Origin: Candidatus Shapirobacteria bacterium
GTDB lineage: Bacteria > Patescibacteriota > Microgenomatia > 0-14-0-10-38-17
Direction: 5' to 3'
Length of the DNA stretch: 49,650 bases
Assembly: GCA_018052565.1 (NCBI GenBank)
Contig: JAGPNC010000005.1
Location: forward strand, 1 to 49,650
Shown here: positions 1 through 49,650 of the stretch, piece after piece
Layout of the letters: each line of letters begins with the position of its first letter
Position numbering within the stretch: the stretch's first letter is position 1
The notes under the pieces: generated by a model
What the model was told of the DNA's origin: nothing
Seen by the model: the letters and a program-made list of their open reading frames with translations, nothing else
The model's database searches: none
Program-made: the position numbers and the translations under genes

Positions 1-738
1 GATTCTCAAAATTGGGTGATTATTAATCCGGCGGTTTTGGAATTAGAGCCTGGAGAACGAGACGAGGTGGTTTATACGATCACTCTTCCCCAAAAAGCCG
101 AACCGGGTGGCTTTTATTTTGCCATTACGGCGCTATTAACGGGTGAAAATGATGGTTTTGATAATGAGGGTCGGCCGGTAGGCGGAGCGGCGGTGAATTT
201 AAATGTCGCCTCGCTTCATTTAGTCAGAATTGCCGGGCCGGTTAACTTTGCCGCTCAAGTGAGCGAGTTTTCTACTCCCAAGGCTATTTACGAATACGGG
301 CCGGTGCCATTTTCGGCGCGGATTTTAAACCAAAGCAATGTTCATATTAAACCGGTGTTGGAAATTGAGGTAAAGAATACGTGGGGTCTTGCCGATGGCG
401 AACTGATCCATCTTCCCCAGCAAAATATTCTTCCGCAGGCAGGAAGAAAATACGAGGCGGAATTTGGTGGCAAGTGGCATTTTGGCCGTTACGCGGCCAC
501 TCTTAATGGCCTTTATGGCGATGGCCAAAGTCTTACTTATACTATCTTCTTTTGGATTCTTCCCTGGAAGATAATGCTGGCGGTTGTCTTGGCGCTGGCG
601 ATTATTATCCTTCTTATTATTTCCATTAAACGTCAGCTTGATGAAAAGAAACTCTTAGAGGCAGAGGTGAAACATTATAAGAAAGAAGTTTTAAAAGAAG
701 AAGGCAAGAGTGAGGAAAAAGAGCAGCTACAAGAATAA
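1..738 (+). CDS. Surface protein, DUF916/WxL-like, C-terminal membrane anchor (5' partial)
   Basis: The frame is open to the first base, so the true start lies upstream; the GTG at 16 is internal to the frame. The visible part begins with an Ig-like region of the kind seen in DUF916 (WxL-protein peptidoglycan-binding) proteins: an NPAVLELEPGE segment, a TITLP strand and the PGGFYFAI strand. A hydrophobic helix (about residues 180-205 of the visible part) follows, then a short Lys/Glu-rich cytoplasmic tail. This suggests an extracellular beta-domain anchored in the membrane. No catalytic motif is visible. Family assignment rests on motif resemblance only. Confidence 0.6.
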   Translation, partial: DSQNWVIINPAVLELEPGERDEVVYTITLPQKAEPGGFYFAITALLTGENDGFDNEGRPVGGAAVNLNVASLHLVRIAGPVNFAAQVSEFSTPKAIYEYGPVPFSARILNQSNVHIKPVLEIEVKNTWGLADGELIHLPQQNILPQAGRKYEAEFGGKWHFGRYAATLNGLYGDGQSLTYTIFFWILPWKIMLAVVLALAIIILLIISIKRQLDEKKLLEAEVKHYKKEVLKEEGKSEEKEQLQE

Positions 739-798
739 AACTTCACCAAGATCTTCGGGCAAGCGGACTTCTTTATATCTTGTATCATGTATTTTAGC

Positions 799-847
799 AT
801 TATGTCCCAGCCACTTAATACATAATGCATTGTGGCTAGGACATAAT
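799..847. repeat. Perfect-but-one inverted repeat (16-bp arms)
   Basis: Arms 799-814 and 832-847 are reverse complements apart from one C/A mismatch, with a 17-nt loop containing TTAATACATAATGC. One arm plus the loop recurs, diverged, near 1121-1147. The position 60 nt after the upstream gene would suit a transcript-end hairpin, but no T-tract follows. Confidence 0.6.
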
Positions 848-894
848 TCGTTATCCTGACCCCATGACAAATGATATTTACAACGGGGTAAATT

Positions 895-1056
895 ACCCTA
901 ATTATTCTAATCAACCGAATTTCTAAATAAATTCCAAATGCCAAAACCCCAGTCCGCCCGGGGCGGATTATTTTTAGTTGATTCTAATTTTGGGGATTGG
1001 GATTTGGGTATTCTTTAGGTCAATTAGAATAATTAGAGCAATTAGAATAATTTTTA
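895..1056. repeat. Nonamer-based palindrome, copy 1
   Basis: The right arm (1020-1056) is built of 9-nt units: AATTAGAAT, AATTAGAGC, AATTAGAAT. The left arm (895-955) carries the reverse complement, followed by CCAAAACCCC-like sequence matched by GGGATTTGGG on the right. A GC-rich hairpin (GTCCGCCCGGGGCGGATT, about 951-968) sits near the centre. The same family recurs at 37651-37802 and as one arm at 44311-44354. Confidence 0.65.
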
Positions 1057-1172
1057 ACCTTTTTTGATCCTAAATTTAATTTAAGATAACATTGAATTAA
1101 ATTTACAATAGCAGTGGGAATTATGTCCCGGGCACTTAATACATAATACAAAATACTTAATACAACTTTGGG

Positions 1173-1201
1173 TTGTCAAAAGTTTTCTCTTGTGATAGAA
1201 T
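1173..1201 (+). promoter_or_regulatory. Promoter of the ribosomal-protein cluster
   Basis: TTGTCA (1173-1178) and TAGAAT (1196-1201) are separated by 17 nt, a good sigma-70-type match. The predicted start is near 1208, about 135 nt upstream of rplC, which leaves room for the mini-ORF and hairpin at 1221-1319. It is the best promoter-like sequence upstream of the block. Confidence 0.6.
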
Positions 1202-1220
1202 TAAACCACTTTTGGAGGTA

Positions 1221-1259
1221 ATGGTTTTGAAAAAAGCAGGATTTTTCTTGCAAACTTAA
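1221..1259 (+). CDS. Possible leader peptide upstream of rplC
   Basis: GGAGG (1214-1218) precedes an ATG at 1221 by only 2 nt and an in-frame TTG at 1227 by 8 nt, the better spacing. The frame would give MVLKKAGFFLQT or MKKAGFFLQT, then TAA. It lies between the cluster promoter and a terminator-like hairpin. It has no homology I recognise, and may serve as a ribosome-loading site rather than encode a functional peptide. Confidence 0.35.
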   Translation: MVLKKAGFFLQT

Positions 1260-1292
1260 GGCTTTAATGTTAGACAGCTGGTATTCTTGGAA

Positions 1293-1319
1293 AAGAAGCC
1301 TCCGTTGGCTTCTTTTTTT
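1293..1319 (+). terminator. Terminator-like hairpin in the rplC leader (candidate attenuator)
   Basis: An 8-bp stem AAGAAGCC/GGCTTCTT (1293-1300 with 1307-1314) closes a 6-nt loop and runs into a seven-T tract. It lies inside the leader, downstream of the promoter and 25 nt before rplC, so it would attenuate rather than end an upstream gene. CCTCC in the 5' arm and loop (1299-1303) can alternatively pair with GGAGG at 1214-1218. Confidence 0.5.
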
Positions 1320-1344
1320 ATGGTTATAAGTTTAAAATAAAAAA

Positions 1345-1992
1345 ATGTTAAATGGTCTAATTGGCAAGAAAAGGGGCATGACCCAGGATTTTGACGAGGA
1401 AGGACGAGTGTTGCCCTTAACGATTATTGAGGCCGGGCCGGTGACCGTTCTGCAGATTAAAAGCAAGGAAAAAGAAGGTGCAGAGGGAATAAAGGTTGCC
1501 TTTGGTAAAGGGAAAGGAAAATATAACAAAAAACCGACTTTAGGAGAAACAAAAAAGGCAGGGCTTGAAGGGGCTCCGGCTAAAATTTGGGAGGTGCCGG
1601 GAGGGCAAGAAGGCTTGAAAGTAGGGGAAAAAATTAGCGTCGCTCAGGTTTTTGAGGAGGGGGAAAAAGTTAATATTACCGGTTTTTCTAAAGGCCGTGG
1701 TTTTAGCGGTGTGATGAAAAGGCATAGCTTTCATGGTGGCCCCACTACTCATGGCCAGTCTGATCGGCAGCGCGCGCCGGGCTCTATTGGGCAGCGAAGC
1801 ACGCCGGGACGGGTTTATCGGGGGCAGAAAATGGCAGGACATTTTGGCAACGAAAAAGTGACTGTTAAAAATTTAGAAATTTTCAAGATTGACGCGGAGA
1901 AGAATTATCTTTATGTCAAAGGAGCCGTGCCGGGAGCCATTAACGGGTGGGTGAAAATAATTAAAAGTCAAAAGTCAAAAATTAAAAGTTAA
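1345..1992 (+). CDS. rplC: 50S ribosomal protein L3
   Basis: The product binds 23S rRNA near the peptidyl-transferase centre and starts large-subunit assembly. At 215 residues it has near-normal length. The conserved loop HGGPTTHGQSD followed by GSIGQRSTPGRV (about 131-156) and KMAGHFGNE is present, including the Gln that PrmB methylates in other bacteria. It is the first gene of the block; rpsJ, which usually precedes it, is absent here. The last residues (IIKSQKSKIKS) are encoded by the start of the AT-rich heptad repeat that fills the following spacer, so the natural stop appears displaced into repeat DNA. Confidence 0.97.
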   Translation: MLNGLIGKKRGMTQDFDEEGRVLPLTIIEAGPVTVLQIKSKEKEGAEGIKVAFGKGKGKYNKKPTLGETKKAGLEGAPAKIWEVPGGQEGLKVGEKISVAQVFEEGEKVNITGFSKGRGFSGVMKRHSFHGGPTTHGQSDRQRAPGSIGQRSTPGRVYRGQKMAGHFGNEKVTVKNLEIFKIDAEKNYLYVKGAVPGAINGWVKIIKSQKSKIKS

Positions 1993-2186
1993 AATTACAA
2001 CTTAAAAGTTAAAAGTTTCTGTTTTGTAAGTTCACCTTAGGGGTGGATTATCTCCTTGCGGGAGATCTCTTAAAGGGAGATAATTTTGACTTTTAAATTT
2101 TTAAGGCAATTTAGCCATTTAGTGAGAGAACAATTTTTGTATTTTTTCTTTTTCATTTTGACTTTTGCATTTTGCATTTTGAATTA
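1961..2186. repeat. Heptad palindrome 1 (rplC-rplD spacer)
   Basis: The left arm is made of AAAAGTC/AAAAGTT/AAAATTA units and begins inside rplC; the right arm (from about 2085) is TTTTGAC/TTTTGCA-type. The centre holds a separate hairpin (2047-2055 with 2076-2084, ATTATCTCC/GGAGATAAT) enclosing GGGAGATCTC, related to the one at 14996-15027. The arms imply a long, imperfect AU-rich RNA hairpin between two cistrons. Confidence 0.75.
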
Positions 2187-2195
2187 ATAAAAAAT

Positions 2196-2924
2196 ATGTC
2201 TTTATCGGTAGACTTATACAACTATCAAGGCGAAAGGCAGGGGAAAAAGATACGCCTGTCGGAAGAGTTATTCGGGCAAGAGGCCAACAAAGTTCTTCTA
2301 GCTCAGGCGGTACGAGTTTATTTGGCTAATCAGCGCTGCGCCTTTCCTAAAGCAAAAACGCGCGCTGAGGTTGATGGCTCTGGCCGTAAAATTTATTCCC
2401 AAAAGGGAACGGGCCGGGCGCGTCATGGCGATCGTCAAGCGCCAATTTTTGTCGGTGGAGGCAAGGCGCATGGTCCGCGGGGGGCGAAAATTCGCCTCAG
2501 CTTGCCGAAAAAGATGAGAAAAAAGGCGTTAGCGGCGGCTTTGTCTGAAAAGGCAGGCAAAGGAGAGATAAAATTGGTGGCGGACATCCAGAAAATGCCG
2601 CCCAAAACTAAGATGGCAGAAGAACTACTTAAGAAAATAAATTTAGCCGCTAAAAAGATAGGTTTAGTAATGACGGGGGAAGAAAAAGAAAAAGTTGGTC
2701 GGGCCTTTAGGAATCTGGCAACAGTGGCAGTTTTTTCGCCAAACACGCTTAATCCTTATTTAATTTTAGAAAGAGAGGCCTTGGTTTTTACTCCCCAAAG
2801 CCTGGCGGTTCTGGCGGGGAAAGAGGGAGAAGAGAAAGGAGCAGCCAAAGAGAGCCAAGAAGTGAGAAACGGCGCCAGCAATGCAAAAATCAAAAGTCAA
2901 TCCGCCAGCTGGCGGACAAAATGA
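2196..2924 (+). CDS. rplD: 50S ribosomal protein L4
   Basis: The product binds 23S rRNA domain I and lines the peptide exit tunnel. The start is taken at ATG 2196 (MSLSVDLYNYQG); an in-frame TTG 24 nt upstream lies in repeat DNA and is unlikely. The tunnel loop contains the family motif QKGTGRARHG and GGGKAHGP (about residues 70-95). At 242 residues it is about 35 longer than usual, and the surplus is an Ala/Glu/Lys-rich C-terminus ending in NAKIKSQSASWRTK, encoded by the next repeat element. In E. coli L4 represses its own operon through the leader; whether that holds here is unknown. Confidence 0.95.
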   Translation: MSLSVDLYNYQGERQGKKIRLSEELFGQEANKVLLAQAVRVYLANQRCAFPKAKTRAEVDGSGRKIYSQKGTGRARHGDRQAPIFVGGGKAHGPRGAKIRLSLPKKMRKKALAAALSEKAGKGEIKLVADIQKMPPKTKMAEELLKKINLAAKKIGLVMTGEEKEKVGRAFRNLATVAVFSPNTLNPYLILEREALVFTPQSLAVLAGKEGEEKGAAKESQEVRNGASNAKIKSQSASWRTK

Positions 2925-3096
2925 AAATGTAAAATGTAAAAAGCTTAGTAACTTTTAACTAGCAACTAGTAATTCGTCATTAAAGGGAAAAGTTTCGTCT
3001 TTATTTTAATCTTAATAATTACTTTGCAAATTACGTTTATCAGCTACTGATTTTTAATTTTTGCATTTTTACTTTTCATTTTGCATTTTGAATTTC
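2884..3096. repeat. Heptad palindrome 2 (rplD-rplW spacer)
   Basis: Left-arm A-rich units start inside the rplD coding end and are interrupted by the perfect 16-bp palindrome TCCGCCAGCTGGCGGA (2901-2916). The T-rich right arm runs to about 3096, immediately before rplW. The centre holds unrelated unique sequence (about 2945-3050). Confidence 0.7.
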
Positions 3097-3100
3097 AATT

Positions 3101-3412
3101 ATGGATTTATCTTGGGTGATTAAAAAGCCATTGATTAGCGAGAAGGCAATGAGCCAGGGGAGAAACACCTATACCTTTTTGGTGGATCAAAAAGCGACGA
3201 AGGGAGAAATAAAAGAGGCGATAAAACAATTTTTTGGCAAAGACATTTTGGCAGTGCGGACGGCTAAGGAGGGTGGGGAAAAAAAATGGACTTTGGGGAA
3301 ACACCGGCGAATGATAGAAAAAGCAGGGACCAAGAAAGCTATTGTCCAACTAAAGGAGGGAGAAAGTTTTGATTTTTATGATTTTCCTAAAGAAGAGGGA
3401 GGCAAAAAATGA
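3101..3412 (+). CDS. rplW: 50S ribosomal protein L23
   Basis: The product sits at the exit of the peptide tunnel and is a docking site for trigger factor and SRP. It has 103 residues, normal for bacteria. It opens with the typical IKKPLISEKAM and contains the conserved VRTAKEGGEKKW basic loop (about 52-64). The last codons overlap rplB by 4 nt (ATGA), implying translational coupling. The ATG follows directly on repeat 2 with no clear Shine-Dalgarno sequence. Confidence 0.96.
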   Translation: MDLSWVIKKPLISEKAMSQGRNTYTFLVDQKATKGEIKEAIKQFFGKDILAVRTAKEGGEKKWTLGKHRRMIEKAGTKKAIVQLKEGESFDFYDFPKEEGGKK

Positions 3413-4164
3413 AAATTAAAAAGCAATTAACTCGGGCAACCAAAAGCAAGGCGGGACGAAGTCATGGCCGTGTGGCCGTACGTCATCAGGGTGGTGGCGA
3501 GAAACAACGCTTGCGTTTAATTGACTGGAGTCGCAGCAAAAGAGGAATAGAAGGGCAAGTAGAAGCAATTGAATATAGTCCCAAGAGGAATGCTAATGTG
3601 GCTCTTCTTCTTTACCCTGATGGAGAGCGTTGTTATATTTTGGCCACCACGGGAATGAAAGCGGGGGATAAGGTTATTGCCGGCCCTAAGGCACCTCTTA
3701 AAGAAGGCAACGCCACGCTGTTAAAAAGGATTCCGGTGGGGATGCCGATTCATAATTTAGAATTAAAGCCGGGCAAGGGAGGGCAATTAGTGCGGAGCGC
3801 CGGGGCAGTAGCTTATATCCTTTCAAAAGATAAAAAAGAGGCGCAGGTTAAACTTCCCTCGGGAGAGATAAGGAAAATTTCCTCTCTTTGTTATGCTACA
3901 ATTGGCCAAGTAGGTAATCAGGGTTTTCGCTTTAAAAAAATGAGAAAGGCGGGTCAAAATCGCCATCGGGGGGTGCGACCAGCTGTTCGTGGTGTGGCCC
4001 AGGATCCGCGTTCTCATCCCCATGGCGGGGGTGAAGGCCGTTCTGGCATTGGCATGCCTTCGCCAAAAACCCCTTGGGGCAAGAAAACTTTGGGCAAAAA
4101 GACAAGAAAACCAAAAAAATATAGCGATAAAGATATTATTAAGAGAAAAAAAGGGGTAAAATAG
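3409..4164 (+). CDS. rplB: 50S ribosomal protein L2
   Basis: The product is needed for subunit association and supports peptidyl transfer. The conserved HPHGGGEGR segment (about residues 203-211), whose histidines are near the active centre in E. coli L2, is intact, and the RNA-binding VRHQGGGEKQR motif is at about 24-34. At 251 residues it is roughly 25 shorter than typical L2; the missing part is the N-terminal extension (it starts MKIKKQLTRATKSKAGRSHG). The start overlaps the rplW stop by 4 nt. Confidence 0.97.
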   Translation: MKIKKQLTRATKSKAGRSHGRVAVRHQGGGEKQRLRLIDWSRSKRGIEGQVEAIEYSPKRNANVALLLYPDGERCYILATTGMKAGDKVIAGPKAPLKEGNATLLKRIPVGMPIHNLELKPGKGGQLVRSAGAVAYILSKDKKEAQVKLPSGEIRKISSLCYATIGQVGNQGFRFKKMRKAGQNRHRGVRPAVRGVAQDPRSHPHGGGEGRSGIGMPSPKTPWGKKTLGKKTRKPKKYSDKDIIKRKKGVK

Positions 4165-4170
4165 GATAAT

Positions 4171-4287
4171 AATTCAAAATTCAAAAGTCAAAATTCAAAA
4201 TTGCAATTAAAAAGTTAAAAGCTTTTTTTGCCTTACTTTTGAATTTTAACTTGTACTTTTGACTTTTAAATTTTAACTTTTAACTTT
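4171..4287. repeat. Heptad palindrome 3 (rplB-rpsS spacer)
   Basis: Left arm AATTC-AAAATTC-AAAAGTC-AAAATTC to AAAAGTT, a T-run centre, then TTTTGAA-TTTTAAC-TTGTAC-TTTTGAC-TTTTAAA-TTTTAAC units. It occupies nearly the whole spacer and is one of the cleanest copies. Confidence 0.8.
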
Positions 4288-4294
4288 ATTTATC

Positions 4295-4567
4295 GTGTCT
4301 CGATCAACTAAGAAAGGACCATTTATTGAGGAGCGGCTTTTGAAAAAAATTAAAGCCGGTCAAGAGGAGCCCATAAAAACTTGGGCGCGATCTTCGCAGA
4401 TCCCGCCGGAATTTGTGGGCCATCGTTTTGCGGTTCACAACGGCCGGAATTTTGTAGAAGTTTTTGTGGTGGAAGAAATGGTAGGCCATCGTTTGGGCGA
4501 GTTTTCTCCTACTCGTACTTTTAGAGGTCATGGGCGGGTAGTGAAACGAACAATGGAAAAAACTTAA
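4295..4567 (+). CDS. rpsS: 30S ribosomal protein S19
   Basis: The product binds the 3' domain of 16S rRNA with S13, near the A site. It is 90 residues, standard length, starting SRSTKKGPF and containing the conserved [20 protein letters not shown] run (about 48-67). The start is a GTG at 4295, only a few bases after the end of a repeat arm and without a clear Shine-Dalgarno sequence. rplV follows 16 nt downstream. Confidence 0.96.
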
Positions 4568-4583
4568 AAATTTTAAGAATTTT

Positions 4584-4958
4584 ATGGCGGAAGCGAAATT
4601 AATTAAAACAAAAGCTAAATTCTTACCTATATCGGCGAAAAAGGTGCGGCCATTAACAAAATTAGTGGTCGGTAAGTCGCCAGAAGAAGCGTTGATCATT
4701 TTAGCTCATTTACCCCAACGGGGGACAAAATTTTTGGAAAAATTGATCGTCTCTGCCCAGGCGGAAGCGGAAAATAACTTCGGCCTGAAGAAAGAAAATT
4801 TACTGATAAATTCGCTGATAGTCGGTGATGGCCCAAAACTTAAGCGGATTGATAACGCTCATGGGGCTCGTTTTTCTTCGGGGGTAATCCGAAAAAGGAT
4901 GAGCCATTTGGAGGTTGTTCTTAAAGAGAAGGAAGAAGAGAAAAAACCAAGATTATAA
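4584..4958 (+). CDS. rplV: 50S ribosomal protein L22
   Basis: The product contributes a beta-hairpin to the exit tunnel. It has 124 residues. Recognisable elements are KFLPISAKKVRPLTKLVVGK at the N-terminus, the AEAENN segment (about residues 60-65) and the hairpin tip region with the conserved KRIDNAHGARF (about 92-102), followed by a basic strand (VIRKRMSHLEVVL). A charged tail (KEKEEEKKPRL) completes it. Confidence 0.95.
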   Translation: MAEAKLIKTKAKFLPISAKKVRPLTKLVVGKSPEEALIILAHLPQRGTKFLEKLIVSAQAEAENNFGLKKENLLINSLIVGDGPKLKRIDNAHGARFSSGVIRKRMSHLEVVLKEKEEEKKPRL

Positions 4959-5020
4959 TTTATTATTTTATCCAGCTATAATTAAAAAGTTCCTGGCTGA
5001 GTTATAGATATTAATAAGTT

Positions 5021-5138
5021 AATTCAAAAGTTAAAATTCAAAATTCAAAATTTCAAGTCAAAAGCTAAAAGTTTTTTTTGTTTTAATTTTTAATTTTAGC
5101 TTGTAATTTTGACTTTTAACTTTTGACTTTTAACTTTT
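5021..5138. repeat. Heptad palindrome 4 (rplV-rpsC spacer)
   Basis: Left arm AAAAGTT-AAAATTC-AAAATTC-AAAATTT to AAAAGTT, a T-run centre, and a right arm of TTTTAA/TTTTGAC/TTTTAAC units ending 6 nt before the rpsC ATG. The right arm would therefore lie in the rpsC ribosome-binding region; no Shine-Dalgarno sequence is visible. Confidence 0.8.
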
Positions 5139-5144
5139 TCTATT

Positions 5145-5780
5145 ATGGGACATAAAATTAATCCGATTGCTTACCGTTTGGGAGTTAATATCGACTGGCC
5201 TTCTCGGTGGGCGGTAAGCCAAAAGAAACAATACCAAGAGTTTTTGTTGGAGGACGCCAAGCTAAGGCGCTTTTTGGAAAAAAGGCTGGCATTGGCAGGC
5301 TTAATCGCGGTCAATATCGAACGATCTTTTAATAAGATGGAAATTACCCTGCAAACAAGTCGGCCCGGCGTAGTTATCGGCCGAGGGGGGAAGAGCTTGG
5401 AGGCGCTTAAGAAAGAGTTGTGTCAAATAGTGAGCATTGAGGAGCCGCAAAAAAATTTAGAAATCAGAATTGAGGAAGTGGAGAAACCGGAGCTTTCTGC
5501 TTTATTCGTGGCTCAAAAAATTGCCGATCAGCTAAAACGTCGCCTCCCCTACCGTCAGGTGGCGCAGAGAGAAATGGAGCGAGTGATGGAAGCGGGGGCG
5601 CAGGGGATAAAAGTGAGGTTAGCGGGGAGAATTGGCGGTGCCAATATTGCTCGACAGGAAAAATTTTCCCGGGGGAAAGTGCCCACAAGCACAATTCGGG
5701 CCAATATTGATTACGCAGAATTCCCCGCGCTAACTAGCAAGGGCTATGTGGGGGTGAAGGTTTGGATTAATCGGGATTAA
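5145..5780 (+). CDS. rpsC: 30S ribosomal protein S3
   Basis: The product lines the mRNA entry channel. It has 211 residues, starting MGHKINPIAYRLGV as is typical. A type II KH domain is marked by VVIGRGGKSLEALKKEL (about residues 76-92), and the C-terminal domain carries GAQGIKVRLAGRIGGANIAR (about 149-168) and the STIRANIDYA strand. No unusual insertion is seen. Confidence 0.97.
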   Translation: MGHKINPIAYRLGVNIDWPSRWAVSQKKQYQEFLLEDAKLRRFLEKRLALAGLIAVNIERSFNKMEITLQTSRPGVVIGRGGKSLEALKKELCQIVSIEEPQKNLEIRIEEVEKPELSALFVAQKIADQLKRRLPYRQVAQREMERVMEAGAQGIKVRLAGRIGGANIARQEKFSRGKVPTSTIRANIDYAEFPALTSKGYVGVKVWINRD

Positions 5781-5817
5781 AAATTTAAATAGGTCTAATA
5801 GGACCTATGAGACTTAT

Positions 5818-6228
5818 ATGGTTGTTCCTAAAAAGTTCAAATACCGCAAACAATTTCGGCCGAAAATTAAGGGAAAAGCAAGTCGAGGTTATCGGTTAGC
5901 CTTTGGCGATTTTGGCCTTAAGGCGCAGGAGGGCGGCTGGCTTGAGGAGAAACAATTAGAAGCCGCCCGGCAGGCGATTATTCACCAGTCTAAAAGGGAG
6001 GGGAAGGTGTGGATTAGGGTAGTTAATGATCGTCCCGTGACCGCCAAAGGAGCGGGGGTGCGTATGGGGAAAGGGAAGGGAGACATCAAGGGTTATGTGG
6101 CTTCAGTTGAGCCGGGGAGGATTATTTTTGAAGTGGGAGGCTTACCGTCAGAATTAGCGCAAAAAGCCTTACGTCTTGCCGGTCATAAGCTGCCTTTTAA
6201 GACTAAAATTATTGCTAAAAGCGAATGA
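5818..6228 (+). CDS. rplP: 50S ribosomal protein L16
   Basis: The product organises the A-site region of the large subunit. It has 136 residues, with VPKKFKYRKQFRPKIKGKA at the N-terminus, GDFGLKAQEGGWL, and the conserved RMGKGKGDIKGYVASVEPGR (about 81-100). The stop overlaps the rpmC start by 4 nt (ATGA), so the two are probably coupled. Confidence 0.97.
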   Translation: MVVPKKFKYRKQFRPKIKGKASRGYRLAFGDFGLKAQEGGWLEEKQLEAARQAIIHQSKREGKVWIRVVNDRPVTAKGAGVRMGKGKGDIKGYVASVEPGRIIFEVGGLPSELAQKALRLAGHKLPFKTKIIAKSE

Positions 6229-6434
6229 AAAAAGAGGAAAAACAAAAATTAGCCAGCCTTGGTAAAGAAGAGCTTTTAAAGGAGATAGAAAAGGAAAAGG
6301 GCGCCTTGGTGAAATTAAAAACAGATAAGTCGTTGGGAAGATTGAAAAATGTGCATGAAATAGGCAAAAAACGTGCTAAAATAGCTTTTATGCTTAATTT
6401 GATCAAGCAAAAGGAGGCCTATGAGCAAAGGTAG
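6225..6434 (+). CDS. rpmC: 50S ribosomal protein L29
   Basis: This small helical-hairpin protein sits near the tunnel exit beside L23. It has 69 residues. The pattern ELLKEIEKEKGALVKLKTDKSLGRLKNVHEIGKKRAKIAFMLN matches the two-helix fold, with the usual KNVHEIGKKRAKI turn. It overlaps rplP by 4 nt and rpsQ by 14 nt, so it lies in a tightly coupled trio. Confidence 0.93.
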   Translation: MKKEEKQKLASLGKEELLKEIEKEKGALVKLKTDKSLGRLKNVHEIGKKRAKIAFMLNLIKQKEAYEQR

Positions 6435-6723
6435 AGTTTTTAACGGCACAGTAGTTGCCGTTTCTGGACCAAAGACAATTACAGTGGTTGTCGAAGATTT
6501 CTACCGCCATCCGCTTTATAAAAAGACTTTAAGGCGGCGGAAAAAGTATTTGGTTCATGCAGAGAGAGAAGTGGCGGTGGGAGAAAAAGTGAAAATTCGT
6601 GAAAGCCGCCCCTTAAGCAAGCGGAAAAGGTTTGTTTTGGAAGGGGCGACAAAAGAGGATAATTTGTCAACAAAAAAAGAAGGTGATTTTAGCGAAAATG
6701 ACAGCCGTTCTTCTTCTCTTTAA
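6421..6723 (+). CDS. rpsQ: 30S ribosomal protein S17
   Basis: This OB-fold protein is a primary binder of the 16S rRNA 5' domain. The core (residues 1-75) carries FNGTVVAVSGPKTITVVVE and VGEKVKIRESRPLSKRKRF. A 25-residue Ser/Asp/Glu-rich tail (from about residue 77) is longer than usual and has no recognisable function. An AAAGGAGG-like sequence (AAAAGGAGGC, 6409-6418) inside rpmC precedes the ATG, one of the better Shine-Dalgarno matches in the block. Confidence 0.94.
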   Translation: MSKGRVFNGTVVAVSGPKTITVVVEDFYRHPLYKKTLRRRKKYLVHAEREVAVGEKVKIRESRPLSKRKRFVLEGATKEDNLSTKKEGDFSENDSRSSSL

Positions 6724-6724
6724 T

Positions 6725-6846
6725 AATTCAAAATTCAAAATTTAAAATTTAAAATTTCAAGTCAAAAGTTAAAAGTTTTTTTGTTTCACTTTTGAATTTT
6801 TACTTGCACTTTTGACTTTTAAATTTTAACTTTTGACTTTTAATTT
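6725..6846. repeat. Heptad palindrome 5 (rpsQ-rplN spacer)
   Basis: The left arm reads AATTC-AAAATTC-AAAATTT-AAAATTT, then AAGTC-AAAAGTT-AAAAGTT; the right arm mirrors it with TTTTGAA, TTTTTAC, TTGCAC, TTTTGAC, TTTTAAA, TTTTAAC, TTTTGAC. It starts two bases after the rpsQ stop codon. Confidence 0.82.
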
Positions 6847-6883
6847 AAAGAGTCTACCGTTTATTAATTTAGTCGCTTAATCT

Positions 6884-7252
6884 ATGTTACAATTACGATC
6901 AATTTTAGTGGTTGCTGATAACAGCGGCGCGAAAAGGCTTAAACTGGTTAACGTACCTGGTTATTCTAAAAAACACATCGCTTCGGTGGGCGAAATTATT
7001 GATGCGGTGGTGTTTGAAGCTTTCCCCGACGCATCCCTTAAAAAGGGCGACAAGGTAAAAGCGGTGATTATACGGACGAGGAAAGAAAAGAGGCGCCCCG
7101 ATGGTTCTTATATCCGTTTTTCGGATAACGCCGCGGTGGTAATTAATTCTCAAAAGGCGCCGGTGGGTACGCGTATTTTCGGGCCCATTGCCATGGAGGT
7201 GAAGGAAAAAGGTTTTAATAAAATTGCCTCTTTGGCAAAAGAGGTGGTATAA
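6884..7252 (+). CDS. rplN: 50S ribosomal protein L14
   Basis: The product forms an intersubunit bridge with 16S rRNA helix 44. It has exactly the canonical 122 residues. It begins [19 protein letters not shown], with [21 protein letters not shown] (about 55-75) and [10 protein letters not shown], and ends in the [20 protein letters not shown] block. The sequence is fully ordinary. Confidence 0.98.
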
Positions 7253-7324
7253 AAACGATAGGCGGGGATAAACTACCATATACTATTCTGGTTAGCTTAG
7301 GACTAAAAAGGTCGCAACCTATCA

Positions 7325-7418
7325 ATTTAAAATTTAAAATTCAAAATGCAAAATTACAATTTAAAAGTTAAAAGTTTTGTTTCACTTTTGAATTTTTACT
7401 TGTACTTTTGACTTTTAG
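7325..7418. repeat. Heptad palindrome 6 (rplN-rplX spacer)
   Basis: A shorter copy: AAAATTT-AAAATTC-AAAATGC-AAAATTA on the left, AAAAGTT near the centre, then TTTTGAA-TTTTTAC-TTGTAC-TTTTGAC. Unlike most copies it ends about 60 nt before the next gene. Confidence 0.75.
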
Positions 7419-7478
7419 CTATTCTGATCTTTCCCTATGTCAGCAAAGATGACCATAGCGATAATTTAATTTTTAATT

Positions 7479-7784
7479 ATGAAGATCAAAAAGGGTGATA
7501 AGGTAAAAATTATTTTAGGCAAAGATCGCGGCCGGGAAGGCCAAGTGGAAAAAGTCTTTCCTAAGGGGAGGAAAGTTTTGGTGGCCGGATTAAATCTTTA
7601 CAAGAAACATGTTCGGCCAAAAAAAGAAGGAGAAAAAGGGGGCGTGGTAGAAATCAGCCGCCCCTTAGACGTGGCCAAGGTGGCTTTGGTTTGTCCTAAA
7701 TGCGGCCAACCAACACGAGTAGGCTATCAGATTTCGGGAAAAGAAAAGTTAAGGATTTGCCGTAAATGCAAAGAGATTATTTAA
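7479..7784 (+). CDS. rplX: 50S ribosomal protein L24, zinc-ribbon form
   Basis: This is an assembly-initiator protein of the large subunit. A KOW motif (KKGDKVKIILGKDRGREGQVEKV, with GKDRG) occupies residues 3-25. The C-terminus carries four cysteines in two pairs, CPKCGQ (about 68-73) and CRKC (about 94-97), predicted to bind zinc. It has 101 residues. rplE follows 10 nt after the stop. Confidence 0.95.
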   Translation: MKIKKGDKVKIILGKDRGREGQVEKVFPKGRKVLVAGLNLYKKHVRPKKEGEKGGVVEISRPLDVAKVALVCPKCGQPTRVGYQISGKEKLRICRKCKEII

Positions 7785-7794
7785 AAAAACTAGA

Positions 7795-8349
7795 ATGTTT
7801 GGCTTAAAAGAAAAATACCAAAAAGAAATTATCCCCAAGATGAAGGAAGAATTTGGCTTAGGTAATTCTTTGGCCGTGCCAAAGGTGGTTAAGGTGGTCG
7901 TGGGCACGGGGATAGCGAAGGAAAGAAAAGACGAAAAGGCGGCTGAGGAGGCAAAGAAGGCCCTGGAGGCCATTACCGGCCAGCGACCTAAACTTTGTCG
8001 GGCTAAGAAAGCGATTTCTTCTTATAGTTTAAGAGAAGGAGAGCCAATTGGTTTTCAGGTGACATTACGGGGAGAAAGGATGTATCATTTCTTGGAGAAG
8101 CTGTTTGTGATCGTCTTGCCGCAGGTTAAAGATTTTCACGGCTTGTCGTTGAGGGGATTTGACCAAAATGGCAACTATAATTTGGGGTTGGCGGATAATT
8201 TGGTTTTCCCGGAGATTAATTATGATAAAATAGACCGACCGCGCGGTGTGGGGATAACGATTGTAACTAACGCCAACGACGTGGAAAAATCAAAACGTCT
8301 TTTGGCTCTTTTGGGAGCGCCATTTGAGAAAGAAGAGAAGAAACAATAA
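7795..8349 (+). CDS. rplE: 50S ribosomal protein L5
   Basis: The product binds 5S rRNA in the central protuberance and contacts P-site tRNA. It has 184 residues. Family landmarks are VPKVVKVVVGTGIAKE, GQRPKLCRAKKAISSYSLREGEPIG and the C-terminal GLADNLVFPEINYDKIDRPRG (about 130-150). Length and motifs are standard. Confidence 0.97.
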   Translation: MFGLKEKYQKEIIPKMKEEFGLGNSLAVPKVVKVVVGTGIAKERKDEKAAEEAKKALEAITGQRPKLCRAKKAISSYSLREGEPIGFQVTLRGERMYHFLEKLFVIVLPQVKDFHGLSLRGFDQNGNYNLGLADNLVFPEINYDKIDRPRGVGITIVTNANDVEKSKRLLALLGAPFEKEEKKQ

Positions 8350-8403
8350 TTTTTATTTGTGAACAAATTAACAACTTAATTATTTAGCAATTGAATTTTT
8401 TCT

Positions 8404-8589
8404 ATGGCGAGAAAAACAAAGATTGTTCGTGAAAGTAAAAAATTAAAATATTCAGGCCGTTATCGAAATCGTTGCCGTCTTTGCGGCCGACCGCGGGCTT
8501 ATATTCGTTATTTCGGCCTTTGCCGGCTTTGTTTCCGCAAGCTGGCCGATAAAGGAGAAATCGTGGGGGTCAAAAAAGCCTCATGGTGA
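8404..8589 (+). CDS. rpsZ: 30S ribosomal protein S14, type Z (zinc form)
   Basis: This 61-residue short S14 has the four-cysteine zinc site CRLCGR (residues 24-29) and CRLC (about 39-42), and ends GVKKASW as is typical. It binds the 3' domain of 16S rRNA. The zinc-independent long form is not present in the window. The ATG is preceded by AT-rich sequence without a Shine-Dalgarno match. Confidence 0.96.
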
Positions 8590-8663
8590 GAGGGCGAGAG
8601 GAGTTGAGTTTGTTATTGGGGCAAGCTAAAGTTAAAACTAAATTGTGGTTTATACTTATTAGT

Positions 8664-8823
8664 AATTCAAAATGCAAAAATCAAAAATCAAAATTTTTAA
8701 TTTTAACTGCCTACCGATGCGGGGCTGGCGGACAAAATGAAAATGTAAAGAATTCTTTTTTGAGCTTTAATAATTTTTGAATTTTAATTTTTCATTTTGC
8801 ATTTTGAATTTCGCATTTTGTTT
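8664..8823. repeat. Heptad palindrome 7 (rpsZ-rpsH spacer)
   Basis: The left arm (AATTC-AAAATGC-AAAAATC-AAAAATC-AAAATTT) is interrupted by a worn GC module (GGGGCTGGCGGACAAAATG) that matches part of repeat 2; the T-rich right arm is TTTTGAA-TTTTAAT-TTTTCAT-TTTGCAT-TTTGAAT. Next to it (8831-8854) lies a minus-oriented copy of the TCCTGACGAAAGTC element seen at 42491-42513. Confidence 0.7.
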
Positions 8824-8893
8824 TCCAATTGATCCCGACTTTCGTCAGGACAACGAATTATGTTCCAGTCATTTTTAATAGTTTAAAAAAATC

Positions 8894-9283
8894 ATGGATC
8901 CTATTGCTGATATGCTTTCAACCATTAAGAATAGCTACGCAGCGGGTAAAAAAAAGGTGGTACTCACCTACTCCCGACCGAAGCTTTTACTGGGGCAAAT
9001 TTTAGCAAGAGAAGGTTTTTTAGCTAAGGTAGAGGAGAAAGAAGATGAGAAAGGTAAGAAAGAAATCGTTTTAAGCCTTTCTTATCGGGGTAAAAATCCG
9101 GCTCTTTCGGGATCTGAAAGACTTTCCAGGCCCGGCCGTCGTCTTTACGCAAGAAAAGATGATCTTGGTAAAATTAGCCGACGATTAGGGACGGTAATTA
9201 TTTCTACTCCCATGGGGCTATTGACCGCTAAAGAGGCCTTAGAGAAAAATCAGGGAGGAGAGTTAATTTGTCGTGTTTGGTAA
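8894..9283 (+). CDS. rpsH: 30S ribosomal protein S8
   Basis: The product binds the central domain of 16S rRNA. It has 129 residues. It starts MDPIADMLSTIKNSY and contains the conserved RPGRRLYARKDDLGKI (about residues 80-95), then TVIISTPMGLLTAKEALEKNQGGELICRVW to the C-terminus. This is the normal family arrangement. Confidence 0.97.
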   Translation: MDPIADMLSTIKNSYAAGKKKVVLTYSRPKLLLGQILAREGFLAKVEEKEDEKGKKEIVLSLSYRGKNPALSGSERLSRPGRRLYARKDDLGKISRRLGTVIISTPMGLLTAKEALEKNQGGELICRVW

Positions 9284-9296
9284 TTCTTAGTTTTTT

Positions 9297-9854
9297 ATGG
9301 GAAAAATAGGCAAAAAACCAGTGATTATTCCTGAAGGAGTGATGGTGGAAATTGAGGCAAGGAAGGTGAGAGTGAAGGGAGAAAAGGGGACGCTTGCCCT
9401 CAACTTGCCGGTAGGGTTAAAAGTGGTTCGCCAAGAAAATCAGCTTTTGGTAGAAAAAGAGAGCGAGGGGAAGGCACTAGATGCCTTGCAGGGGACAATA
9501 AGGCAACTTTTGGCTAACATGGTTGCCGGCCAGACAAAGGAATGGGAGAAAAAACTAAAGATTGTGGGCATAGGCTATGGAGCGAGTTTGGTAGGCAATG
9601 AATTGGTGCTTAATTTAGGCTTGGCAAACGAGGTGAGGGTGGCGGCGCCAGAAGGAATCCGTTTCCAAGTAGAGAAAGAGATTGTTTCTGTTTTGGGGGC
9701 AGATAAAGAAAAAGTGGGGCAAGTGGCCGCTTACCTGAGGAAGTTACGGCCGGCTGATCCCTACAAGGGTAAGGGAATTCGCTATGAGAACGAAGAAATT
9801 AAACTTAAAGCCGGAAAGACGGCTAAAGTAGGTGAAGGAGCTGCCGCAAAATAA
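9297..9854 (+). CDS. rplF: 50S ribosomal protein L6
   Basis: The product binds 23S rRNA near the sarcin-ricin loop and the factor-binding site. It has 185 residues: MGKIGKKPVIIPEGV, a first domain with QGTIRQLLANMVAG (about 62-75) and a second domain ending LRKLRPADPYKGKGIRYENEEIKLKAGKTAK, the family signature. It starts 13 nt after rpsH. Confidence 0.97.
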   Translation: MGKIGKKPVIIPEGVMVEIEARKVRVKGEKGTLALNLPVGLKVVRQENQLLVEKESEGKALDALQGTIRQLLANMVAGQTKEWEKKLKIVGIGYGASLVGNELVLNLGLANEVRVAAPEGIRFQVEKEIVSVLGADKEKVGQVAAYLRKLRPADPYKGKGIRYENEEIKLKAGKTAKVGEGAAAK

Positions 9855-9871
9855 AATTAAATAAAGAGAAA

Positions 9872-10231
9872 ATGACTAAGCAGGTTAGAATTAATCAAAG
9901 GAAAGAGGAGCAAAGGCAACGGCGAACGCGTTTAAAGATTAAGAGTGTGTCGGACTTGCCGCGGCTGTCGGTTTTTCGTTCCTCCCGCTATATTAGCGCT
10001 CAGATTATTGATGACCAAAAGGGGAAGACCTTAATTGGAGTGAATGAAAAAATGCTTCAAGACAAAAAGGGAACTAAAACTGAGCGGGCTTATGCTCTGG
10101 GGGAGTATTTAGCCCAGCGGGCAAAGGACAAGAAGATAAAAAAAGTGGTTTTTGACCGCGGTGCTTACGCTTACCACGGCCGGGTGAAAGCCTTGGCGGA
10201 AGGGGCGCGCAAGGGCGGTTTGGTTTTTTAA
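9872..10231 (+). CDS. rplR: 50S ribosomal protein L18
   Basis: The product binds 5S rRNA with L5. It has 119 residues: a basic N-terminus (RRTRLKIKSVSDLPRLSVFRSSRYISAQI) and the conserved C-terminal VVFDRGAYAYHGRVKALAEGARKGGL (about 92-118). It lies between rplF and rpsE with short spacers (17 and 8 nt). Confidence 0.97.
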   Translation: MTKQVRINQRKEEQRQRRTRLKIKSVSDLPRLSVFRSSRYISAQIIDDQKGKTLIGVNEKMLQDKKGTKTERAYALGEYLAQRAKDKKIKKVVFDRGAYAYHGRVKALAEGARKGGLVF

Positions 10232-10239
10232 TTATAAAA

Positions 10240-10710
10240 ATGAAGCAAGAAGAAAAAAAACTGACTACTAAAAGCGAAGAGGAACTCTTTGTTCAGGTAG
10301 TAGAGATTAAGCGAGTTTCGAAAAAAACCGAAGGGGGTAACCAAATTTCTTTTACGGCCTTGGTGGTGGCAGGAGACCGCAATGGCAATGTTGGCTTAGC
10401 TTTAGGCAAGGGGCCAGATGTGGCTTCGGCAGTAGCCAAGGGAAAAAGAAAAGCCGCCAAATCAATGGTTGAGGTGGCCAGACGGGGGACAACTATTCCT
10501 CACGATATTAAAAAAAAGGTGGGTTCAGCGCAAGTTTTCTTAAAGCCGGCGCCAGCGGGGAGTGGTCTTATTGCCGCCCAAACCTTAAAGCCATTGCTTG
10601 AAGCGGCGGGAATAAAGGATATTTCTGTCAAAATTTTAGGGGCCAATAACAAACGAAACAATCTTTTGGCTCTTCTTGAAGCGCTTAAAGAACTTAAAGT
10701 CTATGCTTAA
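10240..10710 (+). CDS. rpsE: 30S ribosomal protein S5
   Basis: The product affects mRNA entry and decoding fidelity. It has 156 residues, with the N-terminal dsRBD-like half (VVEIKRVSKKTEGGNQISFTALVVAGD, GNVGLALGKGPDVASAVAKG) and the C-terminal half with KPAPAGSGLIAAQTLKPLLEAAGIKDI. The 3' end overlaps rplO by 8 nt. rpmD (L30), which normally sits between rpsE and rplO, is absent, as reported for CPR bacteria. Confidence 0.97.
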   Translation: MKQEEKKLTTKSEEELFVQVVEIKRVSKKTEGGNQISFTALVVAGDRNGNVGLALGKGPDVASAVAKGKRKAAKSMVEVARRGTTIPHDIKKKVGSAQVFLKPAPAGSGLIAAQTLKPLLEAAGIKDISVKILGANNKRNNLLALLEALKELKVYA

Positions 10711-11146
10711 CAGCTTACCAAAAACTACTGATAAAAAGAAAAAAAGGATTGGCAGGGGTTATGGATCAGGAAAGGGTGGCCATACCGTGGGGCGCGGGCA
10801 AAAAGGGCAAAAGTCGCGCCACGAGCCTTTTTTCCTTTTTGAAGGTAAAAAAACCCAAAAATCACTCTTGCGGCGCATTCCTCTCTTGCGGGGCAAGGAT
10901 AAGTTTAAATCGCGGCAGGAAAAAGCAATCGTTATTAATTTAGAACAGTTGAATAATTTCTTGCCTCATGAGAAAGTTTCTTTAGAGACTTTAGTAAAGA
11001 AGGGCTTGATAAAGGAGGATGAGGCGCTACGGGGAGTGAAAATTTTGGGTAGGGGGGAAATTAAAAAGCCTCTCGAGGTGGTTCTTCCCTGCTCTGGGGG
11101 GGCGCGGGAAAAAATTGAAAAAGCAGGAGGCAAGGTTTATGTTTAA
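10703..11146 (+). CDS. rplO: 50S ribosomal protein L15
   Basis: This late-assembly protein of the large subunit has 147 residues from the chosen ATG at 10703 (MLNSLPKTTDKKKKRIGRGYGSGKGG). Upstream in-frame codons inside rpsE (from 10676) would add nine residues not typical of the family. The N-terminal glycine-rich RGYGSGKGGHTVGRGQKGQKSR segment threads into rRNA. It overlaps secY by 8 nt and carries the secY Shine-Dalgarno sequence. Confidence 0.95.
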   Translation: MLNSLPKTTDKKKKRIGRGYGSGKGGHTVGRGQKGQKSRHEPFFLFEGKKTQKSLLRRIPLLRGKDKFKSRQEKAIVINLEQLNNFLPHEKVSLETLVKKGLIKEDEALRGVKILGRGEIKKPLEVVLPCSGGAREKIEKAGGKVYV

Positions 11147-12437
11147 AAAACTTCTTAACGTTTTTTCTTCGTGTTGGCGAATAAAAGATATTAGAAAAAG
11201 ATTGCTTTCAACCTTGGGATTTTTGGTCGGCTTGCGGTTTTTGGCCCATATTCCCCTGCCAGGGGTTAACCGTGAGATTTTAAAAACAATTTTCTCCGGC
11301 AACCAATTTTTGGGGCTTTTAAATATTTTTTCGGGGGGGACATTGGCTAATTTTTCTATTACCGCGCTTGGCTTAGCTCCTTATATTAACGCTTCTATTA
11401 TTTTTCAGCTTTTAAGTTTTATGTTCCCTTATTTTGAGCGTTTAACTCGTGAGGGAGAGGCAGGCCGGCAAAAGATAGAACGTTATACAAAAATAGCCTC
11501 GCTTCCCCTGGCAATTTTTCAGTCTCTGGGAATGTATGCTCTTTTTAAAAACCAGGGGGTAATTGGCAGTTTGCCGCCGGTGTTACTTATCTCGTTAGTA
11601 ACCTCTTTGACAGCGGGCACTTTTATTTTGATTTGGTTGGGTAATTTAATCAGCGAATACGGGATTGGTAACGGCATTTCTCTTTTGATTTTTGCGGGTA
11701 TCATTAGCCAGTTGCCCCAAGATTTTGCCCAAACGATAGCGGTTGCTTCCCAAGGAGGGAATTGGCTTAATTTTTTTCTTTTTTTAGTTCTTTCGTTGGC
11801 AGTGATTGGGGGAATTATTTTTGTCAATGAAGGAGTGCGGCGCCTTTTGGTCCATTATGCCAGACGCGTTCAGGGAAGAAAAATGTATGGCGGGGGAGTG
11901 GCTTATTTGCCCCTTCGCCTTAATCAGGCAGGGGTGATTCCCATTATTTTTGCTGTTTCTGTAGTTTTGCTTCCCTCAATGATTGGGCAGTTTTTGGGAC
12001 AGGTGCAAAACGAAGGAGTGAGAAATTTTGCCCTAGGATTAGCCGCTGTTTTTCAGCCAGAGGGTGTTACTTATAACCTTGTCTACTTTATTTTGGTGGT
12101 TGCCTTTACTTTCTTTTACACGATGATTGTTTTTGATCCCGAGAAAATTGCCAAAACGATCCAGAAAAATGGCGGCTTTATTCCCGGCGTGCGGCCAGGG
12201 AAGGCAACGGCCAATTATCTTGGGTATCTTTCCTTAAGGCTTACTTTACCGGGGGCAATTTTTTTAGGGCTGGTGGCGATTTTGCCAGTTTTAATTAAAA
12301 AATTGACGGGTATTGGCACGATTGCTTTAGGGGGGACGGGAACACTAATTGTTGTCTCTGTGGTGTTGGAAACGGCAAAAACATTAGAAGGCATGATGGA
12401 AGCCAGAGGCTATGAAAAGTTTTTAGAAAATTACTAA
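11139..12437 (+). CDS. secY: Protein translocase subunit SecY
   Basis: The product is the channel-forming subunit of the Sec translocon in the cytoplasmic membrane. From ATG 11139, preceded by AGGAGG at 11125-11130 (8-nt spacing, a strong site), it has 432 residues with about ten hydrophobic segments. Landmarks are the FSGGTLANFSITALGLAPYI region, SEYGIGNGISLLIFAGI, the RRVQGRKMYGGG cytoplasmic loop and the C-terminal GTGTLIVVSVVLETAKTLEG. The frame extends 24 nt further upstream to a less likely start. Neither secE nor secG is in the window. Confidence 0.97.
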   Translation: MFKKLLNVFSSCWRIKDIRKRLLSTLGFLVGLRFLAHIPLPGVNREILKTIFSGNQFLGLLNIFSGGTLANFSITALGLAPYINASIIFQLLSFMFPYFERLTREGEAGRQKIERYTKIASLPLAIFQSLGMYALFKNQGVIGSLPPVLLISLVTSLTAGTFILIWLGNLISEYGIGNGISLLIFAGIISQLPQDFAQTIAVASQGGNWLNFFLFLVLSLAVIGGIIFVNEGVRRLLVHYARRVQGRKMYGGGVAYLPLRLNQAGVIPIIFAVSVVLLPSMIGQFLGQVQNEGVRNFALGLAAVFQPEGVTYNLVYFILVVAFTFFYTMIVFDPEKIAKTIQKNGGFIPGVRPGKATANYLGYLSLRLTLPGAIFLGLVAILPVLIKKLTGIGTIALGGTGTLIVVSVVLETAKTLEGMMEARGYEKFLENY

Positions 12438-12438
12438 G

Positions 12439-13086
12439 ATGAATTTAGTTTTGTTGGGGCCGCCAGGATCGGGGAAAGGAACGCAGGCGGAAAAAATAGC
12501 TAAGGAATTTAATTTAAAAGTTTTTTCAGCCGGCGATATTTTACGTCAGCTATCCGTTCGGGAGACGCCGTTAGGAAATGAAGTAAGGAAAATTCTAGGG
12601 CGAGGGGAATTAGTGCCAGAAGCAATAATGGAAGAGATTTTGACTGATTTTTTGGACCAAGAGAGCAAAAGGGGAATTTTATTTGACGGCTACCCTCGCA
12701 ATTTAGAACAGGCAAAAATTTTAACTTCGCATTTGGAGAAGTTAGGCGGGGTTAGCTTGGCTATTTATTTGCGGGTGCGACCGGAAATAGTAGTGAAACG
12801 TTTGATTTTAAGAAGAATTTGTCCAAAATGTAGCGCGGTTTATAACTTAGAGACTAAGCCGCCGAAGAAAGAAAATGTATGTGACTCTTGTGGGGTAGAG
12901 TTAATCTGCCGCGAGGACGAGAAGCCGGCGGCGATCAGGAAAAGACTGGCTGTTTTTGAAGAGCAAACTTTGCCGGTATTGGATTTTTTTGAAAAAGAAG
13001 GTAAACTAGTCGTGATTAATGGCGAAGCGTCGATTGAGGAAGTGTATAAAGAGGTTAAGAGGAAAATTCAGGAAATTTGTGAGTAG
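12439..13086 (+). CDS. adk: Adenylate kinase, zinc LID form
   Basis: The enzyme interconverts ATP + AMP and 2 ADP. The P-loop GPPGSGKGT is at residues 7-15; the AMP-binding FDGYPRN motif is at about 75-81. The long LID domain has CPKC and CDSC pairs (about 128-152), a structural zinc site. At 215 residues it is the long bacterial form. It starts one base after the secY stop codon. map, which often follows, is absent. Confidence 0.96.
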   Translation: MNLVLLGPPGSGKGTQAEKIAKEFNLKVFSAGDILRQLSVRETPLGNEVRKILGRGELVPEAIMEEILTDFLDQESKRGILFDGYPRNLEQAKILTSHLEKLGGVSLAIYLRVRPEIVVKRLILRRICPKCSAVYNLETKPPKKENVCDSCGVELICREDEKPAAIRKRLAVFEEQTLPVLDFFEKEGKLVVINGEASIEEVYKEVKRKIQEICE

Positions 13087-13120
13087 CTGGGGGTTTCCTT
13101 ACCTTGCCCGAGTGAGGTAG

Positions 13121-13306
13121 TTTAAAAGTAAAAATTCAAAAGTTAAAATTCAAAATTTCAAGTCAAAAGTTAAAAGTTAGCAACTCGTAAGGCGTAACAC
13201 GTAAATGCTAAAAGAATTATTTCTTAGATTATGCATCGCTGGTACTGTTTTCTACATTTTGAATTTTAACTTGTAATTTTAACTTTTAAATTTTAAATTT
13301 TGAATT
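13121..13306. repeat. Heptad palindrome 8 (adk-infA spacer)
   Basis: Left arm AAAAATTC/AAAAGTT/AAAATTC/AAAATTT to AAAAGTT; right arm TTTTGAA-TTTTAAC-TTGTAA-TTTTAAC-TTTTAAA-TTTTAAA-TTTTGAA. The central loop (about 13178-13255) is unique sequence, including GTAAGGCGTAACACGTAA. Confidence 0.75.
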
Positions 13307-13334
13307 AATTACGGTGGATTTTTAGGGAAGAGAA

Positions 13335-13343
13335 TGTTAAAAT
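13335..13343 (+). promoter_or_regulatory. Possible extended -10 upstream of infA
   Basis: TGTTAAAAT is an extended -10 (TG-N-TAAAAT, hexamer 13338-13343). The -35 position is weak (TGGATT). It lies 42 nt before infA and could allow separate transcription of infA-rpmJ-rpsM onward. Confidence 0.35.
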
Positions 13344-13384
13344 AGACTATTGATTTTGCGACAAGATTTTTTTGCCCATTTTTA

Positions 13385-13603
13385 ATGATTAAGACGGAGA
13401 AAAAAGAAATCTTTGAAGGAGAAGTGGAGGAGATTTTGCCTAATTTGCTTTTCCGCCTCAAGCTCGATGATGGGCGGGAAGTTTTGGCTACTCTTAAAGG
13501 AAAGATGAAACTTTACCGTATTAAGGTTATTCCGGGCGATCGCGTGCGAGTGGAATTAAGCCCCTATGATGAGAAAAGAGGCTGGATTGTTTATCGGCTT
13601 TAA
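13385..13603 (+). CDS. infA: Translation initiation factor IF-1
   Basis: This single S1/OB-fold protein of 72 residues blocks the A site during initiation and assists IF-2 and IF-3. It keeps the family pattern EGEVEEILPNLLFRLKLDDGREVLATLKGKMKLYRIKVIPGDRVRVELSPYD. The N-terminus is MIKTEKKEIF rather than the usual MAKED-type. The order infA-rpmJ-rpsM is standard. Confidence 0.95.
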   Translation: MIKTEKKEIFEGEVEEILPNLLFRLKLDDGREVLATLKGKMKLYRIKVIPGDRVRVELSPYDEKRGWIVYRL

Positions 13604-13675
13604 AGTTTCCCGTTCTAGCCGGTAAGTATCCTGTTTTCGGGGCGTTTTAATTTAGTTATTATGAGGGGGCATAAA

Positions 13676-13758
13676 TGTCATTCTGGGCCCGCCAGCGGGC
13701 GGGCGAAGAATCCCATTGTATGAGATTCTTCAGTCGCTTACGCTCCTTCAGAATGACA
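13676..13758. repeat. Inverted-repeat element (TGTCATTCTG type)
   Basis: TGTCATTCTG at 13676-13685 is mirrored by CAGAATGACA at 13749-13758. Inside is a second inverted pair, GAAGAATC and GATTCTTC, plus a GC-rich palindrome GCCCGCCAGCGGGCGGGC. It lies between infA and rpmJ. Related sequences are at 20727-20754 and 42491-42560. It looks like a small non-coding dispersed element. Confidence 0.65.
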
Positions 13759-13794
13759 GAAAAAAAATTATATCCTAGCCACACAAATTAAATT

Positions 13795-13908
13795 ATGAAG
13801 GTACAAGCGTCAGTGAAAAAGCGATGTCGTGATTGTAAGATAGTCCGTCGTCGGGGACGAGTTTATGTAACGTGCAAAAATCCGAAACATAAACAGAGAC
13901 AAGGGTAA
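13795..13908 (+). CDS. rpmJ: 50S ribosomal protein L36
   Basis: This 37-residue protein reads [20 protein letters not shown], then [17 protein letters not shown]. The Cys/His set (C11, C14, C27, H32) is the zinc-binding form. It sits between infA and rpsM, its usual place. The gene is easily missed because of its size. Confidence 0.95.
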
Positions 13909-13911
13909 GGG

Positions 13912-14060
13912 AAAGTTAAAAGTTAAAAGTCAAAAGTTAAAAGTTAAAACTAAAAGTCAAAAGCCAAAAGTTCCCGCCCAAGGCGGGTCTCTGCCCGAGG
14001 CTGACAGGCCTCTGGCCTGCGCCTCTGGCGGAAAAAGTTAAAAGTCAAAAGTCAAAAACA
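13912..14060. repeat. Heptad repeat 9 (rpmJ-rpsM spacer), A-arm only
   Basis: AAAAGTT/AAAAGTC/AAAACT units occur on both sides of a GC-rich insert (about 13974-14031) with CCCGCCCAAGGCGGG, CAGGCCTCTGGCCTG and GCCTCTGGCGG parts. Here both flanks are A-rich, so this copy is not a palindrome. It ends 5 nt before rpsM. Confidence 0.7.
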
Positions 14061-14064
14061 TAAG

Positions 14065-14502
14065 ATGCCAAGAATTGCGGGAATTAATATTCCAGAACAA
14101 GAAAAAATTGATTTGTCGCTAACGCGTATCTATGGTATTGGACCGGGAAACGTGTTGACGATTCTCGAAAAAGCAGGCGTTTCTCCCCAAAAGCGAGCGC
14201 ATGATTTGAATGGAGAGGAGATAGCGTCTATAAATCAAGTGCTATCGGGGCTAAAAATAGAAGGAGATTTGCGGGGGGAAGTTAATGCGAATATCGAGAG
14301 ATTAAAAAGAATTGGCTGTTACCGGGGGAGGCGACATTTGGCTAATTTACCCGTCCGAGGTCAGCGAACGAGAAGTAACGCGCGGACCAAGCGCGGCAAA
14401 AGAATGACCATCGGGGCTTTAAAAAAAGAGGCTTTGGCGAAAATAGAGGGAGCAGCGAAAGAAGGTAAAGAGAGCGAAAGTAAAGCCAATAAGAGCAAAT
14501 GA
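14065..14502 (+). CDS. rpsM: 30S ribosomal protein S13
   Basis: The product sits at the head of the small subunit and touches P-site tRNA and L5. The motifs [25 protein letters not shown] and [26 protein letters not shown] are intact. At 145 residues it is about 20 longer than usual, because of a Lys/Glu/Ser-rich tail after the RTKRGKR segment. The stop overlaps rpsK by 4 nt (ATGA). Confidence 0.96.
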
Positions 14503-14864
14503 CCACGAAGACAAAAACAAAACGAGCGCGGGTTAATATCCATACTACCTTTAATAATACCATTATTACGGTTAATGATATGGAAGGCAAGACCATCTGT
14601 TGGGCCTCTGCCGGCGGGTGCGGCTTTAAGGGGGCGCGTAAACAAACTGCTTACGCGGCGACGGTTACAGCGGAAAGAGCGGCTAAAAAAGCAAAGGAGC
14701 TAGGGGTTGAAGAGGTAGAAGTATTTATAAAGGGGCCGGGAGCGGGGAGAGATGCGGCCTTACGGGCCTTACGGGCGGCTGGCCTCCAGCTAGTTTTAAT
14801 TGCCGATGTTACGCCGATACCGCATAACGGGCCCAGAAAGAAGAAAAAAAGAAGGGGAGCGTAA
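14499..14864 (+). CDS. rpsK: 30S ribosomal protein S11
   Basis: The product is on the platform of the small subunit near the mRNA exit. It has 121 residues with [19 protein letters not shown], the [13 protein letters not shown] segment and the highly conserved C-terminal [16 protein letters not shown]. Its start overlaps the rpsM stop. Confidence 0.97.
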
Positions 14865-14940
14865 GCGTAGAGAAGAGGAGCAGAGATTATTTAGGGGTTA
14901 GCGTTGTTTCGGGCTTGATTAGAATCTGTTTTAAAGAGTA

Positions 14941-14968
14941 TTAAGTATTAAGTATTAGGTATTAAGTA
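14941..14968. repeat. Short tandem heptamer TTAAGTA x4
   Basis: Four consecutive 7-nt units (TTAAGTA, TTAAGTA, TTAGGTA, TTAAGTA) in the rpsK-rpsD spacer. The 7-nt period matches that of the AAAANNN arrays although the sequence differs. Confidence 0.7.
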
Positions 14969-14995
14969 TAAGATAAAAGCAGAAAATATTCTATT

Positions 14996-15027
14996 GTCTC
15001 CCTTCGGGAGATCTCTCGCAGGGAGAC
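14996..15027. repeat. Hairpin element GTCTCCC/GGGAGAC
   Basis: GTCTCCC (14996-15002) pairs with GGGAGAC (15021-15027); the loop contains CGGGAGATCTCTCG. The same architecture with GGGAGATCTC inside occurs at 2047-2084 within heptad repeat 1, so it is a dispersed small element. The remaining 14865-15193 spacer shows no gene; TATAAT at 15159-15164 is a possible -10 for rpsD without a clear -35. Confidence 0.6.
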
Positions 15028-15193
15028 AAAACTAAGTTTAAAGACCAAAGAAAAGACAAAAATATTTTTAAGCTTTGATTTAGGTTCTAATCTTTGCTTT
15101 TTGCACTTTGCGTTAAGCTGATGTTTAATAGTGCGCCGGTCTAGGTAGCAAGAAATTTTATAATAGACGAAAAACAATTTAAAATTAATCAAA

Positions 15194-15811
15194 ATGTCAG
15201 GTAAAATCGGGCCAAAATGTCGTCAGTGCCGTCGTTTAGGGGTAAAGCTTTTTTTAAAAGGGGAGCGTTGTTTTACCCATGCCTGCCCCCTGGAAAGAAA
15301 AGGAGCGATCCCGCCGGGGATGCATGGGAAAAGATTTTCCCGTCCTTCTTCCTACAAGGACCAGTTAACCGAAAAACAGAAATTGAAAGTTTCCTATGGC
15401 TTGTCGGAAAGGCAGCTTAAAAGATATTTTGAAACGGCAAGGCGGGGAAAGGAAGAAACAGATTTTATTCTTTTCCAGCTTTTAGAGTCGCGGCTAGACA
15501 GTGTGGTCTTTCGTCTTAAGTTTACCCCCAACCGAAGAGCGGCGCGCCAACTTATTAGTCATGGCCACGTGCTTGTTGATGGCAAGAAAGTTCAGGTTGC
15601 TTCTTATCGGGTGAAGGTGGGGCAGACGATCGCCCTTGATAAAGAAGCGCTGAAGATACCAGCGGTGGCCAAGGCAATGGAGGAAAAGGAAGAGCCTTTC
15701 CCTTGGCTAAAACGTCAGGCTTTGGTAGGAAAGTTGGAGAGGTTGCCTGCCAAAGAGGAAGTTGATGCGCCGGCTGATGTTTTGCAAATTATTGAATCCT
15801 ATTCGCGTTAA
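15194..15811 (+). CDS. rpsD: 30S ribosomal protein S4, zinc form
   Basis: The product nucleates small-subunit assembly and affects fidelity. The N-terminus has a four-Cys site (CRQC at about 9-12, then C and C at about 26 and 31). The S4/Hsp15 RNA-binding domain follows (LESRLDSVVFRLKFTPNRRAARQLISHGHVLVDGK, about 97-131). At 205 residues it has standard length. Confidence 0.97.
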   Translation: MSGKIGPKCRQCRRLGVKLFLKGERCFTHACPLERKGAIPPGMHGKRFSRPSSYKDQLTEKQKLKVSYGLSERQLKRYFETARRGKEETDFILFQLLESRLDSVVFRLKFTPNRRAARQLISHGHVLVDGKKVQVASYRVKVGQTIALDKEALKIPAVAKAMEEKEEPFPWLKRQALVGKLERLPAKEEVDAPADVLQIIESYSR

Positions 15812-15822
15812 ATAAAAGGGAG

Positions 15823-15850
15823 TTGTATTTTTAAGTTTTTTTGTTAAAAT
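15823..15850 (+). promoter_or_regulatory. Promoter candidate upstream of rpoA
   Basis: TTGTAT (15823-15828) and TAAAAT (15845-15850) are 16 nt apart, with a TG one base before the -10 (extended type). The start would fall about 15 nt before rpoA, allowing separate transcription of rpoA-rplQ-rplM-rpsI. Confidence 0.45.
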
Positions 15851-15871
15851 AAGAAAAGCTTTTTAAGAAAA

Positions 15872-16768
15872 ATGAAAGTTGAATTTAACTTAGACGAGAA
15901 AAAAGAGGGAGAAAGAGTAAGCCATTTTATTTTTTCTCCCTTGCCGGAAGGCTTTGGCCATACCTTAGGCAATGCTCTTCGCCGGCTTCTTTTAACGGCG
16001 GTAAAAGGAAGAGCGATCACGAAGATTAAAGTCAAGGGAGCCACCCATCAATTTGATATGCTACGAGGCGTAAAAGAAGACTTGGTAGAGATAATTTTGA
16101 ATTTTAAAAAAGTAAGATTTGTCGGTGAGGCAAAAGAGCCGGTGAAAGTTAAATTTAACAAAAAGGGGCCGGGAGAAGTGAAAGCGGGTGATTTGGAGAC
16201 GCCGGCGTCGCTGGAGGTGGTCAATAAAGATTTAGTTTTGGCTCATCTTTCGGATGAAAAAACAGTTTTTTCCGGTGAAGTAACAGTGGAGGAAGGATGG
16301 GGCTATTCACCGGCAGAACCACGGCACTCAGCCACAAAAGGAGAAATTGTCATTGACGCCATTTTTACGCCGATTTTAAAAGTTAATTATTCGGTAGAAG
16401 CGCTACCAGCGGGATTTGGAGAGGAAAAGCTGGTGATGGAGATTACCACGGATGGTACGGTGGCGCCGCGGGAAGCTTTAAAAGAGTGCGCCTCTATTTT
16501 AATAGAATCCTTAAACCAAATTATTACTCCTAATCATAACCACCAAGAAGGGAAAAAGGCACCGGCACTGCCATTTCTGAAAACAAGCGTGGTAGAACTA
16601 GGTTTGCCAACAAGAACAATTAACGCCCTAGAAAAGGCAGGCTTCAAAAAAGTAAGCGATTTAGTTAAGGTAAAGCCGGAAGATCTTTCTGGAGTAAGAA
16701 ATTTAGGCCAAAAATCAATCGCAGCAATTCGGGAAATTTTAAAAGGGCAGGGGGTGGATTGGTCGTGA
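15872..16768 (+). CDS. rpoA: DNA-directed RNA polymerase subunit alpha
   Basis: The product is the assembly platform of RNA polymerase. The N-terminal domain holds the dimerisation segment FGHTLGNALRRLLLTAVKG (about 28-46). The C-terminal domain (about 240-298) has LGLPTRTINALEKAGFKKV and LSGVRNLGQKSIAAIREIL, the DNA/activator-contacting helix-hairpin-helix. At 298 residues it is slightly short. The stop overlaps the rplQ start. Confidence 0.97.
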   Translation: MKVEFNLDEKKEGERVSHFIFSPLPEGFGHTLGNALRRLLLTAVKGRAITKIKVKGATHQFDMLRGVKEDLVEIILNFKKVRFVGEAKEPVKVKFNKKGPGEVKAGDLETPASLEVVNKDLVLAHLSDEKTVFSGEVTVEEGWGYSPAEPRHSATKGEIVIDAIFTPILKVNYSVEALPAGFGEEKLVMEITTDGTVAPREALKECASILIESLNQIITPNHNHQEGKKAPALPFLKTSVVELGLPTRTINALEKAGFKKVSDLVKVKPEDLSGVRNLGQKSIAAIREILKGQGVDWS

Positions 16769-17229
16769 AACACAGGAAGAAAGACAAAAAGCTAAATCGG
16801 AGCCCCAAAGGGCGCCAAGCGCTTTTTAAAACTCTTCTTAACAGTTTCTTTGAAAAGGAAGGAATAACAACCACCTTAGCAAAGGCAAAGGTCATCCAAG
16901 GAAAAATTGATCAATTAATTAATAAAGCGAAAGAAAATACTCTCCAGACAAGACGTTTTATCTTTGCTTCTCTTTCTCCCTTAGCCGCCAAAAATCTTGT
17001 TGAGAAAATTGCGCCACGGTCTAAGAATCGTCAAAGCGGTTATTCCCGCCTTATCAAGCTGGGCCAAAGGAAAGGAGATGGAGCGATGATGGCCAAAATT
17101 GAGTTGGTTGACAAAGAGGAAGAAGAGGAAAAAACTAAAAAGGAGAAGAGGGCAGCAAAGAAATCTTCACCGCTAAAAGAGAGGAAGGCAAGAAAAAAAG
17201 TGGCTGAAAAAGAGACGAGGGAAAAATAA
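16765..17229 (+). CDS. rplQ: 50S ribosomal protein L17
   Basis: The chosen start is GTG 16765, giving MKHRKKDKKLNRSPKGRQAL, which matches the usual MRHRKKG- beginning and overlaps the rpoA TGA; an in-frame TTG 6 nt earlier is less likely. The core runs to about residue 115 (RSKNRQSGYSRLIKLGQRKGDGAMMAKIELV). A roughly 38-residue Lys/Glu-rich tail follows, common in extended L17 forms. Confidence 0.95.
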   Translation: MKHRKKDKKLNRSPKGRQALFKTLLNSFFEKEGITTTLAKAKVIQGKIDQLINKAKENTLQTRRFIFASLSPLAAKNLVEKIAPRSKNRQSGYSRLIKLGQRKGDGAMMAKIELVDKEEEEEKTKKEKRAAKKSSPLKERKARKKVAEKETREK

Positions 17230-17239
17230 TTTCTAAACT

Positions 17240-17671
17240 ATGAGACAAAAAAAACAGAAAACAAAGGTGACCCGAAAGGAAGAAATTAAGCGCCAATGGC
17301 ACAAGGTGGATTTGGGCGGGAAAATCTTAGGGCGAGAGGCGGTAGAGATTGCCACTCTTCTGATGGGGAAAAATAAGCCCTATTTTACTCGCCAATATGA
17401 TTGCGGCGATTATGTGGTGGCGGTTAACGCGGCTAAAATAAGAGTGAGCGGCCAAAAAGAAGCCCAAAAAGTTTACCGGCATTATTCGGGTTATCCCGGC
17501 GGTTTGGATGAGAAGAGTTTTAAACAGGTAAAGCAAAAAAATCCGGAAAAAATTATTCGCCATGCTGTTTTGGGAATGTTGCCGAAGAATAAATTACGGG
17601 CCCAAATGATAAAGCGGCTTTATGTTTTTGCCGATGAAAAAAATCCGTACGAAGAAAAATTCAAAATTTAA
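17240..17671 (+). CDS. rplM: 50S ribosomal protein L13
   Basis: This early-assembly protein of the large subunit has 143 residues. It shows WHKVDLGGKILGREAVEIATLLMGKNK, DCGDYVVAVNA and the HYSGYPGG motif (about 75-82), then AVLGMLPKNKLRAQMIKRLYVF. The final EEKFKI is encoded by AAAATTCAAAATTTAA, a fragment of the heptad repeat that continues to the rpsI start. Confidence 0.96.
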   Translation: MRQKKQKTKVTRKEEIKRQWHKVDLGGKILGREAVEIATLLMGKNKPYFTRQYDCGDYVVAVNAAKIRVSGQKEAQKVYRHYSGYPGGLDEKSFKQVKQKNPEKIIRHAVLGMLPKNKLRAQMIKRLYVFADEKNPYEEKFKI

Positions 17672-17681
17672 AAGTTAAAAT
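17656..17681. repeat. Heptad repeat fragment (rplM-rpsI junction)
   Basis: AAAAATTC-AAAATTT-AAAAGTT-AAAATG: three A-units with no opposite arm. It covers the last codons and stop of rplM and abuts the rpsI ATG at 17680. Confidence 0.6.
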
Positions 17682-18096
17682 GGAAACACAAAAAATAGCC
17701 AAAAAACCAGTAGCAAGAGCGGTAGGGAGCCGAAGGCGAGCGACGGCCCGAGTTTGGCTTTATCGGGGGAAGGGAGAAAGTTTGGTGAATGGGAAGAAGA
17801 TGTCAGAGTATTTCCCCTCTCCTTTGGCGCAGGCGCGTTTTTTAGCGCCATTTGTTTTGACTAAGACGGAAGGAAGATTTTGGGTAAGCGTAAGAGTGGT
17901 TGGCGGCGGTTTTAATGGCCAGCTTGAGGCGGTTATTCATGGTATTGCGCGGGCGCTGGCAAATCTTGATAAGGAAAAATATCGTCAGGCCCTGAAGGAG
18001 GCGGGCTTACTAACGCGTGACCCGCGGGAACGGGAAAGGCGGAAAGCGGGGATGGGCGGCAAGGCAAGGCGGAAGAGGCAGTCGCCTAAGCGTTAA
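17680..18096 (+). CDS. rpsI: 30S ribosomal protein S9
   Basis: The C-terminal tail reaches the P-site tRNA anticodon. It has 138 residues: GSRRRATARVWLYRGKGESLVNGKKMSEYFP, VRVVGGGFNGQLEAVIHGIARALA, and the basic C-terminus RERRKAGMGGKARRKRQSPKR, where bacterial S9 ends in KR. The last 11 nt overlap the convergent gene on the minus strand. Confidence 0.97.
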   Translation: METQKIAKKPVARAVGSRRRATARVWLYRGKGESLVNGKKMSEYFPSPLAQARFLAPFVLTKTEGRFWVSVRVVGGGFNGQLEAVIHGIARALANLDKEKYRQALKEAGLLTRDPRERERRKAGMGGKARRKRQSPKR

Positions 18097-18871
18097 TTTT
18101 AAGGAAGGAAATTTCTTTTTTAACTTCTTTTTGAATACCGGTAGAATATTGAAAAGATTTTTTGGGGCGGTTGATAATTTCTTCAGGCAAACCCATCTTT
18201 TTCCCCAATCTCCGCAGAAGACTTTTGTCGGCAGGCTTTCCTTCAAGGTTTTCAACCAGTTTTTCTTCTGCCGGAATTTTCAAGGCAAAATCAACAAAAT
18301 CGGGGTCAAGATAAGGAGTTTTAAGATTAATTCCTAAGGAAGAAGCGATTGCCTTGTCTCTTTTTTGGTCTATTGCCAAGGCCCTTTTAGTTTCTCTTCT
18401 GATTGCCCGATCGAGGATATTTTTATCCGTTATTTTTCTTAGTTTGAAATAACCGGCAAAAAGTTCATCGGCGCCCTGACCTGAAAAGGCAAGGGTAAAT
18501 TTTTCCTTTTTTATTTCTTTAAGAGTTAGCAAAAGACTGGCGGCGAGAGAAATTTGCATTAAATCTAGCCTAATTTTGTTTTCTGATAAAATTGGGATGG
18601 CTTCTCGGGCGGCTTTCTTAATTTCTCCGGCACTGGCGATTTTGATTTTTCTGGCAAAGGGGGTGGTAATCTTCTGAGAAAATTTGATGTCTTGACTTAA
18701 CGCGGTTCCGATAGTAAAAGCCGTTATTTGGTAGCCTAAATTGAAAGCGCTATAGGTTAATAAGGCGCTATCGATACCGCCGGAAAAAATAGCCGCCACT
18801 CTTTTTTCTTCTCCCAGCGCTTTTTTAAGCGCTTTTTCTAGTTGGTCTTTTAACTCTTTTTGGTAGTTCAT
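18086..18871 (-). CDS. Stand-alone asparagine-synthase-type PP-loop protein
   Basis: This 261-residue protein consists only of the asparagine synthase C-terminal (PF00733-like) domain. The ATP-pyrophosphatase loop FSGGIDSALL is at about 29-38, and the second family motif SGQGADELFAGYFK at about 149-162; LGINLKTPYLDPDFVDFA is also characteristic. The N-terminal glutaminase domain of AsnB is absent, so glutamine cannot be the direct nitrogen source unless another protein supplies ammonia. It could be an ammonia-dependent asparagine synthase or an ATP-dependent amide-forming enzyme on another substrate. It is convergent with rpsI, overlapping by 11 nt. Confidence 0.8.
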   Translation of the reverse strand: MNYQKELKDQLEKALKKALGEEKRVAAIFSGGIDSALLTYSAFNLGYQITAFTIGTALSQDIKFSQKITTPFARKIKIASAGEIKKAAREAIPILSENKIRLDLMQISLAASLLLTLKEIKKEKFTLAFSGQGADELFAGYFKLRKITDKNILDRAIRRETKRALAIDQKRDKAIASSLGINLKTPYLDPDFVDFALKIPAEEKLVENLEGKPADKSLLRRLGKKMGLPEEIINRPKKSFQYSTGIQKEVKKEISFLKINA

Positions 18872-18921
18872 TATATAATAACAAAGAAACTATAAATCAT
18901 TATCTGAGAGCTCTAGTATTT

Positions 18922-19056
18922 TATAAATTTAAAATTTAAAAGTCAAAAGTCAAAATTACAAGTTCCCTCCAAAGGAGGGTCCGCCTCTGGCGGAAAAATT
19001 AAAAATTTTGAATTTTGAATTGTAATTTTGCATTTTGCATTTTAACTTTTGAATTT
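18922..19056. repeat. Heptad palindrome 10 (upstream of elp3)
   Basis: AAAATTT/AAAAGTC/AAAATTA on the left, a GC module (about 18963-18994, CCTCCAAAGGAGGGTCCGCC then TCTGGCGGA), and TTTTGAA-TTTTGAA-TTGTAA-TTTTGCA-TTTTGCA-TTTTAAC-TTTTGAA on the right. It lies between divergently transcribed genes. Confidence 0.78.
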
Positions 19057-19074
19057 CTTTACCAATATGGTTCT

Positions 19075-20640
19075 ATGAATAATATCGAAGAAATTATTTA
19101 TCAACTTTTGGAAAGCAGGAGAAAAGATTATAATAACCTGCGGCGCCTTGAGGCTTCTTGGGCGCAAAAAGCAAACCATCCCTTCCCCAAGAAATACCAA
19201 CTGCTGGCTTGCTATCAGGGTTTGGTTAAAAAGGGAAAAATTAAAGAAAACAAAGCCGTTTTTAAGCTGCTTTTACAAAAGAAGCAAAAAACGCTTTCGG
19301 GAGTGGCCCCGGTGGCCGTGGTAACTAAGCCCTATCCTTGTCCGGGCCATTGTGTTTATTGTCCTTCAGGGGAAAATGTTCCTAAAAGCTATCTTGATGA
19401 TGAACCGGCAATAAGGAGAGCCTTGAGGCTTAATTATGATCCGGCCGCCCAGTTTTGCTATCGGGCCCAGACTTTACGGCAATCAGGCCATCCGGTTGAA
19501 AAAATTGAGCTGATTATTTTAGGGGGAAGTTTTTCTTTTTACTCTCGCTCTTATCGGGAGAATTTTGTGAAGGCTTGTTTTGAAGCGGCTAATGGCGAGA
19601 AAGCAGCTAGTCTGGAAGAGGCTCAGCGCCAAAACGAAGAAGCTAACCAACGTCTTATCGGCATCACGATTGAGACAAGACCTGATTTAATTAACTTCGA
19701 GGAAATAAAATTTTTGCGCTTTTTGGGAGTAACCAAAGTAGCTTTGGGGACGCAGTCGGTTTTTGATGATGTTTTATTAAAATGTAAGCGTGGTCATCGG
19801 GTTGAAGAAACGGCAAGGGCAACAAAACTCCTTCGCGGCGCGGGTTTTAAAATTTGCTATCATTTGATGCCCAATTTGCCCGGTTCTAATTTAGAGAAAG
19901 ACTTTAAAATGTTTAAAATTGCCTTTGGCGACCCTCGTTTTCGGCCTGATTTTTTAAAAATTTACCCGACGGTGGTGCTGCCGCAAACCGAACTTTATTC
20001 TTGGTGGCAAAGAGGAGAATTTACTCCTTATCGCCTTGAGGAATTGGTCGAGTTGCTAGTAAGAGTGAAAAAAGTTGTTCCTCCTTGGGTGCGGATTGAG
20101 CGTTTAGGCCGGGATATTCCCCAAGGAGATATTGCCGCCGGCTACCGAGAGTCTCATCTTCGCCAAATTGTGCAAAGAGAAGCAAAAAGACGAGGGGTAA
20201 ATTGTCGCTGTATTCGTTGCCGAGAAATTGGGAAGGCAAAGGGGCGGGGAAAACTATTTTTCAGCAAGGAAGCATACCAAGTTAGTGGCGGCCAGGAAAA
20301 TTTTTTAAGCTTTGTTGATCAGGATAAGCGGCTTTATTCTCTTCTGCGTTTATTTTTGCCCCAAGATAAAGAGGTAATTTTTCCCTGCTTGGAAAAAGCG
20401 GCCATTATCCGCGAACTTCATACTTATGGGCAAGCTTTGCCTTTAGGGGGGAAGGAGAAAGAAGCTTTTCAGCATCGGGGCCTGGGCCGAAAGCTTTTAG
20501 GAAAAGCAGAAGAAATTGCCAAAAACAAGGGTTATTCCCGTTTGGCCGTCATTGCCGGGGTGGGAACACGGGAATACTACCGGCGGCAGGGGTATCATCT
20601 CGAAGAAACTTATATGGTGAAAGAAATTAATAATGGCTAA
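19075..20640 (+). CDS. elp3: Elp3-like radical SAM / GNAT tRNA-modifying enzyme
   Basis: Elp3 enzymes add a carboxymethyl group to U34 of tRNA wobble positions using SAM and acetyl-CoA. The start is ATG 19075 (MNNIEEIIYQLL); the frame extends upstream into repeat DNA. The radical SAM cysteines are C89, C93 and C96 (CPGHCVYCP), a CX3CX2C pattern. Family motifs are the GHPVEKIELIILGGSF strand (about 139-154), IGITIETRPDLI and the RGH segment near GTQSVFDD. The C-terminal acetyltransferase domain ends with LGRKLLGKAEEIAKNKG and GTREYYRRQGYHLEETYMVK. The length of 521 is normal. Elp4-6 partners are not in the window; bacterial Elp3 usually acts alone. Confidence 0.9.
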   Translation: MNNIEEIIYQLLESRRKDYNNLRRLEASWAQKANHPFPKKYQLLACYQGLVKKGKIKENKAVFKLLLQKKQKTLSGVAPVAVVTKPYPCPGHCVYCPSGENVPKSYLDDEPAIRRALRLNYDPAAQFCYRAQTLRQSGHPVEKIELIILGGSFSFYSRSYRENFVKACFEAANGEKAASLEEAQRQNEEANQRLIGITIETRPDLINFEEIKFLRFLGVTKVALGTQSVFDDVLLKCKRGHRVEETARATKLLRGAGFKICYHLMPNLPGSNLEKDFKMFKIAFGDPRFRPDFLKIYPTVVLPQTELYSWWQRGEFTPYRLEELVELLVRVKKVVPPWVRIERLGRDIPQGDIAAGYRESHLRQIVQREAKRRGVNCRCIRCREIGKAKGRGKLFFSKEAYQVSGGQENFLSFVDQDKRLYSLLRLFLPQDKEVIFPCLEKAAIIRELHTYGQALPLGGKEKEAFQHRGLGRKLLGKAEEIAKNKGYSRLAVIAGVGTREYYRRQGYHLEETYMVKEINNG

Positions 20641-20726
20641 ATTTGTTTAATTGTTAATTTGTTTTCCTACGAGAGGCCTCCTAAGGAGAAGTGGCGAGCT
20701 ATACGCTAATTTTATTCTGTGAAAAT

Positions 20727-20754
20727 GTCATTCCGGACGCCGATCCGGAATCTG
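20727..20754. repeat. GTCATTCCGGA hairpin element
   Basis: GTC then ATTCCGGA (20730-20737) and TCCGGAAT (20744-20751) form a perfect 8-bp stem with a 6-nt loop, followed by CTG. It resembles the GTCAT...ATCTG elements at 13676 and 42491. The rest of 20641-21010 holds no gene I can support. Confidence 0.6.
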
Positions 20755-21010
20755 TTTTAAATTAAAAAACAAATCCCGCTCCTTCGTCAGTATCATTTGC
20801 GATGGGGTAAGCCCTGCTTAATCTTGGATTGAATTCAGGATACCCCTAAATTAGGCTTATAACAGCAGCAGAAATGATGTTCTCTGTTTACTAAATTGCT
20901 ACATAGTAATTTATTGTCTATAGTAATATGCCTGAGCGGAGGGAAGAAAATTTTTCCCGAGGTTCGAGGTTGGCTAACTCCGTGGTGGCGAAATTGCGAA
21001 AGGAGTTTTG

Positions 21011-21019
21011 TGGTAAAAT
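21011..21019 (+). promoter_or_regulatory. Extended -10 for tRNA-Pro
   Basis: TGGTAAAAT (TG-N-TAAAAT) ends 11 nt before the mature tRNA 5' end. The upstream TTGCGA (20994-20999) is only 14 nt from the -10, so the promoter probably relies on the extended element. Confidence 0.4.
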
Positions 21020-21030
21020 CAAGAAAGAAA

Positions 21031-21106
21031 CGGGGCATGGTGTAATGGCTAACATACGCGCATGGGGTGCGTGTGATTCTGGGTTCGAGTCCCAGTGCCC
21101 CGACCA
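21031..21106 (+). tRNA. tRNA-Pro (anticodon GGG), CCA encoded
   Basis: A full cloverleaf of 76 nt: acceptor CGGGGCA/TGCCCCG, discriminator A73, encoded CCA; D stem GTGT/ACAT; anticodon stem CGCGC/GCGTG with loop ATGGGGT, so the anticodon is GGG; variable loop TGATT; T arm CTGGG-TTCGAGT-CCCAG. The C1-G72 and A73 set suits proline. The encoded CCA contrasts with tRNA-Tyr in this window, which lacks it. Confidence 0.93.
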
Positions 21107-21222
21107 AGAAGCCTTGGCGGATATGGCGGGCCCGGTGTTTTTTTGACGCAAAGCCTCAATCATTTTCCTAATCTTCTGCCAAAACCTTTGGTATTTCAGG
21201 GTGGGTTTATTGGAGTAGAAAT

Positions 21223-21906
21223 ATGAATAAGTCATTTACGATTAACGATTTACCAAAAGATGAGCGTCCGCGCGAGCGATTGGTTAAGTTTGGCGAGGAA
21301 GCGCTTTCAGCTCAAGAATTATTACAGCTGATTTTGGGCCGAGTCGTTGCCGGCGAATCAGTGGCCGTTACGGCTCAAAAATTATTAGCCCAATTTGGCA
21401 GTCTTCAAAAATTAGCCGAGGCAAGTATTGAAGAATTATCTTCAATTAAGGGGATTGGTTTGGCAAAAGCCGCCCAAATAAAAGCTGTGTTTGAAATTGG
21501 CCGTCGGCTTTCTACCCAAGTTCCAACTTACAAAAATAAAGAGCTTACTGATCCCGAAAAAGTTTATCGGTTAATAAAAAGCAAACTTAAAGATTATCAC
21601 AAAGAACATTTTTATATCATTGCCCTTGATAGCAGAAACCACTCAATCGCAGAGATTTCAGTTGGCAGTCTAAATGCGAGCGTTGTTCACCCGCGCGAAG
21701 TATTTGTGGAGGCCATTAAAAATAAAGCCGCCTCGGTTGTATTCGCACATAACCACCCGTCTGGCGACCCCGAACCATCGGAAGATGATTTATTGCTAAC
21801 CAAAAAATTAGTGGAGTCCGGCAAAATTTTGGGTATAGAAGTGGCCGACCATATTATTGTGGCCAAAGATAAATTTTTTAGTTTCAAAAACAAAGGAATA
21901 ATCTAA
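21223..21906 (+). CDS. radC: RadC-family JAB/MPN metalloprotein
   Basis: This 227-residue full-length RadC has an N-terminal helix-hairpin-helix region (IEELSSIKGIGLAKAAQIKA, about 68-87) and a C-terminal JAB domain with the metal motif FAHNHPSGDPEPSEDD (about 171-186). The biochemical role of RadC is not settled; despite its name a repair role is unproven, and radC is often found beside defence genes. It starts the defence island, and the methyltransferase gene begins 4 nt after its stop. Confidence 0.93.
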   Translation: MNKSFTINDLPKDERPRERLVKFGEEALSAQELLQLILGRVVAGESVAVTAQKLLAQFGSLQKLAEASIEELSSIKGIGLAKAAQIKAVFEIGRRLSTQVPTYKNKELTDPEKVYRLIKSKLKDYHKEHFYIIALDSRNHSIAEISVGSLNASVVHPREVFVEAIKNKAASVVFAHNHPSGDPEPSEDDLLLTKKLVESGKILGIEVADHIIVAKDKFFSFKNKGII

Positions 21907-21910
21907 AACT

Positions 21911-23530
21911 ATGGCAAAAGATAATAAAAAATCAGAAGTTGAAAAATTGAAAACCGAGATTGAGCGGCTAAAAAAGGAGTTGAAGAAAAAGAAAAAATAC
22001 GGGCTTGTTTGGGAAGAAAAACCGGAAGAAGTGGCTGAGATGTGTAAGGAAAAACTGCCGGTGCTGAAAGAAGTTGAAAACAAAGAAATAATCACCGACA
22101 AAAACAAGCCGGTAAATTTATTGATAGAAGGCGACAATTATCATGCTCTCTCGGTTTTAAATTATACCCATGCGAAAAAAGTTGATGTCATCTATATTGA
22201 TCCGCCATATAACACAGGGAATAAGGATTTTATTTTTAACGATAGCTATGTAGACAAGGAAGATTCTTATCGCCACTCAAAATGGCTTTCTTTTATGGAG
22301 AAAAGATTGAAGTTAGCAAAGAATTTATTAAAAGATACGGGCGTAATTTTTATCTCAATTGACGATAATGAGGTAGCTCAATTAAAAATGTTAATGGATA
22401 ACCCTGATTTATTTGGAGAGAAAAACTTTCTCGTTACTATAAAGTGGAGGCGCAAAATCACGGGGGGAGGTAGCAACATTTTTAATCCAAAAACGGAATA
22501 TCTACTAGTTTATGCCAAAAACAAAAGCCATTTTTCAATTAACAAAGAACCCACTAACCCAGAAGCATATTCAAACCCCGATAATGATCCTCGTGGACCA
22601 TGGCAGTCAGTTACAATTAAGGCAAGTGTTACACAAGCAGGGGATAGAAAGCCGTACACGATTAAAACTCCTACTGGGAAGAAGATTACCGGGCAATGGT
22701 TGTACACAAAAGAAAACTTTGAAAAACTACTAAAGGATAATCGTATCATCTTCCCAAATAAAGGTAACGGAATTCCTCGTAAAAAACAATTTTTATACGA
22801 AGTAAAAGGTATTACTCCCGATGATTTGTGGCTTGATGCTGGGACAACAGGCTCAGCAACCAGGATGATTCAAGGTATGTTTGGGAAAAAAGTTTTTGAT
22901 ACCATTAAGCCCGTTGCATTGATTACACGGATTTTGAAAATATCGGCTCGAAAAAGATCAATTATTCTAGATTTTATGGCAGGTAGCGGAACTACCGGCC
23001 ATGCAGTTTTAGAACTTAACAAAGAAGATGGCGGCAATCGTCAATTTATTCTTTGTACTAACAATGAGAATAATATTTGTTCTGATGTTTGTTATCCAAG
23101 AATAAAAAAAGTAATAGAAGGGTATGAAAATTTAAAAGGCAAACTAGTAGAAGGTTTAGGCGGTAATCTTAAATACTTCAAAACCGATTTCGTCGATTAT
23201 GATGAACCGACAGATAGAAACAAAATTAAACTTACTAAACAAGCAACCGAAATGCTCTGTGTTAAAGAGGGAACTTTTGAGAAAGTGATTGACAACGAAA
23301 AATTTAAGATTTTCAAAAATTCAAGCCATTATACCGGCATTATTTGGGACCAAACGGCAATTCCGGCTTTCAAAAAAGCGATAAAAGACATTAATGGCGA
23401 ATTCAGCGTCTATATTTTTTCTTTAAGCGATGAAGCTTTTGATGATGAGTTTAAGGATGTAAAACAAAGGATTGAATTGTCGCCCATCCCCGAAGCGATT
23501 TTACGGGTATATAGAAGGATTTTTAAATAA
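21911..23530 (+). CDS. mod: Type III restriction-modification methyltransferase (Mod)
   Basis: This beta-class N6-adenine methyltransferase, SAM-dependent, would also provide target recognition for the type III complex. The catalytic DPPY motif is at residues 97-100 (IYIDPPYNTGN) and the SAM-binding DFMAGSGTTGHAV at about 354-366. A charged coiled-coil-like N-terminus (residues 1-30) precedes the catalytic part. The region between the motifs (about 180-300) is the expected target-recognition segment. It is probably co-transcribed with the next two genes. Confidence 0.93.
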   Translation: MAKDNKKSEVEKLKTEIERLKKELKKKKKYGLVWEEKPEEVAEMCKEKLPVLKEVENKEIITDKNKPVNLLIEGDNYHALSVLNYTHAKKVDVIYIDPPYNTGNKDFIFNDSYVDKEDSYRHSKWLSFMEKRLKLAKNLLKDTGVIFISIDDNEVAQLKMLMDNPDLFGEKNFLVTIKWRRKITGGGSNIFNPKTEYLLVYAKNKSHFSINKEPTNPEAYSNPDNDPRGPWQSVTIKASVTQAGDRKPYTIKTPTGKKITGQWLYTKENFEKLLKDNRIIFPNKGNGIPRKKQFLYEVKGITPDDLWLDAGTTGSATRMIQGMFGKKVFDTIKPVALITRILKISARKRSIILDFMAGSGTTGHAVLELNKEDGGNRQFILCTNNENNICSDVCYPRIKKVIEGYENLKGKLVEGLGGNLKYFKTDFVDYDEPTDRNKIKLTKQATEMLCVKEGTFEKVIDNEKFKIFKNSSHYTGIIWDQTAIPAFKKAIKDINGEFSVYIFSLSDEAFDDEFKDVKQRIELSPIPEAILRVYRRIFK

Positions 23531-23535
23531 AAATT

Positions 23536-24708
23536 ATGAAATTATTAGAAAATTACAAAACAGCAAAAGGGGAAATTTTCGCGATTTTAGTAAATGAAAA
23601 TTTGGAGCCTTATGCTGGCGATTACGAAGGCTTGCGTTTTAAGGTTGTTCCTTCTTTAAACAAAGGAGATTCCTGGAATTGTATTGTTAAAATATCTGGT
23701 ACCCTACAAGCAATTTGGGGCGTGTTCGATGTTTATAATCTATTAGAGGAGCTAGGCGGTTTAAAAATTAAAGAAGCTGTCGAAAAAAGAGAACCCTTTT
23801 TGGAATTTATGTTTAGTACTTATACGGCAGGAAAAACATATAAGGAAGAAAAAGATAAATTATTAGAAAAACTAAAAAAGTTACAAAAGAGAGAGCCATT
23901 AACTGAAGAAAGTAAAAAAGAAAACCCTGCTGAAATATTTGCTCGGAATAAAGAATTACGGTGGAAAGTATTAAAAATTCATTACGAGTTATCTCAAGGG
24001 AATAGTTGTGATTTAGTAATGCGTCAAGATGTGGCAAAGAAATTAGAAATTGACCCCAATAGCCATGTTTTACTTGGAATTTATAAATTTTTAGAAGATG
24101 AGAGATTTTTAAAACGTCATTCAAATGTTGGAGATTTCATAACTTCCGAAGGGATTAAAGAGGTTGAAAGGGGCTATTCTACTCTTTTATCTCTACCCCA
24201 GACCCCATCTTTCCAAGAACCAAAATTAAATATTTCTATTGATGAAATTGAGTCACTTGGTGAGGTGAAAAATGTTTCCGTGGATGAAATACGGGTTTTA
24301 GTTCCATTAAAATATTCAGAGGAGCAAATTCAAAATTGGTTCGAGGAAATCATTGAGGAGCCGGAACATAAAAAAGACTGGGGAGGGGAAATAAACGACT
24401 TGTTCACCAGTCGATTATTAATAAACGGAACTAGAAAAATCGCAGCCTTTCTCTTAAAGGGTGCGGGCAAGCGGATGAAAGAATTAAAAATATCAGATTG
24501 TGGGAAGAATGGCGATCAGATTCAACGTCTTTTCAAATCTCCCGCAGACATCTTTATAATTCAGTTTGTCGGACCAATCGCAGAGGCTGTAGTAGAAGAA
24601 GCAAAGAGTAAAACTTTGCTTTTAAGGCATGAGGGAAAAGATGCACAATTTTGTATTATTGATGGTTATGATACTGCAAGAATTTTAAGAGCTTATAAAA
24701 AAATTTAA
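23536..24708 (+). CDS. Unrecognised middle gene of the type III R-M operon
   Basis: I cannot name a family for this 390-residue protein. It is 5 nt after mod and 32 nt before res, so it is almost certainly co-expressed. Three parts can be seen: an N-terminal region with strands (residues 1-90); a Lys/Glu-rich coiled coil (about 95-130) leading to a winged-helix-like segment (about 135-205, with MRQDVAKKLEIDPN); and a conserved-looking C-terminal domain (about 280-390) with EHKKDWGGEINDLFTS, AAFLLKGAGKRMKE, DCGKNGDQIQRLF and FCIIDGYDTARIL. The acidic residues followed by a strand-lysine (FLLKG) could belong to a nuclease-like fold. It might be a second nuclease, a specificity factor or a regulator. 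Confidence 0.85.
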   Translation: MKLLENYKTAKGEIFAILVNENLEPYAGDYEGLRFKVVPSLNKGDSWNCIVKISGTLQAIWGVFDVYNLLEELGGLKIKEAVEKREPFLEFMFSTYTAGKTYKEEKDKLLEKLKKLQKREPLTEESKKENPAEIFARNKELRWKVLKIHYELSQGNSCDLVMRQDVAKKLEIDPNSHVLLGIYKFLEDERFLKRHSNVGDFITSEGIKEVERGYSTLLSLPQTPSFQEPKLNISIDEIESLGEVKNVSVDEIRVLVPLKYSEEQIQNWFEEIIEEPEHKKDWGGEINDLFTSRLLINGTRKIAAFLLKGAGKRMKELKISDCGKNGDQIQRLFKSPADIFIIQFVGPIAEAVVEEAKSKTLLLRHEGKDAQFCIIDGYDTARILRAYKKI

Positions 24709-24740
24709 AAATAAAATTGATAGAGAAAATTAAATAACAT

Positions 24741-26969
24741 ATGCAACTAAAAATTTATCAAGAAAACGCAATAGACGAGTTATTAGAAAAGACCAAAAAG
24801 CTTTTAGAATTAGGCGGCAATAAAAAATTGGTTTTTAAAGCACCAACCGGTTCGGGGAAAACTATTATGATGGCGGAATTTTTGAGGCGATTAATTGATG
24901 ATAGAGAAATCAGGCAACCTTTTTCTTTTATCTGGACAGCGCCAAGACCAGTTTTAACTAATCAGAGCAAGGAGAAGTTAGAAAATTATTTTGAAACAAG
25001 CCGAGCGTTGGAGTGTTCCTATTTTGAGGATTTGGACGACAGAAAAATCGGCGAAAACGAAATTTTGTTTTTCAATTGGGAAAGCATAAATAGGGCGGAC
25101 AATGTCTATATCCGCGACAATGAACAAGAGTTCAATTTATCAAAGGTATTAGAACGAACAAAAGAAGAAGGGAGGGAAATAATTTTAATTATTGACGAAG
25201 CCCATCATCACGCTACAAGCCAGATTTCACAAGGTCTAATTCAGATGATTGGGCCAAAGTTGACTGTTGAGGTTACGGCAACGCCGGCGACAATTACAGA
25301 TGAAGATGAAAAAGTATTTGTTCAATTAGAAGATGTTAAAAAGGAAGGAATGATTAAGAAAGCGGTTATCTTGAACGATGATTTTACTAATTTTATTAAA
25401 AAAGGAAAAATCCAGACGCAAAAATTAAGCGGAGGCAGCGAAGAATTAGTTATAGACGCGGCGATGAAAAAAAGACAAGAATTGTTAAGGGAATTTCAGA
25501 AAGAAAAAGTTAATGTTAACCCTTTAGTTTTAATCCAACTGCCCGACAGAAAAACAAGCTTGGAAGACAGGATAAAAGAACGGGTGGAAAGTATTTTGAG
25601 AAGTAAATATAAAATTACTACTGAAAAAGGCAATAACAAGCTGGCTATCTGGTTATCGGGCGAACACATTAATAAAGAAAACGTTGAGAGGCAGGACAGC
25701 GAGGTTGAAGTTTTGATTTTTAAACAAGCAATCGCTTTGGGCTGGGATTGCCCCAGAGCGCAAATTTTGGTTTTGTTTAGGCAATGGCACAGCCCCATTT
25801 TTTCTATTCAGACCGTTGGCAGAATTATGCGAATGCCGGAGCCGGATAAAGGCCATTACAAGAATGAAATTTTGAACTATGGCTATGTTTATACTAACTT
25901 GGACAATATAGAAATTCAGGAAGATATCGCCAAAGATTACATCACTATTTACACAAGCAAAAGACGCGCCGATTACCAACCAATAAATTTGCTTTCTTGC
26001 TATCCAGAAAGGCATCGAGAGACAACAAGATTGTCGCCGCTTTTTATAGAGATATTTTTGAAACAGGCGAGGGAATATAACCTAAAGAAACATATTAATA
26101 CTAAAGTGAAAAAATTAGACCTAAAAATTATCTCGGATTATGAGGCCGAGGATATTGACGTTTTGGCTGGGGCAAAAATTGTAGGCGATAAAGAGATAAA
26201 AGCAAGCGGTTTTGATATGCAAAAATTGTTTGATTTTTTTGTGCGCAATAACTTAACTCCTTTCTACCCCGAAGATAGATCAGTTGGCAGAGTCAAAGAA
26301 GCAATCTATAAATTTTTTGAGCAAGAATTAAAAATGTGGTATGGTGATGTGTGGGAAGAAATTGTCCAAATTGTTTTGAGCGATAAAAATTCTCAGCACT
26401 TTGTTAATGTTTTAGACAAAGCAAAAGAAAAATATCAAGCGGAAGTGGTAAAAAGGGAAAATAAAATGGTTAATGTGCCGGATTGGAACGTCCCGCCAAC
26501 TTTATCTTTCGGGGAAGAGTATAAAAAAGTCGAAGCGAAAAAGTCAATTATGCAGCCATTTTTTAGCGACGGGAAATGGAAGTCGGAAGCGGCTTTTGTT
26601 GATTTTTTGGAGAAATCGGAAAAGATTGAATGGTGGTTCAGGAACGGAGACAGGGACGCAACATTTTTTGCCGTTCGTTATAACAACGGAGGGGAAAAGC
26701 CTTTTTATGTTGATTTTATTATAAAGTTGAAAGATGGAAGGATTGGCTTGTTTGATACCAAAGCGGGATTAACAAAGCAAGTTGCTGGTCCAAAAATTGA
26801 CGGATTATATAAATATATTCAAAGTGAAAACAAAAAAGGTAAAAAACTTTTTGGCGGGATAGTTACTAATACCGAGCGGAATTATCGCGGACGTTGGGTT
26901 TATTTTGATAAAACAAGCGCAGACCTTAAGGATAATTCATTTGATAATTGGACTGATTTGATATTATGA
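24741..26969 (+). CDS. res: Type III restriction enzyme helicase-nuclease subunit (Res)
   Basis: This SF2 ATPase with a C-terminal nuclease cleaves DNA after collision or diffusion of complexes bound at unmethylated sites. Walker A is APTGSGKT (34-41), the DEAH box is IIDEAHHH (about 150-157), and motif III is VTATPAT. Motif VI is in the FSIQTVGRIMRMPEP segment. The putative PD-(D/E)XK active site is PFYVDFIIKLKDGRIGLFDTKAG (about 654-676), with D and DTK in place of the more common E-x-K. At 742 residues it is shorter than many Res proteins, but all motifs are present and no frameshift is seen. Confidence 0.92.
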   Translation: MQLKIYQENAIDELLEKTKKLLELGGNKKLVFKAPTGSGKTIMMAEFLRRLIDDREIRQPFSFIWTAPRPVLTNQSKEKLENYFETSRALECSYFEDLDDRKIGENEILFFNWESINRADNVYIRDNEQEFNLSKVLERTKEEGREIILIIDEAHHHATSQISQGLIQMIGPKLTVEVTATPATITDEDEKVFVQLEDVKKEGMIKKAVILNDDFTNFIKKGKIQTQKLSGGSEELVIDAAMKKRQELLREFQKEKVNVNPLVLIQLPDRKTSLEDRIKERVESILRSKYKITTEKGNNKLAIWLSGEHINKENVERQDSEVEVLIFKQAIALGWDCPRAQILVLFRQWHSPIFSIQTVGRIMRMPEPDKGHYKNEILNYGYVYTNLDNIEIQEDIAKDYITIYTSKRRADYQPINLLSCYPERHRETTRLSPLFIEIFLKQAREYNLKKHINTKVKKLDLKIISDYEAEDIDVLAGAKIVGDKEIKASGFDMQKLFDFFVRNNLTPFYPEDRSVGRVKEAIYKFFEQELKMWYGDVWEEIVQIVLSDKNSQHFVNVLDKAKEKYQAEVVKRENKMVNVPDWNVPPTLSFGEEYKKVEAKKSIMQPFFSDGKWKSEAAFVDFLEKSEKIEWWFRNGDRDATFFAVRYNNGGEKPFYVDFIIKLKDGRIGLFDTKAGLTKQVAGPKIDGLYKYIQSENKKGKKLFGGIVTNTERNYRGRWVYFDKTSADLKDNSFDNWTDLIL

Positions 26970-27054
26970 TAAAAATCATCGGCTCGTCCACGAAGCGGAC
27001 AACCCAGTAGGTGGGTAAAAAGAAGAGGGGGTATGGGGAAGGAATTTTTGCCCC

Positions 27055-27110
27055 CCCGAACGCTCAGTTTTGATTCTGTTGTCCCGCGGCTGTGGGAGCA
27101 ACCGTTCGGG
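27055..27110. other. Possible structured RNA or DNA hairpin
   Basis: CCCGAACG (27055-27062) is complementary to CGTTCGGG (27103-27110), enclosing a smaller hairpin GTTG(27078-27081)/CAAC(27099-27102) with CCC/GGG on top. An overlapping alternative pairs AACCGTT (about 27100-27106) with AACGGTT downstream (about 27124-27130). The 26970-27307 spacer otherwise shows no gene. This is hand-folded only. Confidence 0.3.
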
Positions 27111-27307
27111 ATTTTACTCAAAAACGGTTCCCGCCAAAAGGAGGGCAGGCACATTTCGTTCAGTGAGTGCGGTCTGATTGTCAAGATACAGTAACTCCTC
27201 TTTTTCAAAAGCTTTTTTAGGAACAGGACGGGAACCATTGTCATTCCTGACGATCTTCTAGGAATAGTGAGTGTAAGTAAGGTGATTTTTGCTACTGCTT
27301 GTTCTGC

Positions 27308-27336
27308 TTGCGCACCATTAGCAAACTTGCTAAAAT
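27308..27336 (+). promoter_or_regulatory. Promoter with palindrome, upstream of the secreted protein
   Basis: TTGCGC (27308-27313) and TAAAAT (27331-27336) are 17 nt apart. The palindrome TTAGCAA-AC-TTGCTAA covers the spacer and -10 (27318-27333), a likely repressor or activator site. The flanking TCTGCTTGCGCA and ACTTGCTAAAAT sequences recur at 29903-29936. Confidence 0.55.
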
Positions 27337-27345
27337 TAAGTGGCG

Positions 27346-27396
27346 ATGAAAAGGAAAACAGGCGGACTTTCATCTTTAATGTTAGTTAAGACCTAA
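27346..27396 (+). CDS. Possible 16-residue upstream ORF
   Basis: ATG 27346 opens a frame MKRKTGGLSSLMLVKT ending in TAA at 27394, in frame with and one codon before the ATG of the secreted protein at 27400. It starts 9 nt after the -10 hexamer. It may be a leader peptide coupled to the next gene, or the remains of a longer signal sequence broken by a stop. Confidence 0.3.
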   Translation: MKRKTGGLSSLMLVKT

Positions 27397-27399
27397 GGA

Positions 27400-29826
27400 A
27401 TGCATAAAAATTATTTGCAGATTATTTTTCTTACCTTTGTTGTTTTAGCGGGTTTAATTGTGACTGTTTACTTAGTTCAACATCCAAAGGAAGAAACGCC
27501 AAGCGAAGCGAACAGCCCTGTTATTGGCGTAGAAACAGGGAGGATAGATAAAGTTTTTGATTGGAGCGGGCATAAGTGCGAAGAAGGAGATCTTCCCGAT
27601 GCTCCGGCGCGGGCTTTTGTGGATAATGAAGGTAATGTCCAGCTAATCGCCACCCATTTAGACGCGAGGCGAGAAATTGGTCCCAATCTTAATAAAACCA
27701 CGCATTCTTGCGATGTTATTTTTCGCTCCGATCATGACCCGGAGCCTAGGAAATATAACGACAACGAATGGCTGACTGCTTTCTATACCCTTGACGGAAG
27801 GACTATTTATTCTCTTATCCATACAGAATATCACGGCTGGGAGCACGATAATTGTCATAGCAGCGATCTGATGAACTGCTGGTGGAATTCTATTAATTTA
27901 GCGGTTTCGACCGACGGCGGTCGCTCCTATTCTCACGCTACTCCAATTGATCATAATATTCTTAACCCTCCCGCTGACTATAGGCCCGGTAATACTCGGG
28001 GCCCTATCGGTTATTTCCAGCCTACCAAAATTGTTGCCAATGGCGGTTATTATTATGTTTTTGTTTCTCAGCATAATCCTGGCTACCAAGAACGGCCGCC
28101 GGAGCAGTGGGGTTCTTGCTTGATGAGAACTAACAATCTGGCCGATCCCAAAAGCTGGCGCATTTGGGACGGAAGCGGTTTTAACCTTCTTCCCGGTCAG
28201 CCGAGGTGCAAACTTATCGACATACCCGGCTATGATTTAAGTTATAATACTTATCTCGGTAAATACATTTCCATCGGGTGCCATTGGGAGGCGGGATGTA
28301 CTTATGCTGTTTCAGATGATCTTATCAATTGGGAATCGAAGGGCTATCTTTTGCCGGGAACTCCCAACCCCGAGGTTTGTATTTATTCTTCTGTTCTCCA
28401 GCCCGGCGATCCCACCAGAAATTTTGAGCAAAGTGGCCGCTCTCCTTGGCTTTATTATACCCAATGCGGTAGCGGTCAGTGTAGCGGAGGTTGTGGTTCC
28501 CTTGACCGCGATTTAAAGAGGATCCGGATTAGATTCACTAAACCGGGCGACGAGAACCGTTTTGAGTTGTTAGATTTGCAGATGAACGAGAAAAAAGGGA
28601 CGAAAACCTTAGATTCGTCATTTTATGTTAATGATGGCAATTTGAGCGGCAGTGTTTCTTTCCAAGAAGGAGAGGGACGTAATTTTCTTCGCTTTAATGG
28701 TGGCAAAGTTGAAATACCCTCCAGCGAATCGTTAAATGTGAGCACTCCCCTTACGATCACGGCCACGATTAGGACTAGGGGCCCATATCCCCAAGGGAGT
28801 TTTCCGACGCTTATCAGGAAAGAAGAAACAGCTAATAAAAGAAATTATGGTTTTTATCTTACCGAACAGGGTCTTCTTCACTTTAGCTCTGCTGGCATTG
28901 GTTCCACCAGCGAGACGGCGGTGAACGATGGCCAATGGCATCAGGTTGCGGTTACCTATGAGCGGACCACGGGTAAAGTTCGTTATTATATTGATGGCCA
29001 TCTTGATGTAGAAAGAGATCATGGTGATAATCTTGCTGCCGGTATTAATGCCGCTCCGGTAATAATTGGCGATCAGGGTTTTAATGGTGATATTGATTCT
29101 CTTACTCTCTATAACTACTTAGCTAATGAGGGCACCATCCAGGGGATTAAGAACCTGATGCCGGGTTGTGTCAATGATAGCACGATAAATTCGCAAAAGA
29201 TTTACTTAGATGGCGTGGAGGCGGTTGATAGCGATGACCGGCCAAACGTCTATGTTATAAAAAATGTCCCGGCGGGGACCCATACCGTTTCTACCGCTGT
29301 GCCTTCCGGTTATAGCGCCGCTTACACACGCTGCTATAACGATATAAAATGCCATCAATGCGGCGGCTTTGGGGAAGATACTAATGTTCCCACCCCCGGG
29401 AGCTCTGTTCAGGTAGATGTGCCCGCAGGTGGTTTTGTGGATTTATGGTGGTACTACTATCCTCCTGCCATTTCCCCTGAACCTACTCCCACCGCGACTC
29501 CCACTCCGGGGCCAACCGCCACCCCTACCCTCACTCCCACTGTGACTCCCACGCCTAAACCCACTAATGTTCCTACGGCTACGCCTGAACCTACCATGAC
29601 GCCAACAGTCAAGCCTACTCCTTTGCCCACGACCGTTCTTTGTCAACAAAGCAGGGGGGATATTGATAACAACGGCGTGATTGATATCTTTGACTACTCC
29701 CTCTTAGTTGTTAATTATGGCAAAGAAGGAGAACCAGGCAAAGTAGCTGGCGATTTGGATTGTAATGGCAAGGTGAATATCTTTGACTTTTCTATTTTGC
29801 TTACTCATTATGGAGAAGGGAGATGA
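27400..29826 (+). CDS. Secreted propeller / LamG / dockerin protein
   Basis: This is an 808-residue extracellular protein. The N-terminal hydrophobic segment (about 7-26) looks like an uncleaved signal anchor. Residues about 45-385 are rich in Asp, Trp and Cys with repeated strand pairs (AVSTDGGRSYSHA, YAVSDDLINWESKGY), resembling five-bladed propeller glycosidases such as GH43/GH32-like folds. About 387-585 resembles a LamG/concanavalin-like domain (YGFYLTEQGLLHFSS, DGQWHQVAVTYER). A PEGA-like segment is at about 600-690. A Pro/Thr linker spans 690-745. A type I dockerin with two DxDxNG-type loops (GDIDNNGVIDIFDYS and GDLDCNGKVNIFDFS) occupies about 752-805. No cohesin is in the window. It may bind or cleave host or environmental glycans. 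Confidence 0.75.
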   Translation: MHKNYLQIIFLTFVVLAGLIVTVYLVQHPKEETPSEANSPVIGVETGRIDKVFDWSGHKCEEGDLPDAPARAFVDNEGNVQLIATHLDARREIGPNLNKTTHSCDVIFRSDHDPEPRKYNDNEWLTAFYTLDGRTIYSLIHTEYHGWEHDNCHSSDLMNCWWNSINLAVSTDGGRSYSHATPIDHNILNPPADYRPGNTRGPIGYFQPTKIVANGGYYYVFVSQHNPGYQERPPEQWGSCLMRTNNLADPKSWRIWDGSGFNLLPGQPRCKLIDIPGYDLSYNTYLGKYISIGCHWEAGCTYAVSDDLINWESKGYLLPGTPNPEVCIYSSVLQPGDPTRNFEQSGRSPWLYYTQCGSGQCSGGCGSLDRDLKRIRIRFTKPGDENRFELLDLQMNEKKGTKTLDSSFYVNDGNLSGSVSFQEGEGRNFLRFNGGKVEIPSSESLNVSTPLTITATIRTRGPYPQGSFPTLIRKEETANKRNYGFYLTEQGLLHFSSAGIGSTSETAVNDGQWHQVAVTYERTTGKVRYYIDGHLDVERDHGDNLAAGINAAPVIIGDQGFNGDIDSLTLYNYLANEGTIQGIKNLMPGCVNDSTINSQKIYLDGVEAVDSDDRPNVYVIKNVPAGTHTVSTAVPSGYSAAYTRCYNDIKCHQCGGFGEDTNVPTPGSSVQVDVPAGGFVDLWWYYYPPAISPEPTPTATPTPGPTATPTLTPTVTPTPKPTNVPTATPEPTMTPTVKPTPLPTTVLCQQSRGDIDNNGVIDIFDYSLLVVNYGKEGEPGKVAGDLDCNGKVNIFDFSILLTHYGEGR

Positions 29827-29907
29827 AATAGCTTCTCAGTTAAAATAATCAACAACGCTAATCTTTCTTAGGAGATTAAAACTATTTGGTGGGGGGAGTT
29901 ACTCTGC

Positions 29908-29936
29908 TTGCGCATTATTGGCTAACTTGCTAAAAT
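29908..29936 (+). promoter_or_regulatory. Promoter, second copy of the TTGCGC-N17-TAAAAT module
   Basis: TTGCGC (29908-29913) and TAAAAT (29931-29936), 17-nt spacing. It shares the CTCTGCTTGCGCA upstream edge and the ACTTGCTAAAAT end with the 27308 promoter; the palindrome is less perfect here. The ATG at 29944 lies 7 nt after the -10, so a transcript would have almost no leader. Confidence 0.55.
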
Positions 29937-29943
29937 GAATTTA

Positions 29944-30177
29944 ATGGGAAATAAGACTAATCGACTTTCCGCTCTTGGTGATTTAATGGCCGAGGAAGAG
30001 GCTAAGAAGAAAATCCTTAAAGGACAGGAAAGAGTATCTTGGGCGCTAACTCAAATCTTGAGGCAAAATTGGCAGGAAATGGATGACGAGGAGCGGCGGC
30101 TAATTTTGGAAATTAACTCCTTAGCAAAGGAGCTTAAAAAGGAAACAAAGAAAGCTTTTGAGAAAAGCAAAAATTAG
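29944..30177 (+). CDS. Small helical protein of unknown function
   Basis: I do not recognise a family. From ATG 29944 the product is 77 residues (MGNKTNRLSALGDLMAEEEA...), highly charged and predicted helical, with a Lys-rich C-terminus and no membrane segment. An earlier in-frame ATG at 29935 overlaps the -10 hexamer and could not be in the transcript from that promoter. It precedes the ATPase pseudogene by 15 nt and may once have formed an operon with it. Confidence 0.6.
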   Translation: MGNKTNRLSALGDLMAEEEAKKKILKGQERVSWALTQILRQNWQEMDDEERRLILEINSLAKELKKETKKAFEKSKN

Positions 30178-30192
30178 TTTTTCGGTTCCGGC

Positions 30193-31382
30193 ATGGCCCA
30201 AGAAAACCAACTTTCCTTCTTAGAATTACGTCTTCCCAAAAACAACGAGTATACCACCGGGCCGATGGAGCACTTTTAGCTAATCTTGCCCGGAGCCAGA
30301 AAAGCCCTCTTTCCCCCTTTTTCGCCACTTCCAAGCAACCGCTGGCGGCGCTGATTATTTTTTTAAAGGAGCAAAGATTTATTTTTCTATTGGTATCCCT
30401 ACGGAGAAACTTAACTTTTTCCAGAGCCAAGTTCTTTCCTATTATCCCGATGTTTTGATTAATCTTATCCAAAATCCCTTTTTGGAAGTGGCTTCTTCCC
30501 CCAAACCCTTACCGTTTCTAAGGATGGAGTTATCAGAAAGCTATTATTATCCCCTAAAAACAGCCGCTGACTTTGTTGATGTCGATCCCCTCTCTTCAAT
30601 ACTCTCGACGTTAGCGAAGATAAAAAACGCAGAAGATAAGGCCTTTTTCCAAGTTATTCTTGCGCCCCCACCCCGCTCTTTTACCAAAAACCTTAATGAG
30701 AAAATTGTGAAGGGTATTAAAAATCCTGATGGCTCTTATTCTCCTCACCCCGATCAGGCTCTTTTGCAGAAAAAGGCAGAAAAGCTTCCCTTTGCGGCGG
30801 CGATTAATTTAGTGGCCTCTGATAGGCAAATTTTGGAGGAGCTAGCGGGGAGCTTTAGAATTTTCTCTCATCCTAAGGGTAACAGCTTAGCCCCCAAAAA
30901 ACCAAATTTTTTAAGCAGGCAAAAAGTTTGGAAAAAAATTATTGCCCGTGAGCCTTTCAGAAAGCGCCGGTTTTAAATTTGGCCGAAATTGCGGCTTTAT
31001 GGCATCTTCCGGGTAGGAAAATTAACCTGCCGAACATTTTGTGGGGGCGGACCCTGATTACTCAAACGCCCGCCGATTTGCCGGTGGCGGAAAACTTAAG
31101 CGAAGAAGGGAAGAAAACGGTTTGTTTTTTTGCCAAAACGGAGTTTAAGAACAAGGTGGCCAATTTTGGTTTAAAGAAGGCTGACCGGCGTCTTCATTTT
31201 TATACCACTGGGAAAACTGGTACCGGTAAATCAACTCTTATTGCTAATATGGCTATTTCTGATATCGGAACCGGGGAGGGTTGGTGGAAGAGCTTGCCGC
31301 GGCGGTTAACAACGATGAAATCTTGGCTGGCTTGGTTAACCGGGCGTGGGAGAAAATTAAAAAATTTACGGCCGGGGAGTAA
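30193..31382 (+). pseudogene. Decayed HerA/TraD-like ATPase (conjugation-type) remnant
   Basis: Reading frames must be joined to recover the protein. ATG 30193 starts MAQENQLSFLELRLPKNNEY, then frame changes near 30265 and near 30320 lead to RHFQATAGGADYFFKGAKIY and onward through 30976. Another shift near 30950 leads to APVLNLAEIAALWHLPGRKI and the Walker A sequence YTTGKTGTGKSTLIANMAI (about 31202-31258). Right after GTGEG another frame (LVEELAAAVNNDEILAGLVN...) gives a C-terminal end at 31380-31382, so the rest of the ATPase core, including Walker B, is deleted. The intact family is a membrane-associated ATPase with the same N-terminal style in CPR genomes (from memory). The end overlaps tyrS, convergent. 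Confidence 0.75.
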
Positions 31383-32499
31383 TTTTTTCCAAAAAAGCCA
31401 ACCCCTTTTTAGGGCGGTCTTTTTCAAAACGTTTTCGGGCAGGAGCCAGTTTGACAATTAGCCAATCGGCCACGGCAGTTTTAAGATCCTGAGGATGCAG
31501 TTGGCCGTTGGCGTAATCTTGCTCCAGTTCGTGGTAAGAATAGTAAGTTTTATTGCCGCCGAATTTTGCCGGCCGGCTCACCCGTAGTTCTCCTTCGTCT
31601 TCACCCCAAAAGATAAGATAACGGGCCCAATTCAAAACGGGGTTAAAATTAACTTGGGGCGGGCAGAAAGCTTTGCCTACTTTTTCTCTTATTGCCTCGG
31701 GAGAATCATGAACAAAAATGGCTGAATTAGGCTTGGATTTGGTCATCTTGAAAGCGGTAGCAAAAGTATCTTTATCCATATTTTGGTCAATCGGCCAAAT
31801 GGCAGGTTTGGCTAAGGAAAGGACAAAGTTTTGATGGCAAGCCACGGGGGCAATTTTTTCCCCTTTTTTGTTTAAGAGGGGCGAAATGGTTAATTTTTTG
31901 GCCACCTGCCGGGCAATGACATGCGCTTTCCTTTGGTCGATGGCAGCTTGGGCAAGATTAACGCCTAAAGTGAAAATATCGGCTACCTGAAGAGGGGGAT
32001 AGATGAGGGTGGCAAAATTAACCGTTTCGCCTTCTTTTTTGCCGGCGATGGTAATTGACCGCTTTACCCTTGAGAGAGTAACATTCTTGGAAACCTCCAT
32101 CAGGTTTTGCCAATGGCGGGTGTCTTTATATAAATCGCTGGCCAGGATGAAGTTGACATCCCCGCTTTTGACGCCAAAACATTCCAGCGAGGCTTCCATA
32201 GCTTCCTGAAAGTAATCGCGGGCAACGATAATGATGTGCTTCCAGTCGCCGTCAAGCTTATTGTTAATATAAGTATGCCAGTCAGCCAAAAAAACATTAC
32301 ATTCTACTCCAGCCTTAAGAAAGTCAGCCACCTTGCCCATGCTTACCAATCCTGTTCCCAGATGGACTTTACCGGAGATTTCAAAGCCAATGTAGTGGCG
32401 CAGTTTTTCGCCGCTTTCAAGCAAATTTTTAAGTTCTTCTTTAGTTAAAACTTCTTCGCAGTTACGGGTGATAAGATGAAGCTTTTCTTCAAGGACCAT
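31366..32499 (-). CDS. tyrS: Tyrosyl-tRNA synthetase, archaeal/eukaryal type
   Basis: The enzyme charges tRNA-Tyr. The sequence follows the archaeal family: HYIGFEISGKVHLGTGL (HIGH-equivalent, about 36-52), then VIYPPLQ-like YPPLQVADIFTLGV with the Tyr/Gln/Asp pocket and DQRKAHVIAR, KMTKSKPNSAIFVHDSPEAIREK in place of KMSKS, and the C-terminal LHPQDLKTAVADWLIVKLAPARKRF. It lacks the bacterial C-terminal S4-like tRNA-binding domain. At 377 residues it is slightly longer than archaeal TyrRS. The cognate tRNA gene lies 265 bp upstream on the same strand. It overlaps the ATPase pseudogene by 17 nt, convergent. Confidence 0.92.
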   Translation of the reverse strand: MVLEEKLHLITRNCEEVLTKEELKNLLESGEKLRHYIGFEISGKVHLGTGLVSMGKVADFLKAGVECNVFLADWHTYINNKLDGDWKHIIIVARDYFQEAMEASLECFGVKSGDVNFILASDLYKDTRHWQNLMEVSKNVTLSRVKRSITIAGKKEGETVNFATLIYPPLQVADIFTLGVNLAQAAIDQRKAHVIARQVAKKLTISPLLNKKGEKIAPVACHQNFVLSLAKPAIWPIDQNMDKDTFATAFKMTKSKPNSAIFVHDSPEAIREKVGKAFCPPQVNFNPVLNWARYLIFWGEDEGELRVSRPAKFGGNKTYYSYHELEQDYANGQLHPQDLKTAVADWLIVKLAPARKRFEKDRPKKGLAFLEKITPRP

Positions 32500-32530
32500 A
32501 GAGACGGTGTTTTAAGTAAAAAATGATGAA

Positions 32531-32685
32531 AATTAAAAAAGTCAAAAGTTAAAATTTAAAAGTCCCCGCCCAAGGCGGGTCCGCCTCTGGCGGAAAAATT
32601 ACAAGTTAAAATTCAAAAGTGGGGCGAAACTTTTAACTTTTTAATTGCAATTTTGCCTTTTGAATTTTGAATTTTGACTTTAAAA
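32531..32685. repeat. Heptad palindrome 11 (between tyrS and tRNA-Tyr)
   Basis: AAAAGTC/AAAAGTT/AAAATTT units, the GC double hairpin (32565-32594: CCCGCC-CAA-GGCGGG then TCCGCC-TCT-GGCGGA), then AAAATTA-CAAGTTA-AAATTC, and a T-rich right arm. Bases 32537-32647 are 110/111 identical to 32977-33087. Confidence 0.82.
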
Positions 32686-32764
32686 GTTTATGCTTGTAAT
32701 TATAATTTATTTACCTATTGCCTACTTTTATATTCTTTAAAGAAGGTATTGAGAAGAGACTTAG

Positions 32765-32846
32765 TCCAGGGGGTAGGATTCGAACCTACGAAGGGAAACC
32801 CGCTGGTTTTACAGACCAGTGCAATTGGCCGCTCTGCCACCCCTGG
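32765..32846 (-). tRNA. tRNA-Tyr (anticodon GTA), class II, C1-G72
   Basis: On the minus strand: acceptor CCAGGGG/CCCCTGG, discriminator A73 followed by CTA (CCA not encoded); D region GCAGAGCGGCCAATTGCA; anticodon stem CTGGT/ACCAG with loop CTGTAAA (GTA); a 13-nt variable arm with stem GGG-TTT-CCC; T arm GTAGG-TTCGAAT-CCTAC. The long variable arm is the bacterial tRNA-Tyr type, whereas C1-G72 is the archaeal/eukaryal identity pair (bacteria use G1-C72). This agrees with the archaeal-type tyrS downstream. Confidence 0.93.
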
Positions 32847-32972
32847 AGTCTTTTTTATTATAGCACAGAGAAAAGATGCTGGCTTTGCCAGCCCTTTCAG
32901 GCGATATCTGTTTTGGTAGGGTGAGGATTATGACGATTGTCATCATAAACTTAATTTGGAATCTATTCCAAT

Positions 32973-33121
32973 AATTAAAAGTCAAAAGTTAAAATTTAAA
33001 AGTCCCCGCCTAAGGCGGGTCCGCCTCTGGCGGAAAAATTACAAGTTAAAATTCAAAAGTGGGGCGAAACTTTTAACTTTTTAATTGAAATTTTGAATTT
33101 TGCCTTTTAAATTTTGAATTT
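32973..33121. repeat. Heptad palindrome 12 (tRNA-Tyr / recA spacer)
   Basis: Nearly the same as repeat 11 over 111 bp, in the same orientation, with the GC module at 33005-33034 differing by one base (TAAGG for CAAGG). The T-rich right arm continues TTTTGAA-TTTTGCC-TTTTAAA-TTTTGAA. The rest of 32847-33202 contains only the recA promoter. Confidence 0.82.
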
Positions 33122-33185
33122 ATGGAAAGTTTCTGATCCTTGCCTGCATTATGGATTTATCACGGTTATATCTTTTCAATGGCTC

Positions 33186-33214
33186 TTGTTTTTTAACGCC
33201 TTTTGTGTCAAAAT
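33186..33214 (+). promoter_or_regulatory. Promoter candidate for recA
   Basis: TTGTTT (33186-33191) and CAAAAT (33209-33214), 17 nt apart. The recA ATG follows 9 nt after the -10, giving a leader of only a few nucleotides. No Shine-Dalgarno sequence or obvious LexA box is seen. Confidence 0.4.
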
Positions 33215-33223
33215 GAGCTTGTT

Positions 33224-34249
33224 ATGGAGGATAAACAGCAAGCGGCACGGGCAGAAGCGGTAAAACTAGCCATTGAACAGATTGAAAAGCAGTATGGCAA
33301 GGGGGCGATTATGAGGTTGGGGGGGAACGGGAGCGTAGCCACAGTGCCGGCCATTCCGACGGGTTCGGTTTCCCTTGATTTGGCTTTAGGTGTAGGGGGA
33401 ATTCCGCGGGGAAGAGTGACGGAGATTTTTGGCCCCGAAGCTTCAGGAAAAACCACCCTCTGCCTCCATGTGATTGCCGAGGCGCAAAAAAGAGGCGGCC
33501 TGGCTGCTTTTGTGGATGCCGAGCATGCCCTGGATCCGGAGCGGGCGAAGAGCATCGGCGTTAATATTGATGATTTATTAATTTCTCAGCCTGATACCGG
33601 TGAGCAGGCATTGGAAATTGTGGAGACATTGGTTCGCTCGGGGGGATTGGATGTAGTGGTGGTCGATTCGGTGGCGGCGCTGGTGCCGCGGGCGGAAATT
33701 GAAGGGGAAATGGGGGATTCAATGATGGGGGTGCAGGCGCGGTTGATGTCTCAAGCCCTGCGAAAACTAACCGGAGCAATCGCCAAAAGTAAGACGGCGG
33801 TAATTTTTACCAATCAGATTCGCCAGAAAATTGGGGTGATGTTTGGCAACCCCGAGACCACGCCCGGAGGGCTGGCCCTGAAATTTTATTCTTCAATTCG
33901 TCTTGACATGCGTAAAATTGGGGCGATTAAGGCGGGTGAGGAAGTAATCGGTTCTCGTCATCGGGTGCGGGTGGTGAAAAATAAAGTGGCGCCTCCTTTT
34001 CGGACGGTGGAATTTGATATTATGAACGAGGGGGGTATTTCTAAGAGCGGTGATTTGCTTGATTTGGCCGCCGAGAAGGGTGTGGTTTCCAAAAGCGGGG
34101 CTTTTTACCGTTACGGAGAAAAAATTTTAGGCCAGGGCCGGGAAGCGGCGAAAAAGTTTTTAGAGGAGAATCCCAAGTTAATGGAGGAGATTGAGGGGAA
34201 ATTGAAAACCCAGATTACAAAGACAAAAGAAGAGACGGTAAAAAAGTAA
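33224..34249 (+). CDS. recA: Recombinase RecA
   Basis: The product drives strand exchange and activates the SOS response where present. The start is ATG 33224 ([13 protein letters not shown]); upstream in-frame codons overlap the -10. The protein has 341 residues. The LEKQYGKG-equivalent [14 protein letters not shown], Walker [11 protein letters not shown] (about 60-69), [16 protein letters not shown], Walker [22 protein letters not shown] and loop 2 [20 protein letters not shown] are all standard. recX follows after a repeat. Confidence 0.97.
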
Positions 34250-34270
34250 ACCATGGGTGGTAATCAGTAG

Positions 34271-34413
34271 AGTTAAAAGTTAAAACTCAAAAGTCCCCGC
34301 CCAAGGCGGGTCCGCCTCTGGCGGAAAAATTACAATTAAAAATTTAAAAGTAAAACAAAAACTTTTAACTTTTAACTTGCAATTTTGAATTTTGCCTTTT
34401 GACTTTTGAATTT
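34271..34413. repeat. Heptad palindrome 13 (recA-recX spacer)
   Basis: AAAAGTT/AAAACTC/AAAAGTC, the GC double hairpin (about 34296-34325), AAAATTA-CAATTA-AAAATTT, then TTTTAAC-TTTTAAC-TTGCAA-TTTTGAA-TTTTGCC-TTTTGAC-TTTTGAA. The GC module is identical in sequence to that of repeat 11. Confidence 0.8.
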
Positions 34414-34493
34414 GGAAAGGTATGGTTAATTAAATTTTAGCCTTAGCAACTCCTTTTTATTTGAAGGAGAAAAGCTTTTTGTGATAAACGATT

Positions 34494-35117
34494 GTGCCCC
34501 AAATTACCGCTATTAAACCTCAGGAAAAGAGAAAAAACCGCTTTAATGTCTATCTTGATGACCGATTTGGTTTCGCTTTAGGCAATGAGCTTCTGGTAAA
34601 AAAAGGATTAAAGGTGGGCCAAGAGCTTTCGCCCCAGACGGTTAAAGAGTTAGCAAGCCAGGATAGGCTTAATAGCGCCCGCGATGGAGTTTATCATTTT
34701 CTTTCCTATCGCCCCCGTTCTGAAAAAGAGATTCGCGATTATCTTAATAAAAAAGAATTAAAAGAAGAGGAGAAAGAAAAGATTATTAAAGGGCTTAGGG
34801 AAGAAAAATTGGTTGACGATCTTGAGTTCGCCCGTTGGTTTCTGGAACAACGGCAGAATTTTCGCCCCAAAGGCAGTTATATTTTAAGGCAGGAATTGCG
34901 CCAGAAGGGGATTGACCAAAAAATTATTGATTGGGTTTTACCAGACAAAGAAAAAGAATTAAAATTAGCTAAAAAAGCTTTGGAGAAAGCCGAGAAAAAA
35001 TACGCTTCTTTTTCGGGGCGGGAGAAAAAAGAAAAATTGATGGCGTATTTATTGCGGCGGGGGTTTTGCTGGGAAGTGGTTAAAGAGGCGGTTGACGAAA
35101 AAGGGGAAAACGAGTAA
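34494..35117 (+). CDS. recX: RecX-like regulatory protein
   Basis: RecX caps or modulates RecA filaments. The 207 residues start at GTG 34494 (MPQITAIKPQEKRKNRFNVYLDD). Three-helix RecX repeats are visible: FLSYRPRSEKEIRDYLNKKE (about 68-87), VDDLEFARWFLEQRQNFRPKGSYILRQELRQKGI (about 111-144) and the C-terminal KLMAYLLRRGFCWEVVKEAV. Its position after recA supports the call. Confidence 0.88.
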   Translation: MPQITAIKPQEKRKNRFNVYLDDRFGFALGNELLVKKGLKVGQELSPQTVKELASQDRLNSARDGVYHFLSYRPRSEKEIRDYLNKKELKEEEKEKIIKGLREEKLVDDLEFARWFLEQRQNFRPKGSYILRQELRQKGIDQKIIDWVLPDKEKELKLAKKALEKAEKKYASFSGREKKEKLMAYLLRRGFCWEVVKEAVDEKGENE

Positions 35118-35149
35118 AATAAGGGCGTAATTTAAAAATTAAAAACATA

Positions 35150-36412
35150 ATGGTTTCAAGATTAGACGATAATAATGATTCGCAATCTTCTCAGTTAAAC
35201 TTATCTCCTCAAGAAAAAGAGCTTATAAAACGGGAAAAAGAAGTTGAAGAGTTGCAAAGCCTTTGGGAAGAAAAAGTAAACCAGGTTTCAGGGTTAACCC
35301 GGGAAGAGGCGAAGAGAATCGTTTTAGAGAAAGTCGAAAAAGAATTAGCTTCTTATACCGCTCGGCGTATTAAAGAGGCGGAGGAAGAAATTAAGCTGAC
35401 CGCCGAAGAAAAAGCGCGACAGATTTTGGTGGATGAGATACAGCATGGGGTAACAGACATTGTTGCCGAATATACCGTTTCTTCGATTAAAATTCCCTCT
35501 GAGGAGATTAAGGGTAAGGTGATTGGCCGTGAGGGGCGCAATATTCGGATTTTTGAACGCTTAACGGGAGTGGATGTGAGTTTTGAAGAGGAGGGGGAAA
35601 TTCGTCTTTCTTCTTTTGACTCGTTAAGGCGGGAGGTGGCGCGGCGGTCTTTAGAAAAATTAATTCGTGACGGCCGCATCCAGCCACCGCGGATTGAAGA
35701 GGTGGTGCGTCAGACTAAAGAAGAGGTGGAGAAAATTATTTTTGAGGCGGGGAAAGAGCTTTGCGATGAAGCAGGTGTTTATCACCTGCCGCCAGATTTG
35801 GTTTCGATTTTAGGCCGTTTTAAGTTCCGCTTTTCTTTTGGCCAGAATATGATTGTTCATACTCTTGAGGAGACCAAAATCGGGGTGGCCTTGGCTCATG
35901 AGCTTAAGGCAGAAGTAGAAGTAGTCCGCTTGGGTTGTCTTTTGCACGATGTGGGTAAGGTGATTACTGAAAAAGAAGGCTCCCACGTTCAGCTGGGGGT
36001 AGAGCTTTTGAAAAAATATGGTCTGCCCGAGAAAGTGATTAATTGCGTGGCGGAACATCATGAGGATAAGCCTTTTTCATCGATAGAATCGGCAATTGTT
36101 TGGATTGCGGACGCGGCCTCCGGTTCCCGTCCCGGAGCTCGTTACGAAGCCCATGAGGACTATGTGAAGCGGATGGCGCGGATTGAAGAGATTGCCAAAA
36201 GCTTTCCGGGAGTGGCCGATGTGGCCGCTTATCAGGCAGGCCGGGAAGTTCTGGTGATGGTTAAACCTGAGGAAATTTCCGATAATGAGGCAAAAGTGTT
36301 GGCCTATAAAATTGCCCAAAAGCTTGAAAAGGAAGCCGATTATTTAGGACAGATTAAAATTACCGTCATTCGGGAAGTAAGAGAGGAAGTAACTCTGCCA
36401 ACGGAAAGTTAA
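35150..36412 (+). CDS. rny: Ribonuclease Y without an N-terminal membrane helix
   Basis: This endoribonuclease starts mRNA decay. A KH domain (IKIPSEEIKGKVIGREGRNIRIFERLTGVDV, about 112-142) is followed by an HD domain with the metal motif CLLHDVGKV (about 263-271) and AEHHEDKPFSS. The 420 residues begin MVSRLDDNNDSQSSQLNLS and run directly into the charged coiled coil; the transmembrane helix typical of RNase Y is missing and the coiled coil is short. No upstream in-frame extension encoding a membrane helix is apparent, so the protein is probably cytosolic or tethered by a partner. Confidence 0.92.
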   Translation: MVSRLDDNNDSQSSQLNLSPQEKELIKREKEVEELQSLWEEKVNQVSGLTREEAKRIVLEKVEKELASYTARRIKEAEEEIKLTAEEKARQILVDEIQHGVTDIVAEYTVSSIKIPSEEIKGKVIGREGRNIRIFERLTGVDVSFEEEGEIRLSSFDSLRREVARRSLEKLIRDGRIQPPRIEEVVRQTKEEVEKIIFEAGKELCDEAGVYHLPPDLVSILGRFKFRFSFGQNMIVHTLEETKIGVALAHELKAEVEVVRLGCLLHDVGKVITEKEGSHVQLGVELLKKYGLPEKVINCVAEHHEDKPFSSIESAIVWIADAASGSRPGARYEAHEDYVKRMARIEEIAKSFPGVADVAAYQAGREVLVMVKPEEISDNEAKVLAYKIAQKLEKEADYLGQIKITVIREVREEVTLPTES

Positions 36413-36423
36413 GAACACCCTAA

Positions 36424-36515
36424 AAAAAAGTTAAAAGTTAAAATTCAAAAGCAAAACAGAAACTTTTAACTTTTGACTTGCAATTTTGAATTTTGCCTTT
36501 TAACTTTTTAATTTT
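36424..36515. repeat. Heptad palindrome 14 (rny-hup spacer)
   Basis: AAAAGTT-AAAAGTT-AAAATTC-AAAAGC on the left; TTTTAAC-TTTTGAC-TTGCAA-TTTTGAA-TTTTGCC-TTTTAAC-TTTTTAA on the right, with only a short centre and no GC module. It ends just before the hup Shine-Dalgarno sequence. Confidence 0.8.
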
Positions 36516-36537
36516 CTCTAAGAAGGAGGTGGGAAGA

Positions 36538-36810
36538 ATGATCAAAAAAGAATTAATCGAAGAAGTTGCCCGACGAGCGCAGGTGACCAAAAAAGAAGCC
36601 CGTCAGGTGATTGACACTTTTTTAGAAGAGATTAAGAAGGCTTTAGCTCGTGGAGAAAAAGTGGTTCTCTCCGGCTTTGGCACACTTAGAACGGTGACGG
36701 TAAGAGATAAAGAGGTGGTAGTGCCGGGGGGGAAGGAAAGAATAAAGGTAGCTTCACACCGCGCTCCGCGTTTTAAACCGGGCCGAAGCCTGAAAAAGGC
36801 GGTTCGTTAA
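36538..36810 (+). CDS. hup: HU-family DNA-binding protein
   Basis: This histone-like nucleoid protein bends DNA as a dimer. The ATG at 36538 is preceded by AAGGAGGT (36523-36530), the best Shine-Dalgarno sequence in the window; the frame extends 45 nt upstream through repeat DNA and is not used. The 90 residues include VTKKEARQVIDTFLEEIKKAL and GEKVVLSGFGTLRTV, with the DNA-binding arm ending RAPRFKPGRSLKKAV. The strong ribosome-binding site suits a highly expressed protein. Confidence 0.95.
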   Translation: MIKKELIEEVARRAQVTKKEARQVIDTFLEEIKKALARGEKVVLSGFGTLRTVTVRDKEVVVPGGKERIKVASHRAPRFKPGRSLKKAVR

Positions 36811-36818
36811 ACTCTTGA

Positions 36819-36844
36819 AAAGCCCCGATAAGCTAGGGCTTTTT
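36819..36844 (+). terminator. Intrinsic terminator after hup
   Basis: AAAGCCC (36819-36825) pairs with GGGCTTT (36836-36842), loop of 10 nt, followed by TTC. It lies 8 nt after the hup stop and directly upstream of the response-regulator operator repeats. Confidence 0.65.
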
Positions 36845-36876
36845 CTTCAGCTTTTCTTCAGCCAAGAAGCTATAAT
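36843..36876 (+). promoter_or_regulatory. Response-regulator promoter with 11-bp direct repeats
   Basis: TTCTTCAGC occurs at 36843-36851 and again at 36854-36862, exactly 11 bp apart, in place of a -35 element; TATAAT follows at 36871-36876. This is the layout of boxes bound by PhoB/OmpR-family regulators. The ATG at 36885 is 8 nt after the -10. A degenerate version lies at 38985-39017. Confidence 0.6.
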
Positions 36877-36884
36877 GAAGGCCA

Positions 36885-37562
36885 ATGAGAATTTTAGTGA
36901 TTGAAGACGAGCGGCGAATTGCCAGGAATATAAAAGAAGGCCTTGAGCAGGAACGTTATGCGGTCGATGTGGCTTATGACGGCCTTGAGGGCTATGATTT
37001 GGCGGCGGGCGAAGATTATGATGTAATTATCCTTGACCTGATGCTTCCCAAAATGGATGGAATTACTTTGTGCCGAAAATTACGGGAAGAAAAAATCGCT
37101 ACTCCTATCTTAATCCTGACCGCTAAAGGGCAGACAAGAGATAAGATTGAAGGCTTGGATGCGGGAGCGGATGACTATTTAACCAAGCCTTTTTCTTTTG
37201 AAGAGCTTCTGGCTCGTCTTCGCTCCCTTACTCGTCGGCCCAAAAATTCGTTAGGGGAAGTTTTGACGGTAGGCGACCTAAGGCTTGATTCAAAAAATTA
37301 CCAGGCAGAAAAAGGCGGAAAAAAAATTGACTTAACGGCGAAAGAATTTGCCCTTCTGGAATATTTAATGAGAAACGCGGGCTTGGTTTTGGGTAAGGAA
37401 CAGATTATTGCCCATGTTTGGAATTACGAAGACGATATCCTTCCTAATACCGTCGAGGTTTATATCCGTAACCTAAGAAAAAAATTGGGTGATGAGGGTA
37501 AGGGGGAGGAGGCGCTTATTAAAACCCGCCGCGGCTTTGGCTATCAGCTGGGAGGAGAATGA
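36885..37562 (+). CDS. OmpR/PhoB-family response regulator
   Basis: Receiver domain 1-120: acidic pair E7-D8, phospho-acceptor D51 (VIILDLMLPKMDG), and K in the LTKPF segment. The winged-helix DNA-binding domain (about 128-223) has LTAKEFALLEYLMRNAG, VWNYEDDILPNTVEVYIRNLRKKLG and TRRGFGYQL. It pairs with the kinase at 37921. Its promoter carries the predicted binding repeats, so autoregulation is likely. There is no Shine-Dalgarno sequence and the promoter spacing suggests a leaderless mRNA. Confidence 0.95.
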   Translation: MRILVIEDERRIARNIKEGLEQERYAVDVAYDGLEGYDLAAGEDYDVIILDLMLPKMDGITLCRKLREEKIATPILILTAKGQTRDKIEGLDAGADDYLTKPFSFEELLARLRSLTRRPKNSLGEVLTVGDLRLDSKNYQAEKGGKKIDLTAKEFALLEYLMRNAGLVLGKEQIIAHVWNYEDDILPNTVEVYIRNLRKKLGDEGKGEEALIKTRRGFGYQLGGE

Positions 37563-37650
37563 AAAAAAAGTATTAAATATCATCAGCATTACTTCTGTCG
37601 GTGGGGTAAGGCAAGGCAGGATTCAAGATCGGCTAAAAATTAAAAATTGC

Positions 37651-37802
37651 CCTAATTGCTCTAATTATTCTAATTAACCTAAGGAACACCCAAAACCCTA
37701 AACTCCCAAAATTAAAATAAACTAAAAAACACAAAAAAGATAGATTTTTTGGGTTTTGGTGTTTGGAATTTATTTAGAATAATTAGGTTAATTAGAATAA
37801 TT
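37651..37802. repeat. Nonamer-based palindrome, copy 2
   Basis: Left arm: CCTAATTGCTCTAATTATTC then TAATTAACC; right arm: ATTTAGAAT-AATTAGGTT-AATTAGAAT-AATT. Inner arms ACACCCAAAACCC and GGGTTTTGGTGTTT pair as well. It fills much of the spacer between response regulator and kinase. Confidence 0.7.
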
Positions 37803-37820
37803 CAAGGGATAGATCCTTCG

Positions 37821-37849
37821 CCGCCGTTTTCTTTTTTTTAAAACGGCGG
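37821..37849. terminator. Strong 10-bp hairpin with T-rich loop
   Basis: CCGCCGTTTT (37821-37830) and AAAACGGCGG (37840-37849) pair perfectly around a CTTTTTTTT loop. No T-tract follows on the plus strand, so terminator function is uncertain. It may separate the response-regulator and kinase transcripts; TAGAAT at about 37857-37862 could be the kinase -10. Confidence 0.4.
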
Positions 37850-37920
37850 GGTTTGCTAGAATGACAGCCAAAAAGAGCCGTTGCTAATGGTAGAAAAATT
37901 TAACAATTTGATTTTTTCCC

Positions 37921-38982
37921 ATGCAACTATTTCAAAAAGCAAGATTAAAATTAACCGGCTGGTATTTGCTGATTATTATGGCGGTCAGTTTTTTCTTAAG
38001 CGCTTTTATTTATAATCTTCAGGTAAGGGAGCTTGAGCGTTTGGAAAATCGCTGGCGGCTAAGAACAGAGCAGCGTTTGGAGGAAAGATTGGCTCCGGTG
38101 CCCCTCCCCCTTCGAGAACCGGGAAATTTTCCACCGGCATTGCCTCCCGATACAGAGTTTTTAGCGGAAACCAAAAGAAGGTTAGCCTTATCGCTTGCTT
38201 CCCTTAATGGCATTATTCTCCTGGTGGCGGGAGGGTTGGGTTATTTTCTGTCGGGAAAGACTTTGAAGCCGATTGAAGAAATGGTTTGCGAGCAGAACCG
38301 TTTTATCGGCGATGCTTCTCACGAGTTGCGAACGCCTCTTACTTCGCTCAAGAGCACCCTTGAAGTTTATTTAAGGAATCCTCGACCCACTCTTAAAAAG
38401 GCGAAAAGGCTGGCAGAAGAAAGTTTAGAGGAAGTTAATAAACTTCAGGTTTTGACCGAATCGCTTTTAAATTTATCCTCTCATCAAGAAAATAGCGACA
38501 AGAATTTTATACTTATTTCGATTACCGAAATTGCCAAAAAAGCGGTAAAGCGGATTAAGCCAAAGGCGGAAGTAAAAAGGATTAAGGTTAAAACAGAATT
38601 ACAAGAATTTAAAGTTTTAGGCGACGAAGAAAGTTTAACGAGTCTTTTAGTGATTCTTTTGGATAATGCGATAAAATACAGCGCCGAGGGGAGTGAGGTT
38701 TTTCTTAGAGCGGTCAAAAGAGACGGGAAGGGGCTTATTCTTGTCCAAGACCACGGCGAGGGAATTCGTCCCGAAGACAAACCTCATATTTTTGACCGTT
38801 TTTATCGCGCTGATAGCGCCCGGAGCAAGGCCGGCAATGATGGCTATGGCTTGGGTTTGGCGATTGCCAAGGAAACAGCCAAGAAACATCGAGGGAAAAT
38901 TAGCGTAGAAAGTGAGCTGGGCAAAGGATCGACGTTTACGGTTCAACTACCACTTAGCAAAGAAAAATCGTCACAGGCCTGA
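37921..38982 (+). CDS. Sensor histidine kinase
   Basis: Two membrane segments (about 12-33 and 96-118) flank an extracytoplasmic loop of about 60 residues, rich in Pro, Arg and Glu. The H-box is FIGDASHELRTPLTSLKS, the N-box LVILLDNAIKYS, the G boxes DHGEGI and GYGLGLAIAKE. At 353 residues the short sensor loop and lack of a clear HAMP domain suggest direct sensing of a membrane or envelope signal. It is separated from its regulator by 358 bp of repeat-containing spacer, unusual for such pairs. Confidence 0.93.
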   Translation: MQLFQKARLKLTGWYLLIIMAVSFFLSAFIYNLQVRELERLENRWRLRTEQRLEERLAPVPLPLREPGNFPPALPPDTEFLAETKRRLALSLASLNGIILLVAGGLGYFLSGKTLKPIEEMVCEQNRFIGDASHELRTPLTSLKSTLEVYLRNPRPTLKKAKRLAEESLEEVNKLQVLTESLLNLSSHQENSDKNFILISITEIAKKAVKRIKPKAEVKRIKVKTELQEFKVLGDEESLTSLLVILLDNAIKYSAEGSEVFLRAVKRDGKGLILVQDHGEGIRPEDKPHIFDRFYRADSARSKAGNDGYGLGLAIAKETAKKHRGKISVESELGKGSTFTVQLPLSKEKSSQA

Positions 38983-38984
38983 TT

Positions 38985-39017
38985 TTCTTCAGTTTCCTTT
39001 CAGCATTCGTTTATAAA
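38985..39017 (+). promoter_or_regulatory. Efflux-operon promoter with the same 11-bp repeat box
   Basis: TTCTTCAG (38985-38992) and CCTTTCAG (38996-39003) are 11 bp apart, and TATAAA follows at 39012-39017, 8 nt beyond the second box. This matches the response-regulator promoter (same box, same period, similar distance to the -10). The box overlaps the end of the kinase gene and its downstream edge. Confidence 0.55.
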
Positions 39018-39031
39018 CTCTTTTTCCCAAC

Positions 39032-40351
39032 ATGAAGAAAATTAAGAAGGCGATTAATTGGTTTCGCGCTCGCCGCTGGTGTTGGCTTTTAGCGGTTATC
39101 TTAGTAGGCATAGGAGTTTTTTTCTTTTTTAAGAGTCGGAGTAATTCTTCGCCAAATATCCAAATACAAACAGCGACGGTAGAAAAGGGGACGCTGGTAG
39201 TAACGATTGCCGCCTCCGGCAGCATCACCTCTGCCAGCGATACGGATATTGTGACGGCTGCCAGCGGCGTGGTAAAAACGGTTTTAGTTAATAATGGTGA
39301 TAAGGTGGTTAAAGGCCAAAAAATTGCCGAAATTACTCCTGACGAAGAGGGGGCGGCGCGTCAATCTGATGCTTACCTTGCTTACCTTGAAAGTCAGGAA
39401 GCGGTAAAAACAGCCCAAAAGGAGAAAGCCGAGGCAGATATCGCCATGTGGGAGGCAAGAAAGGCAATTCTGGATGCCCAGGAGGCAATTGATTATAAGA
39501 ATAATAATACCATTAATCCGGCAACTAAGGAAGAATACACCGAAGAGGAAAAGGCAATTATTGATAAGACTTTAGATAAGGCCAAAGCGGCTTTTGAGGA
39601 AGCAGAGTTAAAATTTAAGAATGCCGACGTGGTGATTGCTAATGTTCAAGCAAAGCAAGCAGCGGCTTGGCGTAATTATCAAAAATCATCGGCAATTATT
39701 TATTCTCCCGCGGCAGGGGTGGTAAGCAACTTAACGCTTTCGCCCGGCGTGGTGCTGGCGGCAGAAACAAGCACAAGCGACAACAATACTGCCTCAACGC
39801 AGACATTGGGAAAAATTAAAAATCCCCAGGCATCGCTTCAGGCGACGGTTAATCTTTCCGAGTTTGAGGTTACCAAAGTTAAGCCGGGCCAAAAGGTAAC
39901 GCTTACTTTGGATGCCTATCCGGGGAAGACTTTTACCGGTAAGATTTTAGCGGTTAACACGAGCGGTAGTTCCAGCCAGGGGGTAGTTTCTTATCCGGCG
40001 ACGATTCTTCTTGATCCCACGACGGTCGAAATTTACCAGAATATGGCCGTTAGTGCTCAAATTATTCTTGATTCAAAAACGGATGTTTTACTGGTGCCTT
40101 CTTCGGCAATAAAAGAAAGTAACGGGAAAAATTTTGTAGAAGTAGTTAGCGATGAGGGAACAAAGTCGGTGGCCGTTGAGGTGGGAGAAAACAATGATAC
40201 GATGACGGAAATTATTTCTGGCCTTTCGGAGGGGCAAACGGTGGTCTCTTCGAAAGTTGATCTTAGCCAAAAAGTGCAATTTGGGAGCAGTGGCAGTACC
40301 TTCGGTGGCGCCTCTCCTTTTGGTGGTGGGGGTGAATTCAGGCCAAGATGA
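39032..40351 (+). CDS. HlyD/MacA-type periplasmic-adaptor-like efflux protein
   Basis: An N-terminal membrane helix (about 17-33) is followed by a lipoyl/barrel-sandwich part (SGVVKTVLVNNGDKVVKGQKI, about 78-98), a helical hairpin (about 110-215), a second lipoyl half (SPAAGVVSNLTLSPGVVL) and a beta-barrel (VNLSEFEVTKVKPGQKVTLTLDAYPGKTFTG). The end is Gly/Phe-rich. In a cell without an outer membrane it would act as an exported-side partner of the MacB-type pump encoded next. Its stop overlaps the ATPase gene by 4 nt. Confidence 0.9.
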   Translation: MKKIKKAINWFRARRWCWLLAVILVGIGVFFFFKSRSNSSPNIQIQTATVEKGTLVVTIAASGSITSASDTDIVTAASGVVKTVLVNNGDKVVKGQKIAEITPDEEGAARQSDAYLAYLESQEAVKTAQKEKAEADIAMWEARKAILDAQEAIDYKNNNTINPATKEEYTEEEKAIIDKTLDKAKAAFEEAELKFKNADVVIANVQAKQAAAWRNYQKSSAIIYSPAAGVVSNLTLSPGVVLAAETSTSDNNTASTQTLGKIKNPQASLQATVNLSEFEVTKVKPGQKVTLTLDAYPGKTFTGKILAVNTSGSSSQGVVSYPATILLDPTTVEIYQNMAVSAQIILDSKTDVLLVPSSAIKESNGKNFVEVVSDEGTKSVAVEVGENNDTMTEIISGLSEGQTVVSSKVDLSQKVQFGSSGSTFGGASPFGGGGEFRPR

Positions 40352-41064
40352 AAACAATGATTGAAGTAAACCATCTCTCCAAGGTTTATCGCAATGATTC
40401 GGTAGAAACCTTGGCATTAAATGACGTTTCTTTTGAGATTGAGAAAGGGGAGTTTATGGCGATTATGGGTCCTTCTGGATCGGGAAAATCTACCTTAATG
40501 CATATTTTAGGCTCCTTGGATAAACCTACCAGCGGGGAATATTTTTTAGAGGGAAAAGATATTAGCTCTCTTGATGATGATCAGCTAGCGGAGATTCGCA
40601 ACCAAAAAATTGGCTTTGTCTTTCAGTCTTTCAATCTTCTTCCTCGTTATACGGCCAAGCGCAACGTGATTTTGCCGATGATCTATGGTGATGTTCCTAA
40701 AGAGGAGCGAGAAAAGCGGGCGGTAAAATTTTTAAAGATGATGGGCCTAGAGAAAAGAATTGACCATACTCCGGCCCAGCTTTCCGGCGGCGAAAAACAG
40801 CGGGTGGCGATTGCTAGAGCGCTAACTTGTAATCCTAGCCTGATTTTAGCTGACGAGCCGACGGGCAACATCGCCACTGACCAAGCAAATGAGGTAATGA
40901 AAATTTTTCAAGATCTTAACGAGCGTGGCCATACTCTGGTGGTAATTACTCATGAAGAAGACATTGGCGCTTGCGCTAAGAGGATTATTACGATTAAAGA
41001 CGGGCGATTAGTGAGTGATAAGAAGAATAAAAGGCGCAAGATGGTGGGTAAACTTATTATTTAA
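40348..41064 (+). CDS. MacB/LolD-type ABC transporter ATPase
   Basis: This 238-residue ATPase powers the permease that follows. Walker A is [11 protein letters not shown] (about 41-51), the Q-loop [10 protein letters not shown], signature [15 protein letters not shown] (about 145-159), Walker [12 protein letters not shown], and the H-loop [12 protein letters not shown] overlaps the HlyD-like gene. The C-terminal [14 protein letters not shown] is basic. It belongs to the MacB/LolD class, which moves peptides, antibiotics or lipoproteins. Confidence 0.95.
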
Positions 41065-41076
41065 TTAGCGGCAAAA

Positions 41077-42300
41077 ATGGATTATAAAGAATTATTTTCC
41101 GAAAGCCTTATCTCGCTTGGTTTAAATAAAGTGCGGACCGGGCTGGCGATGTTGGGAGTGATTATTGGCATCGGCAGCGTGATCACCTTAGTTTCTTTAG
41201 GCCAGGCGTCGCAAAAGTCGGTGGCCAACCAAATTGAGGCGTTGGGAACGAATTTATTAACCATTTCACCGGTAGGGAGAAGTGTGGGGATGGTGCGGGG
41301 AGCGATGGGCGGCGGGACCACCCTTACCTTGGAAGATGCCGAAGCAATTGAAAATTCAAGCACGATTACGACGGTGGCAGCCGTTTCGCCGGAGTATGCC
41401 AGCCGTTCGCAGGTTATTGCTGGAGAGAATAATACTAATGCCCAAGTTTATGGAGTGACTCCTGCTTATTTGGAAGTCCATCGCCTTTCTTTAGCTAGCG
41501 GCTCATTTATTACTTCCCAACAAGTGTCTTCGCAAAGTCGGGTGGCGGTTTTGGGGCCAACGGTGGTAGAGGATTTATTTGGGGAGAATGCTAATCCGGT
41601 AGGGAAAACGATCAGAATTGAAGGCCAAAATTTTACCATTATTGGCGTGAGTGCGACAAAGGGAGGCAGCGGACCGCAAAGCCAGGATAACACGATTTTT
41701 GTCCCCCTCTCCACCGCCCAGAAAGTTCTTTACGGCGCAAAATATCTTTCCTCAATTGCGGTGGCAGCCAAAAGTGAGGACCAAATCGACTTGGCGCGCA
41801 ACCAGATTGGCTATCTGCTATTAGAACGCCACCATCTCCAGGATCCCCAGGAAGCTGATTTTCGTTTTCTTTCCCAAACAGATATTCTTTCTACCGCCTC
41901 CGAAGTAAGCGACACTTTTACCACTCTTTTAACAGGGATTGCGGTAATTTCTTTGGTGGTAGGCGGCATTGGCATTATGAATATTATGTTGGTGACGGTG
42001 ACAGAGAGGACGCGGGAGATAGGCTTGCGAAAAGCTTTGGGGGCAAAGAAAAAAATAATTACCACCCAGTTTTTAATCGAATCGGTGCTGCTTACTTTTA
42101 GCGGGGGGGCAATAGGGATTTCCCTGGGAGTGATTCTTTCCTACGTTTTGGCTTCTTACCTTGATCTTCCTTTTGTTTTATCCCTGCCTTCTATTCTTTT
42201 GGCCTTTGGCGTTTCGGTTTTAACGGGGATTATTTTTGGTTTTTATCCGGCTCAAAAAGCAGCCGGTTTGGAGCCAGTAGAGGCGTTGAGATACGAATAA
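41077..42300 (+). CDS. MacB/FtsX-type ABC permease
   Basis: A 407-residue permease: the first helix (about 20-42, AMLGVIIGIGSVITLVSLGQ) is followed by a large extracytoplasmic MacB-PCD domain (about 45-270), then three C-terminal helices. VVGGIGIMNIMLVTVTERTREIGLRKALGAKK and GFYPAQKAAGLEPVEALRYE are hallmark FtsX-family sequences. It starts 12 nt after the ATPase. Together with the HlyD-like protein it forms a MacAB-like export system. Confidence 0.95.
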   Translation: MDYKELFSESLISLGLNKVRTGLAMLGVIIGIGSVITLVSLGQASQKSVANQIEALGTNLLTISPVGRSVGMVRGAMGGGTTLTLEDAEAIENSSTITTVAAVSPEYASRSQVIAGENNTNAQVYGVTPAYLEVHRLSLASGSFITSQQVSSQSRVAVLGPTVVEDLFGENANPVGKTIRIEGQNFTIIGVSATKGGSGPQSQDNTIFVPLSTAQKVLYGAKYLSSIAVAAKSEDQIDLARNQIGYLLLERHHLQDPQEADFRFLSQTDILSTASEVSDTFTTLLTGIAVISLVVGGIGIMNIMLVTVTERTREIGLRKALGAKKKIITTQFLIESVLLTFSGGAIGISLGVILSYVLASYLDLPFVLSLPSILLAFGVSVLTGIIFGFYPAQKAAGLEPVEALRYE

Positions 42301-42303
42301 AAG

Positions 42304-42357
42304 AAATTCAAAATTCAAAATTCAAAAATCAAAAGTTAAAGATTAAAAGTCAAAATG
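42304..42357. repeat. Heptad repeat 15, A-arm only
   Basis: AAATTC-AAAATTC-AAAATTC-AAAAATC-AAAAGTT-AAAGATT-AAAAGTC-AAAATGG starting 3 nt after the permease stop. No T-arm follows within 300 bp. Confidence 0.7.
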
Positions 42358-42490
42358 GAAAAAATTGTTCAATTGTTAAATGGTTAAATTGCTCGAGCGA
42401 CTTGGCAGCTAGAGATTAGTAGCGGGCAGCTAGGAGGAAAATGTCTCTTCCTAATTCCCAACTACTATCTACTAACTACCAATCTTAGTT

Positions 42491-42560
42491 GTCATCCTGA
42501 CGAAAGTCAGGATCTGTTCTTCCAATCTGAAGATAGATTCTGTATTAAATCCAGAATGAC
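42491..42560. repeat. GTCATCCTGAC hairpin element
   Basis: ATCCTGAC (42494-42501) and GTCAGGAT (42506-42513) close a GAAA tetraloop; the outer GTCAT (42491) is matched by ATGAC at 42556-42560, with GAAGATAGATTC between. It is related to elements at 8831-8854, 13676-13758 and 20727-20754. The remaining 42358-42490 spacer shows no gene. Confidence 0.65.
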
Positions 42561-42634
42561 GGCCTTGCTTGGTTGATGATAACCTGTTCCTAATAAACTG
42601 AGTTTAGAAAAGGGGGGTGAGAGAAAAAGGAAAA

Positions 42635-43069
42635 ATGTCTAAACAAAAATTAATAATTATCGTCTTGGTAACTTTTTTAGTCGCTGGCGGGGGAGGTTTT
42701 TTTGCCGGCAAAAAATACCAGCAAAGCCGTTGGCCTAAAGCGGCTTTTGGGCAAAGAGAGCGATTTTCCGGCCAAATGGGTAACCCCGGTGGAGCAGGCA
42801 AACAAGGTAATCCTTCTTTAGGGGTAAGGCCTTTAAGCGGAAAAGTAATTAGTCAAGACGAAAAAGGCTTCACTGTCGGGTTGCCAGACGGCGGCAGCAA
42901 AATCGTTTTGCTTTCAGAAAATACCCTTTTTAAGAGAGTGGAAAATGCCGCCAAGGATGATTTGGCTGTTGGCAGCCAGGTGATGATTCTGGGCCAAGAG
43001 AATAGCGATGGTAGTATTAGTGCCCAAAGCGTTCAAATAGAAAACGCTGCCGTTGAGGAGAAAAAGTAA
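42635..43069 (+). CDS. Membrane-anchored small protein, DUF5666-like
   Basis: The start is ATG 42635 (MSKQKLIIIVLVTFLVAGGG), which puts a membrane helix at residues 5-24; an in-frame GTG 18 nt upstream is less likely. After a Gly/Gln/Pro-rich linker comes a small beta domain (about 70-140: SGKVISQDEKGFTVGLPDGG, VGSQVMILGQENSDGSISAQSVQI) resembling DUF5666. It follows the efflux operon but has its own 330-bp spacer, so joint function is only suggested by position. Confidence 0.7.
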   Translation: MSKQKLIIIVLVTFLVAGGGGFFAGKKYQQSRWPKAAFGQRERFSGQMGNPGGAGKQGNPSLGVRPLSGKVISQDEKGFTVGLPDGGSKIVLLSENTLFKRVENAAKDDLAVGSQVMILGQENSDGSISAQSVQIENAAVEEKK

Positions 43070-43076
43070 AAAGAAT

Positions 43077-43105
43077 GGGCGGTTAAGAAACCTTCTTAGC
43101 CGCCC
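43077..43105 (-). terminator. Hairpin terminator for the Fic gene
   Basis: GGGCGGTTAAGAA (43077-43089) pairs with TTCTTAGCCGCCC (43093-43105) with one G-T-type mismatch and a 3-nt loop. On the minus strand it is followed by ATTCTTTTTACTTTTT. It overlaps the fic stop codon and lies between convergent genes. Confidence 0.6.
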
Positions 43106-44078
43106 GGTAATAGACACCGCGGGTTTTGCCAAGTTTTTTAACCAAGCCCAGATTAATAAGTTTTTTAAGATCGTAGCGAAGGGTTCTTTCGTTAACGGCT
43201 AAGAATCTTCGCCTGATGAGGTCAAAATTAGCAAACTCATGGCCGCGGATGATGTTTAAAATCTCGGCGCGTCGGGGAAGAAGAAAATCTTCAATTTCTC
43301 CCCTTTGCTTTTTGGCAATTTCTTCTTTAGCTTTTTTAGCGGCCTCGTCAATCGTGCTCAGCATGAATTCTAAGTAGGCACTGACATCTTTTTCCGGCTC
43401 ATCTAAGGCCCGGTAATATTGGGAGCGTTTTTGGTCAAGATTTTCTTCCAGGCAAATAAGCCCCTTCATCGCGTAGTCGCTTTTTGCCAAAACCGCCTGA
43501 AGAAGGAGGCGGCCAACGCGGCCGTTACCATCCAAAAAGGGGTGAATTTTTTCAAAAGAATAATGGGCCAGACAGGCGCGGATGGGCACGAAAGGCTCTT
43601 TATCAGAATTAATAAAATTTAGCAGTCGTTTAAGGTGGGTGGGGATTTTTTTGGGAGAGGGCGGTAAATAAACAGCAATGCCGTTAGCATTAAAAATGGC
43701 GCTAACCTCGCTTCGGAATTTCCCTAAATTGCTTGGCTCAATTAAGCCTTTCATTACTATTTGGTGAAGGTCAAGAATATTTTTGGCGGTTAGGCCTTTC
43801 GCGCCTCTTTGATAAACCCAATTAAGAGCTTGGAGAATATTAAAGACTTCTTTCTTTTTTTGATCTTTAGAGGCCGTTCTTTGAAGTTCTTCTAAAGTGA
43901 GGGGATTGCCTTCAATTCGGGCCGAAAAAAGGGAGCTTTTAAGAGTTGATCTTCTCCTAATGTTGGCTTCAATCTCCGGAGGGATATTAATGTTGTTAAT
44001 GACTTCTTTGCTGGCTTCAATTGATTGAAGCCGTTGGCTAATTTCTCGGGTAAGAAAATATTTTGGCGGGATAAGCAT
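43083..44078 (-). CDS. Fic-domain AMP-transferase with C-terminal winged helix
   Basis: Fic proteins transfer AMP (or another nucleotide part) to hydroxyl side chains of target proteins. The catalytic motif HPFLDGNGR is at residues 179-187. An N-terminal inhibitory helix motif S52-x3-E56-G57-N58 (SARIEGN) marks the class II, self-inhibited type. The C-terminus (about 265-325, GHEFANFDLIRRRFLAVNERTLRYDLKKLINLGLVKKLG) is a winged helix, which could bind the repeated operator in its own promoter. The 331 residues show no damage. The role may be regulation or toxin-like growth control. Confidence 0.92.
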   Translation of the reverse strand: MLIPPKYFLTREISQRLQSIEASKEVINNINIPPEIEANIRRRSTLKSSLFSARIEGNPLTLEELQRTASKDQKKKEVFNILQALNWVYQRGAKGLTAKNILDLHQIVMKGLIEPSNLGKFRSEVSAIFNANGIAVYLPPSPKKIPTHLKRLLNFINSDKEPFVPIRACLAHYSFEKIHPFLDGNGRVGRLLLQAVLAKSDYAMKGLICLEENLDQKRSQYYRALDEPEKDVSAYLEFMLSTIDEAAKKAKEEIAKKQRGEIEDFLLPRRAEILNIIRGHEFANFDLIRRRFLAVNERTLRYDLKKLINLGLVKKLGKTRGVYYRAAKKVS

Positions 44079-44088
44079 CGTTAGTTTA

Positions 44089-44137
44089 ATCTTACCAAAT
44101 ATTACCTAATTTTGCCAGATATTACCAGATATTACCG
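44089..44137 (-). promoter_or_regulatory. Fic promoter with tandem GGTAATAT operator repeats
   Basis: On the minus strand the sequence is CGGTAATATC, TGGTAATATC, TGGCAAAATTA, GGTAATATT, TGGTAAGATT: five units of about 10 bp. The last contains an extended -10 (TGG-TAAGAT) that ends 10 nt before the fic ATG. The roughly 10-bp period puts units on one DNA face, as expected of a cooperative operator. Confidence 0.6.
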
Positions 44138-44310
44138 AAAAAATTTTAGTAATGAGCAAGAAAGACAAGGCTTTTTGAGATATAATTTTTAGGGTAAGTG
44201 AGGAATGTTGTTATGATGAGAAAGCAAAACCCTTGCAAATTTATGATGCAGGAAAGTTAATTAATTAAAAATAGAAAATCATTTGGAATGTAGTCTGGGG
44301 CTCTTGGAGC

Positions 44311-44354
44311 TTATTTAGAATAATTAGGTTAATTAGAATAATTAGAATAATTTT
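44311..44354. repeat. Nonamer repeat array, single arm
   Basis: TTTAGAAT-AATTAGGTT-AATTAGAAT-AATTAGAAT-AATTTTA. This is the right arm of the 895 and 37651 palindromes, without a left arm. The rest of 44138-44393 shows no gene. Confidence 0.7.
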
Positions 44355-44393
44355 ATCCCGTGTAAACATTATTATTAGTCAGATCAGGATATT

Positions 44394-44960
44394 ATGATTA
44401 AACGCAGAGGAAAGTCAAAACAAAACATCCTTTTATTTCTGGCCGCCCTTCTTTTGTTTTTGGCTTCTTTTTTCACAGAACCTGAAAAAAACTCCGAAGA
44501 ATCTCCTTTACCCACCCCTACCCCGGTTGGAGAAAAATTGCCAACCCCTTCGGCCAGTCAAGAAAGAGAGAAAGCAAAGGTGGCAAGAGTGATTGATGGG
44601 GATACGATTGAGTTGGAAGACGGCCGAAAAGTGCGCTATATTGGCATTGATACCCCCGAAACAGTTGATCCCAAAAAGCCGGTTCAATGTTATGGGAAAG
44701 AAGCCTATTTAGAGAATAAAAGTTTAGTGGAAGGAAAAGAGATTGAAATGGAAAAAGATGTCTCCGAAACTGACCATTACGGTCGGTTTTTGCGCTATGT
44801 TTGGGCAAAAGAAGTTTTTATTAACGAGTATTTGGTGCGGGAAGGCTTTGCCCACGCGGTTACTTTCCCGCCCGACGTGAAATATCAAGGGCTTTTCTTG
44901 GAAGCAGAGAGAAAGGCACGAGAAGAGAGCAAAGGATTTTGGAGCGGCGTTTGCCAGTAA
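44394..44960 (+). CDS. Membrane-anchored thermonuclease (SNase-like)
   Basis: This 188-residue protein has an N-terminal membrane helix (about 10-25, ILLFLAALLLFLASFF), a Ser/Pro/Thr linker with SPLPTPTPVGEKLPTP (about 37-52) and an SNase domain (about 60-187). Active-site segments match staphylococcal nuclease: VIDGDTIELEDGRKVRYIGIDTPET and DHYGRFLRYVWA, with the Arg/Glu/Arg set in plausible positions. It would face outside the cell and could degrade external DNA or RNA for nucleotide uptake, which suits a cell with limited biosynthesis. Confidence 0.9.
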   Translation: MIKRRGKSKQNILLFLAALLLFLASFFTEPEKNSEESPLPTPTPVGEKLPTPSASQEREKAKVARVIDGDTIELEDGRKVRYIGIDTPETVDPKKPVQCYGKEAYLENKSLVEGKEIEMEKDVSETDHYGRFLRYVWAKEVFINEYLVREGFAHAVTFPPDVKYQGLFLEAERKAREESKGFWSGVCQ

Positions 44961-45094
44961 CTATATGTTTAAATTTTAGAGGTGATTTTATGTTTATACC
45001 TATTTTGTGGCAAAAATACTTTTTAGGGGAAAAACAAAATCTGTTGGGCAAAAGAAATTTTGGCAAGATACGGGAAAAGAGAAAATGTCCGTGA

Positions 45095-45289
45095 AGAGAC
45101 GGGGTAAACTTTTACGACGAGGGCTTATCTGTTTTGCAAACGCGTGTTATTAATAAGAAAGTGGCGGCTACTTATTTTCAGGGGGAGGGGGACAAAGAGA
45201 ATGTAAAACGGTCGCTTAATAAGATAACAGATTTTCTTGACAAACAAATTAAACATGAGAAAATTAAAGAAGAAAGAAGGGGTTTTTGA
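45095..45289 (+). pseudogene. Coding-like remnant without a start
   Basis: An open frame of 64 codons (RDGVNFYDEGLSVLQTRVIN, then KKVAATYFQGEGDKENVKRS and on) ends at TGA 45287. It has no start codon and no recognised family, but amino-acid composition looks protein-like. It overlaps the first codons of the next gene in another frame. Confidence 0.3.
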
Positions 45290-45773
45290 CAAGACAAGAT
45301 TTATGAACAAGAAAAATTTAAGGCAATTTTTAATTGATTTAAATAAAGCAGGATATGCCGGTGGTGAGGAGAAAAAGTGGATAAAAGAGCCAGACGGTTC
45401 GACCACGATCCATTACGAAAAAAACGGATGGCGATCTTGTGATAATTTTTTTGGTGGCGAACCATATGGAGGAAGAACGGTGGTATTTAATGAAGGCAAA
45501 CCCGTATGGATCATGGTCTATTATGGATGGGTAGTTGAAGGAGTAGCAACTGATCCAGTTTATAAAGTCCTGAGAAAAGCCTTGATGCAAATGCCAGTAA
45601 AAGCGCCTTTTCGGGGTCCCAAAGAATACAAAGAAGAAAAATACACTTACAGAAATTTTTGGGAGGGCGATGTCGATAGATTCTCTGGCGAAGAGCAAAT
45701 TCTACAAGGGAAAAGATTAATTTATAAAGCTAATTATATCGGCGGTCTTGTTGATCAAAGGAGTGGGGCTTGA
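45255..45773 (+). CDS. DUF5680-like protein
   Basis: The core (from MNKKNLRQFLIDLNKAGYAGG at ATG 45303) resembles the DUF5680 family: WRSCDNFFGGEPYGGRTVVF, VWIMVYYGWV and a closing IYKANYIGGLVDQR. The function of that family is unknown. I give the ATG at 45255; 45303 is equally plausible and may be the natural domain start. Neither has a good Shine-Dalgarno sequence. At 157-173 residues it is soluble with no signal peptide. Confidence 0.65.
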   Translation: MRKLKKKEGVFDKTRFMNKKNLRQFLIDLNKAGYAGGEEKKWIKEPDGSTTIHYEKNGWRSCDNFFGGEPYGGRTVVFNEGKPVWIMVYYGWVVEGVATDPVYKVLRKALMQMPVKAPFRGPKEYKEEKYTYRNFWEGDVDRFSGEEQILQGKRLIYKANYIGGLVDQRSGA

Positions 45774-45909
45774 AAGATTTTTTATCTCTATTTTGGCTTG
45801 TATAGGACTTTCGCTTCCGAAGCAGCGCAGTTTACCTCGTTTTAGTTCCACCGGCCTCCGTTGGCCGTCTTTTGTGGAATCCGCAACTTTTATACCCCGT
45901 TCTTAGTAA

Positions 45910-46008
45910 GATTTAGGCATCGTTGCTGTAACCATTGTCTGGTTGCTGGTGGTTACTAGCGCCAGTCTTTTTTTTGCTGTTTCTTCCTTAAACCATCGAT
46001 TAAAGTAG
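45910..46008 (+). pseudogene. Membrane-segment remnant
   Basis: A frame without a start encodes GIVAVTIVWLLVVTSASLFF followed by AVSSLNHRLK and TAG. One hydrophobic helix plus a basic end suggests the tail of a decayed membrane protein. The rest of 45774-46059 shows no intact gene. Confidence 0.25.
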
Positions 46009-46059
46009 CTGAAAAAAGAGGAAGCGATTTCGCTAAAATGATTTCTTCATTAATTTCTC

Positions 46060-47694
46060 CTAACGATTAATTTGTTGAAGAACTAGAAGCATTGCTTGCC
46101 AGATAGCCAATCCGCCCCTAATGGGATCGAGGGGGGTGGTGATTTTATTTTCTTGGCCGTAATTTTTTCTACAAGAAAGGTCGGAAATATAAAATCCCGG
46201 TAAAATTCTAAATTTTTCTTTGAGAGAGAGAAGATGAAATTGCTCCATGTCAAGCGCAAGGGGCAGGTTTTTGTCTTGGCGGCTTTTGATTAACTGGCAA
46301 TCTGGATAACTTTGCAGGGCGATGTTGGGAACAGTAAGGAAATCGGCGCTGGGAATATTGAAAAAGAGATTATTCTTAAACGGAAAGTTAAAGCTCTGAT
46401 CGTTTTCTAAATTAAAAATTTTTCTAGGCCAAATTAAATCGCCCTTTTTTAAAGAAAAGCAATTGTTTTCTTCCGAGAATAGTCCTGCTTTTCCCACGAA
46501 TGCGACGGTTTCATCGTCAACCAGGCGGTTTTGTATGAGACTTTCTGTTACCTCCGCCGAATTTTCACCGATTAAATAGGGGATAGAAAGAATAGACCAG
46601 CGATGTTGGATAAGATTTAGAAAGAATTTTCTAACTGAAGCGCTTTCATCCTTAAGCAGTTTTTGCTGAAATTTTTTGGGGTCCCAGTAGTCTACCGGTT
46701 CGCCGATGGCAGAACGAAGAAAAAACTTTTTCTTTAATGGCGGCCGTTTGCCATAGAGAAGGCGTTGGTAGCCGATTGTCTTGAAGTTCTTCTGGTTGAA
46801 AATTTGATTGTAAATGGCGTTTATTTCTGGTTGATTATTTTTGGTAGAAGAATAAGTTTTATTTAAGATAGTAAGCAAAATATACTTATGACAAAAATCA
46901 AGCCAATCATCATTGATTAATTTTGTTTCTTTTTTAATCTTTTCCTCTTCCGCCTTAAAGATTATTTTTAATTTTCTAAATTGAGAAGGAGAGAGAAGCA
47001 GAGTAAACATCATTAGCCGCCAGCTAAAATCGTTACCGATCAGAAGAAGAGGCTTTTGTTGTTGAGAGATAAGGTCTTTCAGCCCAATTTTTCTTAGTTG
47101 GTCTTCAAGAACGACGGTTGCGGGTGGTCGTTCCGGTTTCCAGTCGATGCTGACGGTTATTTTTTTTTGTTGCCATTTTTCAAAATTAGTCCGATCGGAC
47201 AAAAAGGGGATAATGTTTTCATTTGTATAAGAGGCTATTTCTTCCCATCCTGTTCTTCGAAATAGTCTGAGGATGCCTAAGAAAGAGAGTATTTCAAGCA
47301 AGTCTCCATTAAGCTTTTTTTTACCGCGAAGATGGACCCTGATAAGACGACCATTGTTTAGATACCAGCGCCTTCTTGCCGGCGGGGTTTTTAAGTAATT
47401 TTGTTTTTCCTGTTTAGCAAACAAGGAGGAGTCGTTAGTGAGAACAAGATGAAGATCATCTCTATTAGGGAAAAAAATTTCTTCCGGCAGACGAGGGAAA
47501 ACATAACGGATAGGAATCCCTATGTTTTTTGAAGAGAGGGGGTAGCCATCGGTTAATGTCGATTTAAAGTTTTCCATGAAACCAAATTTGGGGTGGTCAA
47601 GGTCAAGGGGGGATTTGGTTAACTGTTCGGCCAGATGACCAATTTTATCGATCAAAACGGCCGCTTCTGGCTTTACAGGTCTTTTGGCGTCCAT
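46060..47694 (-). CDS. Unknown protein with phosphorylase-like C-terminal half
   Basis: I cannot name this 544-residue protein firmly. Residues 1-150 have no recognisable domain. The second half has features resembling the nucleoside-phosphorylase superfamily: TVAFVGKAGLFSEENNCFSL, KKGDLIWPRKIFNLE, LTVPNIALQSYP, and ALDMEQFHLLSL followed by FYISDLS and PLDPIRGGLAIWQAMLLVL. This order (GKAG, GD-x-x-P, TVP, DMEQ-x-H, SD) is like phosphorylase-related DUF6909-type proteins, from memory. The N-terminal half may be a separate domain. No membrane segment. It stands alone on the minus strand. Confidence 0.75.
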   Translation of the reverse strand: MDAKRPVKPEAAVLIDKIGHLAEQLTKSPLDLDHPKFGFMENFKSTLTDGYPLSSKNIGIPIRYVFPRLPEEIFFPNRDDLHLVLTNDSSLFAKQEKQNYLKTPPARRRWYLNNGRLIRVHLRGKKKLNGDLLEILSFLGILRLFRRTGWEEIASYTNENIIPFLSDRTNFEKWQQKKITVSIDWKPERPPATVVLEDQLRKIGLKDLISQQQKPLLLIGNDFSWRLMMFTLLLSPSQFRKLKIIFKAEEEKIKKETKLINDDWLDFCHKYILLTILNKTYSSTKNNQPEINAIYNQIFNQKNFKTIGYQRLLYGKRPPLKKKFFLRSAIGEPVDYWDPKKFQQKLLKDESASVRKFFLNLIQHRWSILSIPYLIGENSAEVTESLIQNRLVDDETVAFVGKAGLFSEENNCFSLKKGDLIWPRKIFNLENDQSFNFPFKNNLFFNIPSADFLTVPNIALQSYPDCQLIKSRQDKNLPLALDMEQFHLLSLKEKFRILPGFYISDLSCRKNYGQENKITTPLDPIRGGLAIWQAMLLVLQQINR

Positions 47695-47953
47695 ATTCTA
47701 TTATATCATTAATAATATTTTTAAAGACTAAGGGTTATTATTCAGATAATAATTAGGCAAGATTAACATTTTAAGCTAATGTTATTTTTAATTCACCTTA
47801 TTCTCGTTTTGCTTGCGGCAGGGGAGGGATTCAGATCTTCTTTACTTTGCGATAAAGGAATCGTGAATGATGGTGAAGTTTAAAAATAGCTGCTAATAAC
47901 GTTAAAATAGTGGCAATACATAGACCTAAAAGCAGAAATGTTTTAGAAAAAAA

Positions 47954-47996
47954 TCTTGGCGAGCCGGAAGTTTAGGCTGAGACGCCAAGACCTTTT
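47954..47996 (+). terminator. Nested hairpin followed by a T-tract
   Basis: TCTTGGCG (47954-47961) pairs with CGCCAAGA (47983-47990); inside, AGCC (47962-47965) pairs with GGCT (47975-47978). CCTTTTTG follows. It could be a terminator of an unseen transcript or a small RNA end. The 47695-48226 spacer holds no gene I can support. Confidence 0.35.
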
Positions 47997-48226
47997 TGCG
48001 GTATTAAGAGAAAAATTTTTTAAATGATTTCCGGGAGAAAAAGAAAATAAAGCTAATAGTCGAAAGCAAGATCGAAAGTTTATTAAATTTAGCAGCTAAA
48101 ATTTGATTTTATTGATTTTACTCCCTGATATTAAGGTTAAAAAACCTGCTAATTTTTTAACGATGGATAGGAAGACTGATAACCGAGTAGCCAGAGGGGA
48201 AACGAAAAATTTTGGCAAGAAGGATA

Positions 48227-48301
48227 ATGTTAATAGTTAGCGTTTATGATGATGGCCATATTACTTTGGATGAAATTGATAGAATAATGTTTAATGCTTA
48301 A
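48227..48301 (+). CDS. Tiny ORF, unknown
   Basis: ATG 48227, with AGAAGGA just upstream, encodes 24 residues (MLIVSVYDDGHITLDEIDRI, MFNA). Its end overlaps the next small ORF by 8 nt (ATGCTTAA), a coupling-type arrangement. No family recognised; it may be a remnant. Confidence 0.3.
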   Translation: MLIVSVYDDGHITLDEIDRIMFNA

Positions 48302-48452
48302 AGAAATTTTAAATTTTTTAAGCGAATGGCGAATAATTATCTGGAAAAACCTATTTTTGCGTTTTAATAGAAAGCCTGAAAAAGGAGCTTTTGGGGAAAG
48401 TGATAAAATACTTCTGAGGAAGAAGCATTTAAGGGCGCCTAAAATACGCTAG
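48294..48452 (+). CDS. Small basic ORF, unknown
   Basis: ATG 48294 opens 52 codons (MLKEILNFLSEWRIIIWKNL, FLRFNRKPEKGAFGESDKIL, LRKKHLRAPKIR). An amphipathic N-terminal helix with two Trp and a strongly basic C-terminus suggests membrane or nucleic-acid binding, if real. It ends 36 nt before the kinase-fold gene. Confidence 0.35.
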   Translation: MLKEILNFLSEWRIIIWKNLFLRFNRKPEKGAFGESDKILLRKKHLRAPKIR

Positions 48453-48488
48453 TCTCATTCGCAAAAAAAGTATTGCGGTAGAGAAAAT

Positions 48489-49511
48489 ATGGCTAAACAA
48501 AAAGGAAACGAAATATCGGCAGGTTATTTTGGAAACCCCGGCTTAAAGAAGAGAGAGCGGGAGATTTTAGAAGATATTTCCGCAAGAAGCGGTTTTATCC
48601 CTAAAAACTTAATGGGAGAAAGTTCTTGGTGGGGATCTTCGGAAATAGGAGCTTTTCATTATACGGGCATATTTGAAGGCAAGAAAGCGGTTCTAAAAGT
48701 TCAGGGGGTAAGGCCGAACATCAGTGAAATTTATATGATTGAATCTTTTGCCAGAGAGAACAAAAGTAAGATTATCAGACCTCCTTATTTATATTGCGCT
48801 TTTCCCTGGGACGAAGAAAAAAAATATGAAGTCTTAATTTTGGAATTTATTGATGGGCCGAAGGTTATTCAAACTCCTGCCGCCGAAGAGCAAATTAAAA
48901 GATTTTTCGAGTTATACCAAGATTATCGTTATCATTGCTTGCGCTCTCCTTGGGTAGGCAAGCCGGGGGGCACCCTCTCTGCCTTTATCGGGAGGAGGTT
49001 TAGAAGGTGGCGGGAAGCAAGTTTTAAAATTTACCCCCGGCATCCTTTGCGTCAAGAGGGCGATGCGGGCTTAATAGATGCGGCGATCAAAAAGTTAAAA
49101 ACAGGGTATAAAGGGGTAGAGATGGAGTTTGTGCATGGGCACTTTTCCGAAAATGACTTATATCAGGCAGGAGATCAGGTGGTAATTTTGTCAAATCTTT
49201 ATTGGTCATGGCGGCAGCCTTTTTGCGACGCTGTTTTTGGTTACCATTGGTTTATTTATCATCTTGGCTCTGTTGAGGGGATAACGCCGACGGAGATTGA
49301 GAGGCAAAGAAAAATGTGGCTCTCGGCGATTGGAACCTTGCCTCAAGCTCAAACCAAGGAGGGAAAAAAATTATTAAACTTGGCTTTATTGGAAAGAGCG
49401 GCGGCGGGTTTAAATTTAGATAGCTTAACTCTTGACCCAAAGAAACCGATTTCAGCTTATTTAGTAGAAGCAACCAGAGATCAGCTAAAAGAACTTTTGG
49501 AAAAAGATTGA
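48489..49511 (+). CDS. Kinase-fold (APH-like) protein lacking the usual catalytic aspartates
   Basis: This 340-residue protein has an aminoglycoside-phosphotransferase-like layout: a strand with Lys in KKAVLKVQG (about 65-73), a hinge VLILEFIDGPKV (about 117-128), and a catalytic-loop equivalent FVHGHFSENDLY (about 213-224). The usual HGD aspartate is His here, and the metal-binding DFE/IDW aspartate is replaced in VVILSNLYWSWRQP (about 230-243). It may be a pseudokinase or use shifted residues. No membrane segment. Two tiny ORFs lie upstream on the same strand. Substrate unknown. Confidence 0.75.
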   Translation: MAKQKGNEISAGYFGNPGLKKREREILEDISARSGFIPKNLMGESSWWGSSEIGAFHYTGIFEGKKAVLKVQGVRPNISEIYMIESFARENKSKIIRPPYLYCAFPWDEEKKYEVLILEFIDGPKVIQTPAAEEQIKRFFELYQDYRYHCLRSPWVGKPGGTLSAFIGRRFRRWREASFKIYPRHPLRQEGDAGLIDAAIKKLKTGYKGVEMEFVHGHFSENDLYQAGDQVVILSNLYWSWRQPFCDAVFGYHWFIYHLGSVEGITPTEIERQRKMWLSAIGTLPQAQTKEGKKLLNLALLERAAAGLNLDSLTLDPKKPISAYLVEATRDQLKELLEKD

Positions 49512-49650
49512 GAAATGAAATTATGGTTAAAGAAAGATAATAATTAAGGTTAATTTTTTAATAACCGCAAATTTAATTTGGCGTTATTATAAGGGTGTTT
49601 TATTGTTTGATTATTTGATTTGGAAGAGCATTATTATGAATTTAAGTGTG
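49512..49650. other. Terminal spacer with possible start of a next gene
   Basis: AT-rich sequence without a visible gene. An ATG at 49636, preceded by GGAAGAG at 49622-49628, opens a frame to the end (MNLSV) and could be the start of another plus-strand gene. Confidence 0.25.

Follow-up and report, generated by a model that had tools for sequence, protein, structure and literature searches.

Leaderless polycysteine short ORFs of mycobacteria are reportedly attenuators of operons. The leaders described here may resemble them in that the operon would be controlled by a short ORF located right at, or close to, the transcript's 5′ end. The difference lies in the cysteine codons of the mycobacterial ORFs: the leaders of the class studied here are without polycysteine codons.

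A leader-peptide transcription attenuator has been described for ilvB1 of M. tuberculosis (available text of PMC13236596). In attenuators of the trp/his/ilv type, as outlined in the same text, there is a short leader ORF, an antiterminator competes with an intrinsic terminator, and masking by the ribosome decides the outcome (PMC13236596). The locus described here appears alike in these respects, but the controlled genes encode ribosomal proteins (r-proteins), there is no run of codons for a single amino acid, and the predicted masking point in the family of the analysed genome is the start of the ORF, not its stop.

In the known cases, r-protein operons are for the most part controlled by free r-proteins that bind to their own mRNA (PMC10931766, available part). 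According to the same part, the E. coli S10 leader, regulated by L4, has an intrinsic terminator in front of the same gene cluster, but that leader is long and structured and is the target of a free r-protein (PMC10931766), whereas the leader described here contains a short ORF. Moreover, the site is here before rplC and not before rpsJ, and the family of the analysed genome has no such conserved structure. The rplJL attenuator of B. subtilis is likewise a case of terminator/antiterminator control of an r-protein operon, but there a protein complex, L10(L12)4, stabilizes an anti-antiterminator (PMC10931766, same part). r-Protein leaders such as that of rpsL are variable, and attenuators of the same gene often swap sensing systems, as the available section of PMC2965389 has it; this fits the family-to-family change among rplC leaders reported below. 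A literature search found no report of such an rplC leader.

RESULTS

Elements of the leader in the window

The stretch of DNA analysed here (the window, 49,650 nt) carries an r-protein gene cluster on the + strand. The first gene of the controlled operon, rplC (L3), occupies positions 1345–1992 and is followed, in this order, by the genes of L4, L23, L2, S19, L22, S3 and L16 (2196–6228, + strand). Gene order and strand suggest that rplC and the downstream r-protein genes are on one transcript. Positions 780–1160 are AT-rich intergenic DNA with repeated pieces, e.g. CACTTAATACATAAT and ATGTCCC; a GC-rich hairpin lies at 951–969.

All leader elements described below are on the + strand. A promoter was predicted at 1173–1201, with a −35 box TTGTCA (1173–1178), a 17-nt spacer and an extended −10 box TAGAAT (1196–1201). 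With 10 of 12 consensus matches and a TG ahead of the −10 box it was the top row in a scan of positions 1–12000. The scan returned 27 promoter-like sites where 18.8 were expected; such sites are not rare, so the scan alone is weak evidence for the promoter. From the usual promoter spacing, transcription would start around 1208.

The leader ORF (1212–1259) has three in-frame starts, TTG 1212, ATG 1221 and TTG 1227, which give 15, 12 and 10 codons, respectively, and ends with the TAA stop codon at 1257–1259. The TTG at 1212, which the sequence-only reading did not mention, is in the context TTG GAG GTA ATG, 10 nt past the −10 box. It overlaps TGGAGGT (1213–1219), a Shine-Dalgarno-like site and the first antiterminator candidate, which can pair with GCCTCCG (1298–1304); the core motifs are GGAGG at 1214–1218 and CCTCC at 1299–1303. 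The second antiterminator candidate, AGGCTTT (1259–1265), which overlaps the end of the stop codon by one base, can pair with GAAGCCT (1295–1301).

The intrinsic terminator hairpin (1289–1318) starts 32 nt past the ORF stop and ends 26 nt before rplC. It has 12 pairs (1289–1300 with 1307–1318), a loop at 1301–1306 and a predicted energy of −15.4 kcal/mol (fold of 1285–1322). Its core (1293–1314) is followed by TTTTT, and the T-run (1312–1319) lies partly inside the 3′ arm. The hairpin was absent from the output of a ready-made terminator scan, apparently because the long stem consumes part of the T-run. The leader as a whole folded only moderately better than its shuffles (z −1.32). The promoter, GGAGG, 10–12-codon ORF, hairpin and CCTCC had all been placed by the sequence-only reading, and re-examination found these coordinates correct.

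Terminators upstream of rplC in the class

Of the 233 class genomes, 226 had an rplC match. Their small size and gene content suggest that these are bacteria of the Candidate Phyla Radiation. The first leader set comprised 146 of the 150 listed rows; G023, G044, G060 and G204 were omitted because of partial rplC matches or two internal stops. Thirty leaders from poorly sampled, more divergent families, G023 included, were added; their rplC starts followed from a rule, which seems to have misplaced at least that of G070.

Under a strict rule an intrinsic terminator was present within 200 nt upstream of rplC in 124 of the 146 leaders and in 29 of 34 families. Dinucleotide shuffles scored in 34 of 1460 cases (2.3%), the region from −400 to −200 in 9 of 142. 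The median hairpin end in class leaders with a strict terminator was 20 nt upstream of the rplC start. The added leaders had a strict terminator in 17 of 30 cases, which brings the pooled sets to 141 of 176 leaders and 36 of 43 families. Seven families (f10, f14, f27, f28, f34, f36 and f44) were without a terminator under the strict rule; rpsJ ended within about 35 nt of rplC in the printed leaders of f14, f28, f34 and f36. In f7 two of nine leaders passed the strict rule, and a longer stem was visible by eye in others. Two other versions of the search were given up: an early script, which allowed one loop per hairpin only, found 88 of 146 leaders and 5 of 730 shuffles and was replaced, and a permissive version, which found 136 of 146 leaders but also 328 of 584 shuffles, had no discrimination and was dropped.

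Could the hairpin merely terminate an upstream transcription unit, with rplC transcribed from elsewhere? Inter-operon terminators are common, and rpsJ is upstream of rplC in many relatives. However, a promoter precedes the hairpin in the window, the 26 nt to rplC leave little room for another one, and shuffles rarely produce such a hairpin (2.3%). We regard this explanation as extremely unlikely. The assembly of the window genome (G000, rated 96% complete) had no rpsJ (S10), 16S or 23S match; in G001 and G002 rpsJ was found upstream of rplC on the same contig.

Outside the class, a terminator was found in 17 of 61 genomes drawn from the better-scoring rplC rows, and other leader types occur there. 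By eye, one type, AACGGGGT...AGTCC...GGAAACT, recurs in L172, L176, L186, L188 and L191; in L195, L211, L220, L227 and L234, CTTGGTG...CACCAAG is followed by a short T-run. A scan of genome contigs gave three distant rplC loci.

The leader ORF

The ORF was assessed in 86 leaders with a good predicted promoter 40–155 nt upstream of the hairpin. In 76 of them (17 of 19 families) an ATG or GTG 7–17 nt past the −10 box opened an ORF with a stop before the hairpin, compared with 17.9% of shuffles; the start codon counted alone was present in 77 of 86. The ORFs had 2–17 codons, 68 of the 76 having 5–12, and in 55 of 58 leaders outside f3 the stop preceded the hairpin by 20–40 nt (31% of shuffles). 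Together with the 124 terminators in 146 leaders, this conserved layout strongly supports the suggestion of the sequence-only reading that the operon is subject to attenuation ahead of rplC.

The family of the window, represented in the collection by the window, G001 and G002, does not follow the rule of an ATG/GTG start close to the 5′ end (0/3). Its ORF sits further in, downstream of GGAGG, at a spacing of 2 nt in the window (8 nt to TTG 1227), 11 nt in G001 and 8 nt in G002. The distance from the ORF stop to the hairpin is 32, 38 and 31 nt, respectively. The three leader peptides are not alike.

The encoded peptides gave no indication of regulatory codons. The window peptide MVLKKAGFFLQT has no run of codons for one amino acid; among the 76 class leader peptides no residue exceeded 10.6%, cysteine accounting for 0.9% of residues, and no stall motif or peptide was shared across families. 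Likeness was seen within families. Three of four f29 peptides were MSKLLINSLVT, MSKLLIVSMIT and MSKLLMTSLVT; the f17 peptides MARQTLEVIVAT, MAKQTEVILAT and MTKRMEVFLAT differ by whole codons, other f17 peptides being unlike them. In f8 the conserved CCAAAAGTCTCGGATGAG is sometimes out of frame with the ORF, thus it is probably conserved as RNA.

The sequence-only reading had proposed conservation in relatives as a check. The layout of terminator and ORF was indeed kept in relatives of the class, but the leader sequence was not: BLAST of positions 1160–1350 against 59 genomes, its own included, returned the self match alone. The window leader had no Rfam match (the only matches in the window were two tRNAs), and among 20 loci three weak Rfam matches were found, all far under the gathering scores. 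As judged from these comparisons, what is conserved is the layout and not the sequence.

GGAGG in the leaders

GGAGG occurred in 35 of 121 leaders (6.4% of shuffles). A start codon 3–10 nt past GGAGG was found in 13 of 36 cases, which is the chance level (34%), and the motif was at first read as a Shine-Dalgarno sequence without a start codon. This reading was revised, since GGAGG is often inside NTG-GAG-G: in 20 of 176 leaders (13 families) an ORF opens with this motif downstream of a −10-like box, in the window as TTG GAG GTA. Shine-Dalgarno-like motifs were present at any candidate start in 9 of 47 window ORFs picked by length (GGAGG in two) and at 18 of 145 rplC starts; against this rarity the leader GGAGG stands out. 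The 16S tail contained CACCTCC in all five class genomes checked. The assemblies of the window, G001 and G002 had no rRNA match, so the anti-Shine-Dalgarno tails are those of other class genomes only. In L153, L154, L155 and L159 the rRNA matches exceeded the models, with 23S spans of 3442–4173 bases and one 16S of 2269 bases, suggesting rRNA genes with insertions.

Ribosome-binding GGAGG sequences of the Stab-SD type stabilize the 5′ end of mRNA. The frequency of GGAGG, with following start codons at chance level, would suit such a stabilizer, next to a hairpin acting as a constitutive partial terminator that sets the level of the operon. It would not account for GGAGG lying so often within the ORF start, for the positioned ORF and ORF stop, or for a complementarity to the hairpin that exceeds the swapped controls (see below), and we consider it very unlikely.

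Predicted pairing of GGAGG with the terminator

In the family of the window the GGAGG strand can form the helices UGGAGGU:GCCUCCG, AAGGAGGC:GCCUCUUU and AGGAGGC:GUCUCCU. Compared with the hairpins of other families, these ranked 0.016, 0.057 and 0.061 (combined p 0.006). In simulated folding of the nascent RNA, 4.85, 4.99 and 4.99 of the five GGAGG bases were paired to the hairpin arm or loop, a value that was equalled by 5.0, 5.0 and 0.0% of 121 foreign hairpins. The GGAGG:terminator pairing proposed in the sequence-only reading was supported in all three members of this family, too few for a covariation analysis, but it did not extend to the class: 31 leaders from 13 families showed no general excess (mean rank 0.433, p 0.46; f3 and f8 leaders with GGAGG were excluded before counting), and the rank test ruled out such pairing as a class rule. 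CCUCC was present in 6 of the 31 hairpins of GGAGG leaders and in 1 of 93 others (p 0.0009).

In nascent folds of other families, GGAGG was predicted to be captured in G006 (f5, 4.98), G030 (f26, 4.96) and G079 (f18, 4.47), and partially in G061 (f33, 3.19). It was not captured in three of the four f18 leaders tested, G127 (2.02), G232 (0.35) and G175 (0.00). These folding models support GGAGG pairing in the family of the window and in some other families, not as a rule of the class.

In f18 (e.g. L069, L077, L078 and L112) we also noticed by eye that CGTGG, GAGG or GGTGAT at the ORF start appears to complement CCACG, CCTC or ATCACC just past the stop; the whole micro-ORF may be inside a hairpin.

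The stretch between ORF stop and hairpin

Swapping hairpins between whole leaders produced a weak shift in duplex ranks (medians around 0.30, 0.5 expected). When contiguous helices were counted by zone, the complementarity was traced to the 40 nt directly upstream of the hairpin, which match their own arm and loop better than foreign hairpins (mean family rank 0.334, p 4.5e-4). The zones 40–80 and 80–120 nt before the hairpin showed no enrichment (ranks 0.516 and 0.465). A profile around the ORF stop (61 leaders, 17 families) gave a moderate signal: low ranks were over-represented near the stop, and mean ranks were lower at +12 to +24. Judging from these ranks, outside the family of the window the stretch from ORF stop to hairpin tends to pair with the terminator. 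In the window itself AGGCTTT (1259–1265) and GAAGCCT (1295–1301) had ranks of 0.05 and 0.03.

An illustration is provided by f17, in which eight of 14 leaders, picked by eye, have the last codons and the stop in a motif (CTACATAG and variants) that can pair with the terminator arm or loop over 7–10 bases in six leaders and four bases in two. One position of this pairing is occupied by T-A, C-G or T-G.

In leaders of f6 and its neighbours (e.g. L083, L133, L243, L248, L256 and L262) an upstream CAGATTGG or CGGATTGG faces CCAATCTG in the terminator loop (by eye); the upstream strand is a possible antiterminator.

The f3 leaders (e.g. L021, L028, L037 and L103) have a conserved structured RNA, TCAGTAGATCGCGCGTC...GATACGGCGA...TACTGAG, between a 5–7-codon ORF and the terminator. 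RNAalifold predicted 25 pairs in 19 leaders, 11 of them with two-sided changes. On this predicted structure, the element may bind a ligand or an r-protein.

Such an element would speak for an autogenous attenuator, in which L4, L3 or another product of the operon binds the leader and promotes the terminator, the ORF being secondary. The S10 operon of E. coli, attenuated by L4 according to the available part of PMC10931766, is a precedent. Set against this are the three leaders of the window's family, which have no conserved element in common, the absence of any sequence match in relatives or of any Rfam match, and the fixed position of the ORF, left unexplained by a protein-binding leader. Autogenous control of this kind seems to us unlikely.

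Effect of masking on the predicted folds

The effect of an initiating ribosome was mimicked by masking the first 29 nt (1208–1236); the RNAs, truncated and with their start assumed, were folded at equilibrium. In the window, masking raised the terminator pairs from 3.26 to 6.74 when the RNA ended at 1313. With the hairpin complete, G001 went from 1.98 to 6.32 of 7 pairs and G002 from 0.15 to 8.94 of 10. In these predicted folds masking of GGAGG restores the terminator in all three family members, in agreement with the sequence-only reading, in which the terminator could form if ribosomes occupy GGAGG.

Masking the stop region alone gave 1.81 pairs at 1313 in the window (free RNA 3.26), 0.15 in G002 and 3.97 in G001. 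Masking both regions was about equal to masking the start alone. Since the stop mask was unhelpful in the window and G002 and of partial help in G001, this family lends little support to the part of the model that concerns the stop codon, and folding did not support a ribosome at that codon as the trigger here. The stop-masking folds place the mechanism nearer the start of the ORF.

In every masked state of the window the finished hairpin was the stable form by 1316–1320; thus a switch would have to operate while the RNA is being transcribed. For G001 and G002, the GGAGG capture held at equilibrium too, with the hairpin complete. The AGGCTTT pairing of the window formed mainly when 1208–1236 was masked, and then occupied the arm to about 1309.

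The same parts might work with the opposite sign or respond to another signal: if translation of the leader slowed or stalled because of a drug or starvation, termination would change, and the leader would sense translation stress and not ribosome supply. There are leader ORFs that respond to inhibited translation, e.g. ermC (available section of PMC2965389), and in the masking folds a ribosome paused on GGAGG would mimic an initiating one. However, no stall motif or common peptide was found across families, and GGAGG capture means that occupancy would favour termination, so a stall would reduce r-protein synthesis. We regard a stress sensor as distinctly improbable.

DISCUSSION

We lean towards transcription attenuation of the rplC operon by a leader ORF that has no regulatory codons and on which ribosomes favour termination, as a rather probable though by no means secure explanation. 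On sequence comparison, attenuation before rplC is well supported; the layout and its positions are conserved across the class, and complementarity exceeds that of swapped controls. The antiterminator/terminator switch is a prediction of the folding models. Translation of the leader ORF and the sign and signal of control are what we infer from these elements.

In this mechanism RNA polymerase, on its way to the rplC (S10-type) operon, would transcribe a short ORF followed by an intrinsic terminator. In the nascent RNA an upstream strand would first capture the 5′ arm and loop of the terminator, delaying or preventing the hairpin and favouring readthrough. In the family of the window this strand would be the GGAGG region at the ORF start, from which an initiating ribosome would free the terminator, and AGGCTTT at the ORF stop could serve as a fallback in the window. 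An occupied leader would thus lead to termination and an unoccupied one to readthrough. The outcome would be negative feedback from available ribosomes onto r-protein synthesis, ribosome supply being presumably the simplest signal.

A broader reading is that the whole class controls its main r-protein operon by reading ribosome occupancy: a micro-ORF that lacks regulatory codons and sits right at, or close to, the transcript's 5′ end would serve as a gauge of translation capacity. A ribosome on the leader would release the captured terminator, in some families by covering GGAGG at the ORF start and in others by covering a strand that lies at the stop or downstream of it. We treat this as a serious candidate, while stopping short of calling it probable.

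The layout yields sharp, testable predictions. If the proposed mechanism is true, r-protein synthesis in these bacteria would be subject to feedback by the ribosomes themselves and not by a free r-protein. A leader that reads occupancy would give a physical form to the old idea of ribosome feedback, in lineages that are hard to culture.
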